DNA from: Flavisolibacter nicotianae | GTDB lineage: Bacteria > Bacteroidota > Bacteroidia > Chitinophagales > Chitinophagaceae | NCBI RefSeq assembly: GCF_003628535.1 | Contig: NZ_RBCI01000016.1 | Span: forward strand, 1 to 64,000 | Direction: 5' to 3' | Length of the DNA stretch: 64,000 nucleotides | Part shown: positions 1 to 64,000 of the stretch, one piece after another | Position numbering within the stretch: position 1 is the first letter of the stretch | Layout of the letters: each line of letters opens with the position of its first letter | Program-made: the position numbers and the translations under genes | The notes under the pieces: generated by a model | Seen by the model: the letters and a program-made list of their open reading frames with translations, nothing else | Told to the model about the DNA's origin: nothing | Database searches by the model: none

Positions 1-1
1 G

Positions 2-172
2 CCCAACCACATCACCCAGTGCGCCGAAGCCGGTGCCCATGTGTGCACCTGCCCGCTCGACTCGATCCTGGGTCTTTTGAAGCACCCGCTGACGGACAGT
101 GGTCTTGCCAAATTCATCGAGGATTCGAAAAAGATGCAACACCAAACCGTAGTGGAAGACGCAGTAGCGTAA
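2..172 (+). CDS. Transaldolase / fructose-6-phosphate aldolase family, C-terminal end (partial)
   Basis: Only the last 56 codons are in the window; the frame is open to base 1. The tail has the family pattern of a conserved PNHITQC stretch, a CPLDSILGLLKHPLTDSGL segment and a final short helix, which matches the end of small transaldolases (TalC/FSA type). These are cytosolic enzymes that interconvert fructose-6-phosphate, dihydroxyacetone or erythrose-4-phosphate and glyceraldehyde-3-phosphate. A split transketolase follows within 30 bp, as expected for a pentose phosphate operon. The exact substrate cannot be told from the tail alone. Confidence 0.8.
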   Translation, partial: PNHITQCAEAGAHVCTCPLDSILGLLKHPLTDSGLAKFIEDSKKMQHQTVVEDAVA

Positions 173-201
173 GGAGCGGATCCAATAGCTTAACGGATAA
201 A

Positions 202-1104
202 ATGTATAGACAAAACATGACGCAAACAGACAAACAATACGATTTGGGGCAACTAAAAAATATTGCCTCGCAGGTACGACGGGACATTGTGCGCATGGTG
301 CATGCCTGCCAGTCGGGCCACCCCGGTGGCTCGCTTGGCTGTACCGATGTGGTGGTTTCTCTTTACTTCGAGCTGATGAAGATTGAGGAAGAAAAGGAGG
401 AGAACGGCTTTCTGAAGTTTTCCCGTGAAGGAAGGGGAGAGGACCTGTTCTTTCTTTCCAACGGCCACATCTCACCCCTGTTTTATTCCGTGCTGGCACG
501 GCGCGGCTATTTTGGGATGGAGGAACTTTCCACCTTTCGAAAAATCAACTCCCGCCTGCAGGGCCATCCCGCAACGCACGAAGGCCTGCCGGGCATTCGC
601 ATCGCGTCGGGTTCACTGGGACAGGGGCTTTCAGTTGCTGCCGGTGCGGCCTACGCCAAAAAGCTGCGGGGCGAAGACCGCAAAGTGTATGTCCTCATGG
701 GCGATGGCGAGCAGCAGGAAGGACAGATCTGGGAAGCGGTGCAGTTTGCCGCTCACCACCGGCTGGACAATCTCATTGCCATCATTGACTGGAACGGGCA
801 GCAGATTGACGGGCCTACCGAAACGGTGATGAGCAACAAAGACCTGGGTGCCAAATACCAGGCCTTTGGCTGGGAAACGGTAAAACTTGCCAACGGCAAC
901 GACATGCAACTGACGGTGTATGCCTTGAAAGAAGCAGGCGAAAAAGCAGGCCAGGGCAGGCCGGTGGTTGTACTCATGAAAACCGAAATGGGGTTTGGCG
1001 TGGACTACATGATGGGCACCCACAAATGGCACGGTGCAGCACCCAATGATGAACAACTGGAAGTGGCCCTTTTGCAACTGCCGGCCACCTTCGGCGATTA
1101 TTAA
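202..1104 (+). CDS. Transketolase, N-terminal (TPP-binding) subunit
   Basis: A 300-residue protein covering only the thiamine-diphosphate pyrophosphate-binding half of transketolase. Visible motifs are SGHPGGSLG near the start, LSNGHISP, GSLGQGLSVAAG, and the TPP motif GDGEQQEGQIWEA ending in DWNGQQIDG. The partner half is the next gene, 27 bp downstream. Together they would transfer two-carbon units in the non-oxidative pentose phosphate pathway. Start chosen at the ATG at 202; an in-frame ATG at 217 is equally possible, while the open frame upstream of 202 overlaps the preceding aldolase gene and is not used. Confidence 0.92.
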   Translation: MYRQNMTQTDKQYDLGQLKNIASQVRRDIVRMVHACQSGHPGGSLGCTDVVVSLYFELMKIEEEKEENGFLKFSREGRGEDLFFLSNGHISPLFYSVLARRGYFGMEELSTFRKINSRLQGHPATHEGLPGIRIASGSLGQGLSVAAGAAYAKKLRGEDRKVYVLMGDGEQQEGQIWEAVQFAAHHRLDNLIAIIDWNGQQIDGPTETVMSNKDLGAKYQAFGWETVKLANGNDMQLTVYALKEAGEKAGQGRPVVVLMKTEMGFGVDYMMGTHKWHGAAPNDEQLEVALLQLPATFGDY

Positions 1105-1131
1105 TTTTTCTTCAACGCACGGAAACGACAA

Positions 1132-2088
1132 ATGAAAAAATACAGCTTCACCGAAAAGAAAGATACACGCAGTGGCTTTGGTGCCGGCATGGCGGAACTT
1201 GGAAAGACAAATCCCAACGTCGTGGCCCTTTGTGCCGACCTCGTGGCCTCGCTCAAACTGGATGCCTTTATCAAAAACGATCCGCAACGCTTTGTCCAGT
1301 GCGGCATTGCCGAAGCCAACATGATTGGCGTGGCCGCCGGCCTGGCTCTTTCGGGATATATTCCCTATGCCACCACCTTTGCCAACTTTGGCTCCAGCCG
1401 TGTCTATGATCAGATCCGGCAAAGCGTGGCCTACTCGGGCACCAACGTAAAAATCGCCGTGTCACATGCCGGCTTAACCCTGGGGGAAGATGGCGCCACG
1501 CACCAGATCCTCGAAGACATTGCCATGATGCGGGCCATGCCGGAAATGACGGTTATCAACCCTTGTGATTTCAACCAAACCAAAGCGGCCACCATCGCCA
1601 TTGCCGATTATGATGGACCGGTGTACTTGCGTTTTGGCAGGCCCACCGTTCCGGTGTTTACCGACCCCGATCAGCCCTTCGAGATCGGCAAAGCCTGGCT
1701 GGTCAACGAAGGGGCGGACGTGAGCATTTTTGCTACCGGTCACCTGGTGTGGGAAGCCATCCTTGCCGGGGAAATACTGGCGCAGGAAGGCATCGATGCC
1801 GAGATCATCAACCTTCACACGATCAAGCCGCTGGATGAACAGGCCATCCTGCAATCAGCAAGGAAAACCGGTTGCGTGGTCACCGCCGAAGAACACCAGC
1901 TCAATGGCGGCCTGGGCGACGCCGTTTGCCAGGTCTTAAGCCGCCATCTTCCCACGCCGGTGGAAATGATCGGCGTAAACAACTCCTTTGGCGAAAGCGG
2001 CACACCGGCTGAACTGATGAAAAAATACGGGCTCGATGCCGCCACTATCGTGAAGGCAGCAAAGAAAGTCATTCAAAAACGGAAATGA
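1132..2088 (+). CDS. Transketolase, C-terminal (pyrimidine-binding) subunit
   Basis: A 318-residue protein matching the pyrimidine and C-terminal domains of transketolase. It contains RSGFGAGMAELGK, the catalytic-glutamate segment QCGIAEANMIGVAAGLA, SHAGLTLGEDGATHQ and the C-terminal VTAEEHQLNGGLG. It pairs with the N-terminal subunit just upstream, the split arrangement common in Bacteroidota and Firmicutes. Pentoses released by the arabinoxylan enzymes downstream would enter metabolism through this enzyme. The following gene starts 118 bp later and may have its own promoter. Confidence 0.93.
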   Translation: MKKYSFTEKKDTRSGFGAGMAELGKTNPNVVALCADLVASLKLDAFIKNDPQRFVQCGIAEANMIGVAAGLALSGYIPYATTFANFGSSRVYDQIRQSVAYSGTNVKIAVSHAGLTLGEDGATHQILEDIAMMRAMPEMTVINPCDFNQTKAATIAIADYDGPVYLRFGRPTVPVFTDPDQPFEIGKAWLVNEGADVSIFATGHLVWEAILAGEILAQEGIDAEIINLHTIKPLDEQAILQSARKTGCVVTAEEHQLNGGLGDAVCQVLSRHLPTPVEMIGVNNSFGESGTPAELMKKYGLDAATIVKAAKKVIQKRK

Positions 2089-2206
2089 TTGGTCCGTTAA
2101 ATTGCGCTGAAGCAAAAGCGGAATTTCGAAAGAGCTTTGCTGTGCCGGAGCGTATTTATCAGGGTCGGCAATTGGATCAATTCAACAGGTATTAAAAAAA
2201 CGAACG

Positions 2207-3769
2207 ATGTTTTCAATTCGTGTCACAAAACCATTTTTAAGCGTCTTGTTTCTTTTGTTTTCTTCCGGCGTTTTTGCGCAACAGGTTGATCTTTCCCTTG
2301 CACCTGACACCGGAAAAGGACACATCATCAGCCGGCATATCTATGGCCATTTTGCCGAGCACCTCGGCCGCTGTATTTATGATGGTTTTTGGGTAGCCGA
2401 TACCATGAAAGTGGCAAAGAAGGACAGGATCCGGCTGGACATTGTAGAGGCCTTAAAGAAAATCAGGATTCCCAACCTTCGTTGGCCGGGTGGTTGCTTT
2501 GCCGACGAATACCACTGGCGTGATGGCATTGGCCCGCGGGCACAACGGCCGAAGATGGTGAATACCAACTGGGGCGGTGTTACGGAAGACAACAGTTTTG
2601 GCACGCATGAATTCATGGAGCTCTGCGAACTGTTGAAATGTGAACCGTACATTACAGCCAACGTAGGCAGTGGCACCGTGGAAGAAATGTCAAAATGGGT
2701 GGAGTATTTCAATTTTGATGGAATAAGCCCGATGGCCAATCAGCGTAAACAAAATGGACACGCAAAACCATGGAAGGTAAGCTTCTGGGGCGTAGGCAAC
2801 GAAAGCTGGGGCTGTGGTGGTGATATGACGCCGGAGTTTTACGCCGACCAGTACAAGCGCTATGCGACCTATGCTCGCAACTATCCCGGTGCACCGTTGA
2901 AGAAAATTGCAGGCGGCGCCAACACCAGCGATTACAACTGGACGGAAGTGCTGATGAAAAATGTTGGTCCGCGCAAAATGTGGGGCTTGTCGCTGCATTA
3001 CTACACGTTGCCCAACAACGACGGTTGGCCGCCAAAAGGTTCAGCGACGCAGTTCGATGAAGCGCAGTATTTCAACACCATGAAAAATTGTTTGCGCATG
3101 GATGAACTGGTCACCAGGCACTCTGCCATCATGGACAAGTACGACAAAGAAAAACAAGTCGCGTTGGTCGTGGATGAGTGGGGTATTTGGACCGAGGTGG
3201 AACCCGGTACCAACCCTGGTTTTTTGTACCAGCAAAACAGCCTGCGAGACGCCCTGATTGCCGGAACAACGCTCAATATTTTCAACAACCACAGCGACCG
3301 GGTTCGTGTTGCCAACCTGGCGCAGTCCATCAATGTGTTACAGTCATTGATCCTGACCAAAGGAAGGCAGATGCTATTGACACCAACCTATCACGTGTTT
3401 GATTTATACAAAGTGCACCAGGATGCAAAATATCTTCCTTTACAGTTTACCAGTCCGGCGTATACGTTGGGTGATCAGAAAATTCCGGCGCTGAATGCCT
3501 CTGCTTCACAGGACTCGACGGGTGCCATTCACATTACGCTTGTAAATCTGGATCCGAACAAAAGCCTTTCCTTGAAAACCGGTCTTCGTGGTTTGTCATG
3601 GCAAAACGTAAATGGTTCTATTGTGACCTCCACAAAGCTCACAGACATCAACACCTTTGAAAAGCCCGACAACATTCACGTATTGCCGTTTTCCGGTGCA
3701 AGAAAACAGGGAACTGACCTGGTAGTGGACCTGCCGGCAAAGTCGGTGGTAATGCTGGAACTGAAATAA
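2207..3769 (+). CDS. abfA: GH51 alpha-L-arabinofuranosidase, secreted
   Basis: 520 residues with an N-terminal signal peptide ending near SSGVFAQQ (about residue 25). The GH51 pattern is clear: [37 protein letters not shown], acid/base glutamate in VGNESWG (E199) and nucleophile glutamate in VVDEWG (E324), followed by the C-terminal beta-sandwich. The enzyme removes terminal arabinofuranosyl groups from arabinoxylan or arabinan, probably in the periplasm or at the cell surface. It abuts the GH39 gene with no spacer, so the two are almost certainly co-transcribed. Confidence 0.95.
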
Positions 3770-5473
3770 ATGAAGAAAGTTTTGGGTATGAACAAACGTT
3801 TTCTCTGTAGTGCTGTTTTTTGCGTGGCTATCTTTTTCCACCAGGCTGTCATTGCGCAATCAACAGCACGGAACATTACCGTTGACCTGGCAAAGAGCAA
3901 AGGGCCGCTAAAGCCCATTTGGGCTTTTTTTGGCTATGACGAGCCGAATTATACCTACATGAAAGACGGCCGCAAGTTGCTTACCGAGCTTTCGGCCCTG
4001 AGCCCTGTGCCTGTGTATGTGCGTACACACAACCTGCTAACCACGGGTGATGGAACACCATCCCTGAAATGGGGTTCTACTAACGCTTATACGGAGGATG
4101 CGGCCGGCAACCCGGTTTACAACTGGCGCATTGTTGATTCCATCTTCGATACGTACGTGCAACGCGGCATGAAGCCAATTGCTGAAATTGGTTTTGTGCC
4201 CAAAGCGTTATCTGCAAAGCCTGAGCCTTACCAACACCGGTGGTCTCCAGCCGACAAGTATAGCCAGATTTTTACCGGCTGGGCCTATCCACCGATTGAT
4301 TACAGGAAATGGGGTGAACTGGTCTACCAATGGGTAAAGCATTGCGTGGTGCGTTACGGAGCGAAAGAAGTGCAGTCGTGGTGGTGGGAAGTGTGGAACG
4401 AACCGGATATTCCTTACTGGCAGGGCACACAGGAAGAGTATTTCAAGCTTTATGATTTTGCCGCCGATGGCCTGAAACGGGCCTTGCCGAAAGCCCGGAT
4501 TGGCGGACCCACCACCACGAGCCCACGCTCCGCGAAAGCCAATGACTACCTGAAGAACTTTTTGCAACACTGCGCCGAAGGAACCAACTATGCCTCCGGC
4601 AAAAAAGGCGCACCACTGGACTATATCAGCTTTCATGCAAAGGGTAGTCCTAAGTTCATGAACGGTTTTGTGCGCATGGACATGAGCGTGCAACTCATGG
4701 ACGTATACAAAGGTTTTGAAACGGTGGCGAAATCCCCATTTAAAAATCTGCCCATCATCATTGGCGAGTGCGACCCGGAAGGCTGTGCTGCCTGCTCGGT
4801 TCAATACAATCCGCAGAATGCTTACCGCAACGGGACTATGTACTCCAGTTATACAGCGGCTTCATATGCCCGGTTGTATGACCTGGCCGAACAGGCTGGC
4901 GTGAACCTCGAAGGAGCAGTGAGCTGGTCCTTTGAATTTGAAGCCCAGCCCTGGTTTGCCGGTTTTCGTGACCTGGCAACCAATGGCGTGGACAAACCGG
5001 TGCTCAATGTGTTCCGCCTGTTTGGCAAGATGAAAGGAGAGCGGTTGGCAGTGGAAAACGATTATGCTTTTTCGCCTGGGCAACTAATCGCAAAAGGAGT
5101 GCACGACTCCCTTGCCGACATCAATGCCATTGCCTCTGCCGATAAAAAAGCAGCCTATGTGATGGTGTGGAATTATTATGATGATGATCTTCCCGCGGCA
5201 CCGGCTTTGGTCTCCATTGCCGTCAAGAATATTCCGGCAAAAAACATCCGGGTAAAAGAGTACCGGATCGATCAAACGCACAGCAATTCGTATACGGTTT
5301 GGAAGGAAATGGGCTCACCGCAGCAAGTGACAAGTGAACAATATGCAGCCTTGGAAAAAGCAGGACAGTTGCAGCAAATTGCAGAAGGGCAAAAGGTCAT
5401 TCAAAACGGCGTTTATTCCGGTACCATTTCCTTGCCCAGGCAGGCCGTTTCACTGCTTGAATTGCAATGGTGA
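3770..5473 (+). CDS. GH39 family glycoside hydrolase (beta-xylosidase-like), secreted
   Basis: 567 residues with a signal peptide ending near HQAVIAQS. GH39 features: FFGYDEPNY near the N-terminus, acid/base in WEVWNEPDIPYWQGT (E211) and a probable nucleophile in IIIGECDPEGC (E332), then a beta-rich C-terminal domain. Family members hydrolyse beta-xylosides or, more rarely, iduronides or arabinosides. The direct junction with a GH51 arabinofuranosidase argues for arabinoxylan oligosaccharides. Start at 3770 directly follows the upstream stop; an in-frame ATG at 3788 gives a more ordinary signal peptide. Confidence 0.88.
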   Translation: MKKVLGMNKRFLCSAVFCVAIFFHQAVIAQSTARNITVDLAKSKGPLKPIWAFFGYDEPNYTYMKDGRKLLTELSALSPVPVYVRTHNLLTTGDGTPSLKWGSTNAYTEDAAGNPVYNWRIVDSIFDTYVQRGMKPIAEIGFVPKALSAKPEPYQHRWSPADKYSQIFTGWAYPPIDYRKWGELVYQWVKHCVVRYGAKEVQSWWWEVWNEPDIPYWQGTQEEYFKLYDFAADGLKRALPKARIGGPTTTSPRSAKANDYLKNFLQHCAEGTNYASGKKGAPLDYISFHAKGSPKFMNGFVRMDMSVQLMDVYKGFETVAKSPFKNLPIIIGECDPEGCAACSVQYNPQNAYRNGTMYSSYTAASYARLYDLAEQAGVNLEGAVSWSFEFEAQPWFAGFRDLATNGVDKPVLNVFRLFGKMKGERLAVENDYAFSPGQLIAKGVHDSLADINAIASADKKAAYVMVWNYYDDDLPAAPALVSIAVKNIPAKNIRVKEYRIDQTHSNSYTVWKEMGSPQQVTSEQYAALEKAGQLQQIAEGQKVIQNGVYSGTISLPRQAVSLLELQW

Positions 5474-5589
5474 GAGAAGGTACCATGCCTTTGTTGTAGG
5501 ATAAACACAGATCATTGCTGCTTGCGAAAAGTAATATTAAAAATAACAACGTAACATTGGTGATGGTTTTACATCAAATGAACTAACGC

Positions 5590-6885
5590 ATGCTGGCACT
5601 GCTGGGCTTTTTAACGATTGCTGTTTTCCTGCTTTTGGTAATTACCAAGCGACTGTCAGTGTTACTTTCGCTCATCCTTGTACCCATCATCTTTGCGCTC
5701 ATCGGCGGCTTTGCTCCCAAAGCCTTGGGAGAAATGATCGTCACCGGCATCAAGCAAGTAGCACCAACCGGCATTCTGCTCATTTTTGCCGTGCTCTATT
5801 TCGCTCTCATGATCGACGCCGGCTTGTTTGATCCGGTGATTTCCCGCATTGTAAAAATGGTCAAAGGCGATCCGCTGAAAATTACTATTGGCACAACGCT
5901 TCTGACCATGCTTGTGCACCTGGACGGCGATGGCACAGCTACTTTCATGATCACCATCTCGGCACTTCTTCCCATTTATAAAAAACTTGGCATGAACCGC
6001 CTCTTGCTTCCCTGCATTGTTGCCCTAAGTGCTGGTGTGATGCACCTGGTGCCCTGGTCGGGCACTATGGCAAGAGCCATGAATGTGATGCAAACGGATG
6101 CCAGAACGTTATTGGTTCCGCTTTTGCCTTCGTGGATAGCCGGTATTCTTTGGGTGCTTGGTGTGGCGTACTACCTGGGGCGAAAGGAACGAAAACGTAT
6201 TGGTGTGGTACACTTAGATTACAGCCATCTGGAGGAACTCTCCGAAAAGCAAAAAGCCATTCGCCGCCCAACGCTGTTTTGGTTCAACGCGGCATTGACG
6301 GTTGTGTTAATTGGGTCGCTAATTGCGGCGCTGTTGCCATCCCCGGCATTGTTCATCATTGGCTTTTCCATTGCGTTGCTGGTAAACTATCCGTCGCAAA
6401 CCGAGCAGAAGCGGCGCATGGCCGATCACGCCGGCAATGTGTTTTTTGTTTCTGTTATGATTTTTGCAGCCGGGGTTTTCTCCGGTATTCTCACCGGTAC
6501 CAAAATGATTGATGCCATGGCAGGCACTTTGGTGTCGCTTATTCCAGAGCAACAGGCAGGTCTGCTGCCAACGCTAACCGGTGTTACCAGTATGCCGCTT
6601 AGCCTCGCATTTACACCGGATGCCTATTACTTCGGGGTGCTGCCCGTGCTGAAAGATACCATGACGCATTTTGGCAGAGACGCCATTGAGGTAGGAAGGG
6701 CAGCGGTGTTGGGGCAAATGACAGTTGGTTTTCCCTTAAGCCCGCTAACCGCGTCCACCTTTGTGTTGGTGGGCCTGTCGGAAGTGGAGCTGTCCGACCA
6801 CCAGAAGTTTACGTTTAAATGGGCTTTCGGAACAACCGTTGTGATGACCATCATTGCACTTCTGACGGGTGCTATTCATCTGTAA
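5590..6885 (+). CDS. CitMHS-family carboxylate transporter
   Basis: 431 residues, highly hydrophobic with about 11-12 membrane segments. Motifs typical of the citrate-metal:H+ symporter family are present: LVHLDGDGTATFMITISALLP after the third helix, HLVPWSGTMARA, and SLAFTPDAYYFGVLPV toward the C-terminus. Inner-membrane importer of a di- or tricarboxylate or a sugar-derived acid. It lies 15 bp upstream of an AtuA-like pair, so its substrate is probably the acid handled by those proteins. Confidence 0.88.
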   Translation: MLALLGFLTIAVFLLLVITKRLSVLLSLILVPIIFALIGGFAPKALGEMIVTGIKQVAPTGILLIFAVLYFALMIDAGLFDPVISRIVKMVKGDPLKITIGTTLLTMLVHLDGDGTATFMITISALLPIYKKLGMNRLLLPCIVALSAGVMHLVPWSGTMARAMNVMQTDARTLLVPLLPSWIAGILWVLGVAYYLGRKERKRIGVVHLDYSHLEELSEKQKAIRRPTLFWFNAALTVVLIGSLIAALLPSPALFIIGFSIALLVNYPSQTEQKRRMADHAGNVFFVSVMIFAAGVFSGILTGTKMIDAMAGTLVSLIPEQQAGLLPTLTGVTSMPLSLAFTPDAYYFGVLPVLKDTMTHFGRDAIEVGRAAVLGQMTVGFPLSPLTASTFVLVGLSEVELSDHQKFTFKWAFGTTVVMTIIALLTGAIHL

Positions 6886-6900
6886 AATGAAAGAAGTAAG

Positions 6901-8223
6901 ATGAAAGAAATCGTACGCATTGGTTGCGGCGCCGGGTTTAGCGGAGACAGGCTGGAGCCGGCTGCTGTTCTGGTGGAAAAAGGGGAACTGGATTATCTCG
7001 TACTGGAATGCCTGGCGGAACGAACCATTGCGCTTGCACAAAAGCGCAAAGCAGTGGACCCAACAAAAGGCTATGATCCGCTGCTGGAACGGCGCATGGA
7101 ACTTCTCTTGCCATTGTTGACGCAGCATGGTGTAAAACTGCTGACCAACATGGGAGCCGCCAACCCTGTTGCTGCGGCGGGCAAAGTGATTGAAATTGCA
7201 AAGCGGTTAAATCTGCTGGTGAAAGTTGCAGCAGTGACCGGCGACGATGTGCTGCATATGATCACCGGGGAAGAACTGGCCCTTGAAAACGGCAGGCCGC
7301 TAAAACAGTCAGGTGAAATTCTTTCCGCCAATGCTTACCTGGGAGCCGATGCTATCCTGCCGGCACTTCAATCGGGTGCTGACATTATCATCACCGGCCG
7401 GGTGGCCGACCCCTCGCTTGTGGTGGCGCCACTCATGCATGAATTTGGCTGGTTGCTGGATGATGCGGAAACAATAGGAAAAGCAACGGTCATTGGTCAC
7501 CTGATGGAGTGCGCCGGGCAAATCACCGGCGGCTACTTTGCCGACCCGGTGAAAAAGCCGGTAAAAGGAATGGAGTTTCTGGGGCATCCTTTTGTAGATG
7601 TTTATCCGGACGGCAGTGCCGTCATTAGCAAGGTAGAAGGGACCGGAGGTATCATCAATCTGGCCACCGCCAAAGAGCAATTGCTTTATGAAGTCACCAA
7701 TCCCCACGAATACCTGACACCCGATGTTGTTGCCGATTTTACGAGTGTTACCCTGCAACAGAAGGCAGCGAACTGTGTTGCCGTAAAAGGCGGTGCAGGA
7801 AGGCAAAAACCTGCAACATTAAAGGTGAGCGTCGGCTATAGGGCAGGCTTCATTGGCGAAGGCGAAATCTCCTATGCCGGGCAGCATGCCCTGGAACGGG
7901 CCCGGCTCGCAGGAGAGACAATCCAAAAACGATTGCGGAACCGGTTTGCGGAATTACGGCTTGATTACATTGGTTGTAGGTCGGTACATCCGCCTTCACT
8001 TGGAAAAAACTGTCAATCTTATGAAATTCGATTGCGGGTGGCAGGCAAAGCGGAAACTGCAGAAGAAGCGGCGCTGGTAGGCGAAGAAGTGGAAGCCCTT
8101 TACACCAACGGTCCCGCCGGTGGCGGTGGCGTCCGTAAATATGTAAACGAGGTTGTTGGCATTGTCTCAGCACTCATCGACCGTAAAGAAACCAAGTCGG
8201 AGGTAACTATAAAACAATCATGA
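6901..8223 (+). CDS. AtuA-like (DUF1446) acyclic terpene utilisation family protein
   Basis: 440 residues matching the DUF1446/AtuA family: IGCGAGFSGDRLEPA at the N-terminus, ECLAERTIALAQ, NMGAANPVAA, and GRVADPSLVVAP with ECAGQITGGYF. AtuA is known from citronellol/geraniol degradation, but homologues occur with carboxylate transporters and lyases, and their chemistry is poorly defined. The last four bases overlap the start of the next gene (ATGA), which encodes the small domain that is often fused to the C-terminus of AtuA proteins. Confidence 0.85.
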   Translation: MKEIVRIGCGAGFSGDRLEPAAVLVEKGELDYLVLECLAERTIALAQKRKAVDPTKGYDPLLERRMELLLPLLTQHGVKLLTNMGAANPVAAAGKVIEIAKRLNLLVKVAAVTGDDVLHMITGEELALENGRPLKQSGEILSANAYLGADAILPALQSGADIIITGRVADPSLVVAPLMHEFGWLLDDAETIGKATVIGHLMECAGQITGGYFADPVKKPVKGMEFLGHPFVDVYPDGSAVISKVEGTGGIINLATAKEQLLYEVTNPHEYLTPDVVADFTSVTLQQKAANCVAVKGGAGRQKPATLKVSVGYRAGFIGEGEISYAGQHALERARLAGETIQKRLRNRFAELRLDYIGCRSVHPPSLGKNCQSYEIRLRVAGKAETAEEAALVGEEVEALYTNGPAGGGGVRKYVNEVVGIVSALIDRKETKSEVTIKQS

Positions 8224-8531
8224 AACGAAAACTCTACGACATTGCCCACAGCCGCGCCGGTGACAAGGGAAACACCCTTACGCTGTCTCTTATCCCGTTT
8301 GAGGAAAAAGATTATGAACTCTTGTGCAGAGAGGCCACTGCAGATAGAGTGAAAGCACACCTCAGCGAAATTGTACAAGGCGAGGTCGTTCGTTATGAAT
8401 TGCCCAATATTTCTGCTTTGCTGTTTGTTTGTCAGCAGGCACTTGCGGGAGGGGTGACCACCTCACTGGTCATGGATACACATGGAAAAACGCTGAGCTA
8501 TGCGTTGCTGGAACTGGAGGTCGGCAGGTAA
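8220..8531 (+). CDS. AtuA-associated small ferredoxin-fold-like domain protein
   Basis: A 103-residue protein beginning KRKLYDIAHSRAGDKGNTLTLSLIPF, the pattern of the C-terminal domain attached to AtuA-like proteins. It overlaps the AtuA-like gene by four bases, implying translational coupling and a two-subunit version of the fused form. No cofactor-binding cysteines are visible. Function unknown beyond association with AtuA. Confidence 0.82.
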   Translation: MKRKLYDIAHSRAGDKGNTLTLSLIPFEEKDYELLCREATADRVKAHLSEIVQGEVVRYELPNISALLFVCQQALAGGVTTSLVMDTHGKTLSYALLELEVGR

Positions 8532-8908
8532 TCCGGGTCAATCATTGAACACGATTGTGAGGAAATGACTGGAAGTGAAACAACTCACATAGAAACTGAG
8601 GGGCTTGAGGCTTTTGAAGCAAATAGTTTTTGTCAGGGTAGCTGCAGTATATAGTGATTGATCCGGGCATACTGCCAAAGGCCATTGTTTAAAATCCTTC
8701 AGTGGCTTTTATTGGAAGTTTTTTCTATAGAGGTTTGGATACTTTGTGCTATTGCATTTGTTGTAGGTGGAGCGTTTCGCAGAACGCGATGAACGAAGAT
8801 TGCAGATCGGGATTTAGTTGTGTACAAGGAAGGAGTGAGGTAAATGCATGACTAGTAAGTGGACAATAGCGAATTCACATTTTTTATTCCTGAAGAATTT
8901 TTCCTGAA
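8532..8908. other. Intergenic region between AtuA pair and MFS gene
   Basis: 377 bp with stop codons in all frames and no recognisable gene. It contains a small hairpin (gcgtt/aacgc around 8771-8786) and AT-rich DNA just before 8909 that may hold the promoter of the MFS gene. No strong terminator is seen after 8531. Confidence 0.6.
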
Positions 8909-10195
8909 ATGATTGCTGCAAAAAACCGATGGTACCGGTTGCTTCCTGTTGCGTTTATTACCTATAGCCTTGCTTATCTGGACAGGGCGAATTTTGGTTT
9001 TGGCACAGCTGGCGGCATGGCAACCGACTTAAACATCACGCCTGCCATATCCAGTCTGTTAAGCTCCCTGTTTTTTTTGGGGTATTTCTTTTTTCAGGTA
9101 CCCGGCACCCATTACGCTGCCACCCGCAGCGCAAAGAAACTGATCTTTTGGTCGCTGATCCTTTGGGGCGCCTGCGCTATGGCAACCGGCATGACGAATA
9201 ACGTAAATCTTTTGATTGGTATTCGTTTCATGCTGGGCGTTGTAGAGAGTGCCGTCATGCCCTCCATGATCATTTTGCTAAGCCGATGGTTTACCAAAAC
9301 CGAGCGATCGAGAGCCAATACGTTTTTGATCCTGGGGAACCCTGTGACCATTTTATGGATGTCCATTTTATCGGGTTACCTGATTAAAGCAGTAGGATGG
9401 CGATGGATGTTTATCGTGGAAGGGGTGCCGGCCATCGTCTGGGCCTTTTTCTGGTGGCAGCTCGTCAGCGATAAACCAGCAGATGCAAAATGGCTGTCGC
9501 AGCAAGATAAAGACGCGTTGGAAACGGCTTTACAGAAAGAACAGCAAAACATCAAGCCCGTAAAAAATTACTGGCAGGCCTTCAAAACAAAAACCGTCAT
9601 CCTTCTCTGCCTGCAATATGCTTTCTGGAGCATTGGTGTGTATGGTTTTGTTATGTGGTTGCCAACAATGATAAAAGAGGCGCCGAACATGAGCATTGTG
9701 GAAACTGGCTGGCTTTCTGCCGTTCCTTATTTGTTTGCCATTATCGCCATGCTCACGACATCGTATTTTTCAGACAAAACGCTGAACCGGAAAATCTTTG
9801 TCTGGCCTTTTTTGTTGGTGGGCGCCATTGCCTTTTACAGCTCTTACCTGATCGGGACGGCCAACTTTTGGATGTCGTTTACGCTGCTGGTCATTGCCGG
9901 CGCCGTGATGTATGCACCGTACGGACCGTTCTTTGCCATCATGCCCGAAATCTTGCCAGCCAATGTTACAGCTGGCGCAATCGCGTTCATCAATAGTTTA
10001 GGGGCGTTGGGTTCCTTTGCCGGATCCTACCTGGTTGGCTATTTAAACGGGACAACAGGTGGTTTCGGTGCATCGTACATTTTTATGGCGGGCTCGTTAC
10101 TGATTGCAGCCATCTTAACCATCATCGCCGTAAAAGATACACAACGAAACGTCCGGCAGTCGAAGAAGCAGGAAGTGGTTGTGGCAGGCTCATGA
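8909..10195 (+). CDS. MFS transporter, anion:cation symporter (ACS) type
   Basis: 428 residues with 12 predicted membrane segments. The N-terminus ITYSLAYLDRANFGFG and the segment GVVESAVMPSMIILLSRWF are hallmarks of the ACS family (hexuronate, galactonate, phthalate and tartrate permeases). Inner-membrane importer of a sugar acid or other organic anion. The next gene encodes an aldehyde dehydrogenase of the ketoglutarate-semialdehyde type, so a pentonate, uronate or aldarate is a likely substrate. Confidence 0.88.
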   Translation: MIAAKNRWYRLLPVAFITYSLAYLDRANFGFGTAGGMATDLNITPAISSLLSSLFFLGYFFFQVPGTHYAATRSAKKLIFWSLILWGACAMATGMTNNVNLLIGIRFMLGVVESAVMPSMIILLSRWFTKTERSRANTFLILGNPVTILWMSILSGYLIKAVGWRWMFIVEGVPAIVWAFFWWQLVSDKPADAKWLSQQDKDALETALQKEQQNIKPVKNYWQAFKTKTVILLCLQYAFWSIGVYGFVMWLPTMIKEAPNMSIVETGWLSAVPYLFAIIAMLTTSYFSDKTLNRKIFVWPFLLVGAIAFYSSYLIGTANFWMSFTLLVIAGAVMYAPYGPFFAIMPEILPANVTAGAIAFINSLGALGSFAGSYLVGYLNGTTGGFGASYIFMAGSLLIAAILTIIAVKDTQRNVRQSKKQEVVVAGS

Positions 10196-10339
10196 TAAGC
10201 CGTCAGGAAAAGCCATTGTTGGCAGCAATCAGGTGTCAAGAAGATGATAATCGAGGGAAGGTCTGAACTTTGCGGTATAGCCATCCGGGAAATTGAAAGA
10301 GAAAGACACCGTTTAATTAAAATTGAAAAATACCAGCTC

Positions 10340-11950
10340 ATGATTTCAGGATACAATTTTGTTGGATTTGAAAAGAAAGCCTCAGGCGAAAAGAAATTAC
10401 ATGCATTCAGCACGGTACTGAAAAATGATTTGCCCGGCGAGTTTTCTGTCGCAACAGAACAAGAAATTCACGAAGCGATAACGAAAGCAACAGTGGCTTT
10501 TGAAAATTACCGGCAAACATCTGTTGCCGAACGGGCAGATTTTCTGGATGCCATTGCAGAAGAGATCATGCAATTGGGCGATGCTTTAATCGAAAGAGCA
10601 CATTTGGAAAGTGGCTTGCCTGAGGCCCGTATCACAGGCGAAAGAGGCAGAACCGTTGGGCAATTGAAATTGTTTGCTTCGCTTTTACGCGACGGTTCTT
10701 ATGTGGAAGCCATCATTGACACGGCCCTGCCAGAACGCAAACCTTTGCCCCGTTCTGATCTGCGGCGTATGATGCTTCCCATCGGGCCAGTTGCCGTTTT
10801 TGCGGCCAGCAATTTCCCGCTGGCTTTTTCTACCGCCGGTGGCGATACTGCATCTGCACTGGCGGCCGGCTGTCCCGTGGTGGTGAAAGCGCACAGCTCG
10901 CATTTGGGAACGAATGAGATGGTGGCAACGGCCATCATCCGTGCGGCACAGAAATGCAACATGCCCGACGGTGTGTTTTCTTCATTGGTGGGAGAAGGCG
11001 CATTGCTTGGGCACCAGCTGGTGAAGCATCCGCAGATAAAAGCAGTGGGTTTCACCGGTTCCTTCCGTGGAGGCATGGCCTTGCTCAAAGCGGCCGTGAA
11101 CGAAAGGGATGAACCCATTCCGGTTTATGCGGAAATGAGCAGTATTAATCCTGTCTTGGTATTGCCAGGAAAAATAAAACAAGACATTGCTGCTGTTGCT
11201 TCGCAACTCAGTGCATCCATTACGCTGGGTGTCGGGCAGTTTTGCACCAATCCCGGTTTGTTGTTTGTGATAAAAGATGAAAACACGGGGGCATTCGTCC
11301 AAAACCTGGCACAGGCCTTACAGGGAGTGCTTCCGGCAACGATGCTGAACAAAACCATTTGTGCAGCTTACTACAAGGAACGTCAACAGTTGCTGTCGCA
11401 GCCCGGGGTGGAAGCAGTTTGGGCCGGCGATGAGGGGCATGATGATTACAAAGGCAGCGCTGTGTTGGCTCAAACCACGGCAGCGAATTTTATTCAAAAC
11501 AGCGGTTTGCAAAACGAAGTGTTTGGTCCGTCATCGCTGGTGGTGCTTTGCGAAGATGAGATCGAATTACGATCAGCCCTACAATCCCTGCATGGACAGT
11601 TGACCGGGACGGTGTTAGGTACTGCAGATGATGTAAAACGCTTTCAGGCCTACATTGATATTTTGGTGGCAAGGGTGGGAAGGATCATTTACAACGGTGT
11701 ACCAACCGGCGTAGAAGTTTCCCATGCGATGATGCATGGCGGGCCCTTCCCGGCAACCACCTTTGCACATTTTACCTCCGTTGGCACAGAAGCGATCAAA
11801 CGCTTTTTACGTCCGGTGTGTTACCAGGATTGCCCGCAGGAATTTTTGCCGGATGCACTCAAGGATGAAAACCTGCTTCGCATCATGCGAAAACTCAACG
11901 GCGAGTTTACAAAAGAGGCCGTGCAGCAGATGGAAGTTGTTCCGCAATAA
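10340..11950 (+). CDS. 2-oxoglutarate semialdehyde (2,5-dioxovalerate) dehydrogenase-like ALDH
   Basis: 536 residues; ATG at 10340 chosen because the longer open frame adds residues unlike the family. Aldehyde dehydrogenase motifs: PIGPVAVFAASNFPLAF, the cofactor-loop segment GFTGSFRGG, general-base glutamate in VYAEMSSINPV (E265) and catalytic cysteine in GQFCTNPGL (C302). Length and the FCTNPG context fit NADP-dependent ketoglutarate-semialdehyde dehydrogenases, the last step of non-phosphorylative pentose and aldarate breakdown. The matching dehydratases lie at 26.4-29.0 kb. It ends at a strong bidirectional terminator. Confidence 0.85.
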   Translation: MISGYNFVGFEKKASGEKKLHAFSTVLKNDLPGEFSVATEQEIHEAITKATVAFENYRQTSVAERADFLDAIAEEIMQLGDALIERAHLESGLPEARITGERGRTVGQLKLFASLLRDGSYVEAIIDTALPERKPLPRSDLRRMMLPIGPVAVFAASNFPLAFSTAGGDTASALAAGCPVVVKAHSSHLGTNEMVATAIIRAAQKCNMPDGVFSSLVGEGALLGHQLVKHPQIKAVGFTGSFRGGMALLKAAVNERDEPIPVYAEMSSINPVLVLPGKIKQDIAAVASQLSASITLGVGQFCTNPGLLFVIKDENTGAFVQNLAQALQGVLPATMLNKTICAAYYKERQQLLSQPGVEAVWAGDEGHDDYKGSAVLAQTTAANFIQNSGLQNEVFGPSSLVVLCEDEIELRSALQSLHGQLTGTVLGTADDVKRFQAYIDILVARVGRIIYNGVPTGVEVSHAMMHGGPFPATTFAHFTSVGTEAIKRFLRPVCYQDCPQEFLPDALKDENLLRIMRKLNGEFTKEAVQQMEVVPQ

Positions 11951-11952
11951 AA

Positions 11953-11990
11953 ATAAAACGTCAACCGCCGCAAGACGGTTGACGTTTTAT
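11953..11990. terminator. Bidirectional rho-independent terminator
   Basis: Perfect 15-bp inverted repeat (11953-11967 with 11976-11990) around an 8-nt loop, with A/T runs on both flanks. It sits between the convergent dehydrogenase (ends 11950) and YhcH-like gene (ends 12013), so it should stop transcription from both sides. Confidence 0.9.
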
Positions 11991-12012
11991 TGTATGTATC
12001 CTCAAAAGGCTA

Positions 12013-12624
12013 TTACCGATTTTCCGGAACAACCTTCACTTTAATTACAATTTTTTTCACCACTTTGTTGCCACCGGGAGTAATGCTAGGTCGGTGTGCT
12101 TCTGTGGGAAAGAAAAGCATAAACATACCCGCAGGCACCGTGTATATTTTTCCCTCGCCGATGTAATAAGCAATATCAGCTTTTTCATCATAAGGTTTGT
12201 TTACGGTTACGGAGCCAACAGGCGCTTTGGCCATCTTTTCTTCTCCCGAGATTACATACTGCAGGTCGATATATTTCCGGTGCGATTCAAAGGCAATTTT
12301 CTCATAATCCTTCGTAGGGGCTTCTGTTACAATAGCAAAAACATCGTCGCCATCGATCACATGCCTTCCTGTGGACAGGGTGTTTAAGTCGGTGTTTTTC
12401 AAATAAGCAAATGCTTTGTCCCAGGCTGCCTGGTTGAGATGGTATTGCGTTGCAAATTGCACTTTGTCAATGGACGAATGTGGTGTAATGGCAAGTCCGT
12501 TCAGCCATTCTTTTTTCTTTAGCCATTTTTTGGCTTTGTGTGCCGACCAAACCTGGTTAGTTGACTGGGCAGAAAGGTTACCCAGGCCGATGAATAAACT
12601 TGCCAATAAAAGGAATCGTTTCAT
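12013..12624 (-). CDS. YhcH/YjgK/YiaL family protein (DUF386), exported
   Basis: 203 residues with a signal peptide ending near GLGNLSAQS. The DUF386 core is visible: GRHVIDGDDVFAIVTEAPTKDYEKIAFESHRKYIDLQYVISGEE and the metal-binding-like FFPTEAHRPSI, a cupin-like fold. Family members act with sugar-acid and sialic-acid pathways, possibly as sugar epimerases or isomerases. An exported form is less common. It is the distal member of a minus-strand block of sugar-acid genes; a YiaK-like reductase, the E. coli yia partner, is encoded at 44.5 kb. Confidence 0.85.
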   Translation of the reverse strand: MKRFLLLASLFIGLGNLSAQSTNQVWSAHKAKKWLKKKEWLNGLAITPHSSIDKVQFATQYHLNQAAWDKAFAYLKNTDLNTLSTGRHVIDGDDVFAIVTEAPTKDYEKIAFESHRKYIDLQYVISGEEKMAKAPVGSVTVNKPYDEKADIAYYIGEGKIYTVPAGMFMLFFPTEAHRPSITPGGNKVVKKIVIKVKVVPENR

Positions 12625-12726
12625 TTCGTTTGCGTTTGTGAAGTTATCATAAGCAACTTTGTGCTTTTTGAGGCCATTCTTTCAAACAGAAAGAAAACAA
12701 AAACAATTTTTATCCGGACCAAACTA

Positions 12727-14004
12727 TCAGGCAAAGAAGGGTACTCCCGGTGTGGCGTATTTTTTCAATCCTTCTTCATTGATCTCCACGCCAATTCCCG
12801 GCTTGTCGGATACCACCAAAAATCCTTTCTCAATGAACGGCCTGTCATACTTCACAATCTCTTTCCACTTTGGTTCCGTGTCAAACTGGCTTTGCCATTC
12901 AAGAATATGGAAATTGGGAACGGATGCACATACATGGGCGGACGCCATGGCGCCAAGGAACGAACCCACCATGTGCGGTGAGAAAGGTGTGTAATACGCA
13001 TTCGCAAGGTTAGCGATGCGTTGTCCCTCGCCAAGTCCTCCGCATTTCTGCAGGTCGGGCATGATGATATCTATGGCGCCTTCGGCCAATAAACGGGTGA
13101 ACCCGTATGTCAGGTAAAAGTTTTCACCGCCGCAAATCGGCGTACTTGTTTCCTGCGTGATAGTTTTGTAGGCATCAACGTTGTCGGCGGGAACGGGTTC
13201 TTCCAGCCACATGAGGTTCAACGGCTCCATCACCTTTGCCACTTTTCTTCCAGTTGGCGCATCATACCGTCCGTGCATGTCAACGCAAATGTCAATGTGC
13301 GGACCCACTTCTTTTCGCACAGCGGCAATGGAATCATACATCCGCTCGATTTCCGCATTGCTGGCCGTCCAGTTCCACCGGTCATATTTATTGGGATCGT
13401 TTGCTTCGTCCACATCAAATTTGATGGCCGTATAGTCCCGGTCCACCGCGGCCCTGGCCACCTTTGCATATTCTTCCGGTTTGGGATTGCGAACGGAGTA
13501 CAACTGCGTATCGCAATACACCCTTACCTTATCTCTAAACTTGCCTCCCAGCAATTGGTGAACGGGCAAGCCCAATGCCTTTCCGCAAAGATCCCACAGT
13601 GCCGCATCAAAGGCACTGAGCACAGCGACATACATGCCGGATTGTGCACCGCCAAAGAAAGCCTGTTTACGAAATTGCTCAAAGATGACATTTGGTGTCA
13701 AAGGACTTCTTCCGTTCAACTGCTTTCCCAGCCGTTGCACCAAATAATACGTTCCGCCGATGGCATCCACCGCTTCGCCCCACCCAACGATATCCTGGTT
13801 GGTGGAAATTTTTACAAACAAACCGCCGCCGGAATAAGAGCATTTCACATCGGTGATTTTTAAATCGGACGGGGCGGATAACCTGGAGGTTCGATCCATT
13901 GCTGTTGTAAGACCCTGGCCAAATGTATTGGAGACAGAGGCCAATGGTGCCATGGCCGCAGCGATAGCAGCTTTGCTGATGAATGATCTTCTTGAACTTG
14001 ACAT
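12727..14004 (-). CDS. Enolase-superfamily (mandelate racemase/muconate lactonising) sugar-acid dehydratase, Tat-type signal
   Basis: 425 residues. The N-terminus SSSRRSFISKAAIAAAMAPLA is a twin-arginine signal. The barrel carries a KFD motif (K195/D197), metal ligands D242 (VDMHG), E268 (WLEEP) and E294 (CGGEN), and a catalytic histidine in FSPHMVG (H344), as in galactonate and gluconate dehydratases of the superfamily. Predicted reaction: dehydration of an aldonate to a 2-keto-3-deoxy acid, outside the cytoplasm. It is preceded on the same strand by a secreted RraA-like gene, and that pairing is repeated at 16.4-18.9 kb. Confidence 0.85.
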   Translation of the reverse strand: MSSSRRSFISKAAIAAAMAPLASVSNTFGQGLTTAMDRTSRLSAPSDLKITDVKCSYSGGGLFVKISTNQDIVGWGEAVDAIGGTYYLVQRLGKQLNGRSPLTPNVIFEQFRKQAFFGGAQSGMYVAVLSAFDAALWDLCGKALGLPVHQLLGGKFRDKVRVYCDTQLYSVRNPKPEEYAKVARAAVDRDYTAIKFDVDEANDPNKYDRWNWTASNAEIERMYDSIAAVRKEVGPHIDICVDMHGRYDAPTGRKVAKVMEPLNLMWLEEPVPADNVDAYKTITQETSTPICGGENFYLTYGFTRLLAEGAIDIIMPDLQKCGGLGEGQRIANLANAYYTPFSPHMVGSFLGAMASAHVCASVPNFHILEWQSQFDTEPKWKEIVKYDRPFIEKGFLVVSDKPGIGVEINEEGLKKYATPGVPFFA

Positions 14005-14020
14005 ATTGAAAGAGTTTGGG

Positions 14021-14150
14021 TGATGAGTAAAGAGTGATCAGCAATGAGTGATGAGTGATGTGTTTTCAAAACAAGATGTGCAGAAGAACGACGGATAAAA
14101 GGTGGCTTGCTACCTGCAAGGCTCCCCTCATCACTGATCACTCATCATTC
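14021..14150. repeat. Imperfect inverted repeat of GTGATGA-type units
   Basis: Spacer between the RraA-like and dehydratase genes. Bases 14021-14060 hold tandem ATGAGTGATGA-like units, and 14127-14150 hold the reverse complement with one or two mismatches, about 70 nt away. The arms could pair in RNA. A related run of ATTCATCA units occurs at 16394-16421, after the second dehydratase gene. Function unknown. Confidence 0.55.
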
Positions 14151-14159
14151 CTGTTTTCC

Positions 14160-15098
14160 TTACCAGGTGCGTTCTTTCAGCAGTTCCTGGATTTGTTCTT
14201 TCGGAATCGGTAATTCGTTAATGTGATCGTTCAGCCACTTGGAGAAATCTTTTTCAATGTCGTCGCTCCATTTGGCATCGATCTGTCCTGCGGTGTACTT
14301 GCCTTCCCGCAGCCGCTGATGGCCAAACATGTCCCGCAGCCGTACGATCTCGGAGGTCTTCACAACTTTCTCCGCCAGGTGCGGCGGAACAAAAACAACC
14401 ACGCCTTGCTTGCCCAGCACCACATCCCCCGGCAACACCGTAACGCTCCGGATGCGGGTGGGCTGGTTGATCCCGACGATCATCGTATTCAGGTCTCCGG
14501 GAGGGTTGTGATAAGAAGGATCGTAGCTGGTGTAAAACGAGGTAAATCCACCGATTTCTTTCAGGCCTTCAATGTCCCGCAGAGCACCGTCGTAAACGAT
14601 ACCGTTGCCCGACTTGGCGTAAATGGCATTGCCCACATTATCACCGATGGTCGGACCATTTTTGTGTGCGCCAAACTGGTCGGCAACATACACGTCGCCC
14701 TTTACGAGCAGGTCTACCGCCCAGGTATTTTGCCCTCTTTTGCCGGCCTTTTTGCCACGGTCGTCAATGGCTTTCCATACATCCGGACGTGCCGGCATAA
14801 AGGTGGCGGTAACAGCCCTTCCCACCAGCACGCTATCCGGGTTGATCTGTTGCCAGCCTTCCGCTACCTGGTAGCCATAACCGGCATTTTTCATCACGGC
14901 CCACGCTTCCTCCACGCTGACGGCCTTCATGCGTTGCAGAAGGTTATCCGGCACCTTCGGCCGCCCGTCTGCAAAGCGTTCACCTTTCCATTCGGCGGTT
15001 AAAAAAATCAATTCGTCTTTGGAGATCTGCTGGCTTTTTGATGGCTGAAAAACGGAAAAACCAACCAGCAGGAACAAAACATGTTTTTTTCTGAGCAT
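14160..15098 (-). CDS. RraA-like (4-hydroxy-4-methyl-2-oxoglutarate aldolase fold) protein, exported
   Basis: 312 residues with a signal peptide (LLVGFSVFQPSKSQQ). The RraA fold is recognised from GDNVGNAIYAKSGNGIVYDGALRDIEGL, which contains the R-D pair used for metal/pyruvate binding in HMG aldolases, and VLPGDVVLGKQGVVVFVPP. It is longer than cytosolic RraA (about 160 aa) at both ends. Likely an aldolase or decarboxylase on 2-keto acids in the periplasm; the E. coli RNase-inhibitor role is unlikely for an exported protein. It precedes an enolase-superfamily dehydratase gene. Confidence 0.82.
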   Translation of the reverse strand: MLRKKHVLFLLVGFSVFQPSKSQQISKDELIFLTAEWKGERFADGRPKVPDNLLQRMKAVSVEEAWAVMKNAGYGYQVAEGWQQINPDSVLVGRAVTATFMPARPDVWKAIDDRGKKAGKRGQNTWAVDLLVKGDVYVADQFGAHKNGPTIGDNVGNAIYAKSGNGIVYDGALRDIEGLKEIGGFTSFYTSYDPSYHNPPGDLNTMIVGINQPTRIRSVTVLPGDVVLGKQGVVVFVPPHLAEKVVKTSEIVRLRDMFGHQRLREGKYTAGQIDAKWSDDIEKDFSKWLNDHINELPIPKEQIQELLKERTW

Positions 15099-15136
15099 AT
15101 GGAAAAAGTTTATGGTAATGAAAGTTTACACACTTG

Positions 15137-16279
15137 TTAGCTGACAGCGGCAACATTGATTTCCGGTTTTTCTTCCTTCACCGGAACGGCGTCTTCCTGT
15201 GGCAAGCGGTTGTGCCACCAGCTCGAAAGAAAAGAACCGGTGACGTTCATCATCGGGCCGAAGATGGCTGGCGCCAGGCCGGCCGTGGCCAGCTTGCCCA
15301 TGGTTAATGCCAGGCCCGAAGCGAGACCTGAGTTTTGCATGCCCACTTCCAGGGCGATGGTGCGGCAGTCTTTTTCCGAAAATTTTAGTAGGCGTCCCGA
15401 CCAATAGCCCAAGAAAAAGCCGGCAACGTTGTGAATGAACGTGGCAATCACCAGCAGCACACCGACTTTTAGTAAATTGTCCCTTCCGGCGGCCGTGATC
15501 ACCACCAGGATCAGCGCAATGCCCACCATGGAAAGCAGGGGCATGGCCTTGTCAAGCCAGGCAAATTTTCCGCGAACGAGGTAATGGAAACCCAGCCCGC
15601 CCACAATGGGAATGATCACGATCTTGGTAATGTCCCACATCATGTCCAGGAAATGCACTTCCACAAAACTGCCGCCCAGTAAACGCATGAGCGTGGGTGT
15701 GAGGAAGGGGGCCAGCAGGGTGGAGATGGTGGTCACTGAAACGGAAAGGGCCAGGTTGGCCCTCGCCAGGTAACACATGACGTTGGACGCTAACCCGCTG
15801 GGACAACAGCCCACCAGGATGATGCCGGCCGCGATCTCGCTGGGAAAATTGAACAGGCTTGCTACCGCAAAACCAACCAGCGGCATGATGGTGTAATGGC
15901 AAACAATGCCGACCAGAATTCCCTTCGGCATGCGAAGCACCTGCGCAAAATCTTTCAGGCTTAACTCGGTTCCCATTCCAAACATGATGATTTGCAGCAG
16001 GGGAACGATCAACGCCGAAAGCTTGAAATCCCCGATTGTTTTGAAGTATTGCGGATGATACATGGCAAGGCTGACTACACCCAGGATGATGACAGTATAG
16101 GACAAGCCGCGGAGCAATTGGTTGCTCCGGAAGGCAAGGGCCAGGCTTACAAAAAAGGCCAGCAGCAACCAACCGCAAAACTGGAGCAGGCCGGCGATGG
16201 TCAGGCCCAGATAAGCCAGCAAAAACACTGCTGCTGCAGCGTAGAAAAAGGAATAAAGAGAACGCTTGGCTGTTTCCAT
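15137..16279 (-). CDS. Bile acid:sodium symporter (BASS) family transporter
   Basis: 380 residues with about ten hydrophobic segments and BASS motifs, including LIVPLLQIIMFGMGTELSLKDFAQVLRMPKG, GCCPSGLASNVMCYLARANLALSVS and EVGMQNSGLASGLA. Known BASS members import bile acids, pyruvate and other organic anions with sodium. It lies between two RraA-like/dehydratase pairs, so the product made by those exported enzymes (for example a 2-keto acid) is a reasonable substrate. That assignment is inference. Confidence 0.85.
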   Translation of the reverse strand: METAKRSLYSFFYAAAAVFLLAYLGLTIAGLLQFCGWLLLAFFVSLALAFRSNQLLRGLSYTVIILGVVSLAMYHPQYFKTIGDFKLSALIVPLLQIIMFGMGTELSLKDFAQVLRMPKGILVGIVCHYTIMPLVGFAVASLFNFPSEIAAGIILVGCCPSGLASNVMCYLARANLALSVSVTTISTLLAPFLTPTLMRLLGGSFVEVHFLDMMWDITKIVIIPIVGGLGFHYLVRGKFAWLDKAMPLLSMVGIALILVVITAAGRDNLLKVGVLLVIATFIHNVAGFFLGYWSGRLLKFSEKDCRTIALEVGMQNSGLASGLALTMGKLATAGLAPAIFGPMMNVTGSFLSSWWHNRLPQEDAVPVKEEKPEINVAAVS

Positions 16280-16435
16280 AAACAGGTTTCTATTTAGATG
16301 TCAACAATTGCATGAACGGAAGCACCCTCCAACCCCGCCAGTAATCATGCACAGGCCTTCCATCCATCTGCAGCGTGTGTGAAGCAGGGCGGCCATTCAT
16401 CACTCAACATTCATCATTTATCAAAGGCCTTTTGC

Positions 16436-17956
16436 CTAGCTGAACACCCGGTCATGCGAACGTTTTTCGTTCCACTGCGGCGTTGGGGCGAAATAGCTTT
16501 TATCGGTTGCGTGCAAGTGCGCTTTCACCACATCATCATTCAGCTCAATTCCCAACCCCGGAGCGGTCAGCGGCAGGTTGGCAAAGCCCTTGGTGATCAG
16601 TTTCCGTCCATCGGTTGTTTTCACCAGGTCTTCCCACCAGGGCAGGTCGATGGAGTGATGTTCCAGCGCCAGGAAGTTTTGTGTAGCTGCGGCACAATGC
16701 ACATTGGCCATAAATGAAACCGGCGTTCCGGCCTGGTGCATCGCCATGGCAATGCCGTGTTCTTCGGCATAATCACCAATACGCTTGGTTTCCAGCAAGC
16801 CCCCTGAAGAGGCAAGGTCCGGGTGGATGATGTCCACGGCATGCGCATCAATCAGTGGTTTAAAGTCTTTCAGCAGGTAAATGTCCTCGCCGGTCAGCAT
16901 GGGTGTTTCCAGCGCATCGGACAGGGTCTTCCATTGGTCCACATAATCCCAGGGCACCACATCTTCCATCCAGGCCAGCCGGTATTTCTCGAGTTTCTTT
17001 CCCAGCCGGATGCCGTTGTTCAGATCAAAATGGCCATAGTGGTCGGTGGAAAGCGGGATGTCGTAACCCAGCATGCCTCTCACATTCTCCACCAGTTGTG
17101 CCAGTTCGTCCAATCCTTTTTCGGTGATCTGAATTTGTGTGAAGGCATGGCGGGTGTTGCCGTATGACATATAGTTGCTGGCATCACCCCATTGCGCCAG
17201 GTCGCCTTCGGCATTCTCCCAGAATTTACTGTTCACCAGGGCATCGGGTTTGCCTTTCAGCTCTCCGATGGAGAGGTCCATTTTCAACCAGGTGTATCCC
17301 TGGTCGTTGATCCGGTAGTTCATCAGCTTTTTCTGTTCTTCGGGGGAGCCGGCTTCCGGCGTATCGGCATACAGTCTGACTTTGTCGCGGTAGCGGCCAC
17401 CCAGCAGTTGCCAGGCCGGCACGTTGTAGGCTTTACCGACAATGTCCCAAAGCGCCATCTCCACGCCGCACACGCCACCCGCCTGCCGCGAAGGGCCACC
17501 AAACTGACGGATGGATTTAAAGATCTGCTCCACATTGCATGGATTTTGTCCCAGCAACCTGCTTTTGAGCATGAGGGCATAGCGTTCATCTGCGCCGTCC
17601 CGCACTTCACCCAGTCCATAGATGCCCTGGTTGGTATCGATGCGGAGAATGGCAGTCCTTCCCAGAACTGTTGTTACCGCGTAGCGCATGTCGGTAATTT
17701 TCAGGTCCGACGGCGCACCGTAGCGACGCACCTTCTGCGTGCTTTGTGCCACCACTTCTTCGATGGGGGAGAAAAGAAATGAGCTGCCCAGGACAACGCC
17801 GCCCAGGGCCGATTTCTTCAGGAAGGAACGACGCGGGTTTTCGGGTCGGTCTTGCGTATCCGGTTGTTGAACACCGTTACGCTGCTGATTTTCTGTCTCC
17901 ATTGTTTCGGGTTCTTTTAAACCCAGCTTTGCCAGTATCTTATGTGAAGGTGTCAT
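16436..17956 (-). CDS. Enolase-superfamily sugar-acid dehydratase, Tat-type signal (second copy)
   Basis: 506 residues. A twin-arginine motif (PRRSFLKKSALGGVVLG, R42-R43) comes after about 40 extra N-terminal residues; a later start at 17902 (METEN) would shorten this. Active-site residues: KMD (K225/D227), D305-H306 in STDHYG, E331 in WMEDVVP, E357 in TGEDIY and H407 in AMHQAG, resembling mannonate/galactarate-type dehydratases. It differs clearly from the copy at 12.7 kb, so the two probably act on different acids. It follows an exported RraA-like gene by 46 bp. Confidence 0.84.
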   Translation of the reverse strand: MTPSHKILAKLGLKEPETMETENQQRNGVQQPDTQDRPENPRRSFLKKSALGGVVLGSSFLFSPIEEVVAQSTQKVRRYGAPSDLKITDMRYAVTTVLGRTAILRIDTNQGIYGLGEVRDGADERYALMLKSRLLGQNPCNVEQIFKSIRQFGGPSRQAGGVCGVEMALWDIVGKAYNVPAWQLLGGRYRDKVRLYADTPEAGSPEEQKKLMNYRINDQGYTWLKMDLSIGELKGKPDALVNSKFWENAEGDLAQWGDASNYMSYGNTRHAFTQIQITEKGLDELAQLVENVRGMLGYDIPLSTDHYGHFDLNNGIRLGKKLEKYRLAWMEDVVPWDYVDQWKTLSDALETPMLTGEDIYLLKDFKPLIDAHAVDIIHPDLASSGGLLETKRIGDYAEEHGIAMAMHQAGTPVSFMANVHCAAATQNFLALEHHSIDLPWWEDLVKTTDGRKLITKGFANLPLTAPGLGIELNDDVVKAHLHATDKSYFAPTPQWNEKRSHDRVFS

Positions 17957-18002
17957 GATGTTGTGTTTTTGTGTTGAATAGAGTGAGAGTTAGTAATGAT
18001 CA

Positions 18003-18929
18003 TTACCAGGTTCTGTCTTTCATGAATTTGTCAAGTTCTGCACGGCTCATGGGAAGTTTGCCGGGATTTTCATCCAGCCATTTCAGGAAATCTTTCTTGA
18101 TCTCTTCGTTCCACTGGGTATCAATCTGGCCCGGCGTGTATTTTCCTTCGCGTAAACGCTGGTGGCCAAAGGCATCACGCAGGCCAATAAACTCCGCGTT
18201 CAACACCACTTCTTCCACCAGGTAGGCCGGGATAAAAACGATCCCGCCTTTTTTGGCCAGTGCAATATCGCCTGGTAAAACGGTGGCCCTTCCAATGCGA
18301 ATGGGAACATTGATGCCGCCCAGCATCATTTGCTGAATATAGGAGGGATCGTAGCCTTTGATCCAGGCGTTGAAACCCTGAATTTCTTCCAACCCTTCAA
18401 TATCCCTGACGGAGCCATAGAAGATCACACCGCGGTGCGATTTGGCATAGATGGCATTCCCCAGGTTGTCACCGATCAGCGTGCCGTCGGCCACTTTTCC
18501 GTAACTGTCGGCCACGTAGATGTCACCGTCCTTTAGCACATCGATAGGCCAGGAGTTGGTGGCACCGATTCTTGCTTCGGACTTGCCTTTGTCTTTGATG
18601 ATCTTGTCGTAGTCGGGCCGCATGGGCAGGTATTGAGCGGTCACGACCCGGCCCACCATAACGGAGTCCGGTTCCAGCACCATCCAGTCGCCTTCAAACT
18701 GGTTTTGAAAACCTTTGTTGCGCAGGATGCCCCAGGCTTCTTCGAGGTGGACTTTCTTGAGCCGCTCCATTAATTTGTCGGCCACCCGTGGCCGCCCGTC
18801 GGCGGATCGTTCACCTTTCCAGTCAGGTGTCAGTGCTTTCAACTGCTCGCTGGTTAAGGTCACTTGTTGTGCAACCGCGGGCAAGGAAAAACAGGAGAGC
18901 AGCAGGTAATGAAGGATCTTTCTTTTCAT
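18003..18929 (-). CDS. RraA-like protein, exported (second copy)
   Basis: 308 residues with a signal peptide (LLSCFSLPAVAQQ). It aligns along its whole length with the 14.2-15.1 kb protein: LTPDWKGERSADGRPRVADKLMERL, GDNLGNAIYAKSHRG, GSVRDIEGLEEIQGF and LRDAFGHQRLREGKYTPGQID. The R-D pair is kept, but the preceding DGA of copy 1 is YGS here. The two proteins are paralogues from duplication of a dehydratase plus RraA module. Confidence 0.82.
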   Translation of the reverse strand: MKRKILHYLLLSCFSLPAVAQQVTLTSEQLKALTPDWKGERSADGRPRVADKLMERLKKVHLEEAWGILRNKGFQNQFEGDWMVLEPDSVMVGRVVTAQYLPMRPDYDKIIKDKGKSEARIGATNSWPIDVLKDGDIYVADSYGKVADGTLIGDNLGNAIYAKSHRGVIFYGSVRDIEGLEEIQGFNAWIKGYDPSYIQQMMLGGINVPIRIGRATVLPGDIALAKKGGIVFIPAYLVEEVVLNAEFIGLRDAFGHQRLREGKYTPGQIDTQWNEEIKKDFLKWLDENPGKLPMSRAELDKFMKDRTW

Positions 18930-18974
18930 ATAGCTGAATTAAGGTTTAAAAAAATTAGTTGGTTTTGTTTGCTT

Positions 18975-20522
18975 CTAGGTGTTGATGGCGTGATGGATTG
19001 CGGTGCCTGATTGCTGAAGGCTGGCCAGGGCTTCAAATTCATCAGACAGTTTCCGGCTCAACTTCTCGAAAATGCTATAATACTTTGCATACACACCGTG
19101 GTTGTAGTGATTGGGTTTGCAGGTGTCCGGCAGGGCAATGGATCTTGCTGCCTCATCCAGGTTTTGAAAAACGCCGATTTCTGTCGCACAGAGCAGGTAG
19201 GCACCCAGGCTAACGCTGTTGGCATTGGGGCTGATGCTGACCGGTTTGTTGAAAATGTCGGCCAGCAGTTGCGTGCAGAAGGGAATGGTGGCAAAACTCC
19301 CGTTCACGGAAATGTGATTGATGGTGTGATATTCCTGCAGCATTTTTTCAATGCTGTACATTTCATAGAGAATCCCTTCAACCGTGGCCCTGGTAAAATG
19401 CTTTTTTTCGTGGTTGATGTTCATGCCAAAATACACCCCTCTTGCATTGGCATTCCAGATGGGGGCCCGTTCGCCCAGCAGGTAAGGCAGAAAGAGCAGG
19501 CCTTCCGAACCCGGTTCAACGGTGGCCGCTTCGGTGATCAGTTCATCCATGCAGCTTTCGATGTCATAGGCATTTTTAAAATCGCCGAATTGCTTGGCAA
19601 ACCACTCGAACACAACACCGCCGTTGTTGGATGGACCGCCTGAAATATAATAGCGGTCATTCAAGATATAGTTGAAGAAACGGCCTTTTTTGTCCTGCAG
19701 CACATTGGTTCCAACCACCCGCACGGCAGCACTGTCTTCGATGGTCACTGTTGCTTTTCCATCGCCCCACACACCGGCGCCAAGGGTGGCAAAGCAACCG
19801 TCGCTGGAGCCCACCAAAATTTTTGTATCGGCACTGAGCCCAAGCGAGACCCGGTATTGGGGCTGGAGTTTTCCGGGTGAATGCACGATGGGAACCAGCT
19901 CGGGGAGCTGTTCTTCGGTTATGCCGGCATAGGCCAGGGCTTGCGGATCCCATTTCCGGGTGTGAATGTCCAGCAGGCCTGTTGCAGAAGCTAGGCTGTA
20001 GTCTATGACGTAAGCCCCCGTGAGCTGCTGGATGATATAGCTTTTGATCGAAAGAAATTTATAGGTCCGCTGAAACTTTTCCTTGTCCTGGTTTTTCAGC
20101 CAGGTGATTTTGATCAGGGGCGACATAGGATGGATCGGCGTCCCGGTTGCCTGGTAGATGGCTTCCGCCAGGGGCGAACCACGCAGGGCCTGCGCTTCCT
20201 TTTTCCCCCTGTTGTCGGCCCAGGTAATGGCATTACCCAACGGCACGCCGTGTTTGTCGATGGCCAGCACACTGTGCATCGAAGCGCTGAAGCAAACAGA
20301 AAGAACGTTGTATTTTTTGGAATGAATTTTTTCACTGAGGAAATTCTTGAGCACATACAACATGGTAATGAAGATTTGCTCCGGGTCCTGCTCGCTGTAA
20401 TCGGGGTGCGGATGAAAAGTGGGGTAGGAGCCCTTGGCAAACCCGATGGTATTCCCTTTCATGTCGAAGGCATAAACCCGAACCGCATTGGTGCCTAATT
20501 CAATACTGATAATGCATTCCAT
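18975..20522 (-). CDS. FGGY-family carbohydrate kinase (gluconokinase-like)
   Basis: 515 residues from the ATG at 20522, chosen because it places the phosphate-loop strand MECIISIELGTNAVRV at the N-terminus. FGGY features: NAITWADNRG with the probable catalytic aspartate, TGLLDIHTRKWDPQALAYAG, GSSDGCFATLGAGVWG and GLLFLPYLLGERAPIWNANARG. Predicted to phosphorylate a sugar or sugar acid such as gluconate. The usual DxGT motif reads ELGT, a conservative D-to-E change. The AraC-type regulator gene ends 10 bp upstream of the start, so the two are probably co-transcribed. Confidence 0.85.
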   Translation of the reverse strand: MECIISIELGTNAVRVYAFDMKGNTIGFAKGSYPTFHPHPDYSEQDPEQIFITMLYVLKNFLSEKIHSKKYNVLSVCFSASMHSVLAIDKHGVPLGNAITWADNRGKKEAQALRGSPLAEAIYQATGTPIHPMSPLIKITWLKNQDKEKFQRTYKFLSIKSYIIQQLTGAYVIDYSLASATGLLDIHTRKWDPQALAYAGITEEQLPELVPIVHSPGKLQPQYRVSLGLSADTKILVGSSDGCFATLGAGVWGDGKATVTIEDSAAVRVVGTNVLQDKKGRFFNYILNDRYYISGGPSNNGGVVFEWFAKQFGDFKNAYDIESCMDELITEAATVEPGSEGLLFLPYLLGERAPIWNANARGVYFGMNINHEKKHFTRATVEGILYEMYSIEKMLQEYHTINHISVNGSFATIPFCTQLLADIFNKPVSISPNANSVSLGAYLLCATEIGVFQNLDEAARSIALPDTCKPNHYNHGVYAKYYSIFEKLSRKLSDEFEALASLQQSGTAIHHAINT

Positions 20523-20532
20523 AACAGAAGTT

Positions 20533-21420
20533 TTAGCTTTCGGATACGTTTCGTTTCCTGAATTCACTGGGTGTATAGCCGGTTAGCTTTTTAAAGGTTG
20601 TTGAAAAATGCTGCGACGAATAAAACCCGGTATCCAATGCGATGTCGGTGACATTCAAGTCCGGCTTCTTCAATAATTTGATGGCTTCCGAGATCCGGAT
20701 GTTGATCAGGTAGTTGAGTGGTGAAAAGCCCGAGTAGCTTTTCACTCTTTCGTTGAACAGGGTCGTTCCCATTCCGACCGTTGCCGCCATTTCTTCCACG
20801 GTCCATTGGTGGGAAAGATTTTCACGGAGCTTTTGTTCCAGTTGCAAAAAGGTTTTGGGAAAGTCCCTGCCGGAGGTGCTTTGCTTTGTCAACCGGCGGG
20901 TAACGTTGATGAACAACTCGTCCAACAATTGATTCACTCTCGTGCAATACCCGATTTCGTGGTTGAACAATTCGTTTTGCAACGACAGGAAGATCCGGCC
21001 TGCATCGCCCAGGCGTGGCAGTACAACAGTTTTTGGCATCAGTAGAATTTTACCAATCATCTGTGTTTCACTTTCCGACAAATTGCTCCAGTTCCCTAAC
21101 TGTGTTTTCCCGTTTTCCAGCTTTTGTATATGAATGTGCAGCCAGGAAAGCTTCCCGATTTCCAAAATACCTTTTGTATTTCCAAAGGTTTGTCCCGGTA
21201 AGATCATCGCCATGTCACCAGGGTACAAAATGTAAGGCTGGTCATGAATACACCATTCAAATTTGCCATCGATGATGTAATAGATACGAACGAAATCTGC
21301 CGAAGTGCCGGGCAGCGAATTCAACTCGATGGAAATGTTTTTTCGGGTAGCGAATTCGATGATATGCGGAAACAACTGCAATTCCCGGGACTGCCCCTGC
21401 TGAAGTACAAATTGATTCAT
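20533..21420 (-). CDS. AraC-family transcriptional regulator
   Basis: About 295 residues from the ATG at 21420 (an in-frame ATG at 21474 would add 18). The N-terminal part looks like a cupin ligand-binding domain (IIDGKFEWCIHDQPYILYPGDMAMILPG). The C-terminal double helix-turn-helix includes VEEMAATVGMGTTLFNERVKSYSGFSPLNYL and LNVTDIALDTGFYSSQHFSTTFKKLTGYTPSEFRK. It is divergent from the susC-like gene and heads the minus-strand sugar-acid block, so it may control both directions in response to a sugar or sugar acid. Confidence 0.88.
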   Translation of the reverse strand: MNQFVLQQGQSRELQLFPHIIEFATRKNISIELNSLPGTSADFVRIYYIIDGKFEWCIHDQPYILYPGDMAMILPGQTFGNTKGILEIGKLSWLHIHIQKLENGKTQLGNWSNLSESETQMIGKILLMPKTVVLPRLGDAGRIFLSLQNELFNHEIGYCTRVNQLLDELFINVTRRLTKQSTSGRDFPKTFLQLEQKLRENLSHQWTVEEMAATVGMGTTLFNERVKSYSGFSPLNYLINIRISEAIKLLKKPDLNVTDIALDTGFYSSQHFSTTFKKLTGYTPSEFRKRNVSES

Positions 21421-21635
21421 GCAAGCTCGTTTAATGATAATTGCGGTTGAAGCGCCTCGGTTGTCCTGGCTCAATGTTATAAAGAAAAATAAATTATCGG
21501 ATTCACACGTACAAAATTCACCGCCGTTTTATATTGGAAGATTTTGTTTGTTAACGTAAATATTTTGGTGTTGGTTTAGCGGCATTCGGGGTTTGGCACT
21601 GTGGCATCTATTACATCATCAAACAACTTGCTATC

Positions 21636-24600
21636 ATGAAAGAAAATGCGAAGCTGCGTTTCTGTACCGGCTTTTTCAAACTGCTGTTCTCTTTGTTGCT
21701 TTTCTCGTTTTCCACCATCACCCAGGCGCAAACAATTACAGGAACGGTCACGGATGAAGGCGGAAAAAACCTGGCCGGTGTTTCTGTTACTGTAAAAGGT
21801 ACCGCTGGCGGCACCACCACCGACCTGCAGGGGCGCTACCGCATCAACGCTGGTGCAAATGCCACGCTGGTCTTTAGTTACGTAGGGTACACCAACAGTG
21901 AAGTGCCCGTCGATGGGCGCAGCCAGGTTAACGTCAGCCTCTCGCCAAATGCACAAAACATGAGCAACGTAGTGGTGACAGCCCTGGGTATTACCAAGCA
22001 AACAAGGGGCCTGGGTTATTCGGCCTCCAGCGTAAAACCGGAGGAACTGACGGTGAACCGCACGGCCAATCCAATCAATGCACTGGAAGGAAAAATTGCC
22101 GGCGTGAACATTACATCGCTGGGTACCGGTCCGGGTGGATCGTCGAAGATCCGCATCCGTGGTCAGTCATCTATTAGTGGTGGCGGCAGCCCGCTGATCG
22201 TCATCAACGGTGTTCCGTTTGACAACTCCAATTACAACGGCAATACTGTAGGCGTGAACGGCGGTGGTGTTTACTCGGATGGCGGTGACGGTCTTTCCAG
22301 CATCAACCCCGATGATATTGAAAGCATGACCGTTTTGAAAGGCGCACCTGCAGCGGCTTTGTATGGTTCCCGTGCACAAAACGGTGTGATCATGATCACC
22401 ACCAAAACAAAAGGCCGGGGTAAAGGAATCGGTGTTTCGCTTAATACAAACTACATGAGCGAAACGCCACTGGACTTTACCGATTACCAGAATGAATACG
22501 GACAGGGCGAAAACGGCCTGCGGCCAACATCGGCTAACCCCACCTCCGGCGAATGGTCGTTTGGTGAAAAATTCCAGCCCGGTATGACGCAGGTGTTGTT
22601 CAATAATCTTACTGTTCCCTACCAGCCGCAGGGTAGCCGGATTAAAGAGTTTTTCCGGCACGGGCAAAATTTTTCAAATACCGTTACCCTTGAAGCATCA
22701 GGAGACAACGGCGGCCTGCATATGTCGCTGAACAATACCGACAACTGGGGCATCATGCCCAACAACAAGTTCAACCGGAAGGTGCTGAATCTTGGATACA
22801 GCTACAACCTCTCGCCAAAATTCAGTTTTGCCGGCAACATCAACTATTCCAGAGAAGTCAATAAAAACCCACCCAACATTGCCAACCAGGACAACTCCAT
22901 TCCCACAACCCTGATGGCGCTTTCAACGTCGATGCCATTGAGCGTTTTGGAAGCCAATAAATACAATGCACAAGGCAATGAATATGTTTGGTCAAGGTTT
23001 ATGAACCGTACAAATCCCTACTGGGTGCTGGCGGAACAATTTCACAACATCAAACGCGACCGGATTTTCGGGAATGTGTCGCTTAAATACAACATTCTTC
23101 CCTGGTGGTGGATCCAGGGCCGCGCCGGTCAGGATTATTACTCCCGCGATGAAGACGTCAACAATTTCCCGACAGGTCACGCTTCGCGGCCTGCGGCCCA
23201 AGCCGGCTTTTTCAACGGCGTATATACACAGGAGTCGCGTCGCTTCCGCGAAACCAATTTCGATTTTTTGACTAGCGCCAATAAATCCTTCGGATCACTG
23301 GATGTGAACGTCACGTTTGGTGGCAACCAGATGCGCAGGCGCTTTGATGTGAACAATGTGCAGGTAACTGATTTTGTGGTTAGAGGTGTTTACGCGGTCC
23401 AGAACGGACGGGCAAAAAACCCGGTGTATGACATCAACGAAAGAGGGGTTAACTCGCTCTATGGTTCTGCCGATCTTTCCTGGAACCGTACATTTTACCT
23501 GACCGGTACACTCCGCAAAGATTGGTTCTCGACCTTGGCGGCTGAAAACAATGGTATTCTTTATCCTTCGGTTTCCGGCTCGTATGTTTTTTCTGAATCA
23601 TTGAAAGGAACCCTGCCCTGGCTCAACTTTGGCAAGATCCGTTTGGGCTATGCAGAAGTGGGCAGCGATGCGGACGTGAGTCCTTATGCCGACCAGTTGT
23701 TTTACGGCATCAGCTCCAACACCATCAACAACCCGGCTGGCACGGCCGTTACAGTGGGCAACAGCGGTGCTGTTTTGCCGAACAAGCATTTGCGTCCCAT
23801 GCGCATCAAGGAAACCGAAGCCGGTATTGAATTAAAAATGTTCAACAACCGGGTCAACATCGATGCGGCTGTATATAAGAAGCTGACGATCGACCAAATT
23901 GTTTCGGTACAGATCTCAGATGCCTCCGGCTTTACCAGTACGCTGATCAATAGCGGCGAAAGCCAAAACAAAGGCTTTGAAGGATTGCTGAACCTTGTTC
24001 CCATCCTGAACAAAGATTTCCGTTGGGAGTTTACCGCTAACACGGCTTACAACATCACCAAGTTGAACCGGCTGGCGACAGACAAACCCGGGGAACGCTT
24101 TACAACCGGTACACACCCCTTCAATGGTGAAATCAGGCTGGTCGTGGGCCAGGAGTTGGCGCAAATCGCCGGCTATGGCTATGCACGGGACATCAAAGGC
24201 CGGATGATTTTCCAGTCCAATGGTTTGCCGCTCCGCACACCGGACTTTGTTCTCTTTGGCAGCGGCTTGCCCAAATGGACCGGCGGTTTCCTGAACAACT
24301 TTAATTATAAAGGCATCAATCTTTCGGTACTGATCGATTATAAATTGGGCAACAACGTGCTTTCCGGCACCAACTTCAACGCCATTCGTCACGGCCTGCA
24401 CAAAATGACCCTTGAAGGCAGAGAAACAGGTTTCGTTACCGGCAATGGTGTGAACCAATCCGGCGGCGAAAACACCGCACAGGCAAAAGTGCAAACCTAC
24501 TGGGAGCACCTGCGTTCTCAACAGATCGTGGAAGCCGTGGTTTACAATGCCGGTTACTGGAAGCTGCGCCAGGTAAGCCTTGGCTATGATTTTACACGAT

Positions 24601-24794
24601 ACCTCCCGGCAAAATGGCCGGTAAAAGGAATGAAGCTTGATTTTGTTGCCAACAATGTTTTGATCTTCAAAAAATGGATTGACAACATCGACCCCGAGTC
24701 GGTAGGTTATGGCACGGATGCAATGGCTGGCCTTGAGTCGCCAGGATTGCCAACGACAAGAGGGTTAGGGTTCAACTTAAACATTAAATTTTAA
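21636..24794 (+). CDS. SusC/RagA-type TonB-linked outer membrane transporter
   Basis: 1052 residues. Signal peptide to about residue 32 (TITQAQ), then a carboxypeptidase-regulatory-like domain (GTVTDEGGKNLAGVSVTVKGT), a plug domain with the RagA signature DDIESMTVLKGAPAAALYGSR, and a C-terminal beta-barrel ending in the phenylalanine-type motif NLNIKF. It imports oligosaccharides or related ligands across the outer membrane with energy from TonB. Its stop codon overlaps the start of the SusD-like gene (TAATG). The ligand is unknown; neighbours suggest a sugar acid or xylan fragment. Confidence 0.95.
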   Translation: MKENAKLRFCTGFFKLLFSLLLFSFSTITQAQTITGTVTDEGGKNLAGVSVTVKGTAGGTTTDLQGRYRINAGANATLVFSYVGYTNSEVPVDGRSQVNVSLSPNAQNMSNVVVTALGITKQTRGLGYSASSVKPEELTVNRTANPINALEGKIAGVNITSLGTGPGGSSKIRIRGQSSISGGGSPLIVINGVPFDNSNYNGNTVGVNGGGVYSDGGDGLSSINPDDIESMTVLKGAPAAALYGSRAQNGVIMITTKTKGRGKGIGVSLNTNYMSETPLDFTDYQNEYGQGENGLRPTSANPTSGEWSFGEKFQPGMTQVLFNNLTVPYQPQGSRIKEFFRHGQNFSNTVTLEASGDNGGLHMSLNNTDNWGIMPNNKFNRKVLNLGYSYNLSPKFSFAGNINYSREVNKNPPNIANQDNSIPTTLMALSTSMPLSVLEANKYNAQGNEYVWSRFMNRTNPYWVLAEQFHNIKRDRIFGNVSLKYNILPWWWIQGRAGQDYYSRDEDVNNFPTGHASRPAAQAGFFNGVYTQESRRFRETNFDFLTSANKSFGSLDVNVTFGGNQMRRRFDVNNVQVTDFVVRGVYAVQNGRAKNPVYDINERGVNSLYGSADLSWNRTFYLTGTLRKDWFSTLAAENNGILYPSVSGSYVFSESLKGTLPWLNFGKIRLGYAEVGSDADVSPYADQLFYGISSNTINNPAGTAVTVGNSGAVLPNKHLRPMRIKETEAGIELKMFNNRVNIDAAVYKKLTIDQIVSVQISDASGFTSTLINSGESQNKGFEGLLNLVPILNKDFRWEFTANTAYNITKLNRLATDKPGERFTTGTHPFNGEIRLVVGQELAQIAGYGYARDIKGRMIFQSNGLPLRTPDFVLFGSGLPKWTGGFLNNFNYKGINLSVLIDYKLGNNVLSGTNFNAIRHGLHKMTLEGRETGFVTGNGVNQSGGENTAQAKVQTYWEHLRSQQIVEAVVYNAGYWKLRQVSLGYDFTRYLPAKWPVKGMKLDFVANNVLIFKKWIDNIDPESVGYGTDAMAGLESPGLPTTRGLGFNLNIKF

Positions 24795-26341
24795 TGCAGT
24801 CACTCATGAAAAAGATCGTCAACTATACATTGCTGGCCTTTCTTTTCGCCGTTGCTTTATCCTGTTCAAAAGGGTTAGAAGATATCAACGTCAACAAAGT
24901 TAGTCCCACATCGCTTGATCCTGCACTGTTATTGAACAACGCCATCATCAACACTTCTTTTCCTACCAAAACAGTGATGTATGACATGGGTGTTGTGCAG
25001 CAAATGGTTTCTCCAAACGGCGGTGTGCTGGCCGGTGCCAATTATAACCAGGACAACCGCGATGTCACCAATGCGCCAATCTGGGCTACGTATTACCAAA
25101 ACGTGATCAAATACACGCATGATGCCATTGTAAAAACAAAAGATGCCGGAAGAAGCAATCTTTACAACATGGCTCGTATCTGGCAGGCCTATACGTTCAT
25201 GATCCTTACCGACGAATACGGCGCCATCCCTTATTCCGAAGGCGGTGCCGGTTTAACCAACCAGGTGTTTTTCCCGAAGTATGAGTCGCAGGAGGAAATT
25301 TATCCAAAGATCATCCAGGAGTTAACGGAAGCTTCCGCGGCATTGAACGCAACGGGAGCAGCGGAAGCGTCGGATGTGTTGTACAGTGGAAACATTGCGC
25401 AATGGAAAAAGTTTGGTTATTCCTTGTTGCTGCGGGCCGGTATGCGTCTCAGCAAAGTCGATCCCACCAAAGCGCAGGCAACCGTTCAGGCAGCATTCAG
25501 CGGCGGTGTGATTTTACAGAATGCCGACAATGCCATGATGCGGCACGATGCCAACTATACCTCACCCATCGGCAATATGCTGAATGGAACAGAGGCCGCC
25601 AATTTTTACCTCGTCAAAGCTTTTGTGGATACGTTGAAAAACAACAATGATCCCCGGTTGTCTTCCATTGCCATCCGTTACAAGGGAGCGGGATCGGGCC
25701 CTGAACAAACACCGGCGAACGGTACAACCGCCGCTGCCGACCAGATCGGCATGCCCATGGGCTACGACAACGGCACGATCGATGCAAAGGCCACTGCTGA
25801 CGGCCTGAAGAAGTTTTACGAGTACAGCCAGTTGGACAGGCGGCGAATGGCAAAAAACACGGCACCCATCTTTTTTGTAACGGCAGCACAAACACAGTTG
25901 CTGCTGGCGGAAGCCAGATACAGGGGATGGATCACCACCGGTGATGCAGCGCAATATTATGCAGCAGGCATCAGGGCACACATGGACCAGTTGGCAACTT
26001 ACGACGCCGGTTCGGCTGTTGCTGCTGCAGACAAAGAAACCTACGTAGCCAATCATCTCCTGCAGGCCGGCAGAGAACTGGAGCAAATCAATACACAATA
26101 CTGGATTGCCTCTTTTTTGAACGGACCTGAAGCCTTTGCCAATTTCAGGAGGAGCGGCTACCCGGCGTTAGCCCCTAACCCTTATGGTCAGCCGAACAAT
26201 CCGGACATGAAAAAGGAATCGTTTATCAGGAGATTGACGTATCCAACCTCGGAATTGTCGGTCAACACCGCGAATGTGAATGCAGCCATTGCCAAGCAGG
26301 GAGACGACAGACTGGACACCCGGGTATGGTGGGATAAATAA
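24794..26341 (+). CDS. SusD/RagB-like outer membrane lipoprotein
   Basis: 515 residues with a lipoprotein signal (LLAFLFAVALSCSKG), the cysteine being the lipidation site. The region DINVNKVSPTSLDPALLLNNA and the mostly alpha-helical body with WQAYTFMILTDEYGAIPYSEG match the SusD-like subgroup with TPR-like repeats. It acts as the surface lid for the SusC-like porin and binds the ligand. The start at 24794 overlaps the SusC stop by one base; the in-frame ATG at 24809 gives a more typical signal peptide. Confidence 0.93.
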   Translation: MQSLMKKIVNYTLLAFLFAVALSCSKGLEDINVNKVSPTSLDPALLLNNAIINTSFPTKTVMYDMGVVQQMVSPNGGVLAGANYNQDNRDVTNAPIWATYYQNVIKYTHDAIVKTKDAGRSNLYNMARIWQAYTFMILTDEYGAIPYSEGGAGLTNQVFFPKYESQEEIYPKIIQELTEASAALNATGAAEASDVLYSGNIAQWKKFGYSLLLRAGMRLSKVDPTKAQATVQAAFSGGVILQNADNAMMRHDANYTSPIGNMLNGTEAANFYLVKAFVDTLKNNNDPRLSSIAIRYKGAGSGPEQTPANGTTAAADQIGMPMGYDNGTIDAKATADGLKKFYEYSQLDRRRMAKNTAPIFFVTAAQTQLLLAEARYRGWITTGDAAQYYAAGIRAHMDQLATYDAGSAVAAADKETYVANHLLQAGRELEQINTQYWIASFLNGPEAFANFRRSGYPALAPNPYGQPNNPDMKKESFIRRLTYPTSELSVNTANVNAAIAKQGDDRLDTRVWWDK

Positions 26342-26370
26342 ACGATTTTCATAAAGCAGAACACAAACGG

Positions 26371-26406
26371 GAAAGGCCTTTGTTTTTACAACAGGTCTTT
26401 CTTTTT
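26371..26406 (+). terminator. Terminator after the susCD pair
   Basis: Nine-bp stem (26371-26379 with 26393-26401, one G-T wobble), 13-nt loop, followed by a short T run. It lies 30 bp after the SusD-like stop and about 40 bp before the dehydratase gene, which suggests the dehydratase has its own promoter. Confidence 0.7.
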
Positions 26407-26447
26407 GATCGAGGTGAGGAATATTTTTGCCGTTTTAAATACTAGAT

Positions 26448-28169
26448 ATGTCATCTGAAATGAAGTTGAGAAGTTACGACTGGTTTGGGAAGAATGACAA
26501 AATGGGGTTTGTGCATCGTTCGTGGTTGCGCAACCAGGGCTACCCAAGTGATTATTTCAATGGCCGGCCGGTGATCGGCATCTGCAATACCTGGAGTGAG
26601 CTGACGCCCTGCAACGGGCACCTCCGCGACTTTGCCGAAGTTGTCAAACGGGGCGTGATTGATGCCGGTGGCTTCCCGCTGGAATTCCCCGTTACCTCTT
26701 TGGGAGAAACCATCATGCGGCCCACCACCATGCTCTTTCGCAACCTGGCCGCCATGGATACAGAAGAATCCATTCGTGCCAACCCGTTGGACGGCATCGT
26801 GCTGTTAACCGGCTGCGATAAAACAACACCGTCAACGGTGATGGGTGCCTGCAGTGTGGACCTGCCCACCCTTGTGGTTCCGGGTGGCCCCATGCTCAAT
26901 GGACGTTTCAAGGGCGAGTGCCTGGGCAGCGGCTCCTTCAATTGGATGGTAAAAGAAAAAACGCTGGTGGAAAACTACACGGCTGAAGACATCCTGGAGG
27001 CCGAAATTGGCGTGGCCAGAAGTGCCGGTCACTGCATGACGATGGGTACCGCCTCCACAATGGCCTGCATGGTGGAAGCACTGGGTCTGACCTTGCCGGG
27101 GGCGGCAGCCATTCCCGCTGTGGATTCACGAAAAAAAGTGCTGGCCCAACTCTCCGGAAGGCGTATTGTGGAGATGGTGAAAGAAGGAATGAAGCTTTCC
27201 AAGATTCTCACCCGCCAGGCATTTGAAAACGCCATCGTGGTGAATGCCGCTGTTGGCGGATCAACCAATTTCATTATTCACCTGCTGGCGATTGCGGGTC
27301 GGATCGGCGTGGATTTGAGCCTGGAAGACTTTGATGCCATCGGAAGCAAGATCCCTTTGCTGGTGAATTTAAAGCCTTCGGGAAAATACCTGATGGAGGA
27401 TTTTTATTATGCGGGTGGTCTGCCGGTCGTCATCAAAGAGCTGAAAAAATATCTGTACAACGATGCCATCACGGTAAACGGCAGAAGCATTGGTGAAAAC
27501 AACCAGGCGCCTGTTTGTTACAACCAGGATGTGATTGCCACCATTGAAAAGCCCCTGCAGGAGAAGGCGGGCATTGCCGTGCTGAAAGGCAATCTTTGTG
27601 AGCAAGGCGCCGTCATCAAACCTTCTGCGGCAACAAAAGAATTGATGAAGCACCGCGGCCGTGCCGTGGTGTTTGAAACCATTGAAGATTACCATACACG
27701 GATAGACGACCCCGGGCTGGACATTGATGAAACCTGCGTGATCGTGTTGAAAGGCGTTGGGCCCAAGGGCTATCCTGGCATGCCCGAGGTGGGCAACGTG
27801 GACCTGCCGGAAAAATTGTTGCGGAAAGGGGTGAAAGACATGATCCGCATTTCGGACGGACGAATGAGCGGCACGGCAGCAGGAACGGTTGTCTTGCACG
27901 TGTCTCCCGAATCAGCCGTTGGCGGTACATTGGCCTTTGTGAAAGATGGCGACATGATTGAATTGGATGTGGAGAACCGCCGGCTCCAGTTGGATGTGAG
28001 CGACGAAGAATTGAAGAAACGGCGGGAAGCCTGGACGGCGCCGCAGCCAATGGCGACAAGGGGGTATGTACGGCTTTATATTGACCATGTACAGCAGGCG
28101 CATCTCGGTGCCGACATGGATGTCTTAAGAGGAGGCTCGGGAAGCGAAGTGACAAGAGATTTGCATTGA
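26448..28169 (+). CDS. IlvD/Edd-family sugar-acid dehydratase (L-arabinonate dehydratase-like)
   Basis: 573 residues. The three [2Fe-2S] cysteines of the family are at C55 (ELTPCNGH), C123 (LTGCDKTTPS) and C196 (AGHCMTMG), positions within one residue of those I recall for L-arabinonate dehydratase. The magnesium and catalytic-serine segments (VNAAVGGSTNFIIHL, DGRMSGTAAG) are present. It would convert L-arabinonate or D-xylonate to a 2-keto-3-deoxypentonate in the cytoplasm. The next gene, 25 bp on, encodes a plausible enzyme for the following step. Confidence 0.9.
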   Translation: MSSEMKLRSYDWFGKNDKMGFVHRSWLRNQGYPSDYFNGRPVIGICNTWSELTPCNGHLRDFAEVVKRGVIDAGGFPLEFPVTSLGETIMRPTTMLFRNLAAMDTEESIRANPLDGIVLLTGCDKTTPSTVMGACSVDLPTLVVPGGPMLNGRFKGECLGSGSFNWMVKEKTLVENYTAEDILEAEIGVARSAGHCMTMGTASTMACMVEALGLTLPGAAAIPAVDSRKKVLAQLSGRRIVEMVKEGMKLSKILTRQAFENAIVVNAAVGGSTNFIIHLLAIAGRIGVDLSLEDFDAIGSKIPLLVNLKPSGKYLMEDFYYAGGLPVVIKELKKYLYNDAITVNGRSIGENNQAPVCYNQDVIATIEKPLQEKAGIAVLKGNLCEQGAVIKPSAATKELMKHRGRAVVFETIEDYHTRIDDPGLDIDETCVIVLKGVGPKGYPGMPEVGNVDLPEKLLRKGVKDMIRISDGRMSGTAAGTVVLHVSPESAVGGTLAFVKDGDMIELDVENRRLQLDVSDEELKKRREAWTAPQPMATRGYVRLYIDHVQQAHLGADMDVLRGGSGSEVTRDLH

Positions 28170-28194
28170 AGGATCAAAAGCATAGCAGAAGAAT

Positions 28195-29022
28195 ATGAAA
28201 GTTTACAGAACACAACAAGGCATTATTCTTGAAAAAAATGGCCAGCTCTTTTTTGCCAAAGACCAGAACTGGGATGACTTCATCAACGATGATGCTCTTT
28301 TTGAAAAAGTACAGCGCATCACCTCTGAAGAATCTCCAACAGAAGACGCCGCAACTGACGGCGTGCTGGCACCCATCGGCAGCCAGGAGCTGTGGGCTTG
28401 CGGCGTAACATATCTGCGCAGCAAGATCGGCCGGCAGGAGGAAAGCAAGGACGCCGGTGGCGGTGATTTTTACGCAAAGGTGTATGAAGCCGAACGGCCG
28501 GAAGTGTTTTTCAAATCCACGCCGCACCGGGTGGTGGGGCCAAATGGGAAAGTCAAAATCCGGAAAGATTCTACCTGGGATGTTCCGGAACCTGAACTGA
28601 CCCTGGTTGTAACATCATCGGGAAAGATTGTTGGCTACACCATCGGCAATGATATGAGCAGCCGTAGCATTGAAGGCGAAAATCCTTTGTATCTGCCGCA
28701 GGCAAAAACCTACGATGGCTGTGCCGCTGTGGGCCCCTGCATTTATGTAACAGACCAACCCCTGGATAAAGACACCAACATCCGCCTGGAAATTAGCCGC
28801 AATGGTTCTACTGTATTTGAAGGAACGGTTGCCATTAGCCAAATGAAACGCACACCGGAGGAACTGGCCTCCTTTGTGTTTCGGGAATGCTCGTTTCCGA
28901 ATGGTTGTCTTATTATGACCGGTACCGGCATTGTGCCCGAACATGATTTTACCTTGAAGAGCGGGGATGAAATCAAAATATCGATTGATGGCATTGGCAC
29001 ACTGGTCAATGAAGTGGCTTGA
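28195..29022 (+). CDS. Fumarylacetoacetase-fold hydrolase, likely 2-keto-3-deoxypentonate dehydratase
   Basis: 275 residues of the FAH superfamily. Metal-ligand motifs: VPEPELTLV (glutamates), [15 protein letters not shown] and [10 protein letters not shown]. The N-terminus ([11 protein letters not shown]) resembles 2-dehydro-3-deoxy-pentonate dehydratases of archaea and bacteria. Placed directly after a pentonate dehydratase, it would yield 2-oxoglutarate semialdehyde, the substrate expected for the dehydrogenase at 10.3 kb. Other FAH-fold activities such as hydratase or hydrolase cannot be excluded from sequence alone. Confidence 0.82.
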
Positions 29023-29474
29023 TTTTCTGAGAGCGCTGTCAGGAGAGTTTGTTTTCTTTTTTCCAGCGAAGCTGAAAGACTTTCATGTGGGTAGCCGCCT
29101 GTGTCAACCGGCGGAAGGTGAATGCCAAAGAACTCCAGAATTCTAAGGGGGTTCAATGTGGCTTGTATAGTCATTGGCACAACCGAATCATGGCTGTTTG
29201 GTAGATGCGCCTGCAAAAGCTGAACATTTGATGCATAATGATCATCAAATGTGCTATTGATGCAGAAGTTTTTTCAGGAAATTTAGGCTTGCAAATACGT
29301 GAGCGGCAGGAGTTGGTTAAAGACGGTTTCGGTTCGGGACTTAAAAGGAGGGGTAAGCAAAGGGTTGCCAGCCTGAACGTTCGTTACTGCTATGTCGGCA
29401 AGTCACTGCGCTATCCAGGGATCGCAACGTTAACAAGCAATCACATCTAGTCTTCAATTTAAAACCATGGTCAA
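29023..29474. other. Intergenic region, no gene seen
   Basis: 452 bp. A near-perfect 16-nt palindrome (ctgagagcgctgtcag, about 29027-29042) followed by a T-rich run may end the FAH-fold gene. A 70-codon open frame at 29238-29450 has a basic, low-information product and no recognisable family, so it is not called. The promoter of the esterase gene is probably in the last 60 bp. Confidence 0.55.
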
Positions 29475-30734
29475 ATGAACCTCAAATCTTCAGCTATTGG
29501 TATAGCGACAACACTGCTCAGTGCCGTCTGTTATGGACAGACCCAGGCATCAATGCAAGCAGCCCCACTGGAGGACTTTAAGCCGTCTGCTTTTAACCAG
29601 CCTTTCCAGGACTATCCACAGGTTAATTCCCAGGGATATGTACGGTTTCGCATCTTCGCTCCCAAGGCAGACAGCGTTAGAGTAACACTGGGTCTGGGCG
29701 GACAAGGCGGAACAAGACTGACAAAAGGTGATGACGGTTATTTTACAGGCACCACTGCAGGCCCGATGGATGAAGGTTTTCACTACTATCACCTGATCGT
29801 TGATGGTGGCGTTTTTAATGATCCGGGAACAGGGAATTTCTATGGCTCCCAACGTTGGGAAAGCGGCATTGAGATTCCTGCGAAAGACCAGGACTTTTAT
29901 GCGCTGAAAGATGTTCCGCACGGCCATGTACAGCAAATCTTATTTCCTTCAAAAAGCACCAACACAGCACGGGTTGCCAATGTGTACACGCCGCCTGGAT
30001 ACGAAAAAGGCAGCACAAAATATCCTGTGTTATACCTGCAACATGGTTGGGGTGAAAACGAAACTTCATGGGTTATTCAGGGCAAGACTGGGCTGATCAT
30101 GGACAACATGATTGCAGAAGGCAGAATAAAACCATTTATTGTGGTGATGACCTATGGCATGACGAATACTGGTGGCAGGCCCGGGGGCCCTCGTCCTGCA
30201 GCTCCTGCAGCCGGTGCAACGCCTGCGGTAGCCGGTGGTGCAGGCGCTCCTCCTGCACGTCCTGCGGGCGGTGGAATGGGTGCAGCTGGCGTAGTATCGT
30301 CTGGCATCACTGCAGGTGAACCGACTGGTGTTGGCGCCTTTCAAACTGTTTTGATTGATGAGTTAATCCCTTATGTTGATTCTCACTTCCGCACGATAGC
30401 GAACAGAGATCATCGTGCAATGGCTGGACTTTCAATGGGTGGATTTGAAACGCATACGATCACATTGGCTAAACCGGATGTATTTGGTTACTGGGGCTTA
30501 TTAAGTGGCGGTAACTACAACCCAACCGAATTACAAGGGAAAGACAAACCCAAACTATTGTTTATCAGTTACGGTAGCAAAGAAACAAACGGCGCCAATG
30601 GTCTTCCAAAAGTGGAAGCGGATTTAAAAGCAGCCGGCTATAATGTTACTACGTATGTTTCTCCGGGTACAGCACACGAATTCCTGACCTGGCGCCGCAG
30701 CCTTTATCAAATGGCACCCTTGCTTTTTAAATAG
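29475..30734 (+). CDS. CE1-type esterase with N-terminal E-set domain (XynZ-like feruloyl/acetyl esterase), secreted
   Basis: 419 residues. Signal peptide to about residue 21 (AVCYGQ). An immunoglobulin-like E-set (CBM48-like) domain covers about 45-140 (FAPKADSVRVTLGLGG, EGFHYYHLIVDG). An alpha/beta hydrolase domain follows with oxyanion region LQHGWGENE, nucleophile S320 in GLSMGG and histidine in GTAHEF. Residues 232-275 are an unusual Gly/Ala/Pro-rich insertion. Predicted to remove ferulate or acetate from arabinoxylan in the periplasm or outside the cell. Confidence 0.88.
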   Translation: MNLKSSAIGIATTLLSAVCYGQTQASMQAAPLEDFKPSAFNQPFQDYPQVNSQGYVRFRIFAPKADSVRVTLGLGGQGGTRLTKGDDGYFTGTTAGPMDEGFHYYHLIVDGGVFNDPGTGNFYGSQRWESGIEIPAKDQDFYALKDVPHGHVQQILFPSKSTNTARVANVYTPPGYEKGSTKYPVLYLQHGWGENETSWVIQGKTGLIMDNMIAEGRIKPFIVVMTYGMTNTGGRPGGPRPAAPAAGATPAVAGGAGAPPARPAGGGMGAAGVVSSGITAGEPTGVGAFQTVLIDELIPYVDSHFRTIANRDHRAMAGLSMGGFETHTITLAKPDVFGYWGLLSGGNYNPTELQGKDKPKLLFISYGSKETNGANGLPKVEADLKAAGYNVTTYVSPGTAHEFLTWRRSLYQMAPLLFK

Positions 30735-30752
30735 TACAGATGCAGTAAGTTT

Positions 30753-30778
30753 AATAGCAGCACCCCGGTGCTGCTATT
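30753..30778 (+). terminator. Hairpin after the CE1 esterase gene
   Basis: Perfect 12-bp inverted repeat (30753-30764 with 30767-30778), centre CC, 18 bp after the stop codon. The T tract is weak, so it could also stabilise the mRNA 3' end rather than terminate. Confidence 0.65.
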
Positions 30779-30868
30779 GTTAAAAATACAGCCCTTGCAC
30801 CGGGTAAATTGCCGGCAAATGGTGGCTGTTCTTTATTTTAATCGAATCACCAACGTGTCATAACTGAA

Positions 30869-31783
30869 ATGTTCCATTTTCAAGTATCAGCAAAGAATGC
30901 AGGCAAATTATGTTTTATAGTTTGCCTGTTCTTGTCTTCAATTGTCAGTGCGCAGGAGGTCGTTGACTTATATCCTGGTGCAGTTCCCAACAATAAAAAA
31001 ACAGAGAAGAAAGAAACCTTTACATCCGGCATGTTCCGTGGTGTGTCAAAACCAACGCTGGAAATTTATCTTCCTGAAAAAGAAAAAGCAACAGGAACGG
31101 CCGTTATCATCATTCCTGGTGGCGGTTATGGCGTGGTGGTTTACCAGGGCGAAGGCGTCACCAACGCCAAACAATTTGCGAAGACTGGCATCGCAGCCTT
31201 TGTGCTGAAATACCGGTTGCCGGACGACTCGATTATGCAGGACAAAACCATTGGTCCCTTGCAGGATGCGCAGCAGGCCATCAAATTCGTTCGCGAAAAC
31301 GCAGCCAGGTGGGGTGTGGATGCAAACAAGGTCGGTGTCATTGGATTTTCTGCCGGCGGGCATTTGGCCTCAACGGTCGCTACGCATTTTCAAAAGCCGG
31401 TGATTGAAAATGCAAATAATACCAATCTTCGTCCCGATTTCCAGATTGTGGTTTATCCTGTTATCAGCATGCAGGACAGCTTAACGCATCGGGACTCCCG
31501 GCGCAGTTTGCTGGGAAAAACGCCATCGAAAGAATTGATCGATGACTACTCCAATGAATTGCAAGTGACCACCAATACGCCGCCGGCCTACATCACGCAT
31601 GCTGCCGATGATAAAACCGTTGACGTGGATAACAGCATTGTTTATTTCGAAAGCTTGCGGCATCACAATGTTGATGTGGAAATGCATATTTATCCCAAAG
31701 GCGGACACGGTTTCATTTTCCGCCAGCCGGATTGGACTGGGCCCTTGTTCCTGTGGATGAAAAAGAATAAATGGATTCAATAA
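30869..31783 (+). CDS. Alpha/beta hydrolase, acetylxylan esterase-like, secreted
   Basis: 304 residues with a signal peptide ending near SSIVSAQE. The oxyanion motif IIPGGGYG replaces HGGG, and the nucleophile lies in GFSAGGHLAS. The acid and base are in AADDKTVDVDN and GGHGFIF. This arrangement fits the esterase/lipase group found in xylan loci (BD-FAE and acetylxylan esterases). It lies between two CE1-type genes and ahead of a GH10 xylanase, so deacetylation of xylan is the likely role. Confidence 0.85.
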   Translation: MFHFQVSAKNAGKLCFIVCLFLSSIVSAQEVVDLYPGAVPNNKKTEKKETFTSGMFRGVSKPTLEIYLPEKEKATGTAVIIIPGGGYGVVVYQGEGVTNAKQFAKTGIAAFVLKYRLPDDSIMQDKTIGPLQDAQQAIKFVRENAARWGVDANKVGVIGFSAGGHLASTVATHFQKPVIENANNTNLRPDFQIVVYPVISMQDSLTHRDSRRSLLGKTPSKELIDDYSNELQVTTNTPPAYITHAADDKTVDVDNSIVYFESLRHHNVDVEMHIYPKGGHGFIFRQPDWTGPLFLWMKKNKWIQ

Positions 31784-31853
31784 AGAAGCGGCAAAGCCAA
31801 TACAGGATATGGCAAACGCACCGGCTCAAAAAGAAATAATTTGTAAGAAATAG

Positions 31854-33800
<1,947 letters not shown>

Positions 33801-33844
33801 TGCATGAAGTGATCAAGTGATTTTCCAGAAAACGAACCATTCTC

Positions 33845-35014
33845 ATGAAGTACCAGAAATTAGCCATACTTGCTACAGCAATAATGCTCGGTAATTACAG
33901 TTATTCACAAACAGCAAGTAAAACCTCTCAATTGGAAGGCGTTTTAAAGGATGTATATAAAGACGCTTTTCTGATGGGTGTCGCAGTTAATCCTGCTATT
34001 ACATCCGGACGGGACAAAGCCTCGCAGGAGATCGTTATCAAACAGTTTAACTCCATCACTGTTGAAAACGTAATGAAGGCAGGTTTGATCAATCCGCAAC
34101 CCGGTATTTACAATTGGGGCCCGGCAGATGAATTTGTTGCTTTTGGTGAGAAAAACAAAATGTTCATCGTTGGCCATAACCTGGTTTGGCATAATCAGGT
34201 GCCGACTTGGTTTTTTACCAATGTGGAAGGAAAACCTAATACCAAAGAAGAACAGATTGAGCGGCTGCGAAGCCACATACAGGCGGTTGCCGGCCGGTAT
34301 GCGGGCCGCATCCATGCATGGGACGTGGTGAACGAGGTGATGGGTGAAGACGGTAACTATCGTTCTACCAGCTGGGTAAATGCTGTAGGCAATGGCGATA
34401 CCCTGGTGAAGTATGCGTTTAAGTTTACCGCACAATATGCACCCAATACCGAATTATACTACAATGATTTTAATGCCTGGCGTCCTTCCAAACGGGATGG
34501 CATTGTACGCATGATCAAAATGCTGCAAAAAGAAGGTGTTCGCATTGATGGCGTGGGCATGCAAGGACACTGGGGATTGGATTATCCCAAAACAAAATAC
34601 ATTGAAGAGGCCATAGATGCCTACGCTGCCTGTGGCGTAAATGTCATGATCACCGAACTGGATGTCGATGTGCTTCCGTTGACTAAAGAAGGGCAAATTG
34701 TTGGGCAGGGCATGACTGATAAACAATTCCAGTTGGAAGAATTCAAAACCTATTTAGACCCTTATCAAAAAGGTTTACCCGACAGTATGCAAACCGTGCT
34801 GGCAAACAGGTATGCCGAATTGTTTTCGATTTTCTACAAACGGCGTGATAAGATTGCACGGGTAACGCTGTGGGGCATACAAGACGGGATGAACTGGAAG
34901 AATGATTATCCGATACCCAACCGGACGAATTATCCTTTGCTATGGGACCGGCAACGAAATCCAAAACCCGCTTTCAATGCGGTATTGCGTGTACCTGGCA
35001 AAGCAGGATCATAA
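33845..35014 (+). CDS. GH10 endo-1,4-beta-xylanase, secreted
   Basis: 389 residues, signal peptide ending near GNYSYSQT. GH10 motifs: FNSITVENVMKAG, HNLVWHNQVPTWF, acid/base E164 in WDVVNEVMGEDG and nucleophile E271 in VMITELDVDVLP, with WGIQDGMNWKND near the C-terminus. A single catalytic module without a binding domain. It cleaves the xylan backbone; the flanking esterases and the GH51/GH39 enzymes would remove side groups and finish the oligomers. Confidence 0.96.
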   Translation: MKYQKLAILATAIMLGNYSYSQTASKTSQLEGVLKDVYKDAFLMGVAVNPAITSGRDKASQEIVIKQFNSITVENVMKAGLINPQPGIYNWGPADEFVAFGEKNKMFIVGHNLVWHNQVPTWFFTNVEGKPNTKEEQIERLRSHIQAVAGRYAGRIHAWDVVNEVMGEDGNYRSTSWVNAVGNGDTLVKYAFKFTAQYAPNTELYYNDFNAWRPSKRDGIVRMIKMLQKEGVRIDGVGMQGHWGLDYPKTKYIEEAIDAYAACGVNVMITELDVDVLPLTKEGQIVGQGMTDKQFQLEEFKTYLDPYQKGLPDSMQTVLANRYAELFSIFYKRRDKIARVTLWGIQDGMNWKNDYPIPNRTNYPLLWDRQRNPKPAFNAVLRVPGKAGS

Positions 35015-35106
35015 AGCTTCCTTCATGAATTAAATTGGAAAATGTATAACTGATTGTTCCTAATTTGAACCGGTCACTGTCGAATCAAAGACACACAACC
35101 CGCACA

Positions 35107-37575
35107 ATGAAAAAAGTACTCTTCATCTGTTCGCTTTTTGTTTCGGTACTTGGTTTTTCGCAGCCAAAGCCTAGCCTTAAACTTTGGTACAATCAGCCGT
35201 CAGGCACCACTTGGGAAAATGCATTGCCGATTGGAAACGGCCGTTTGGGTGCTATGGTTTACGGGAATGTGGAAAGAGAAACAATCCAACTAAACGAGCA
35301 TACGGTGTGGAGTGGAAGTCCAAACCGTAATGACAATCCGTTGGCCTTCGACTCCCTCGCCATCATCCGGCAACTGATATTTGAAGGCAGGCAAAAAGAA
35401 GCCGAGCGAATAGCTAACCGGGTAATTATTTCCAAAACATCACAGGGTCAAAAATTTGAGCCGGTGGGCAGTTTGCAGCTTTCTTTTCCCGGTTATGAAA
35501 ATTATTCGAATTACTATCGCGAACTCGATCTCGAAAGAGCGGTCACAAAAACGTCCTATACTGTAAATGGCGTTACCTATACCCGTGAAGCACTGGCTTC
35601 TTTTCCCGACCGTGTCGTTGTGGTGCGGCTCACCACCAGTAAACCGGGCAGCCTTTCGTTCACTGCTTTTTTTACCACACCGCAAAAAAGAGCCACCATC
35701 AAAACGACGCCTGCCAAAGAGCTCGCCATTTTCGGAATCACCTCTGACCACGAGAAGGTGAAAGGAATGGTGAAGTATAAGGGTATTGTACGCATGAAGC
35801 TGGAGGGCGGAACGTTGAACGCAAGTGATACGTCTCTCATGGTAAAAGATGCCAACGCGGCAACCATCTATATTTCAATTGCGAGCAATTTCAATAATTA
35901 CCGTGATGTTAGTGGTGATGAAAATAAAAGAGCCGCTGATTATTTGAACAAAGCCTACCCAAAATCTTTTGCTACCATCCTGTCAGATCATGTGGCAGCT
36001 TATCAAAAATATTTCAACCGGGTAAAACTGGATTTGGGTGGCGCCGATGCAGCCAATCTCCCAACCGATGAACGGCTAAAGAATTTCAAAACCACCAACG
36101 ATCCTTCGTTTGTCACCCTGTACTACCAGTTCGGCCGTTACCTGCTGATTTCTTCCTCGCAACCCGGCGGACAGGCAGCCAACTTGCAAGGCATCTGGAA
36201 CGGCGGGATCAATCCGCCATGGGACAGCAAATACACCATTAACATCAATGCGGAAATGAATTACTGGCCGGCCGAAAAAACGGCCCTTGCGGAACTGCAC
36301 GAACCATTTTTTCACATGGTAAGAGATATGGCAGAAGCAGGGCAGGAGACGGCAAAAGTGATGTACGGAGCGAGAGGCTGGATGGCGCATCACAATACGG
36401 ACATCTGGCGTGCTACCGGTGCGGTGGATGGTGCTTTCTGGGGTACCTGGAACAACGGTGGCGGCTGGACCAGTCAGCACCTGTGGGAACATTATCTGTA
36501 CGGCGGTGACAAAGCGTTCCTGGTTTCGGTGTACCCGGTATTAAAAGGGGCGGCTTTGTTTTACGTCGATTTTCTTGTCGAGCATCCAAAGTACCATTGG
36601 CTGGTGATTTGTCCCGACGAGTCGCCGGAGAACGCACCGCAGGCACACCAGGGTTCTTCACTAGATGCCGGTGTAACGATGTCCAACCAGATTGTTTTTG
36701 ATGTGTTCAGTACCGCTATTCGTGCCGCAGAAATTTTGAAGAAAGATGCAGCCTTTGTGGACAGCTTGAAGCAACTCCGAAACCGCCTTGCACCGATGCA
36801 CATCGGTCAATATGGCCAATTACAGGAATGGCTGGACGATATTGATGATCCGAAAGACAATCATCGACACATTTCGCATTTGTATGGCCTCTTTCCTTCC
36901 AACCAAATTTCACCGTATCGTACGCCGCAATTATACAGTGCCGCAAAAAATACGCTCATTCAACGGGGTGATGTATCCACAGGCTGGAGCATGGGTTGGA
37001 AGGTGAACTGGTGGGCGAGAATGCTCGATGGCAACCATGCGTACACCCTTATACAAAACCAGCTTTCACCGGTTCAATTGGGAAGGCGTGGAGAAGGCGG
37101 CGGCACCTACAACAATCTTTTTGATGCACACCCGCCATTTCAGATCGATGGCAATTTTGGCTGCACATCCGGTATCACCGAAATGTTGATGCAAAGTGCC
37201 GATGGTGACCTACACCTGCTGCCTGCCATTCCCGATGTATGGCAGGGCGGCGGAAGTGTGAGCGGCTTGCGTGCCAGGGGCGGCTTTGAGCTGGTAAATA
37301 TGCAGTGGAAACATGGGAAGGTAACAAAGGCGGTGATCCGTTCAGCTCTAGGCGGCAACCTGCGTCTGCGTGTGCCCAACGCGATGAAGATGAGCAGCGG
37401 CGTTGCATTGAAAAAGGCCGATGGGGAAAACCGCAATGAATTTTATCAGGTGGAAAAAATCCCGGAAGCGATCATTTCAGAAAAAGCGATCATTTCTCCT
37501 CCGCCAACAAGCGAAACGATTGTTTATGATATTCCCACACAGCGAGGTCGTGTTTTCACGTTTATCGCACAATGA
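35107..37575 (+). CDS. GH95 family alpha-L-fucosidase / alpha-L-galactosidase, secreted
   Basis: 822 residues from the ATG at 35107, which gives a clean signal peptide ([17 protein letters not shown]). GH95 features: [28 protein letters not shown] and [17 protein letters not shown] at the N-terminus, [30 protein letters not shown] in the helical barrel, and [25 protein letters not shown]. The enzyme inverts alpha-1,2-fucosyl or galactosyl linkages, which occur on some xylans and xyloglucans. Confidence 0.93.
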
Positions 37576-37616
37576 GTTTTTAATTTGATAATGCCCTCAC
37601 TAAACCAAAGCAAAAA

Positions 37617-38390
37617 ATGAATCGATTACGCTTGCAGCTGACCGGTGTCCTCTTGCTCAGCTTTTCTCTTTTGTTTAGCAGTTACGCCATACCGAAGCAG
37701 AAAAAAATCCTGGTCTTCAGTAAGACGGCGGGCTTTCGCCATACCGCAGCCATCCAGGCGGGGAAGGCAGGCCTTCTTGCACTGGGCAGGCAGCACAAAT
37801 TTGGAGTGGATACCACCGAAAGCGCAGCTGTGTTTACGCCTGAAAACTTAAAGCAGTACGCTGCTGTAGTTTTTTTATGTACAACGGGCAATGTGTTGAA
37901 CGATGAGCAGCAAAAGGCATTTGAACAGTTCATCCACAACGGTGGTGGCTATGTGGGACTGCACTCGGCTGCCGATACGGAATACGACTGGCCCTGGTTT
38001 GGCGGGCTGAATGGCGCCTATTTTAAAAGCCATCCCCGGCAGCAGGAGGCGGTGTTCAACATTGTCGACAGTACGAACATCGCCACAGCTCATTTACCAA
38101 CGGTGTGGAAGCGATTTGATGAATTGTACAACTTCAAGTGGATCGGAACAGACTTACATGTGTTGATCACAATTGACGAAAATACTTACACGGGTGGCGG
38201 CAACGGCGATGATCATCCCATGGCCTGGTACCATGAATACGACGGTGGCCGGGGCTTTTACACCGCATTGGGCCATGACAACAAATCCTGGGAAGACCCG
38301 CTTTATGTACAACATGTATTGGGCGGTATCCATTATGTGATGGGTGCCAATCCACAAGTGAAGTCACGCAGCATCGCTTTTAATCGTTAA
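37617..38390 (+). CDS. ThuA-like domain protein, secreted
   Basis: 257 residues with a signal peptide (LLSFSLLFSSYAIPKQ). ThuA-like motifs: ILVFSKTAGFRHTAAIQAGK, YAAVVFLCTTGNVL, GGYVGLHSAADTEYDWPWFGGLNGAYFKSHP and MAWYHEYDGGRGFYTALGHDN. ThuA domains have a glutamine-amidotransferase-like fold and occur with sugar-oxidising systems; they are often fused to or next to heme dehydrogenase proteins, as here. Precise activity unknown. Confidence 0.9.
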   Translation: MNRLRLQLTGVLLLSFSLLFSSYAIPKQKKILVFSKTAGFRHTAAIQAGKAGLLALGRQHKFGVDTTESAAVFTPENLKQYAAVVFLCTTGNVLNDEQQKAFEQFIHNGGGYVGLHSAADTEYDWPWFGGLNGAYFKSHPRQQEAVFNIVDSTNIATAHLPTVWKRFDELYNFKWIGTDLHVLITIDENTYTGGGNGDDHPMAWYHEYDGGRGFYTALGHDNKSWEDPLYVQHVLGGIHYVMGANPQVKSRSIAFNR

Positions 38391-38410
38391 TTTATTCATT
38401 TCAGCAGTTC

Positions 38411-41089
38411 ATGAAGAAAACCTTTTTCATTGTAGGCCTGTGCCTTTTGTGCGCCACTATTTACAATTGCACTGAATCAAAACATACCGTTCGCAACAAT
38501 GTGGGCACCCCATATCCAACACGAATCTTTGACTCCACCCCATCGGTTGAATACCTCAGTCCGGAGCAAAGCCTCAAATCTTTCAACCTTCCGCCGGGTT
38601 ATCACCTGGAGCTGGTCGCCAGCGAGCCAATGATCAAAGAACCGGTGGCCATTGCCTGGGATGGGAATGCAAAAATGTATGTGGCCGAAATGCTCACCTA
38701 CATGCTGGATGCCGATGCCACCAATGAGCAGCGTCCGTTCAGCCGCATCTCGCTGCTCGAGGATACCGACAATGATGGGAAGATGGACAAGAGCAGTGTG
38801 TTCGTCGACAGCCTGCTACTGCCAAGGGCCATTTTGTGCGTGGACCATGAGCTGTTGGTGAACGAAACCAATACCATCACCATCAATGCCTACAAGGACA
38901 CCAATGGCGACGGCAAGGCCGACCAGAAACGGACGGTGTATGAGAACAAGGAGTACCGCATGCTCGATGCCAACATGGAACACCAGCGCAGTGGCCTTGA
39001 CTGGAATGTCGACAACAATATCTACATCACCTACGATCCCGTTCGCTTCCGGTACAAGGGTGGCCGGTTGCAAACTGACTCCTGCTATTCCGGTTCAGGT
39101 GGCCAGTGGGGGGTGACCCACGACAATTACGGCCGCATTTTTCTTTCCAGTGCCGGCGGTGAAAGCCCCCTGGTCCGGGTACAAATGAATCCGGTGTATG
39201 GTGCACTGGACATGCCCGACCAGGTAAACAATGAATTCCAGGAAGTGTGGCCCATCATTTCTACCCCAGATGTGCAGGGCGGATTGATGCGTCTGCGGGC
39301 CGACAGCACCCTGAACCATTTTACCGGTGCCTGCGGCCAATCGATTTACCGGGGCAATGCCTTGCCGTCTGACATGAATGGTGACTACATCGTTTGCGAG
39401 CCGGTGGCCCGTATTATTCGCCGCGCAAAAGTAATCGACCTGAAAGGAAAGATCATTGTGCAAAATGCCTACTACAAACAGGAATTTATCGCCTCTACCG
39501 ATATGAACTTCCGGCCGGTGAATTCTTACACCGGTCCGGATGGAAACCTCTATATCGTTGACATGCACCGCGGCATTATTCAACAGGGCAACTGGACAAA
39601 GCCCGGCTCTTTTCTGCGGGGAAAAATTGATGCCATGGGCATGGCGAAAAATACCGGGCACGGACGGATTTACCGCCTCGTTTATGATGGCTATAAGCAG
39701 GGCGAAAAGCCGAAGATGTTGGATGAACCCTCGAGCAAACTAGTGACCTACCTCGACCACCAAAACGGTTGGTGGCGTGACAATGCACAAAAGCAAATCA
39801 TTTTGCTGAACGACAAATCGGTTGTGCCTGTATTGAAACAAATCTTTCACGGCGAACAGGCTACGCTGGCTGCCAAGCCTTCACACCTGGCCCGGCTACA
39901 TGCCTTATGGACGCTCGACGGTCTGGAAGCCGTGGACAAAGAACTTTTGTATGCGGCCTTAAAAGATCCGTACCCGCAGATCAGAAAGGCCGCTATCGTC
40001 ATCAGCGAACCTTATCTGAAAAGAGAGGATGCCGACGTGATTGCCCGTGTGGCCGAACTGAAGGCCGATCCATCGTATGATGTCCGCCTGCAGCTTTTCT
40101 ATTCGCTTTACAGCCTCAGACCAGCAAAAGCCGGATCGCTGCCGCAGGAAATGCTCACCGCTAATGAGTCCAACGCCATGTTTGCGGCGGCGCAAAAAGC
40201 CATGGACCGGAATACCGACATCAGAACCTATGGTGCAAGGCTGGCCAATGTTCCTGTTGAAGAACGAAAACTGATCCTGGCTGGTGCAAACATCTTTACC
40301 TCGCTTTGCGTGACCTGTCATGGCCCTGGTGGAAAAGGGCTGGCAGTAGCCGGAAGCAATTCACTCGCGGCTCCGCCGTTGGTCGGTTCAAAGCGCATAG
40401 ATGCAGACAAATCGGTGATGGTGAAGATCCTGCTTCACGGCTTGTCTGGTTCGATCGATGGTAAAGAATATCCTTCGGTGATGCCATCGCTTGGCGCCAA
40501 CTCCGACGAGTGGGTAGCTTCCGTTGCCAACTATGTGCGCTATGAGCTGGGAACGGTTACCCGCCGCTTCCGCCGGCCAACCGATACCGTATCGGCATAC
40601 ATCTTACCGGCGCAGGTAGCGGCCATCCGGGCACAATATGCATCGCGAACCGCACCATGGACGCTGACGGAACTCGAAAACAGTGCTGCTTCCACTGCAA
40701 CGTTTGCTGCGACAAGTCCTGAAAATTCGGGTGAAACGAAAGCAGTAAGCACTTATGCAACTGCAAAAAACACTGGCAAGCTCAATGATCCAAAAAAAGC
40801 GACAAAGACATCTGCGCTAAAGAAACCCGGTTTCGAAACTGTGCGTCCGCTTTTACAAAAGAATACCTGTCTCAGTTGTCATAACCCAACCGCAAAACTG
40901 ATCGGGCCTTCGTATACGGAAATCGCTACAAAGAAATATTCGGTGGCGCAGATCGTACAACTGATTCAAACACCTGATCCCGCACACTGGACTGGCTATG
41001 CGACACGCATGCCGTCCATGGCCCATGTGCCCAAAGCGGAATTGACCAAAATAGCCGAATGGATCAAAACACTGGAAAAGAAAAAATAA
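38411..41089 (+). CDS. PVC-type heme-binding/beta-propeller dehydrogenase with two cytochrome c sites
   Basis: 892 residues, probably a lipoprotein or secreted (N-terminal hydrophobic stretch ending TIYNC). A beta-propeller of the membrane-bound dehydrogenase type starts at LPPGYHLELVASEPMIKEPVAIAWD. HEAT-like helical repeats follow (about 440-600). Two c-type heme motifs are visible: CVTCH at 633-637 in a cytochrome c domain and CLSCH at 820-824 in a second C-terminal one. Likely oxidises a sugar or alcohol in the periplasm and passes electrons to the respiratory chain. It is coupled to the ThuA gene 20 bp upstream. Confidence 0.88.
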   Translation: MKKTFFIVGLCLLCATIYNCTESKHTVRNNVGTPYPTRIFDSTPSVEYLSPEQSLKSFNLPPGYHLELVASEPMIKEPVAIAWDGNAKMYVAEMLTYMLDADATNEQRPFSRISLLEDTDNDGKMDKSSVFVDSLLLPRAILCVDHELLVNETNTITINAYKDTNGDGKADQKRTVYENKEYRMLDANMEHQRSGLDWNVDNNIYITYDPVRFRYKGGRLQTDSCYSGSGGQWGVTHDNYGRIFLSSAGGESPLVRVQMNPVYGALDMPDQVNNEFQEVWPIISTPDVQGGLMRLRADSTLNHFTGACGQSIYRGNALPSDMNGDYIVCEPVARIIRRAKVIDLKGKIIVQNAYYKQEFIASTDMNFRPVNSYTGPDGNLYIVDMHRGIIQQGNWTKPGSFLRGKIDAMGMAKNTGHGRIYRLVYDGYKQGEKPKMLDEPSSKLVTYLDHQNGWWRDNAQKQIILLNDKSVVPVLKQIFHGEQATLAAKPSHLARLHALWTLDGLEAVDKELLYAALKDPYPQIRKAAIVISEPYLKREDADVIARVAELKADPSYDVRLQLFYSLYSLRPAKAGSLPQEMLTANESNAMFAAAQKAMDRNTDIRTYGARLANVPVEERKLILAGANIFTSLCVTCHGPGGKGLAVAGSNSLAAPPLVGSKRIDADKSVMVKILLHGLSGSIDGKEYPSVMPSLGANSDEWVASVANYVRYELGTVTRRFRRPTDTVSAYILPAQVAAIRAQYASRTAPWTLTELENSAASTATFAATSPENSGETKAVSTYATAKNTGKLNDPKKATKTSALKKPGFETVRPLLQKNTCLSCHNPTAKLIGPSYTEIATKKYSVAQIVQLIQTPDPAHWTGYATRMPSMAHVPKAELTKIAEWIKTLEKKK

Positions 41090-41723
41090 AAACAAACAGT
41101 CTAATGAACAGCCCTGTAAATAGCGAATAGAACGTGGTGCGTAAGCGTCGGTTCATTCACCATCAAAAGCTGTGGTGAGAACGCTTGTAGGAAGAAGTGA
41201 ATGCAACACGGGGAGCGGCAAAGGGTTGACTAAGGCTAAAAGGATAAAAATAAAAGGGCTATACTTTTGGTATAACCGGGCAAGGTATTGAGTACCGGCA
41301 TTTACCACTTTATCCGAACTCTTAAGGCTGCTTGAATCAATGGCAGAATCGAGCGCTTGGGCCTTCGATAAGTCGAAGGGTTGTTCCTAATGGTTCAAAT
41401 AGGATTTAATGGCAGGATAGCTGAACGGGCAACTCGAAATTTTGAAAGAGTCGTTGCTTTTTATTTCCGTTGAAACCCTTATCTGTAGAGGGGCTAGTTG
41501 CAGCGTGCCGCCATTAGTGTTCTTGCATCTCCATTTAGAATAATAAACGTCCTCCTACGAAACACCGAAAGGTAACTTCGCTCGATTTGGCCAATGCTGT
41601 TCCGCAGGAGGACATAAAAAGTGGAATTTCGTTCTCGACTGCCAAAAACTTGTTATGAACAAACAGGTGGTAAGGCATTCAACAGCTAGCCCGTGCTACT
41701 GATTAAAACACCCAGGAAATGTT
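41090..41723. other. Gene-poor region with RNA-like structure
   Basis: 634 bp without a credible open frame. The first half is rich in short self-complementary words: ggataaa/tttatcc, a 7-bp hairpin at 41362-41379 and an 8-bp pair 41549-41556 with 41606-41613. The stretch from about 41134 (GTGGTGCG) has a purine-rich style like the 5' part of a group II intron, but no domain V or reverse transcriptase is present. Bases 41336-41379 recur at 45834-45877. Confidence 0.45.
41336..41379 (+). repeat. 44-nt motif-plus-hairpin element, copy 1
   Basis: The 15-nt word atcaatggcagaatc is followed by an 11-nt spacer and a hairpin of 7-bp stem (cctTcga/tcgAagg) and 4-nt loop. The copy at 45834-45877 on the other strand has the identical word, spacer length and stem/loop sizes, with one compensated base-pair change. 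No function is known to me. Confidence 0.6.
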
Positions 41724-43031
41724 TTATTTCTTATTACCCTGATAAGTAATCTTGAAAATAGTTCCTTTCAGGTCATCAGCTACATACAAAGCGCCATCAG
41801 GGCCTTGGGCAATACCCATGGGACGGTGCTGAAATGCGCTTTTTGGACTGCTTAAATCGACTCCCGTAAAATTATCCGCAAAGACCTCCCATTCCCCTGA
41901 GGGCTTGCCATCTTTGAAAGGCACAAAGGCGACCAGGTACCCTTTCTTCAAAGGCTGGGACTGGCCATGGAAAACAATAAAGGCTCCATTTTTATATCTG
42001 GCCGGGAACTTCGTTCCCGTATAAAATAGTAAATCGTTAGGTGCCAGGTGGGCCGGAAAGGCAGAAACAGGATCAATGTATTTGTCCTCAACTGATCTTT
42101 TTCCATCACCACCATATTCGGGCGCCACGATTTTCTTGTGCTGGAAAGGATCGTAGTAGACATAAGGCCATCCGGCATCATCCCCTTTATGTAGTTCGTA
42201 CATCGTTTCTGCCGGTAAGGCTTTGTCCTGTTCGGCTGTGAATAGCTTCGGAAATTTGGCGTTCAGACTACCACGGCCGTGCTGCGTTGCAAATAGCGAG
42301 TGGGTGGCTTCATTCCAGTCCAGCCCTACCACATTTTTCAATCCCCTTGCATAATGAACTGCATCCGAATAGCGTTGGTTTTGCTTGTTCGTATGGAATT
42401 GCCAGATTCCGCCCACTGAGTCGAGCAACGGGCAATTCGCAATACCATGTCCCGATGCATCCATACAAGTCTCGTCGTAGGAGCCAACAGCGACAAATAA
42501 ATTGTCATTTTCATCAAGGGCTAGCGCTTTTGCATTGTCCCGGCCCCTGTCGACAAGTCCCTGCACAATTATTTCTACACGGCCGGTATCCGTTATTTCG
42601 CCAGCCTCATTCAGTTGATACTTATAAACACCACTGTTAGAGGAAGCATACAACGCATTGCCCTTAATGCGGATGCCAGTTCCCGGGTAGTTGCCAAACC
42701 CGGTACGTTTGTCAAAGGTTCCATTGTGGTCTGTATCAGTTAAATAGTAGATGCCCTTGCCATCTTTTAAGGCACCGAGCTTCACATAAATATTGCCATT
42801 TTTATTTACGGCAAGATGACGGATTGCCCCAAGTGAATCTGCAACGATGGTAGCAGCAAAGCTCGTCGGTAAGGCTATCTCCGCAGTCGCGCTGTTTGTT
42901 GATGATACGCTTGCGCTTTTTTCCTCTTTTGAATTGTTGCAGCTGGTTACAAGGACAATGCCTATAAGGAATGTCCATAGGCTCGTACAGTAGTCTGTTA
43001 TTCTTCTCCCGGTAATTTTGATCAATGTCAT
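41724..43031 (-). CDS. Sorbosone/glucose-dehydrogenase-like beta-propeller lipoprotein
   Basis: 435 residues with a lipoprotein-type signal (FLIGIVLVTSCNNS). The six-bladed propeller style of PQQ-dependent sugar dehydrogenases is visible in LPTSFAATIVADSLGAIRHLAVNKNGNIYVKL, DNLFVAVGSYDETCMDASGHG, GLDWNEATHSLFATQHGRGSL and HRPMGIAQGPDGALYVADDLKGTIFKI. Likely periplasmic or outer-membrane-anchored sugar dehydrogenase-like protein; whether it binds PQQ is uncertain. It is followed on the left by the gene-poor region. Confidence 0.85.
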   Translation of the reverse strand: MTLIKITGRRITDYCTSLWTFLIGIVLVTSCNNSKEEKSASVSSTNSATAEIALPTSFAATIVADSLGAIRHLAVNKNGNIYVKLGALKDGKGIYYLTDTDHNGTFDKRTGFGNYPGTGIRIKGNALYASSNSGVYKYQLNEAGEITDTGRVEIIVQGLVDRGRDNAKALALDENDNLFVAVGSYDETCMDASGHGIANCPLLDSVGGIWQFHTNKQNQRYSDAVHYARGLKNVVGLDWNEATHSLFATQHGRGSLNAKFPKLFTAEQDKALPAETMYELHKGDDAGWPYVYYDPFQHKKIVAPEYGGDGKRSVEDKYIDPVSAFPAHLAPNDLLFYTGTKFPARYKNGAFIVFHGQSQPLKKGYLVAFVPFKDGKPSGEWEVFADNFTGVDLSSPKSAFQHRPMGIAQGPDGALYVADDLKGTIFKITYQGNKK

Positions 43032-43132
43032 TTTGGGTTTTGATATTTAGGTGATTTGTGTCTGATGTCAACTCGTTTTGCACGGTGAATATGTGATCCC
43101 GGCAAGAGGCGGTTCTCTCCCGAGTATGACCT

Positions 43133-44503
43133 TTAAATGGTATCCAGATTGGGATGCTTCCACTGTCCGCGATAAGGACGTTGCAGCAGGCGGGTTGCTT
43201 CGGCATCGCCAACCACCTCCCGTTTCTGCGGGTCGTACTGCAACGGACGACCCAGCTTCATGGAAAGGTTTGCCAAAATACAACTCGCCGTTGAGATATG
43301 CCCCTGCTCAATGTCGGCTACGGGCCGGACTTTCGTTTCGATGGCGTTCAGGAAATTCAGCATGTGCAAACGGGTTGCCGGCGCGGTGTGCAATTCAATG
43401 CGAGGCTCCTTTACATCTTCGGGAAATTTTTGTTTTTCATAAACCACATCCTGGTGCAGCTTTTTTCCATCTCCCTCCGGGATAAAATCATACTTGTACA
43501 CATCGGCTTTGAGCGTGCCCTTCTCACCGTAAATAAAGAAAGCCCAGGGATAATCAGGATCAGATGCCCGGCCCCAGGTGCGGTGCTGCCAAATGCAATT
43601 CAGGTCATCATATTCAAACATGGCTGACTGCGTATCGGAGATGTTCGACTTGCCTTCTTTTTGCACATAGATGCCGCCGGTAGAGCTCACCCGTTTCGGC
43701 CAGCCAAGATTCAGCATCCAGCGTACGGCATCAAACATGTGAATGCACATATCACCCACAATACCATTGCTGTATTCCATAAAAGTCCGCCACCATCCCA
43801 CGTGCGGCAGGCCATCGTAGGGACGCAAAGGCGCAGGCCCTGTCCACATGTCGTAATCAAGAAAAGCAGGCACGGGCTGAAGCGGCGGATTGCTGTTGTT
43901 GCGCATGTGATAATAGCAGCACATCTCCACATGCGAAACCTTGCCCAGCAAGCCGGCATCCACAATGTTCTTTTTGGCGTCCACCAGGTGCGGCGTGCTG
44001 CGGCGCTGTGTGCCCACCTGCACTACGCGGTTGTATTTGCGTGCGGCGGCCACCATTGCTTCGCCTTCCATCACATCCACGCTGATGGGCTTTTGCACAT
44101 ACACATGGGCGCCGGCTTTCATGGCCTCAATGGCTGTTAGCGCATGCCAATGGTCGGGTGTGCCAATGAGTACAAGGTCCAACTCGTTTTCCGCAAGCAT
44201 TTTGCGGTAGTCCGAATAGAGCCTGGGCGGCCTGCCGGATTTAAGCCGCTGCCCCACCATAACAGCCGCTTCCGATAATTGGTTTTTGTCTACATCGCAA
44301 AGCGCTACCACATTTACCGGCGCTACCTGTATCAGCCGGAACAGGTCGCTCTTTCCATACCATCCCGTGCCGATCAGGCCAACGCGGTATGGCGTTGATG
44401 CTGTTGCAAGAAAACCCATACCGGAGGCTTGCAGGGCCGCCAGTGCAGCCGTTGCCGTAGCGCCTTTCAAGAGGGTGCGGCGGTGAAGAAGATGATTGTT
44501 CAT
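43133..44503 (-). CDS. Gfo/Idh/MocA family oxidoreductase with Tat-type signal
   Basis: 456 residues. N-terminal HRRTLLKGATATAALAALQASG is a twin-arginine signal. The Rossmann motif VGLIGTGWYGKSDLF, a TPDHWHALTAIEAMKAGAHVYVQKPIS stretch (the usual EKP reads QKP) and the C-terminal substrate domain with GIVGDMCIHMFDAVRWML fit the exported Gfo/Idh/MocA group of Bacteroidota, some of which act on glycans with retained NAD. It lies 12 bp downstream of the YiaK-like gene on the same strand. Confidence 0.88.
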   Translation of the reverse strand: MNNHLLHRRTLLKGATATAALAALQASGMGFLATASTPYRVGLIGTGWYGKSDLFRLIQVAPVNVVALCDVDKNQLSEAAVMVGQRLKSGRPPRLYSDYRKMLAENELDLVLIGTPDHWHALTAIEAMKAGAHVYVQKPISVDVMEGEAMVAAARKYNRVVQVGTQRRSTPHLVDAKKNIVDAGLLGKVSHVEMCCYYHMRNNSNPPLQPVPAFLDYDMWTGPAPLRPYDGLPHVGWWRTFMEYSNGIVGDMCIHMFDAVRWMLNLGWPKRVSSTGGIYVQKEGKSNISDTQSAMFEYDDLNCIWQHRTWGRASDPDYPWAFFIYGEKGTLKADVYKYDFIPEGDGKKLHQDVVYEKQKFPEDVKEPRIELHTAPATRLHMLNFLNAIETKVRPVADIEQGHISTASCILANLSMKLGRPLQYDPQKREVVGDAEATRLLQRPYRGQWKHPNLDTI

Positions 44504-44515
44504 ACGTATGTTGGT

Positions 44516-45547
44516 CTATTGGTCAATGACAGATTTGGTTATGGTTTGAAGGGAAAGAATCTCGTCCCAGACTTTCTGCACCACCGGGATGCCGGCCTGC
44601 CGGTTTTGTTCCCGTTTACGCATTACCCGTTCGCCGGGATACAAAACTTCCCCTGTTGCGGCAGACTGCTTGTAATCGCTGATGATGTTTTGAATGCAGG
44701 CCCCGATGCCCGGATAGTTTTGCAAACGCTCCAGCGCAATGGCCACAAACACCTGCGACAAGCCTTTCTCTGCTTTCTGTTGGCTAATTTGATGAACCGC
44801 CAGGCCGCCTGATAACACCGCAACCACAATGTCGAGTAAAAGTGAAAGCCCTGCACCTTTCCAATAACCAATGGAAAGGGTACGGCCGGACTTGATGATC
44901 GCCGCCGGGTCTTTTGTCAATTTACCGTTTTCATCGTATCCGCCAAACACCGGCAGGCTTTCGCCCCGCATCTCGGCCATCTGCATGGCACCGTACGAGA
45001 ACTGCGAGAGCGCCATATCCAGTACAATCGCTTCCTGTTGAAACGGAACTGCTATCACCAGCGGATTGTTGCCCAGCCGCACATCGCTTGCGCCATAGGC
45101 CGGCATGTTGGCGATGGTGTTGGACCAGCCGATAAACACACAACCGGCTTTGGCAGCCTGCCAGCCATAGTAGCCGCCCCGCATCCAGTGATTGGTGTTG
45201 GCAAGCGCCACACAGCCCAGTCCATTTTGTTTGGCAAGTTGCACGGCCCGGTTTGTAGCGATGGTGGCATTGAGCACACCGGGACCGAGTGCGCCGTCCC
45301 ACTGCTCCAGGGACGGTGTTGCATGGCGCAGAACCGGCGTTGCATCAGGCACCACGTGTCCTTCGCGAACCATCTGAACAAAGAGGGCAAAGCGGTTTAC
45401 CCCATGCGAATACACACCCTCCAGACTGTTGGTAGCAAAGACTTCGGCACAGGTGTTCGCCCGTTCATCGCTGAAGCCATTTTGCAACAGGATGGAGCGA
45501 AACACATCGATCATTTCATGGAACGGAATGGTTAAGGTATCAGGCAT
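44516..45547 (-). CDS. yiaK: Malate/L-lactate dehydrogenase family, 2,3-diketo-L-gulonate reductase-like
   Basis: 343 residues without a signal peptide. Family motifs: catalytic-histidine segment EGVYSHGVNRFALFV, GLGCVALANTNHWMRGGYYGWQAAKAG, DMALSQFSYGAMQ and YWKGAGLSLLLDIVVAVLSGG. This matches YiaK/DlgD, which interconverts 3-dehydro-L-gulonate and 2,3-diketo-L-gulonate with NAD(P)H in the cytoplasm. It fits the sugar-acid theme of the window and complements the YhcH/YiaL-like gene at 12 kb. Confidence 0.85.
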   Translation of the reverse strand: MPDTLTIPFHEMIDVFRSILLQNGFSDERANTCAEVFATNSLEGVYSHGVNRFALFVQMVREGHVVPDATPVLRHATPSLEQWDGALGPGVLNATIATNRAVQLAKQNGLGCVALANTNHWMRGGYYGWQAAKAGCVFIGWSNTIANMPAYGASDVRLGNNPLVIAVPFQQEAIVLDMALSQFSYGAMQMAEMRGESLPVFGGYDENGKLTKDPAAIIKSGRTLSIGYWKGAGLSLLLDIVVAVLSGGLAVHQISQQKAEKGLSQVFVAIALERLQNYPGIGACIQNIISDYKQSAATGEVLYPGERVMRKREQNRQAGIPVVQKVWDEILSLQTITKSVIDQ

Positions 45548-46099
45548 GCAACAATGTACGACTTGAAAAAATGTTTTGCGCCAATTCTTTCATTTTATCA
45601 AAGCAAAAAAGGCATCAGGACGGAAAGGGTTTCGACATCAGCCTTGCTGTCGTAGGGCGTTTTCGTGGCTGATTTTTGGATCGCTGACTTGTCCAATGTC
45701 CATGCCCGCCATACCCGTGATCACATATTGGAGGACGTTGAAATTGCACTTGCCATGACCTGCGTTCTCCCGGGCGATAAGCATAGTACCGAGTTTTCGC
45801 ACAAATGCTGTGAGACAGAATATTGCGCTTGAACCTACGATGAGTCGTAGGTGTGCTTTCTTGATTCTGCCATTGATGTGCATGAATAGGGGAGAGGGGA
45901 GTAATTCCGTTACTCGATAATATACTGGGTTATTTACTTCCAGACCTTGCGGAAAACAGTTGGCTGGTTAGGCATCCTGCTTCCATTTGCGATGCTGCTT
46001 TGTGGCGAGTACCCAGGTGGATAGAAAATATATGCTCAGGTTGCCTTTTAATTATCAATCTTCCTTCTCGGTACTTTTACACTACCTGAATACTACCAT
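45548..46099. other. Gene-poor region between yiaK-like gene and small protein gene
   Basis: 552 bp. An 81-codon minus-strand frame (45638-45883) matches nothing I recognise and is not called. It overlaps the second copy of the 44-nt element (45834-45877). The last 80 bp are AT-rich and contain TACTTTTA (about 46069), which resembles a Bacteroidota -7 element for the gene at 46100. Confidence 0.5.
45834..45877 (-). repeat. 44-nt motif-plus-hairpin element, copy 2
   Basis: On the minus strand: atcaatggcagaatc, an 11-nt spacer, then a 7-bp stem (cctAcga/tcgTagg) with a 4-nt loop. Same layout as 41336-41379. The spacer and loop differ, while the stem change is compensated on both arms. Confidence 0.6.
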
Positions 46100-46399
46100 A
46101 TGAACGAGATTCACGAAAACTTAAAGGATTTATTCAACCGTATTCCCCGTCGGCACACAGCCGACAATGTTAAGGAGATGTACAGCATTCTGGATGCCTA
46201 CGAAGACCTGCTGAAAGAAATGGAAGCCGATCAGCGATATGAGCAGCAGGTAGCCCCGTTGTTTGAGGCGCTCGATCCCATCCGGACAACGGTGAAAAAG
46301 TCGAATGATCCCAAGGCATCGAAAAAAGCAAAGGATGATTTGTTCGATGAAGCATCCGGGGCACTGAAAGATTCAATGGAAGAAGCGATGAAATTGTAA
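46100..46399 (+). CDS. Small acidic helical protein, function unknown
   Basis: 99 residues, charged, predicted all-helical, no signal peptide or membrane segment. The text MNEIHENLKDLFNRIPRRHTADNVKEMYSILDAYEDLLKEME suggests a coiled or bundled helical protein. I do not recognise the family. Codon choice matches the neighbouring genes, and an AT-rich, promoter-like stretch precedes it. Confidence 0.6.
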   Translation: MNEIHENLKDLFNRIPRRHTADNVKEMYSILDAYEDLLKEMEADQRYEQQVAPLFEALDPIRTTVKKSNDPKASKKAKDDLFDEASGALKDSMEEAMKL

Positions 46400-46640
46400 C
46401 GATGGTTTATACCGTTACAGTTGCCGGACGTTTCCTGATGAACGGATCGGGACCTGTGAAAATGGGCTTTGTCGATTGCGGTCCACCCGGGCACTTCGCA
46501 CCGGCTTTGTGCCTTTGCCTGTGGTGAGACCCCGGGAGTACCTCCTCAGCCAAACACGGGCACGCCATTATCTGGAAACAAACAGTCATTGAAAGAGCTC
46601 TTGGCAATACCCTCCTGTTTGGCTGATGGGCTTCTGTCCG

Positions 46641-47561
46641 TTAATCCACGATATGCTTGTTCTTTCGCGGAAGACTTTCAGGAAGCGGTTCCTGAGCCAT
46701 TTCCAGAAGCGTCGTTTCAATCATATGGCTCATGGTGTTCAGGGCAAGGTCATTGGGCTGGTTGCCAAAAGGTTCTTCAATTTCGCCAACGACTGCGTCC
46801 AGCGCCATAAAAGTATATCCAATGAAAACCACGATCACCGGTGTCATCCAGCCGATGCTGTCCACCAGTCCGAAAGGCAGCAGAAAACAGTACAGGTAAA
46901 CGGTGCGGTGGAGCAGCACACTGTAGGTAAACGGAATGGGCGTTGATGCAATGCGCTCACATCCGCCAACAATATCAGATAGCTGGTTGAAATTCCGGTC
47001 AAAGGCTGCTTGTGTAATGGTGTCTATCTCGCCTTTCTGCACTTTTTCATTGACCCAGTTTCCCAGCATCAGTAAAATCGTCATTGGCTTGTAAATGGCC
47101 GGCTCCAGGGTCTGCACTTGCGACGGAGGCAAAAGCCGTTTCAGATCCGGCAGCGGATCCGTACGGCGCAACTGATGCTTTAGGGAATGCGTGAATGCTA
47201 TGAGCAGGTGAATAAAGTTTCGATGTTCTTCGGGATTTTGTTGGGGCTTGCCCATGGTGAGCGCCTGGCGGGCCAGCGATCGGGTATCATTCAGCAAGGC
47301 GCCCCACAATTTGCGCCCTTCCCAGTACCGGTCGTAACTGGCGTTGTTGTAAAAGCCCAGGAAAATGGCCAATGCCAGACCCATAAGGGTAAATGGCGCG
47401 GAGTTGAGGGGTATTTTATAAGAAAAGAAATTGCCGTGGGAATAAACCACCACCGAAGACATCAGAAACAGGACCAGCAGCCGTGGATAGATTTTTACCA
47501 ATACAGATCCTCTCCAGATGAACAGCATGCGAAACCAATTCCCTTTCTCCCTTACGATCAT
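46641..47561 (-). CDS. Bestrophin-family (UPF0187) channel protein
   Basis: 306 residues with four main hydrophobic segments. Family motifs: GNWFRMLFIWRGSVLVKIYPRLLVLF at the N-terminus, FLGFYNNASYDRYWEGRKLWGALLNDTRSLAR, and the segment STPIPFTYSVLLHRTVYLYCFLLPFGLVD. Bacterial bestrophins form pentameric ion channels in the inner membrane, some conducting cations rather than anions. No close functional partner is seen. Confidence 0.9.
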   Translation of the reverse strand: MIVREKGNWFRMLFIWRGSVLVKIYPRLLVLFLMSSVVVYSHGNFFSYKIPLNSAPFTLMGLALAIFLGFYNNASYDRYWEGRKLWGALLNDTRSLARQALTMGKPQQNPEEHRNFIHLLIAFTHSLKHQLRRTDPLPDLKRLLPPSQVQTLEPAIYKPMTILLMLGNWVNEKVQKGEIDTITQAAFDRNFNQLSDIVGGCERIASTPIPFTYSVLLHRTVYLYCFLLPFGLVDSIGWMTPVIVVFIGYTFMALDAVVGEIEEPFGNQPNDLALNTMSHMIETTLLEMAQEPLPESLPRKNKHIVD

Positions 47562-47745
47562 GGCCTAACACTGGTTTGATACGCTGCAAAGGTTACAATT
47601 TAAACCTCGTCCTTTGCACCTATCCCGTATTTTGGTGAGAACGGATACCTGCCTGCAACAACGTGCGCAGGTGTGCGGGCTTTGACAGGGAAGAAGTCTC
47701 CAACGCAAATGCGGTGCAAACCGCCTTTCGCTACATTTGCCGCCT

Positions 47746-48327
47746 ATGTTCGAAGCCTTGCTGCAAAACATTGGCGAAAAAATTGCGCTGACCAACGAAG
47801 AAACAGCACAGTTAAAAACCTACTTCACGCCGAAAAAGCTCCGCAAGCGGCAGTACCTGCTGCAGGAAGGGGATGTGTGTAAAAACCTGGCGTTTACCGA
47901 AGCGGGACTCTTGCGCCTTTACAGCGTCGACGACAAAGGCATCGAGCACATGCTCCAGTTTGCCCTTCCCGGTTGGTGGGTTGTGGACATCTACAGCTTT
48001 CTCACCGGGGAGCCTTCCCGCTTTAATATCGATGCGCTGGAAGACAGCGAACTGCTGTTGCTTTCGCAGGAGAACTTCGAAGCCATGATGGCGGCGCTGC
48101 CAAAAATGGAACGCTACTTCCGTATTCTTTTTCAAAACAACATCATTGCCAAGGAACGGCGGCTGGAAAGCGCCATTGCTTTTGGCGCCGAAGAACGGTA
48201 CCGGCAATTTGAACAGGCTTACCCCGACTTTGTGCAACGCATTCCGCTCAACCTCATCGCCTCTTACCTGGGCATTACACCGGAGACGCTTAGCCGTATT
48301 CGCCGCAAGCTGGCCCGTAAAAACTAG
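47746..48327 (+). CDS. Crp/Fnr-family transcriptional regulator
   Basis: 193 residues from the ATG at 47746. An N-terminal cyclic-nucleotide-binding-like jelly roll (KKLRKRQYLLQEGDVCKNLAFTEAGLLRLYSVDD, LTGEPSRFNIDALEDSELLLLSQENFEAM) is followed by a C-terminal helix-turn-helix ending LIASYLGITPETLSRIRRKL. It lacks the N-terminal cysteine cluster of Fnr and a clear cAMP-binding arginine, typical of the Bacteroidota subgroup. It is divergent from the bestrophin gene and heads the redox cluster that follows. Confidence 0.9.
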   Translation: MFEALLQNIGEKIALTNEETAQLKTYFTPKKLRKRQYLLQEGDVCKNLAFTEAGLLRLYSVDDKGIEHMLQFALPGWWVVDIYSFLTGEPSRFNIDALEDSELLLLSQENFEAMMAALPKMERYFRILFQNNIIAKERRLESAIAFGAEERYRQFEQAYPDFVQRIPLNLIASYLGITPETLSRIRRKLARKN

Positions 48328-48428
48328 CGTTTTATCACTTGACATTTGTCAAGCCAATTTCTTGCCTTTTCTCATTCGCCACCCGTTGTGGCGTTGATAG
48401 TTTTGCTCTGTAAAAAAAGGAAAACAGC

Positions 48429-48905
48429 ATGTCTGCAAAACAAACCATCGCCGTGATTGGAGCTGCCAGTGCAGAAGGAAAGGCGGTTTTGGCCTGCCTG
48501 CTGCCAACGGGGCATCGCCTGCTTCTGATGGATGAAGCGGCGGAAAAGCTGCCCAGCCTGCAGCAACAATTGCAGCACCAGCAACCCCGGTGCGAGACAG
48601 ACACCGAGCCCTGTTGTCGTGAAGCCTGCTGGGAAGCCGATGTCATTGTACTGGCAAACGCGCAGCCCACGCTGGTCGATACCCTACAAAAAATAAAGGA
48701 TGTGGCCACCACTAAAATCGTGGTCTGCCTGGGGCAGAACGAAGAGGAGACAACATCGGAGATAGCGCAACACCTGCCGCATTCCAAAATTGTCTTCCTG
48801 CAATTGCCTGGCGGAGCCGCTAAACTGCCGGAGATTTCCGGTGGGAACAAGCCGGCAGTGGAAGCCGTCCGCAATCTTTTTAAAACAGCCAATAACAAAC
48901 AATAA
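48429..48905 (+). CDS. Short Rossmann-fold NAD(P)-binding protein
   Basis: 158 residues with a nucleotide-binding start (IAVIGAASAEGKAVLACLL), WEADVIVLANAQPTLVDTLQKI, and IVFLQLPGGAAKLPEISGG. It resembles the dinucleotide-binding half of F420-dependent/coenzyme reductases, without the rest of the domain. It may bind NADP as a scaffold or regulator. It ends 22 bp before the ene-reductase gene. Confidence 0.65.
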   Translation: MSAKQTIAVIGAASAEGKAVLACLLPTGHRLLLMDEAAEKLPSLQQQLQHQQPRCETDTEPCCREACWEADVIVLANAQPTLVDTLQKIKDVATTKIVVCLGQNEEETTSEIAQHLPHSKIVFLQLPGGAAKLPEISGGNKPAVEAVRNLFKTANNKQ

Positions 48906-48927
48906 TCAAGAAAAAAAGAAAGTGAAT

Positions 48928-50025
48928 ATGTCGAAAGAGCAAGCTTTATTGACCCCGTACCAGTTAGGAACCCTGACCCTGAACAACCGTGTGGTGATGG
49001 CGCCCATGACCCGCAGCCGCTCCAACAACGAAGGGAACGTGGCCACGGCCATGACCGCCGAATATTATGCCCAGCGGGCCAGTGCCGGCCTGATTATTTC
49101 CGAAGGAACCTATATCAGCCCGAAAGCCGTTGGCTTTGTGAACGTGCCCGCCATTTACACCGACGCACAGGTGGAAGGCTGGAAGCTGGTGACAAATGCC
49201 GTGCACGAAAAGGGTGGAAAAATTTTTGCGCAGCTTTGGCACGTGGGCCGCATGTCGCACCCCAACCTGCTCAACGGCGAATTGCCCCTGGCACCATCCG
49301 CCATAAACCCGCAGCAACAAGCCTATACGCAAAACGGATTTGAGGATACGGTAACGCCGCAGGAAATGACGGTGGAAGACATCCGTCAGACCATTCAGGA
49401 TTTTAAAAAGGCCGCAGCCAATGCTCTGGAAGCCGGCTTTGACGGCGTGGAACTGCACGGCGCCAACGGCTACCTGCTGCACCAGTTTTTTGTGAAGGCC
49501 GCCAACCAACGCAGCGATGCCTACGGCGGTTCGATTGAGAACCGGGCCCGTATCCTGTTCGAACTGCTGGACGAACTGAAAGAAGTGATCGACCTGGGCC
49601 GCGTGGGTATTCGTTTCAACCCTTCCTCACACAATCTGTTTGGAATGACCATCGACGAAGAAACCATCCCTACGTTCGAATACATCGTTCGCAAGTTGAA
49701 TGATTACGGCCTGGCCTATATCCACCTGACCGAACCCTTTGCACCAGTGGATAACGTGCCCGGTGCGGTAAGCGAAGTGGCCAAACATTTCCGCCCGCTG
49801 TACAACGGTACGCTCATCATCAACAAAGGGTTTACACAGGAAACCGGGAATGGGGTGATTGAAGAAGGCAACGCCGACCTGGTTGCGTTCGGGGTACCGT
49901 TCATCTCCAATCCCGACCTGGTGGAGCGCTTCCGCAGCGGGGCAACACTGGCCGAAGCCGACCGAAATACATTTTATTCTACCGGTGCGCAAGGGTACAT
50001 CGACTACCCCGCACTGTCTGCATAA
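48928..50025 (+). CDS. Alkene reductase, Old Yellow Enzyme family
   Basis: 365 residues from the ATG at 48928 (the longer frame overlaps the preceding gene). OYE motifs: LLTPYQLGTLTLNNRVVMAPMTRSRS, GLIISEGTYISP, FAQLWHVGRMSHP, and the substrate-binding GFDGVELHGANGYLLHQF with NQRSDAYGGSIENRAR. FMN-dependent, NAD(P)H-driven reduction of activated C=C bonds, quinones or nitro-esters. Part of a redox and electrophile-defence cluster under a Crp-like regulator. Confidence 0.94.
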   Translation: MSKEQALLTPYQLGTLTLNNRVVMAPMTRSRSNNEGNVATAMTAEYYAQRASAGLIISEGTYISPKAVGFVNVPAIYTDAQVEGWKLVTNAVHEKGGKIFAQLWHVGRMSHPNLLNGELPLAPSAINPQQQAYTQNGFEDTVTPQEMTVEDIRQTIQDFKKAAANALEAGFDGVELHGANGYLLHQFFVKAANQRSDAYGGSIENRARILFELLDELKEVIDLGRVGIRFNPSSHNLFGMTIDEETIPTFEYIVRKLNDYGLAYIHLTEPFAPVDNVPGAVSEVAKHFRPLYNGTLIINKGFTQETGNGVIEEGNADLVAFGVPFISNPDLVERFRSGATLAEADRNTFYSTGAQGYIDYPALSA

Positions 50026-50126
50026 ATCAATAAATAACCTGCGAAGCAGCCGGAAATGAACAGCAGAAAAAACAAAAGGCACAACCGGACAATCAATGCT
50101 GCTTCGCCTTTTTAAAAACAAATAAG

Positions 50127-50822
50127 ATGAAAATAGAAATATGGAGCGATGTGGTCTGCCCGTTTTGCTATATCGGCAAACGCAGACTCGAAAAAGCCCT
50201 CGAAGGCTTTGCCGCAAAAGACAAGGTGCAGATTGAATGGAAAAGCTTTCAACTGGACCCGGAACTCGACAACAGCGAGGGCCTGAGTGTACACGAATAC
50301 CTGGGCAAACGCAAAGGCGGCACCACCGCCGACGGCAAGCGCATGAACGATAGCATGACCGCTATGGCCAAAGAAGTAGGCCTGCACTACGATTTTGACC
50401 GGGCCATTCTCAACAATACCCTTTCGGCCCACCGCTTGCTGCATTTTGCCAAAGAAAAAGGCCTACAGAACGAGTTGAAGGAACGATTATTTAAAGCGTA
50501 TTATACCGAAGGCAAGGACGTGGCGGATTATAGCACGCTGGTGCAACTGGCGGCTGAGGTGGGATTAGACGCTGACGAGGCAAGAAAGGTATTGGAAGAA
50601 AACCGGCATGCCGATGCAGTGCGTCAGGACCAGGTCCAGGCTTACCAGGTGGGTGTGCAGGGTGTGCCCTTCTTTGTGTTCAACAACAAGTACGCTGTAA
50701 GCGGCGCCCAGTCATCGGACGTGTTTGCCCAAGTGTTGGAGAAGGTATGGGAAGAAGAAAAGCCTGCCCTGATTATTGAGAAAGGCGAAGGGGTTTGCGA
50801 TATCAACGGGAACTGCCAGTAA
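50127..50822 (+). CDS. DsbA-family (FrnE-like) oxidoreductase
   Basis: 231 residues, no signal peptide. A CPFC active site at residues 11-14 (IWSDVVCPFCYIGKRRLE) and a helical insertion, with GVQGVPFFVFNNKYAVSGAQ carrying the cis-proline. This is the FrnE/2-hydroxychromene-isomerase type of cytosolic DsbA-like enzyme, linked to oxidative stress in other bacteria. The C-terminus contains a further CDINGNC pair that may be redox active or bind metal. Confidence 0.9.
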   Translation: MKIEIWSDVVCPFCYIGKRRLEKALEGFAAKDKVQIEWKSFQLDPELDNSEGLSVHEYLGKRKGGTTADGKRMNDSMTAMAKEVGLHYDFDRAILNNTLSAHRLLHFAKEKGLQNELKERLFKAYYTEGKDVADYSTLVQLAAEVGLDADEARKVLEENRHADAVRQDQVQAYQVGVQGVPFFVFNNKYAVSGAQSSDVFAQVLEKVWEEEKPALIIEKGEGVCDINGNCQ

Positions 50823-50844
50823 AAAATTTACGGATAACAAAAAC

Positions 50845-50852
50845 AAAAGGAG
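50845..50852 (+). promoter_or_regulatory. Shine-Dalgarno site
   Basis: AAAAGGAG, five bases before the ATG at 50858. It is one of the few strong ribosome sites in this window and decides the start of the DJ-1-like gene over the longer upstream frame. Confidence 0.7.
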
Positions 50853-50857
50853 AAACG

Positions 50858-51541
50858 ATGATGAATGTACTCATGGTCCTCACCTCGCACAGCGAGCTGG
50901 GAAACACCGGGAAGAAGACAGGATTTTGGATTGAAGAATTTGCCGCACCGTACTATACCCTGAAAGATGCCGGCGTAAACATTACCCTGGCCTCACCCAA
51001 AGGCGGGCAGCCGCCCATTGACCCCAAGAGCGCCGAGCCGGATGCGCAAACTGAAGCCACCCGGCGCTTCAACGACGACAAGGACCTGCAGGCCCTGTTA
51101 GCGCAAACAAAAAAGCTCAGTGAAGTAAATGCGGACGATTTCGATGCCGTTTTCTTTCCCGGCGGCCACGGCCCGCTGTGGGATTTAACCACCGATGCCA
51201 ACTCCATCCGCCTCATTGAGACGTTTTGGAAAAGCAAAAAGCCCGTGGCAGCCGTTTGCCATGCACCTGCCGTGCTGTTGAATGCAAAGGACGAGAACGG
51301 CGACCCGCTGGTCAAAGGGAAACATGTTACCGGCTTTACCAACACCGAAGAAGAAGCCGTACAGCTGACCGAGGTGGTGCCTTTCCTGCTGGAAGATGAG
51401 CTCAAAAACAAAGGTGGACAGTATTCCAAAAAAGAAGACTGGGCTTCCTATGTGGTCAAAGACGGCTTGTTGATTACGGGTCAGAACCCGGCGTCTTCCG
51501 AAGAAGCGGCGCACCAGTTGCTGCAACTGCTGAAAAAATAG
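50858..51541 (+). CDS. DJ-1/PfpI superfamily protein, class I glutamine-amidotransferase-like (Hsp31/glyoxalase III type)
   Basis: 227 residues. Nucleophile elbow AAVCHAPAVLL (C134-H135) and the conserved GKKTGFWIEEFAAPYYTLKDAG with E27, plus FFPGGHGPLWDL. These proteins act as glyoxalase III/deglycase or as chaperones against dicarbonyl stress. Start set by a clear ribosome site. Neighbouring OYE, DsbA-like and SDR genes fit a role in reactive carbonyl and electrophile detoxification. Confidence 0.9.
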   Translation: MMNVLMVLTSHSELGNTGKKTGFWIEEFAAPYYTLKDAGVNITLASPKGGQPPIDPKSAEPDAQTEATRRFNDDKDLQALLAQTKKLSEVNADDFDAVFFPGGHGPLWDLTTDANSIRLIETFWKSKKPVAAVCHAPAVLLNAKDENGDPLVKGKHVTGFTNTEEEAVQLTEVVPFLLEDELKNKGGQYSKKEDWASYVVKDGLLITGQNPASSEEAAHQLLQLLKK

Positions 51542-51664
51542 GGGAGCGGCTTGGAAGAACTGTTTGCGGAAGGCGCAGCTTTCCCGGTCATCATATGCAC
51601 TGTTTTGAAAAAATGATGCGGCAGGTTTTGCCTTCCGCAGACCTAAAAAAGAAGAACATTCAAC

Positions 51665-52381
51665 ATGGAGAATTTAAGTGGAAAAGTGGCACTGGTAACC
51701 GGTGCCGGTAAAGGAATTGGAAAAGCCATTGCACTGGCGCTGGCTGCCGAAGGCGTGGCCGTAGGCCTGATGGCCCGTACGGAAAAAGATGTAAAAGCGG
51801 TAGCGAAAGAAATTGGGCAAAAAGGCGTAAAGGCCGCTTATGCTACGGCCGATGTAAGCAAGCGTGAGGAAGTGGAAGCTGCCGTGGAAAAAATAAAGTC
51901 TGAGCTTGGGCCCTTCGACATCCTGGTGAACAACGCCGGCACAGCCACCTTTGGCAACTTTTTGGACCTGGAACCGGAAGTATGGGAGAACCATTTCAGG
52001 GTGAATGTATTTGGCGTGTACTACGCTACCCGTGCCGTGCTGCCCGGGATGATTGATCGGAAGACCGGCGATATCATCAACATTTCTTCCACGGCCGGAA
52101 AGGCAGGCAGCGCTGTCACCAGTGCCTATGCTTCGTCCAAGTTTGCCGTTTTTGGGTTGAGCGAAAGCCTGATGCAGGAGGTGCGCAAGCACAACATTCG
52201 TGTAACGGCCATGGCGCCCAGCACCATCGTGACCGACCTGGCCAACAGCGCAAATCTTATCAAAGGCGACCCTGGACGGGTGATGCACCCCGAGGATTTT
52301 GCAGAGCTCATCGTCGTTCAGTTAAAGTTAAACCGGCGGGTGATGGTGAAGGAAGTCAGCGTATTCTCAACCAATCCGTAA
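51665..52381 (+). CDS. Short-chain dehydrogenase/reductase (3-ketoacyl reductase-like)
   Basis: 238 residues of the classical SDR type. Cofactor motif TGAGKGIG (12-19), NNAG (89-92), catalytic S141/S142, Y155 and K159 in SAYASSKF. The FabG-like pattern gives NADPH preference as likely; the substrate is not evident. Last gene of the redox cluster, followed by a terminator. Confidence 0.92.
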   Translation: MENLSGKVALVTGAGKGIGKAIALALAAEGVAVGLMARTEKDVKAVAKEIGQKGVKAAYATADVSKREEVEAAVEKIKSELGPFDILVNNAGTATFGNFLDLEPEVWENHFRVNVFGVYYATRAVLPGMIDRKTGDIINISSTAGKAGSAVTSAYASSKFAVFGLSESLMQEVRKHNIRVTAMAPSTIVTDLANSANLIKGDPGRVMHPEDFAELIVVQLKLNRRVMVKEVSVFSTNP

Positions 52382-52415
52382 ATTGAAAACTGTAACTGTA
52401 AAATAATGGGAAAGG

Positions 52416-52446
52416 ACCCTGCTTTTACCGGCAGGGTTCTTTTATT
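52416..52446 (+). terminator. Rho-independent terminator after the SDR gene
   Basis: Seven-bp GC-rich stem (52416-52422 with 52431-52437), 8-nt loop and a T-rich tail, 35 bp after the stop codon. Confidence 0.8.
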
Positions 52447-52528
52447 TAGAAAAACAATTGACGTCCACGGCCACCGTTGCAACGAATTTTTAATCCGCTG
52501 ATTCCGGGTTCGTCTTTGTCATTTACCC

Positions 52529-52771
52529 TTAGTTCTCACTCCAGACCTCAAGGCCGATGTAATGCCCTATGTCGAAGTACTTCACGATCCGTTTTGTAAG
52601 CAAACTTTGCGTGGTTTCGACCGGCGCCGATGCTGGTGCAATTTCAAAATAGTATTGATCGGTCTTGGTGACCTTGTAAAGGGTTTCACCGTTGACAAAG
52701 GAACTGTTGCCAACATACCTGATTTTATCCCCCAAATGAACGTTTTGGCTGGAATGAAGGAGTTTCCACAT
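52529..52771 (-). CDS. Small hypothetical protein
   Basis: 80 residues. Text such as LGDKIRYVGNSSFVNGETLYKVTKTDQYYFEI has the alternating pattern of a small beta-barrel or SH3-like fold. No signal peptide. I do not recognise the family. Amino-acid composition and the ATG after an AT-rich leader support a real gene. Confidence 0.55.
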   Translation of the reverse strand: MWKLLHSSQNVHLGDKIRYVGNSSFVNGETLYKVTKTDQYYFEIAPASAPVETTQSLLTKRIVKYFDIGHYIGLEVWSEN

Positions 52772-53156
52772 AGTGCTGGTTTTTATAGATATTCAGAATT
52801 AACAATAGCTAAAATAGAGCGGTGTGCAGACAAGTAAAAAAAATCAGGAATAAATTTTTACATTCCAGCAATCAATCTAGGACGACTTAAGAGAAATCTA
52901 CTATTCGGCTTTTTTGCTTCTTTGCAGTCCCGTCGGGAAACGTATACTTTTCCCTGGTGGATGGGTAAAAGCATTTATGATCCTGTGTCAATGCAAACCT
53001 TTCGATTCATCATTCACTTCGGGTCTTGTTTTCAGAACGAAGGTGCTACCGATGCTATAAAGCAGCAAAGGCTTCTGCTGACCTCAGCAAATGAAGCGGG
53101 AAAAAGTTGGTGACGGGATGCCAATCGTGAATAGATGGCTACCTTGCAAAAAAAGC
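52772..53156. other. Intergenic region, no gene seen
   Basis: 385 bp, AT-rich in its left half. A 63-codon frame at 52922-53113 is not supported by composition or neighbours. It separates the small hypothetical gene's start from the end of the usher-like gene; no clear terminator for the latter is seen. Confidence 0.5.
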
Positions 53157-56100
53157 TCACCTTCTATTTGGCAAGGATCTCCTTAGCTTCATTTTTAACA
53201 GGTATATTTCCTTCAGCAATCTTCTTTGCTCATTAATCAATCGTTGCCGTTCAATGATAAGCCTTTCGAGTTTCTGAGCCAGCTTTTGCTCTTTTCTGAA
53301 CGCATAGTCAGCTTCTCGAAGTAACTGCTGTTGCTGCAAGCGTTTTTTGTTTGCCGGAACAACTATTTTGTTTGGAACAACAGCCGCTTTCTTCTGCATC
53401 CCTGGATGTTTTTTGATACCCGGAGAATTGGTAGGAGCCGGCTTTTGTTGATTTTGCAAGATGCTATCTTTCACCACAGGTTTCAAAGGCAGTTTCATTG
53501 CAGGTTGCTCTCCTTTTACTGCAAGTTGGGCTGTATCCCTTTTTTGCATATTCATCTTACCGGCTTTCTGTTGCTGCTCTAACCCGTCTTTTGTCTTTTG
53601 TTCCTGTTCCACTGCAGGTCGGGACATCCTGCCATTGACAGGTTGTTCCACTTGTGTCACGGGTTTACTATTTTCCGGGCGACGCTCTTTTTGTTGAATC
53701 TCAGGCTGCATTGCCTTTTCACCGCTTTGTGTGGCGTGCAGGTTATTAGCAATTTTTGCATCGAAAGGATGGTTGAGCGATTGAAGGACAAACCGGAAGC
53801 CATCGGCTACGACTCCTTCTTCACTGCCCGCAATCTGGAAGGTTAAAGAAGCGGGAGAAGAAGAAAGAGCCAGTCCATGCAACTGGGCTGTGTCAATTCG
53901 GGCTATATAAGAGCCAGGTGTCAAACCGAGATAGCTGAAATAGCCATCGCTTTCCGTCATCGTTTGTGCTGCCAGTTTCCCGGTGCTGTCGTAAAAGTTT
54001 ACCAGTATGCGGGATATGCCAGTTTGCCCTTTGTCATTTTGGAGAAAAACGGTACCGGAGGCTTCCGCGATGACGGCCACCGGCACCTCTACCATCTTAA
54101 AACTGTTCGGTTCAACAACGACACTGATTTTTTTGTTTTTGATCTTCCAGAAAATATTACCAAGACTGTTCTCATCCAGTTCGATCAGATAATTGCTGTA
54201 AGGCTCCAGGCCCACAATACGAAAGATCCCCTCCTGTTCACCTTTAAGCACACGTCCGCCCCTGATCCGAAAATTGAGTCCGCGAACAGTGGGTTCCTTC
54301 GGATCCCTTTTGCCGTTGCCGTTCATATCCAGAAAAGGAGCAATGACAAGGCTGCCCCTGCCACCATAACTACGGTCGCTGTGGTTTACATAACCAGTAG
54401 CGGCATCGTACAAAAGACTGCCTCCGGCTGATTGAACCAGGGTGGTCGTTTTGTTGCTCCGCACGGCTGAAAAAGCCGTTCTGAGGAAGGAAAGGTTATA
54501 ACGCAGGCCAAACGATACGGTAGAAACCTTCATCGGGAGATCCCTGGTAAAAGAAAATTGGACAGCACCCTGGTTTGCCAACGTTTTCTCCGCTTCCAAC
54601 CTTGCCGAAAGAAGTTTGCCTTCGCTGTAATTGTATTGCAATTGCGGCCGCAAAACAATGCCCTTCGAAAGACGGTATGCCACCGAAAGATTGCTTTGCA
54701 GGTAAGTGTTGGAATGGCTATAGAAAAAACCGGAAGTCGTCAGGTTGGCACTGAAACGGGAAAGCACAGCCGACAGCATGATTTCTGCCGTCGTACGATT
54801 TAATTTTGTCACATCGCTGTACCTTATCTTCACCAGTGAATCATAGCCGATACCCGGCATCACCACCTCTTTAATGGCAAATCTTGACAAGAAGAAAGAA
54901 TGTTCTGTTCGAAAAGGCATGGAAAGTGCTGCTCTTCGCTCTTCCAGGTTACTTGTGAAAATAGCCCGTTGGCCTTTTGTATATTTCAGGTACTCCAGCT
55001 CCAAGTGAACCCGGGAAGGCATTTGCAAGGTGAGCAGACCTTTGGTCCTCACACCAGGCATATATTCTGTGGAGAACAGTGCATTGGCGGGAAGTTTCAC
55101 CGTTGTATAGAGAAAAGGCATACGGCTTCCCGTTTTCACGGAGGATAGATATTCGATACCGCCGCCCACGGTCATGCGGTTGGTTAATCCATAATGGAAA
55201 ACGGCCCTGGAAAAGGGGCTGTGAAGACTGTCTTTCACAAAGCCGGCGTTCAGGGTATATTCCAACGTATGGGCCGGAAGGAAATTAAAGGGAACAAGAA
55301 TCTCTTTTTCGCTGGAACGCTCTTCGCCGGAAGGACCATAAAACTTAAGTTTAACGGTGGTATTGCCATAGACCAGCGGCACATTGAAGGTGAAAAAGCC
55401 CGAAGCATCGGCTTTCACGTAATCGATCAGCACATTGTTCACGTACAGTTCTACCATCCACTCCGGTTGTGTATGGTCACTGAGAATGTACGTACCAAAC
55501 GACTTCCTGCGGGACGTTGGCGTATTGGTAACCTGCACCCCCACAACAGGGGCAAAAATGGAAGCAGTAGCTTGTGCAGCAATGGTGCCGAGGGAAAGCT
55601 GTTTAAAAATCCAGAGGTTGTTGTTCACAAACCGCCATTGGTATTGTTGCTGTTGTTGTGCAAACGGTATTTTGTTATCGTAATTTAAAGCGACAACAGC
55701 TTCTCCACCGGCAAGCATCCCACCCATCTGTACGTTCATTTGCGTACCTGCATCGCCGCTTAGTTCTTTCGTATGCGTGATGGACCAATCGGCAACACCC
55801 AGGCGAAGAAAGGGATATTGACGTTTGATGGTGGTATCCGGCCTGATCTCGCCCTTTAGCTTGTTCATGTTGCGGCGCAGCAGTTGCTGCCTCATTTCCT
55901 TGAACAAAGGCAAATCCAGTTTTGTGTTGATCACAACCGCAAGGTTCCTGAACTGAAAGCTGCATTCCAGTCCAAAGACCTTCCCAAAAACATCCGACCG
56001 CAGGTAAAGGCTGGTTTTTGTGCGGATCAGTTCTTTTCCTCTGAGGACAAAGGACGTATCATGATAGCTGATGCGATGCTGAACCTCGTCAATCAGGAAA

Positions 56101-56417
56101 GGATCGTTCTGATGAAGAATAAAACCGCTGACCGAATCGAGTGCCGGAGACAGCCTGTTGTTGATCTTTAAAAAATTAAAAACATCACTGATGGGCAGGT
56201 AGAGGGTTTCCTGTTCCAGTAAAAGTGCGGGGATATAAACGCCTTCTTTCTGCAGGCTTAGGTAAACCGAAATTTCATCAGGTTCATCGCTTGCCCTGGA
56301 AAGTAATGGGGCCGAAAAAAAAATCATGCAAAACGCCAGGACCACAACAGCTTTCTTGCGAATAGAACAGCCCTTGAAAAGGCTGCCGCGATGAATGTTC
56401 CCCTTGTCAATACGCAT
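53157..56417 (-). CDS. Usher-like outer membrane beta-barrel protein with coiled-coil C-terminal tail
   Basis: 1086 residues. A signal peptide (VVLAFCMIFFSAPLLSRAS) is followed by an N-terminal domain (ISVYLSLQKEGVYIPALLLEQETLYLPISDVFNFL). About residues 180-660 are repeated amphipathic strands typical of an outer-membrane barrel, with a plug-like beta-sandwich insert near 310-370 (ELYVNNVLIDYVKADASGFFTFNVPLVYGNT) as in FimD/PapC ushers. Next are a DMNGNGKRD calcium-site-like loop and SdrD/carboxypeptidase-regulatory-like beta domains (about 690-875). Residues 882-1086 are a Gln/Lys/Pro-rich tail ending in a coiled coil. Encoded after a PapD-like chaperone and a DUF4402 subunit. Confidence 0.75.
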   Translation of the reverse strand: MRIDKGNIHRGSLFKGCSIRKKAVVVLAFCMIFFSAPLLSRASDEPDEISVYLSLQKEGVYIPALLLEQETLYLPISDVFNFLKINNRLSPALDSVSGFILHQNDPFLIDEVQHRISYHDTSFVLRGKELIRTKTSLYLRSDVFGKVFGLECSFQFRNLAVVINTKLDLPLFKEMRQQLLRRNMNKLKGEIRPDTTIKRQYPFLRLGVADWSITHTKELSGDAGTQMNVQMGGMLAGGEAVVALNYDNKIPFAQQQQQYQWRFVNNNLWIFKQLSLGTIAAQATASIFAPVVGVQVTNTPTSRRKSFGTYILSDHTQPEWMVELYVNNVLIDYVKADASGFFTFNVPLVYGNTTVKLKFYGPSGEERSSEKEILVPFNFLPAHTLEYTLNAGFVKDSLHSPFSRAVFHYGLTNRMTVGGGIEYLSSVKTGSRMPFLYTTVKLPANALFSTEYMPGVRTKGLLTLQMPSRVHLELEYLKYTKGQRAIFTSNLEERRAALSMPFRTEHSFFLSRFAIKEVVMPGIGYDSLVKIRYSDVTKLNRTTAEIMLSAVLSRFSANLTTSGFFYSHSNTYLQSNLSVAYRLSKGIVLRPQLQYNYSEGKLLSARLEAEKTLANQGAVQFSFTRDLPMKVSTVSFGLRYNLSFLRTAFSAVRSNKTTTLVQSAGGSLLYDAATGYVNHSDRSYGGRGSLVIAPFLDMNGNGKRDPKEPTVRGLNFRIRGGRVLKGEQEGIFRIVGLEPYSNYLIELDENSLGNIFWKIKNKKISVVVEPNSFKMVEVPVAVIAEASGTVFLQNDKGQTGISRILVNFYDSTGKLAAQTMTESDGYFSYLGLTPGSYIARIDTAQLHGLALSSSPASLTFQIAGSEEGVVADGFRFVLQSLNHPFDAKIANNLHATQSGEKAMQPEIQQKERRPENSKPVTQVEQPVNGRMSRPAVEQEQKTKDGLEQQQKAGKMNMQKRDTAQLAVKGEQPAMKLPLKPVVKDSILQNQQKPAPTNSPGIKKHPGMQKKAAVVPNKIVVPANKKRLQQQQLLREADYAFRKEQKLAQKLERLIIERQRLINEQRRLLKEIYLLKMKLRRSLPNRR

Positions 56418-56442
56418 CGGTATGCTGTTGATTGAAGGAGTT

Positions 56443-57336
56443 TCAATTCAAATAAACCTCCGTTTGAGCAATGGAGTTTTGACTGAGGTTTTCCTTTGCC
56501 GTATAAACAACATGCAGTTTTCCCGTTGTATAGTCAATACCGGGAATGGGGTGAAGGGCCAGTTTGACCTGTCTCTTTTCAAGCGGCGTATAGACAGCAA
56601 TGCCCTTGAGTTCTGCCACTCTGGTTACCGTTCCCGAAGTCGCCACGTGATCAATGGTGATATCCCCGTAACAGGACATATTCCCCACACGCTCCAGCGT
56701 CATCTTCACGGATGGCAAACCGGATTTATCAAAGGAGCAGTTGGAAAGGCCAACCTTCATGGTAGTTTCCCCAACACGAATGATGACCGGCACGGCGATG
56801 CCGAAAACCGCATTGAGCTTTATGGAAAAGGTGTTTGAATCGGTTTTTTTTGTTTCTATTTCACCCAGGGGTTTTTGTTTGGGCACAGAGCGGAAATAAA
56901 GATGGGAGCGGTATTCGCCGTTAGACATTGCGCTGGTTTGTGTCAGTTGCAGGCGAACGACCTGCGACTCACCGGGAGACAACGTCACCATCCTGGGAAA
57001 AAAGCGAACGAATGAATCGGCAAACAAGATACCGCTATCCTGGGCAGACAATTTTTCCAGCGAGCCATCTTCTTTCATCCGGTAATGGATCAATGAAATT
57101 TCGTAGCGGGCTGTATCCTTTCCAATATTAGAGACGTTTAGCTCTTTGTATCGTTCACGGCCTTCAAAAACAGTTCTTTTCGGTGCAATCAGCAGATCGC
57201 CCTGCGCAGTTGCTTTTAAGGAAGGAACAACCGTCAGAAACGTAAAAAAAAAGGCAAGGCAGGAAAAGGAAGTAGGGGAGATTCTTCTCCGGAGAGAAAC
57301 ATGTAGCATGGATATTGGATTTGGTGCGCAGGTCAC
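56443..57336 (-). CDS. PapD-like periplasmic chaperone of a fimbrial system
   Basis: 297 residues. Hydrophobic signal (FSCLAFFFTFLTVVPSLKATAQG) followed by an Ig-like domain LLIAPKRTVFEGRERYKELNVSNIGKDTARYEISLIHYRM and PRMVTLSPGESQVVRLQLTQ, the pattern of the first domain of pilus chaperones. A second beta domain covers about 180-297. It would cap and donate DUF4402-type subunits to the usher encoded 25 bp downstream. A strong hairpin sits just before its start. Confidence 0.75.
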   Translation of the reverse strand: MTCAPNPISMLHVSLRRRISPTSFSCLAFFFTFLTVVPSLKATAQGDLLIAPKRTVFEGRERYKELNVSNIGKDTARYEISLIHYRMKEDGSLEKLSAQDSGILFADSFVRFFPRMVTLSPGESQVVRLQLTQTSAMSNGEYRSHLYFRSVPKQKPLGEIETKKTDSNTFSIKLNAVFGIAVPVIIRVGETTMKVGLSNCSFDKSGLPSVKMTLERVGNMSCYGDITIDHVATSGTVTRVAELKGIAVYTPLEKRQVKLALHPIPGIDYTTGKLHVVYTAKENLSQNSIAQTEVYLN

Positions 57337-57347
57337 TGATGATAAAG

Positions 57348-57382
57348 AACAGAAAAAAGCTGCCCGGCAGCTTTTTTCTGTT
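57348..57382 (-). terminator. Strong hairpin between subunit and chaperone genes
   Basis: Perfect 17-bp inverted repeat (57348-57364 with 57366-57382) with a T run in the 3' arm on the minus strand. It starts 11 bp after the DUF4402 stop and ends 11 bp before the chaperone start. It fits partial termination or mRNA stabilisation that would give excess subunit over chaperone and usher. Confidence 0.85.
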
Positions 57383-57393
57383 GAAGGATTTTC

Positions 57394-57906
57394 TTAGTTA
57401 TACGCTACGGTCACGTCAAATGCAGGAGAAACGTAATTGCCAGCGACCTGGTTAGCACCAACATTTAACGTCGCACCCACTTGGAAGGTTTCAGGCGAAG
57501 CGCCAAACGTGCCGGTTGCATTGTGTGTAAAGGCCGTCAGTTTCATTGTATGAGTGGCACCATCGTCAAGCACTACCGTGTTGTCCGCAGGTAAGGTAAT
57601 CAGGTAAGTATTGCCGGCTTCGCCTGTAATGGTATAGGCAGCAGCCGAAGTTGCAACGGCACTACTACCTGTAAACATGGTTACGCCAGTTGGAGTTACA
57701 GTTCCTGAAGGAGCCACTACCACTGTGCCGCCTGGAGCACTTCTTACAATGGAACCAAAATTCAGATCCGAGCCTTTAGAAATGGTAATCGGGACCACAA
57801 TCTGGGCCGAAGCTGTTGCCGTGTTTTCAGTTGCAGAGTTCTGTGCTTTGGCTGCTGTAGCCAGTCCCATGGCAAAAAGAGCCATCGAGAAAAACTTGTT
57901 CTTCAT
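57394..57906 (-). CDS. DUF4402 protein, probable fimbrial subunit
   Basis: 170 residues with a signal peptide (LFAMGLATAAKAQN). The body TASAQIVVPITISKGSDLNFGSIVRSAPGGTVVVAP, YTITGEAGNTYLITLPADN and the final QVAGNYVSPAFDVTVAYN match DUF4402, a beta-sandwich family found near fimbrial chaperones. The alternating hydrophobic end VTVAYN resembles a donor or beta-zipper strand of pilins. It is the first gene of the set and has the best promoter candidate. Confidence 0.85.
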   Translation of the reverse strand: MKNKFFSMALFAMGLATAAKAQNSATENTATASAQIVVPITISKGSDLNFGSIVRSAPGGTVVVAPSGTVTPTGVTMFTGSSAVATSAAAYTITGEAGNTYLITLPADNTVVLDDGATHTMKLTAFTHNATGTFGASPETFQVGATLNVGANQVAGNYVSPAFDVTVAYN

Positions 57907-57953
57907 TTGATTTGGTTTTTGTTTTTGTTTTAATTGGTGTACGATTATGGGAG

Positions 57954-57985
57954 TAAATGTAGAAGTGGTCTGGGTGTTCCTTCAA
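57954..57985 (-). promoter_or_regulatory. Candidate Bacteroidota promoter for the DUF4402 operon
   Basis: On the minus strand, TTG (57983-57985) and TACATTTA (57954-57961) are separated by 21 bp, matching the -33 TTG and -7 TAnnTTTG pattern of Bacteroidota. The predicted transcript start is about 40 bp before the ATG. Confidence 0.4.
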
Positions 57986-58389
57986 TAAAAGGGATGTAAA
58001 TTTCAGTGAATAGGCATTCATTTGTAATGCGCCTAAAGATTTCACATAGCGCAGCTTAAGGCTATTTCTAAACTGGTAATGTTGAATGCATAAGTGACGC
58101 ATGTTAATTTTGGAACGTAGGCAAATACTACCGATAGTTGTTTTTTGGCCGAGGATACCAGGTTATCGAACAGGCCAAATTCCAGTTAAACGCCAAAAAA
58201 GTCTTGCATCACAAGCTCATCAATGTCCGATACCGGCATCAAAATCTCAAAACGGCGTGCAGTGAAGCTGGTGCCGTGACTGACGTTGATTTGTATTAGT
58301 GAGTGAAAAAGAAGCCGCTTGCCACAACCATCAAATCTGATGGGCAAATGTTTGGTGGCCAGATTTCCGTTAGTGAAAGAATCCTTGCC

Positions 58390-58535
58390 CAGGCTGGTGA
58401 GCGTGCTGGAGACAGGAAAATCTTACGGGCCAAATTCCACTTTCCGGTAAACGATCGCTGGTTTTCTATGCCCGCTTCAAAGACGGCATCATTTGTTTGT
58501 GGGAGGATCTCACACAACAGGAACAGGCTGTGTAA
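58390..58535 (+). pseudogene. Decayed PAS-domain fragment
   Basis: Pieces in different frames read like the end of a PAS domain: FHFPVNDRWF in one frame, then YARFKDGIICLWEDLTQQEQAV and a stop in the next. Upstream, VLETGKSY appears in a third frame. This is the pattern of a PAS domain broken by small indels. No kinase domain is left. Confidence 0.4.
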
Positions 58536-59043
58536 TTTTCATCTCAACAATCCCTTTGTGCAAATAGCTGAATAATAAAAAAGATTTCGTGCACAACGTC
58601 TATAATATCATTTTAAAAAAATCAGATCATTCAACCGTCTGCAAAATTTTGAGACCCCTGTTCTTCCCATGTGAGTTATTATCAGCGGGCCGGGGTGCAT
58701 TTTCGAACAGCCAGAAAGTAAAATCCTGAAGCAAAAATATAGCAACACATTAGCGAGCTGTTGCCAGTTTAAAAGATATGCACCGGGTGGTATGCCGGTT
58801 TTTATAAAGCGCCGAATCGTTATGTGCAAATCTTGGTTTCCCGGCGGCTTCTTATTTGTAGTCAACAGAAAGAAAACGGCAAGGCTTTCAACTATAAATA
58901 CCAGTCTTATCGTTGAACGCGAATGCCTTTGAAAAACAAAGGACGTACAGGAAAGAAAGGAAATGGCCTGAGGTATGGATTGGCTGCTTTCGCTGAAACA
59001 GGCATGTGAAAGAGCTTGCGATTTTCATCTATAAAATTCAGTT

Positions 59044-59610
59044 ATGACAAAGAGCATTCGCAACCCCGGACTTTACCTTTTCAGAGGCATTGTATTACTT
59101 CTTCTCGGCGTGCTGGCCGTGCTGATGCCGGGGATCACTTTTGCCACGCTGGTATTTTTGTTTGGCGCTTACATGCTGGTGGATGGAATCTTTTATATCA
59201 TAAGAGCGATTGAGAGCCGCAGAACCACAAGTGGTTGGGGCTGGTACCTTTTTATGGGAATTGTTAGCGTTATTGCCGGCATTATTGCCTTTATTGATCC
59301 TTTTGCGGCAGGCACAGCATTGGTGTTTCTATTTGGCTTCTGGATCATGTTGGCAGGCATAGCGACCATTACAACAGCTATCAACCTGCGTAAATCAATC
59401 CGTGGCGAGGGGTGGTATATTGCTGCCGGTGTTATCACCGTTATTTTTTCGCTGCTGATCGTCTTCAATCCCCTGGCCGGTGCCATCACGCTGGCGTTGT
59501 TTTTTGGCTTCAATGCGCTTGCTAATGGCATCCTGCTGATTGTACTGGGCATTCGCTTAAAACGTCATAACAATCATGCGGAACACTTAGGGACCGGCGC
59601 TTTTGCCTAA
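59044..59610 (+). CDS. HdeD-family (DUF308) membrane protein
   Basis: 188 residues with six hydrophobic segments in three repeated hairpins (LFRGIVLLLLGVLAVLMPG, LVFLFGAYMLVDGIFYIIRAI, GWGWYLFMGIVSVIAGIIAFIDP). HdeD in E. coli is an inner-membrane acid-resistance protein. It is the first gene of a co-oriented series of stress genes running to 63 kb. Confidence 0.9.
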   Translation: MTKSIRNPGLYLFRGIVLLLLGVLAVLMPGITFATLVFLFGAYMLVDGIFYIIRAIESRRTTSGWGWYLFMGIVSVIAGIIAFIDPFAAGTALVFLFGFWIMLAGIATITTAINLRKSIRGEGWYIAAGVITVIFSLLIVFNPLAGAITLALFFGFNALANGILLIVLGIRLKRHNNHAEHLGTGAFA

Positions 59611-59657
59611 ATAAATATTGATAAGAACAATTTATTCTTTCATGTAAAATCAGGTTT

Positions 59658-60200
59658 ATGGCAGCCGAAGAAATTACAGCAAGGGTCCTCACACTATCTA
59701 AATTGAAAGAGCTTTTTGTGGAGCAGTTACAGGATGTCTATTGGATAGAAATCAAACTGGTGCAGCTGCTGCGCCGGTTAAAGGAAACAGTCACGTCCGG
59801 GCAACTGGCAGATGCTTTCTCGGAACACCGGGAGGAAACAAAAGAACAGGTTCGGCGGCTGGAAGATATATTTGAAGGCATTGGTGAGCCGGTGGTTGCC
59901 TCCAAATGTACCGCTATGGAAGGCATCATGGATGAAGCCGATTATATCCTGTACACCACAGACGAAGGAAGTTCCCAAAGAGACGCCGGGCTTATTATCG
60001 CCATGCAAAAAGCCGAGCATTACGAGATGGCCATTTACAGAAGCCTGGTGCAACTTGCAGAAACACTCGGCTATGCGGAAGCTAAAATCGCATTGGAATT
60101 TACCCTTGGAGAAGAAAAAGCAGCCGATCGCCAGCTAACGCAGATTGCAAAATCAAGGATCTATGCCGCCGCCTTAAATGAAGAGAATAATGCCAATTAA
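59658..60200 (+). CDS. YciE/YciF-like ferritin-fold protein (DUF892)
   Basis: 180 residues, helical. Glutamate/histidine positions fit a di-iron four-helix bundle: LFVEQLQDVYWIEIKLVQLL, AFSEHREETKEQVRRLEDIFEGIGEPV, MQKAEHYEMAIYRSLVQLAETLG and LGEEKAADRQLTQIA. YciE/YciF proteins are general-stress proteins of unknown catalytic role. Neighbours HdeD-like and Hsp20 fit a stress regulon. Confidence 0.92.
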   Translation: MAAEEITARVLTLSKLKELFVEQLQDVYWIEIKLVQLLRRLKETVTSGQLADAFSEHREETKEQVRRLEDIFEGIGEPVVASKCTAMEGIMDEADYILYTTDEGSSQRDAGLIIAMQKAEHYEMAIYRSLVQLAETLGYAEAKIALEFTLGEEKAADRQLTQIAKSRIYAAALNEENNAN

Positions 60201-60235
60201 TGATCTGCTATTTATTCACCCCAAAATTTATAAAC

Positions 60236-60340
60236 ATGTCACAACTCACCAGGTTTAACAGTTCCCCCTCTCTACGCTCGTTTTTTTAAAATTTTTGGGG
60301 TAATGATTTGCTCGAAGATGATTTCTTAAAAAGAACAAAG
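60236..60340 (+). pseudogene. N-terminal segment of hsp20, cut by an in-frame TAA
   Basis: From the ATG at 60236 the frame reads MSQLTRFNSSPSLRSFF, then TAA at 60287-60289, then NFWGNDLLEDDFLKRTK, and runs in the same frame into the alpha-crystallin domain. The text on both sides of the stop is typical of Bacteroidota Hsp20 N-termini, so the stop interrupts an otherwise intact gene. It lies in a T7-A4-T5-G4 tract. A single G-to-T change (GAA to TAA) would explain it. Confidence 0.7.
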
Positions 60341-60664
60341 ATGCCAGCGGTTAATGTAAAGGACAACGAAAAGAACTATGAAATCGAAGTGGCAGCCCCC
60401 GGCATGAAAAAAGAAGATTTCTCCATTACCGTGGACAGCCGGATCCTCACCATCAGCGCAGAGGTGAAGGAAGAAAAAGAAGTTAAGGAAGATAAGTATT
60501 CACGCAGGGAATTTGTTTTCGGTTCTTTCAGCCGCTCCTTTACCCTGCCGGAAAATGTTGAGGAAAACAACATCCAGGCAAACTATGAAAATGGTATCCT
60601 CAAAGTGGTGGTGCCGAAAGTGCAGGAAAAGTCACCCCAGAAAAAAACAATTGCGCTAAGTTGA
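60341..60664 (+). CDS. Hsp20/alpha-crystallin small heat shock protein (intact domain, N-terminus lost)
   Basis: 107 residues from the ATG at 60341, the first ATG after the in-frame stop at 60287 that is in this frame. The alpha-crystallin domain is complete: VNVKDNEKNYEIEVAAPGMKKEDFSITVDSRILTISAEVKEE, REFVFGSFSRSFTLPENVEENNIQANYENGILKVVVPKV, with a short C-terminal tail. It could still form dimers, but the N-terminal arm needed for large oligomers would be missing. A TTG start at 60308 is a less likely alternative. Confidence 0.8.
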   Translation: MPAVNVKDNEKNYEIEVAAPGMKKEDFSITVDSRILTISAEVKEEKEVKEDKYSRREFVFGSFSRSFTLPENVEENNIQANYENGILKVVVPKVQEKSPQKKTIALS

Positions 60665-60818
60665 GAGGGAAAACGGTGAGTTGCTCTGCATAAGCGGCAA
60701 GCTTTTGAAAAATCTTTTTGCATAAAAGAAACTTGCCTTCTTGTTGTGTCTGATTTATTTTAAAGACATTCTCAACCTCCCTGCGAAGACGTTATTCCTG
60801 ATTAATTAAATCGTGTTT

Positions 60819-61316
60819 ATGTTACAGAAAAATGAAACTGCACCGGATTTTCAATTATACGCTACACCGGATCAAACGTTTGCCTTGCATGAACTAAGGG
60901 GTAAAAATGTGATCCTGGCTTTTTACCCGGCCGACTGGAGCCCAGTATGCGGAGACCAGATGTCACTCTATAACGAGATGCTGAAAATTTTCAGAAAGTA
61001 CAATGCCGAGGTGGTGGGCATTTCCGTAGATGGCAAATGGTGCCATGCCGCTTACCGGCAGGCCCGGAATCTCCATTTTACCTTGCTTGCCGATTTTGAA
61101 CCGAAAGGAGAAGTCGCCAGGAAATACGGCGTCTATGATGAAAAGAATGGACAATGTGAACGGGCTTTGTTTGTGCTGGACGGCAATGGCATCATCCAGT
61201 GGAGTTATCTCTCCCCAGTTGGCATCAACCCGGGTGCAGACGGGATCCTGGAAGCATTAGAATCAATCACCCAAAAAAACAACGTATATGGCAGCGAAGT
61301 TAACACCGCCGGTTAA
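60819..61316 (+). CDS. Peroxiredoxin (AhpC/TSA family)
   Basis: 165 residues from the ATG at 60819 (a GTG two codons earlier is not preferred). Peroxidatic cysteine C44 sits in FYPADWSPVCGDQ. The fold text FQLYATPDQTFALHELRGKNVILAFYP and VDGKWCHAAYRQARNLHFTLLADFEPKGEVARKYGVYDE matches AhpE/BCP-like enzymes. A second cysteine (ENGQCERALFV) may resolve. It overlaps the next gene by 29 bp in a different frame, so translation is probably coupled. Confidence 0.92.
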   Translation: MLQKNETAPDFQLYATPDQTFALHELRGKNVILAFYPADWSPVCGDQMSLYNEMLKIFRKYNAEVVGISVDGKWCHAAYRQARNLHFTLLADFEPKGEVARKYGVYDEKNGQCERALFVLDGNGIIQWSYLSPVGINPGADGILEALESITQKNNVYGSEVNTAG

Positions 61317-61830
61317 TGAAAGAGATCACATTCAAGGTTCCTCTCATGCGCCTCTCGAACTGGTGGAATATGGCGATTACCAGTGTCCGCACTGTGGCGC
61401 CGCACATCCGGTTGTAAAGGCCATCGTAAAAAGATTTGGAAAGAATTTACGCTTTGTATTCAGGAATTTTCCTTTAGCGGAAGTGCACCAGTACGCAGAA
61501 GCGGCCGCTATGGCTGCGGAAGCAGCCGCCAGGCAGGGGATGTTCTGGCCAATGCATGACATGATCTATGAGCAACAATCCCGGTTGAATGTGGGGGCTT
61601 TATTAACATTCGCAGAAGAACTTGATCTCGATATGGTTGCTTTTGAGCACGACCTGACAAATCCCTCTGTTGCGCAAAAAGTAGAAGCAGATTTCGAGAG
61701 TGGCGTCCGGAGCGGGGTTAACGGAACGCCTTCATTCTTTATCAACGGCTTAAAGTACAATGGGGGTTATGATTATGATTCATTGGCCGGCACTTTAGAG
61801 AGTCTGATCAGTGAAAGACAACACAGATAG
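61288..61830 (+). CDS. DsbA-like thioredoxin-fold oxidoreductase
   Basis: 180 residues without a signal peptide. CPHC active site at residues 33-36 (LVEYGDYQCPHCGAAHPVV), RNFPLAEVHQYAEAAAMAAEAA, and the cis-proline segment GVNGTPSFFINGLKYNGGYD. It resembles cytosolic DsbA-like proteins and the domain attached to some NhaA antiporters. Overlap with the peroxiredoxin gene suggests it may reduce or recycle that enzyme. Confidence 0.9.
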   Translation: MAAKLTPPVNERDHIQGSSHAPLELVEYGDYQCPHCGAAHPVVKAIVKRFGKNLRFVFRNFPLAEVHQYAEAAAMAAEAAARQGMFWPMHDMIYEQQSRLNVGALLTFAEELDLDMVAFEHDLTNPSVAQKVEADFESGVRSGVNGTPSFFINGLKYNGGYDYDSLAGTLESLISERQHR

Positions 61831-62002
61831 CCGGGCGGAAGTTTCTGCTATTCCCCTGTCATTTTTGCCTGTATGCCAACGGCCTTGTCATACCGGGCAG
61901 GTTGAACTGCTCTTACGCTGTTGAAAGAAGAAGAGGCGCGGCTTTCTGCCAATAGTAATTAAGCAGAATGCCATTTCCCGGTGATCGTACAAACCGTCGT
62001 TT

Positions 62003-63046
62003 ATGGAATATAAAATTCACCACCTGGACCTTGTTGAACCAGCAAACCAACAAGCGTTTTTTGAAGAAGAAGTGCAGAAAAAAATGCCGCTGCTACAAAA
62101 GATCCTGGATCATTACCCCAAAGAACTGGTAGTGGACATCTTTGCCAACAGGGAAGGGAACTACGATTACAACGTTACAGCGTCGCTGGACCTGAAAAGT
62201 AAAGAAATGGTGGTAAAGGAGAGAGGTTCCAAAGCCGTTATCGTTGTGAACAATGCCCTCGACAAATTGCGAACACTGATCAAAGAACAAATCCGCCTCG
62301 AACGCAGAGAACATTTGCGCAAACGAAAAGACAGGCTTCATTCGGTGGTAACCACAACGCCTTCCATCAAAGAGGCCATGAAAAAAGAAGACCGGGATGC
62401 CTTTACAACGCTGGTAAGAAAGAGTCTCCCCGAACTGGAGCAGTACATTAGAAGGCAGATTTCCCGAAAGCCAGAGCTGGTACGGCTTCTCAAAAAAAAC
62501 ATCATTTCTGTTAACGATATTGTGGATGAAGTGTATGTCGAATTTTATCATGAACTGAAGGCAGATGCAGATGCTGCTGAAAAAATGCCGCTTTGGATGT
62601 ATGTATTAGCCGACAGGGAAATCAACAGGCTTAATGAAAAATATGGAAAAGAATTCCGGGAGCACCTCAGCACAGAGCAGCTTTCCAAACAGGAATGGAA
62701 AGAAATGCAGGAGGAGCTGACAGCCAATGCTGATTTTATGCCTGTTCTGACGGAAGAACTGGACGATCAGTTCTATTCCCCGGGGTCGTTCGATCTTGTG
62801 GAGATCCTCTCAGATGCCGGCGCAGAAGAGGAAATTCATACCCTGGCAGAATCAGATGATGCCGATGTACAGCAATTGCTCCGCGACCTTCCGGAAGAGC
62901 AACTGTCCGTTTTTGAGCTGTACTACATTCACCATTTGGAAATTGAAGAAATAGCAAAGGCAAAAAAGATCCCGGTCGATAAAGTAATGAGGTGGATAAA
63001 GGAAGCCAGAGAAGCGTTGTTGCGTTCGTTCCGGCAGCATGCCTGA
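62003..63046 (+). CDS. HPF/RaiA-like domain fused to a sigma-70 family (ECF-like) sigma factor
   Basis: 347 residues. Residues 1-110 look like a ribosome hibernation factor domain: a helix with KMPLLQKILDHYPKELVVDIFANREGNYDYNVTASLDLKSKEMVVKERGSKAVIVVNNALDKLRTLIKEQIRLERREH follows the beta-alpha pattern of HPF/RaiA. Residues about 130-225 resemble sigma region 2 (VNDIVDEVYVEFYHELKAD), and 285-345 a region-4 helix-turn-helix (LLRDLPEEQLSVFELYYIHHLEIEEIAKAKKIPVDKVMRWIKEAREALL). It is the last gene of a stress cassette. The fusion is seen in sequence; joint control of ribosomes and transcription is inference. Confidence 0.75.
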   Translation: MEYKIHHLDLVEPANQQAFFEEEVQKKMPLLQKILDHYPKELVVDIFANREGNYDYNVTASLDLKSKEMVVKERGSKAVIVVNNALDKLRTLIKEQIRLERREHLRKRKDRLHSVVTTTPSIKEAMKKEDRDAFTTLVRKSLPELEQYIRRQISRKPELVRLLKKNIISVNDIVDEVYVEFYHELKADADAAEKMPLWMYVLADREINRLNEKYGKEFREHLSTEQLSKQEWKEMQEELTANADFMPVLTEELDDQFYSPGSFDLVEILSDAGAEEEIHTLAESDDADVQQLLRDLPEEQLSVFELYYIHHLEIEEIAKAKKIPVDKVMRWIKEAREALLRSFRQHA

Positions 63047-63047
63047 T

Positions 63048-63067
63048 GCCGGCAAACCGGCGGGTTT
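63048..63067 (+). terminator. Short GC-rich hairpin after the sigma-like gene
   Basis: Five-bp stem GCCGG/CCGGC with a 4-nt loop, then GGGTTTT, starting 2 bp after the stop codon. Weak to moderate terminator between convergent genes. Confidence 0.5.
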
Positions 63068-63130
63068 TGATATGGGATTCTTTCAGCTAAAAACCGGCAG
63101 AAAAAACCAGCAGATCATCTCTTTTTTTAT

Positions 63131-63691
63131 TTAAGGTTTTTCTTCCAGCATTTGGTTTAGGCGCTTCAATTCTTCCCCGGCTTCATACATTTTGGTGATG
63201 TCATGTATCAACACCAAAACAAGAGAAACCTTTCCCATGTCGTCCTTTACCGGAATAAAGAACCTCTCGGAGATCCTGTTTGAATTGAGCTCCCGGTGAA
63301 ATTCCAAATGAACTTTTTCCCCTTGCAGCGCATTCTGCATTGCATCCACGACGACAGGATCTTCCTGCAACTCCGGATAAAAATCGAACACATTTCTACC
63401 CTGGACTTCGTCTCTTTTCAATCCATACCTTTCCTCACTTCTTGTATTCCAACCGACACAACGGAAGTCCTTGTCAAAGGCGATGATGCAATTAACGCTG
63501 GCATCGAACAGCGTTTGCAAAAGGTCTTTGGTTTCCCGCAGCTCCAGTTCTCTTGTTTTTCTTTCTGTCACGTCTGCATATGTTACCAGGCATCCCTCGC
63601 CAAATTTCACACAGGTAATATGTGCCCAGGTGTGGAAGCCATCATAGTTGTACAGGCACTCATCCTGCCAGGGCTCACCTGTTTCAACCAC
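63131..63691 (-). CDS. PAS-domain sensor protein, distal part after an in-frame stop
   Basis: 186 residues from the ATG at 63691. The end of one PAS/PAC unit (LYNYDGFHTWAHITCVKFGEGCLVTYADVTERK) is followed by a full PAS domain (LRETKDLLQTLFDASVNCIIAFDKDFRCVGWNTRSEERYGLKRDEVQGRNVFDFYPEL, VLVLIHDITKMYEAG). The protein stops at LNQMLEEKP, exactly where a histidine-kinase linker normally begins, so the output domain is missing. The same frame continues upstream beyond a TAA at 63737-63739. Confidence 0.7.
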   Translation of the reverse strand: MVETGEPWQDECLYNYDGFHTWAHITCVKFGEGCLVTYADVTERKTRELELRETKDLLQTLFDASVNCIIAFDKDFRCVGWNTRSEERYGLKRDEVQGRNVFDFYPELQEDPVVVDAMQNALQGEKVHLEFHRELNSNRISERFFIPVKDDMGKVSLVLVLIHDITKMYEAGEELKRLNQMLEEKP

Positions 63692-63736
63692 TTTTGCATA
63701 ATGGTCAAATAATCCGGAAAGCCTCGCTCCAGGGAA

Positions 63737-64000
63737 TTACTGTACCATCTGTTTCCCCACCAGGTCCCATCGGTGCACGGATTCCGCAGCTTTGTTGTTA
63801 ACCAACAAATACTCCAGGTCCATGATTTTCCCTGCTGTATTCCGCACGGGTTTGAGTGCCATGATGCTGTTGCCGGCATTATCCAGTACCGATTTCAGCC
63901 AATCCATGCTTTCCGTCAGCTTTTCTTCCGCCACTACTTTTTCTGTGTTATCGAAAGCAACGGATAAGATTTCTACCGGCCGGCCACGTTCGTCGGACTT
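63737..64000 (-). pseudogene. PAS-domain sensor gene, proximal part (partial, ends at in-frame TAA)
   Basis: The frame is open to the window edge and reads DERGRPVEILSVAFDNTEKVVAEEKL (end of a PAS/PAC unit), then MDWLKSVLDNAGNSIMALKPVRNTAGKIMDLEYLLVNNKAAESVHRWDLVGKQMVQ followed by TAA at 63739-63737. After the stop the same frame continues FPGARLSGLFDHYAKVVETGEPWQDE into the next feature, as an uninterrupted PAS domain would. A single G-to-T change (GAA to TAA) would explain the break. Confidence 0.65.

Follow-up and report, generated by a model that had tools for sequence, protein, structure and literature searches.

The window, by which we mean the whole stretch of 64,000 nucleotides that was analysed, carries near its end an open reading frame whose product (the window protein) joins an HPF/RaiA-like domain to a sigma-like module. 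The gene, its parts and the genes that precede it are collected in Table 1. It was proposed in the first-pass annotation to lie at the end of a cassette of stress genes, and it is indeed the last in a same-strand row (DUF308, DUF892, HSP20, AhpC/TSA, DsbA-like). We take the DUF308 neighbour to be HdeD-like and the DUF892 neighbour to be a ferritin-like protein of the YciF type. Just past the fused gene, on the minus strand (63131-64000), there are sensor-like ORFs that look PAS/histidine-kinase-like by eye.

Table 1. Features at the locus, in window positions.
Feature	Positions	Strand	Basis or remark
DUF308 membrane protein	59044..59610	+	PF03729 E 2.6e-33
DUF892 protein	59658..60200	+	PF05974 E 6.8e-46
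HSP20 small heat-shock protein, start codon uncertain	60308..60664	+	PF00011 E 2.5e-24
AhpC/TSA peroxiredoxin	60813..61316	+	PF00578 E 6.3e-34
DsbA-like thioredoxin-fold protein	61288..61830	+	PF13462 E 2.7e-26
Fused HPF / sigma-like protein, 347 aa	62003..63046	+	ORF, family searches, fold prediction
HPF/RaiA-like domain, residues 1-104	62003..62314	+	part of fused gene
Basic tail of last HPF helix, residues 99-114	62297..62344	+	alignments; ERRxxxRKRK in window protein
Sigma region 2-like helical domain, residues ~131-226	62393..62680	+	profile matches, fold
Sigma2-sigma4 linker, residues ~229-259	62687..62779	+	holds best-conserved family motif
Sigma region 4-like domain with helix-turn-helix, residues 288-347	62864..63043	+	PF08281 E 3.4e-9; fold

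Residues 1-104 are predicted to adopt the beta-alpha-beta-beta-beta-alpha fold of HPF/RaiA (beta 2-6, alpha 14-34, beta 43-51, beta 55-63, beta 68-75, alpha from 78), and residues ~116-347 are modelled as a sigma2-linker-sigma4 fold with both ECF domains present. The packing of sigma2 against sigma4 appears compact in these models, which come without an estimate of inter-domain error. When the window protein was searched by itself against Pfam, sigma region 4 was recovered (the PF08281 match of Table 1) and no match to PF02482 (HPF) was obtained. A weak match of residues 13-87 to Chordopox_G3 (E 0.015, under the cut-off) was taken as chance. Against the NCBIfam sigma70-ECF model, with a cut-off of 42.9 bits, residues 117-347 scored 44.3 bits and the whole protein 38.5.

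Profiles of the family were more telling for the HPF half. The profile built from 9 full-length family genes matched solved HPFs (6qbz, E 1.4e-4; 6s0x, 4.2e-4) as well as ECF sigmas (SigW, 4.5e-9), and a profile made from 11 HPF parts only again returned HPFs (6qbz, E 2.2e-4). In single members the S30AE matches were borderline (2 of the 9 genes, E up to 1), and PF02482 was reached at E 0.01 or better by 3 of the 55 rows of alignment A3, which includes an HPF part in 11 rows; 7 of the 11 isolated HPF parts matched S30AE. The gathering cut-off of PF02482 was exceeded by family members L068, L202 and L203. L068 (G513) combines S30AE (34.6 bits; cut-off 23.7), sigma region 2 (25.5; 24) and region 4 (34; 25.7) in one chain, and the single chain of L203 (G461) has S30AE at 24.6 bits and region 4 at 50.7, both over the Pfam cut-offs. 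E100, R101 and R108 in the HPF tail are invariant in 9 aligned rows, and the basic tail is common to fused and stand-alone members of the HPF subfamily. When the halves were considered separately, the HPF match fell in the N-terminal part and the sigma2/sigma4 matches in the C-terminal part, in agreement with the initial assignment of an HPF/RaiA pattern to the first 110 residues and of sigma regions 2 and 4 with a helix-turn-helix to residues 130-345. An ORF with both folds in one chain is thereby confirmed as real. Purifying selection acts on each of the two halves in relatives: of 6 pairs compared, 3 gave a usable dS, with dN/dS of 0.06-0.18 for either half, and 3 were saturated.

The expectation that the same architecture would be met elsewhere was also upheld, both within the order and in distant lineages. 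Among 148 related genomes searched, 7 had a match, which covered most of the protein in 6 (9 genes in total). No match was found in any of the 17 other genomes listed for the window's genus, and the distribution is therefore patchy. In genomes of the same order the family was present in 17 of 396: the fused form in 11 (15 genes) and a separate sigma-like gene in 6; in 3 of these 6 the HPF part was matched separately as well. In a sample of the phylum, 11 of 395 genomes had the family. A scan of 84,980 species genomes for the linker motif, which can miss relatives without it, confirmed 141 relatives, and 80 loci were kept; 8 fused genes occur in 6 of these loci. The named hosts include Saprospiraceae, Flavobacteriaceae, Bacteroidales, Chlorobiota, Sulfurivirga and Desulfobulbaceae, and of the 80 listed loci (141 relatives) 10 are titled Chlorobiota, Sulfurivirga or Desulfobulbaceae, the others being Bacteroidota. 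A candidate member at L065:14007 was dropped, as it was taken to be an ordinary ECF.

In a tree of the sigma part (midpoint-rooted, with a weakly supported backbone; 90 rows left from 111 after removal of near-copies and of domains below 150 residues), fused rows lie on several deep branches around sigma-only clades. Such rows from Sulfurivirga and Desulfobulbaceae as the tree contains nest among those from Bacteroidota and Chlorobiota, which suggests horizontal transfer. It may be noted that the sigma-like gene is found outside Bacteroidota at L076, L085, L096 and L145 (Sulfurivirga) and at L115, L116, L128 and L129 (Desulfobulbaceae). Plasmid-borne spread was discarded, since a tblastn search of 72,556 plasmid records with the window protein gave no match at E 0.01.

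The two halves also occur apart. The genes yfdX, sigma-like, hdeD and HPF follow one another in this order on one strand in L053, L136 and L142 (L142 and L052 being one contig), and in G176 yfdX, hdeD and HPF are together (L055) while the sigma-like gene is on a different contig (L054). The idea that an HPF gene stands beside every sigma-only gene was abandoned, as the family HPF model found a separate HPF gene in only 2 of the 80 loci, L136 and L142. A model from the two further HPF-family genes that the window genome possesses besides the fused one added L131, L132 and L051, with the HPF some kilobases off. The HPF-subfamily profile found a gene in 13 of 41 genome handles bearing the sigma-like gene, namely 35 of the 80 motif-scan loci and 6 G handles; 13/41 corresponds to about 12/38 genomes, as G430/L142, G203/L092 and G197/L124 are apparently duplicated. 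In 3 of the 13, the HPF lies within further, diverged HPF-sigma fusions (L217-L219). The other 28 handles have the sigma-like part without this HPF subfamily. No gene of the subfamily was found in the Flavobacteriaceae genomes among the 41 handles, and the sigma-like half is therefore independent of that HPF there.

Several arrangements were seen in passing. In L217 (3157-7533), L218 (3738-8051) and L219 (3696-8011), YfdX, YfdX, HPF-sigma, DnaJ and a CbpM-like gene form a same-strand row, and the genomes concerned have a separate sigma-like gene in addition. A stand-alone HPF-subfamily gene with the tail ERKDYEYKRKR directly adjoins a Lon protease gene (L223:3601-6425). An HPF-subfamily ORF of 217 aa at L220:239-892 has a C-terminal half unmatched by the sigma-like model.

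The stress neighbours, whose conservation with the architecture had been raised as a question, proved to be recurrent. At least one of HSP20, DnaJ, FtsH, thioredoxin, YfdX, ClpB and a CbpM-like gene was present in 17 of the 20 stretches examined around fused genes; the stretches are 5.6 to 19 kb long and include several closely related ones, so that the 20 cannot be counted as independent. L070, L071, L073, L080 and L082 were left out of the 20, as they share contigs with L045-L047, L060 and L058. None of those proteostasis genes was found in the stretches of L048, L057 and L202. As a yardstick, the window genome has 8 HSP20 matches in 6.09 Mb, two of them adjoining, which gives a chance of about 2% per 16 kb. 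The small gene beside DnaJ had no Pfam match in the examples checked, and CbpM-like is our presumptive label for it. In L045 (7867-11547) and L046 (6485-10423), tandem fused HPF-sigma paralogues flank a YfdX gene, with FtsH adjoining. A Thioredoxin 2-type gene with a zinc ribbon directly adjoins the distant HPF-sigma fusion in L068 (7095-7553) and L203 (4565-5065).

We compared the sigma-like half with the 19 ECF sigmas of the window genome. The NCBIfam sigma70-ECF model is matched at E 0.01 or better by 52 of 55 family rows. A neutral or acidic region 2.3-2.4 was seen for 41 of the 53 family rows, compared with 1 of the 19 ECFs; among 33 rows picked independently of the linker motif, 26 are neutral or negative there. 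Counted over the 16 residues that start at the region 2.3 tryptophan, the mean net charge was -1.13 for the 53 family rows and +2.16 for the ECFs (p 7e-8), and over 22 residues of region 4.2 it was +0.94 and +3.16, respectively (p 5e-5); these p-values are too small, as the rows are related, and net charge reflects DNA binding only crudely. In the window protein the net charge is 0 in region 2.3-2.4 and +3 to +4 in region 4.2, which is therefore basic.

In many relatives the linker carries the motif DGDGDLVMxEELDDISYH. The window protein has it in degenerate form, and L068, L203 and the second paralogues of L045/L046 lack it. The linker conservation of 0.72 on the motif-picked A3 rows is circular, and it became 0.55 when recomputed for 33 rows chosen without the motif, where the helix-turn-helix reached 0.42 and the sigma part 0.37. 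For a control ECF family (28 of 30 rows kept, rows with stops removed) the values were 0.48 for the linker, 0.71 for the whole and 0.85 for the helix-turn-helix; this family is less diverged, and the two are comparable only in the order of regions. The loss of positive charge in region 2.3-2.4, together with a helix-turn-helix less conserved than the linker, makes promoter recognition doubtful for the family, and selection seems, from these alignments, to act more strongly on the linker than on promoter reading. At the three region 2.2 sites scored against the usual D..QE, which we take to be those touching beta-prime, D was found in 36 of 53 rows, D instead of Q in 45 and E in 18. This departure means that polymerase binding may be altered too. 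Sigma region 3.2 enters the polymerase cleft, and the family linker could, by analogy, occupy a similar position. The family looks like a branch of sigma-like proteins that has so far gone undescribed, with an acidic linker as its signature. With its degenerate linker, neutral region 2.3-2.4 and basic region 4.2, the window protein may be unlike the rest of the family.

For the most part, ribosome hibernation and the transcriptional response to stress are treated as separate programmes. A conserved protein that unites a hibernation fold with a sigma fold, encoded close to proteostasis genes, is a testable candidate link from idle ribosomes to RNA polymerase, and the arrangement could tie translation arrest to transcription. 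HPF/RaiA binds the 30S subunit at its decoding site; of the features that may bear on this, a basic last helix is seen in the present family. We infer that the HPF half docks on the ribosome and that the sigma-like half engages the polymerase or a sigma regulator. The explanation that we favour, tentatively and as something short of probable, is that the protein is a sigma mimic which its HPF domain couples to idle ribosomes, and not a promoter-specific sigma. The HPF domain would dock on idle ribosomes; the sigma-like module, its promoter-DNA contacts weakened and its acidic linker conserved, would use the sigma fold to engage core RNA polymerase or a sigma regulator; and with ribosomes idle in heat or redox stress the mimic would silence, park or re-allot the polymerase. 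The first-pass annotation had suggested that one protein could sense or bind idle ribosomes and redirect RNA polymerase. Of this, the HPF fold and the sigma2/sigma4 fold in one protein stood, but redirection in the manner of an ordinary sigma was not supported, in view of the region 2.3-2.4 charges and the linker being better conserved than the helix-turn-helix.

These two observations also weigh against a true ECF-type sigma with HPF as its regulatory domain, in which ribosome binding would hold or release the sigma and idle ribosomes would turn on the adjoining stress genes. Cognate anti-sigma genes are common near ECF sigmas, but not universal. The predicted fold has full sigma2 and sigma4, the ECF model is matched by nearly all rows, regions 2 and 4 of L068 are over their cut-offs, and fused extensions are known on ECFs (PMC8999054, PMC8103513), N-terminal ones in the accessible part of the latter. 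For the family we consider this reading somewhat unlikely; it appears least disfavoured for the window protein, with its basic region 4.2 and degenerate linker motif.

It is unlikely, though compatible with the evidence, that the protein is a dual hibernation factor. One protein would then silence ribosomes through HPF and RNA polymerase through a mimic poor in DNA contacts, whose conserved acidic linker would lie where region 3.2 enters the active-site cleft. It would come from heat/redox stress islands, the halves being separate genes of one cluster in other lineages and the polymerase half standing alone in Flavobacteriaceae. Terms for RNA polymerase hibernation were absent from PMC11102965.

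Long HPF has a C-terminal domain for dimerisation or ribosome holding. The sigma-like part might likewise be an appendix of this kind on a protein that acts in hibernation only, with no role in transcription; the weakened DNA contacts would suit this, as would the precedent of HibA, an HPF fused to a CBS module (PMC13324472, as far as the accessible part goes). It is nevertheless improbable, since most of the genome handles mentioned above have the sigma-like part but no member of this HPF subfamily. A PhyR-type sigma mimic, which would bind an anti-sigma factor and so free another sigma factor, is very unlikely for the window protein: PhyR has a receiver, in whose place the window protein has the HPF domain, and no receiver domain was among its Pfam matches at E up to 10. 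An assembly artefact or a chance resemblance to HPF, to which the lack of an HPF match for the window protein alone might point, is scarcely credible, as the architecture recurs in other assemblies and distant lineages and the folds are strong, with profile, fold and distant homologues over the Pfam cut-off all against a look-alike.

The preferred reading, that of an HPF-coupled sigma mimic, may finally be set beside known systems. The neighbourhoods of the fused genes share sHSP20, FtsH, thioredoxin, YfdX, HdeD and a Clp disaggregase with tLST, the stress-tolerance island of Proteobacteria, according to the accessible part of PMC8290217. That part mentions neither an HPF gene nor a sigma-like one, and the clusters of the present family add DnaJ and its small partner gene. 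Subsets of the tLST/LHR set (sHSP20, Clp disaggregase, YfdX, HdeD, thioredoxin, FtsH) occur near the fused genes, and none of the stretches examined contains the complete set. Like the ECF (group 4) sigma-70 factors SigW, RpoE and AlgU, the family has the sigma2 and sigma4 fold and the corresponding profile matches, but its promoter-contact segments are less basic, the linker is its best-conserved part and an HPF domain is present at the N-terminus. Unlike short HPF/RaiA (YfiA, protein Y; PF02482), its HPF is joined to a sigma-like module and forms a subfamily of its own, with a Y-x-K turn and a basic tail of the ERKDYxYKRK type. The belief that no protein of this kind had been described agrees with the titles and abstracts of the open-licence PMC papers retrieved on the subject, in which no HPF joined to a sigma domain was found. 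The nearest precedent is HibA, the archaeal hibernation factor (PMC13324472): in the accessible part of that source it resembles the present protein in having HPF fused to a second module, and differs in that this module is CBS and not sigma-like and that the host belongs to the Archaea.
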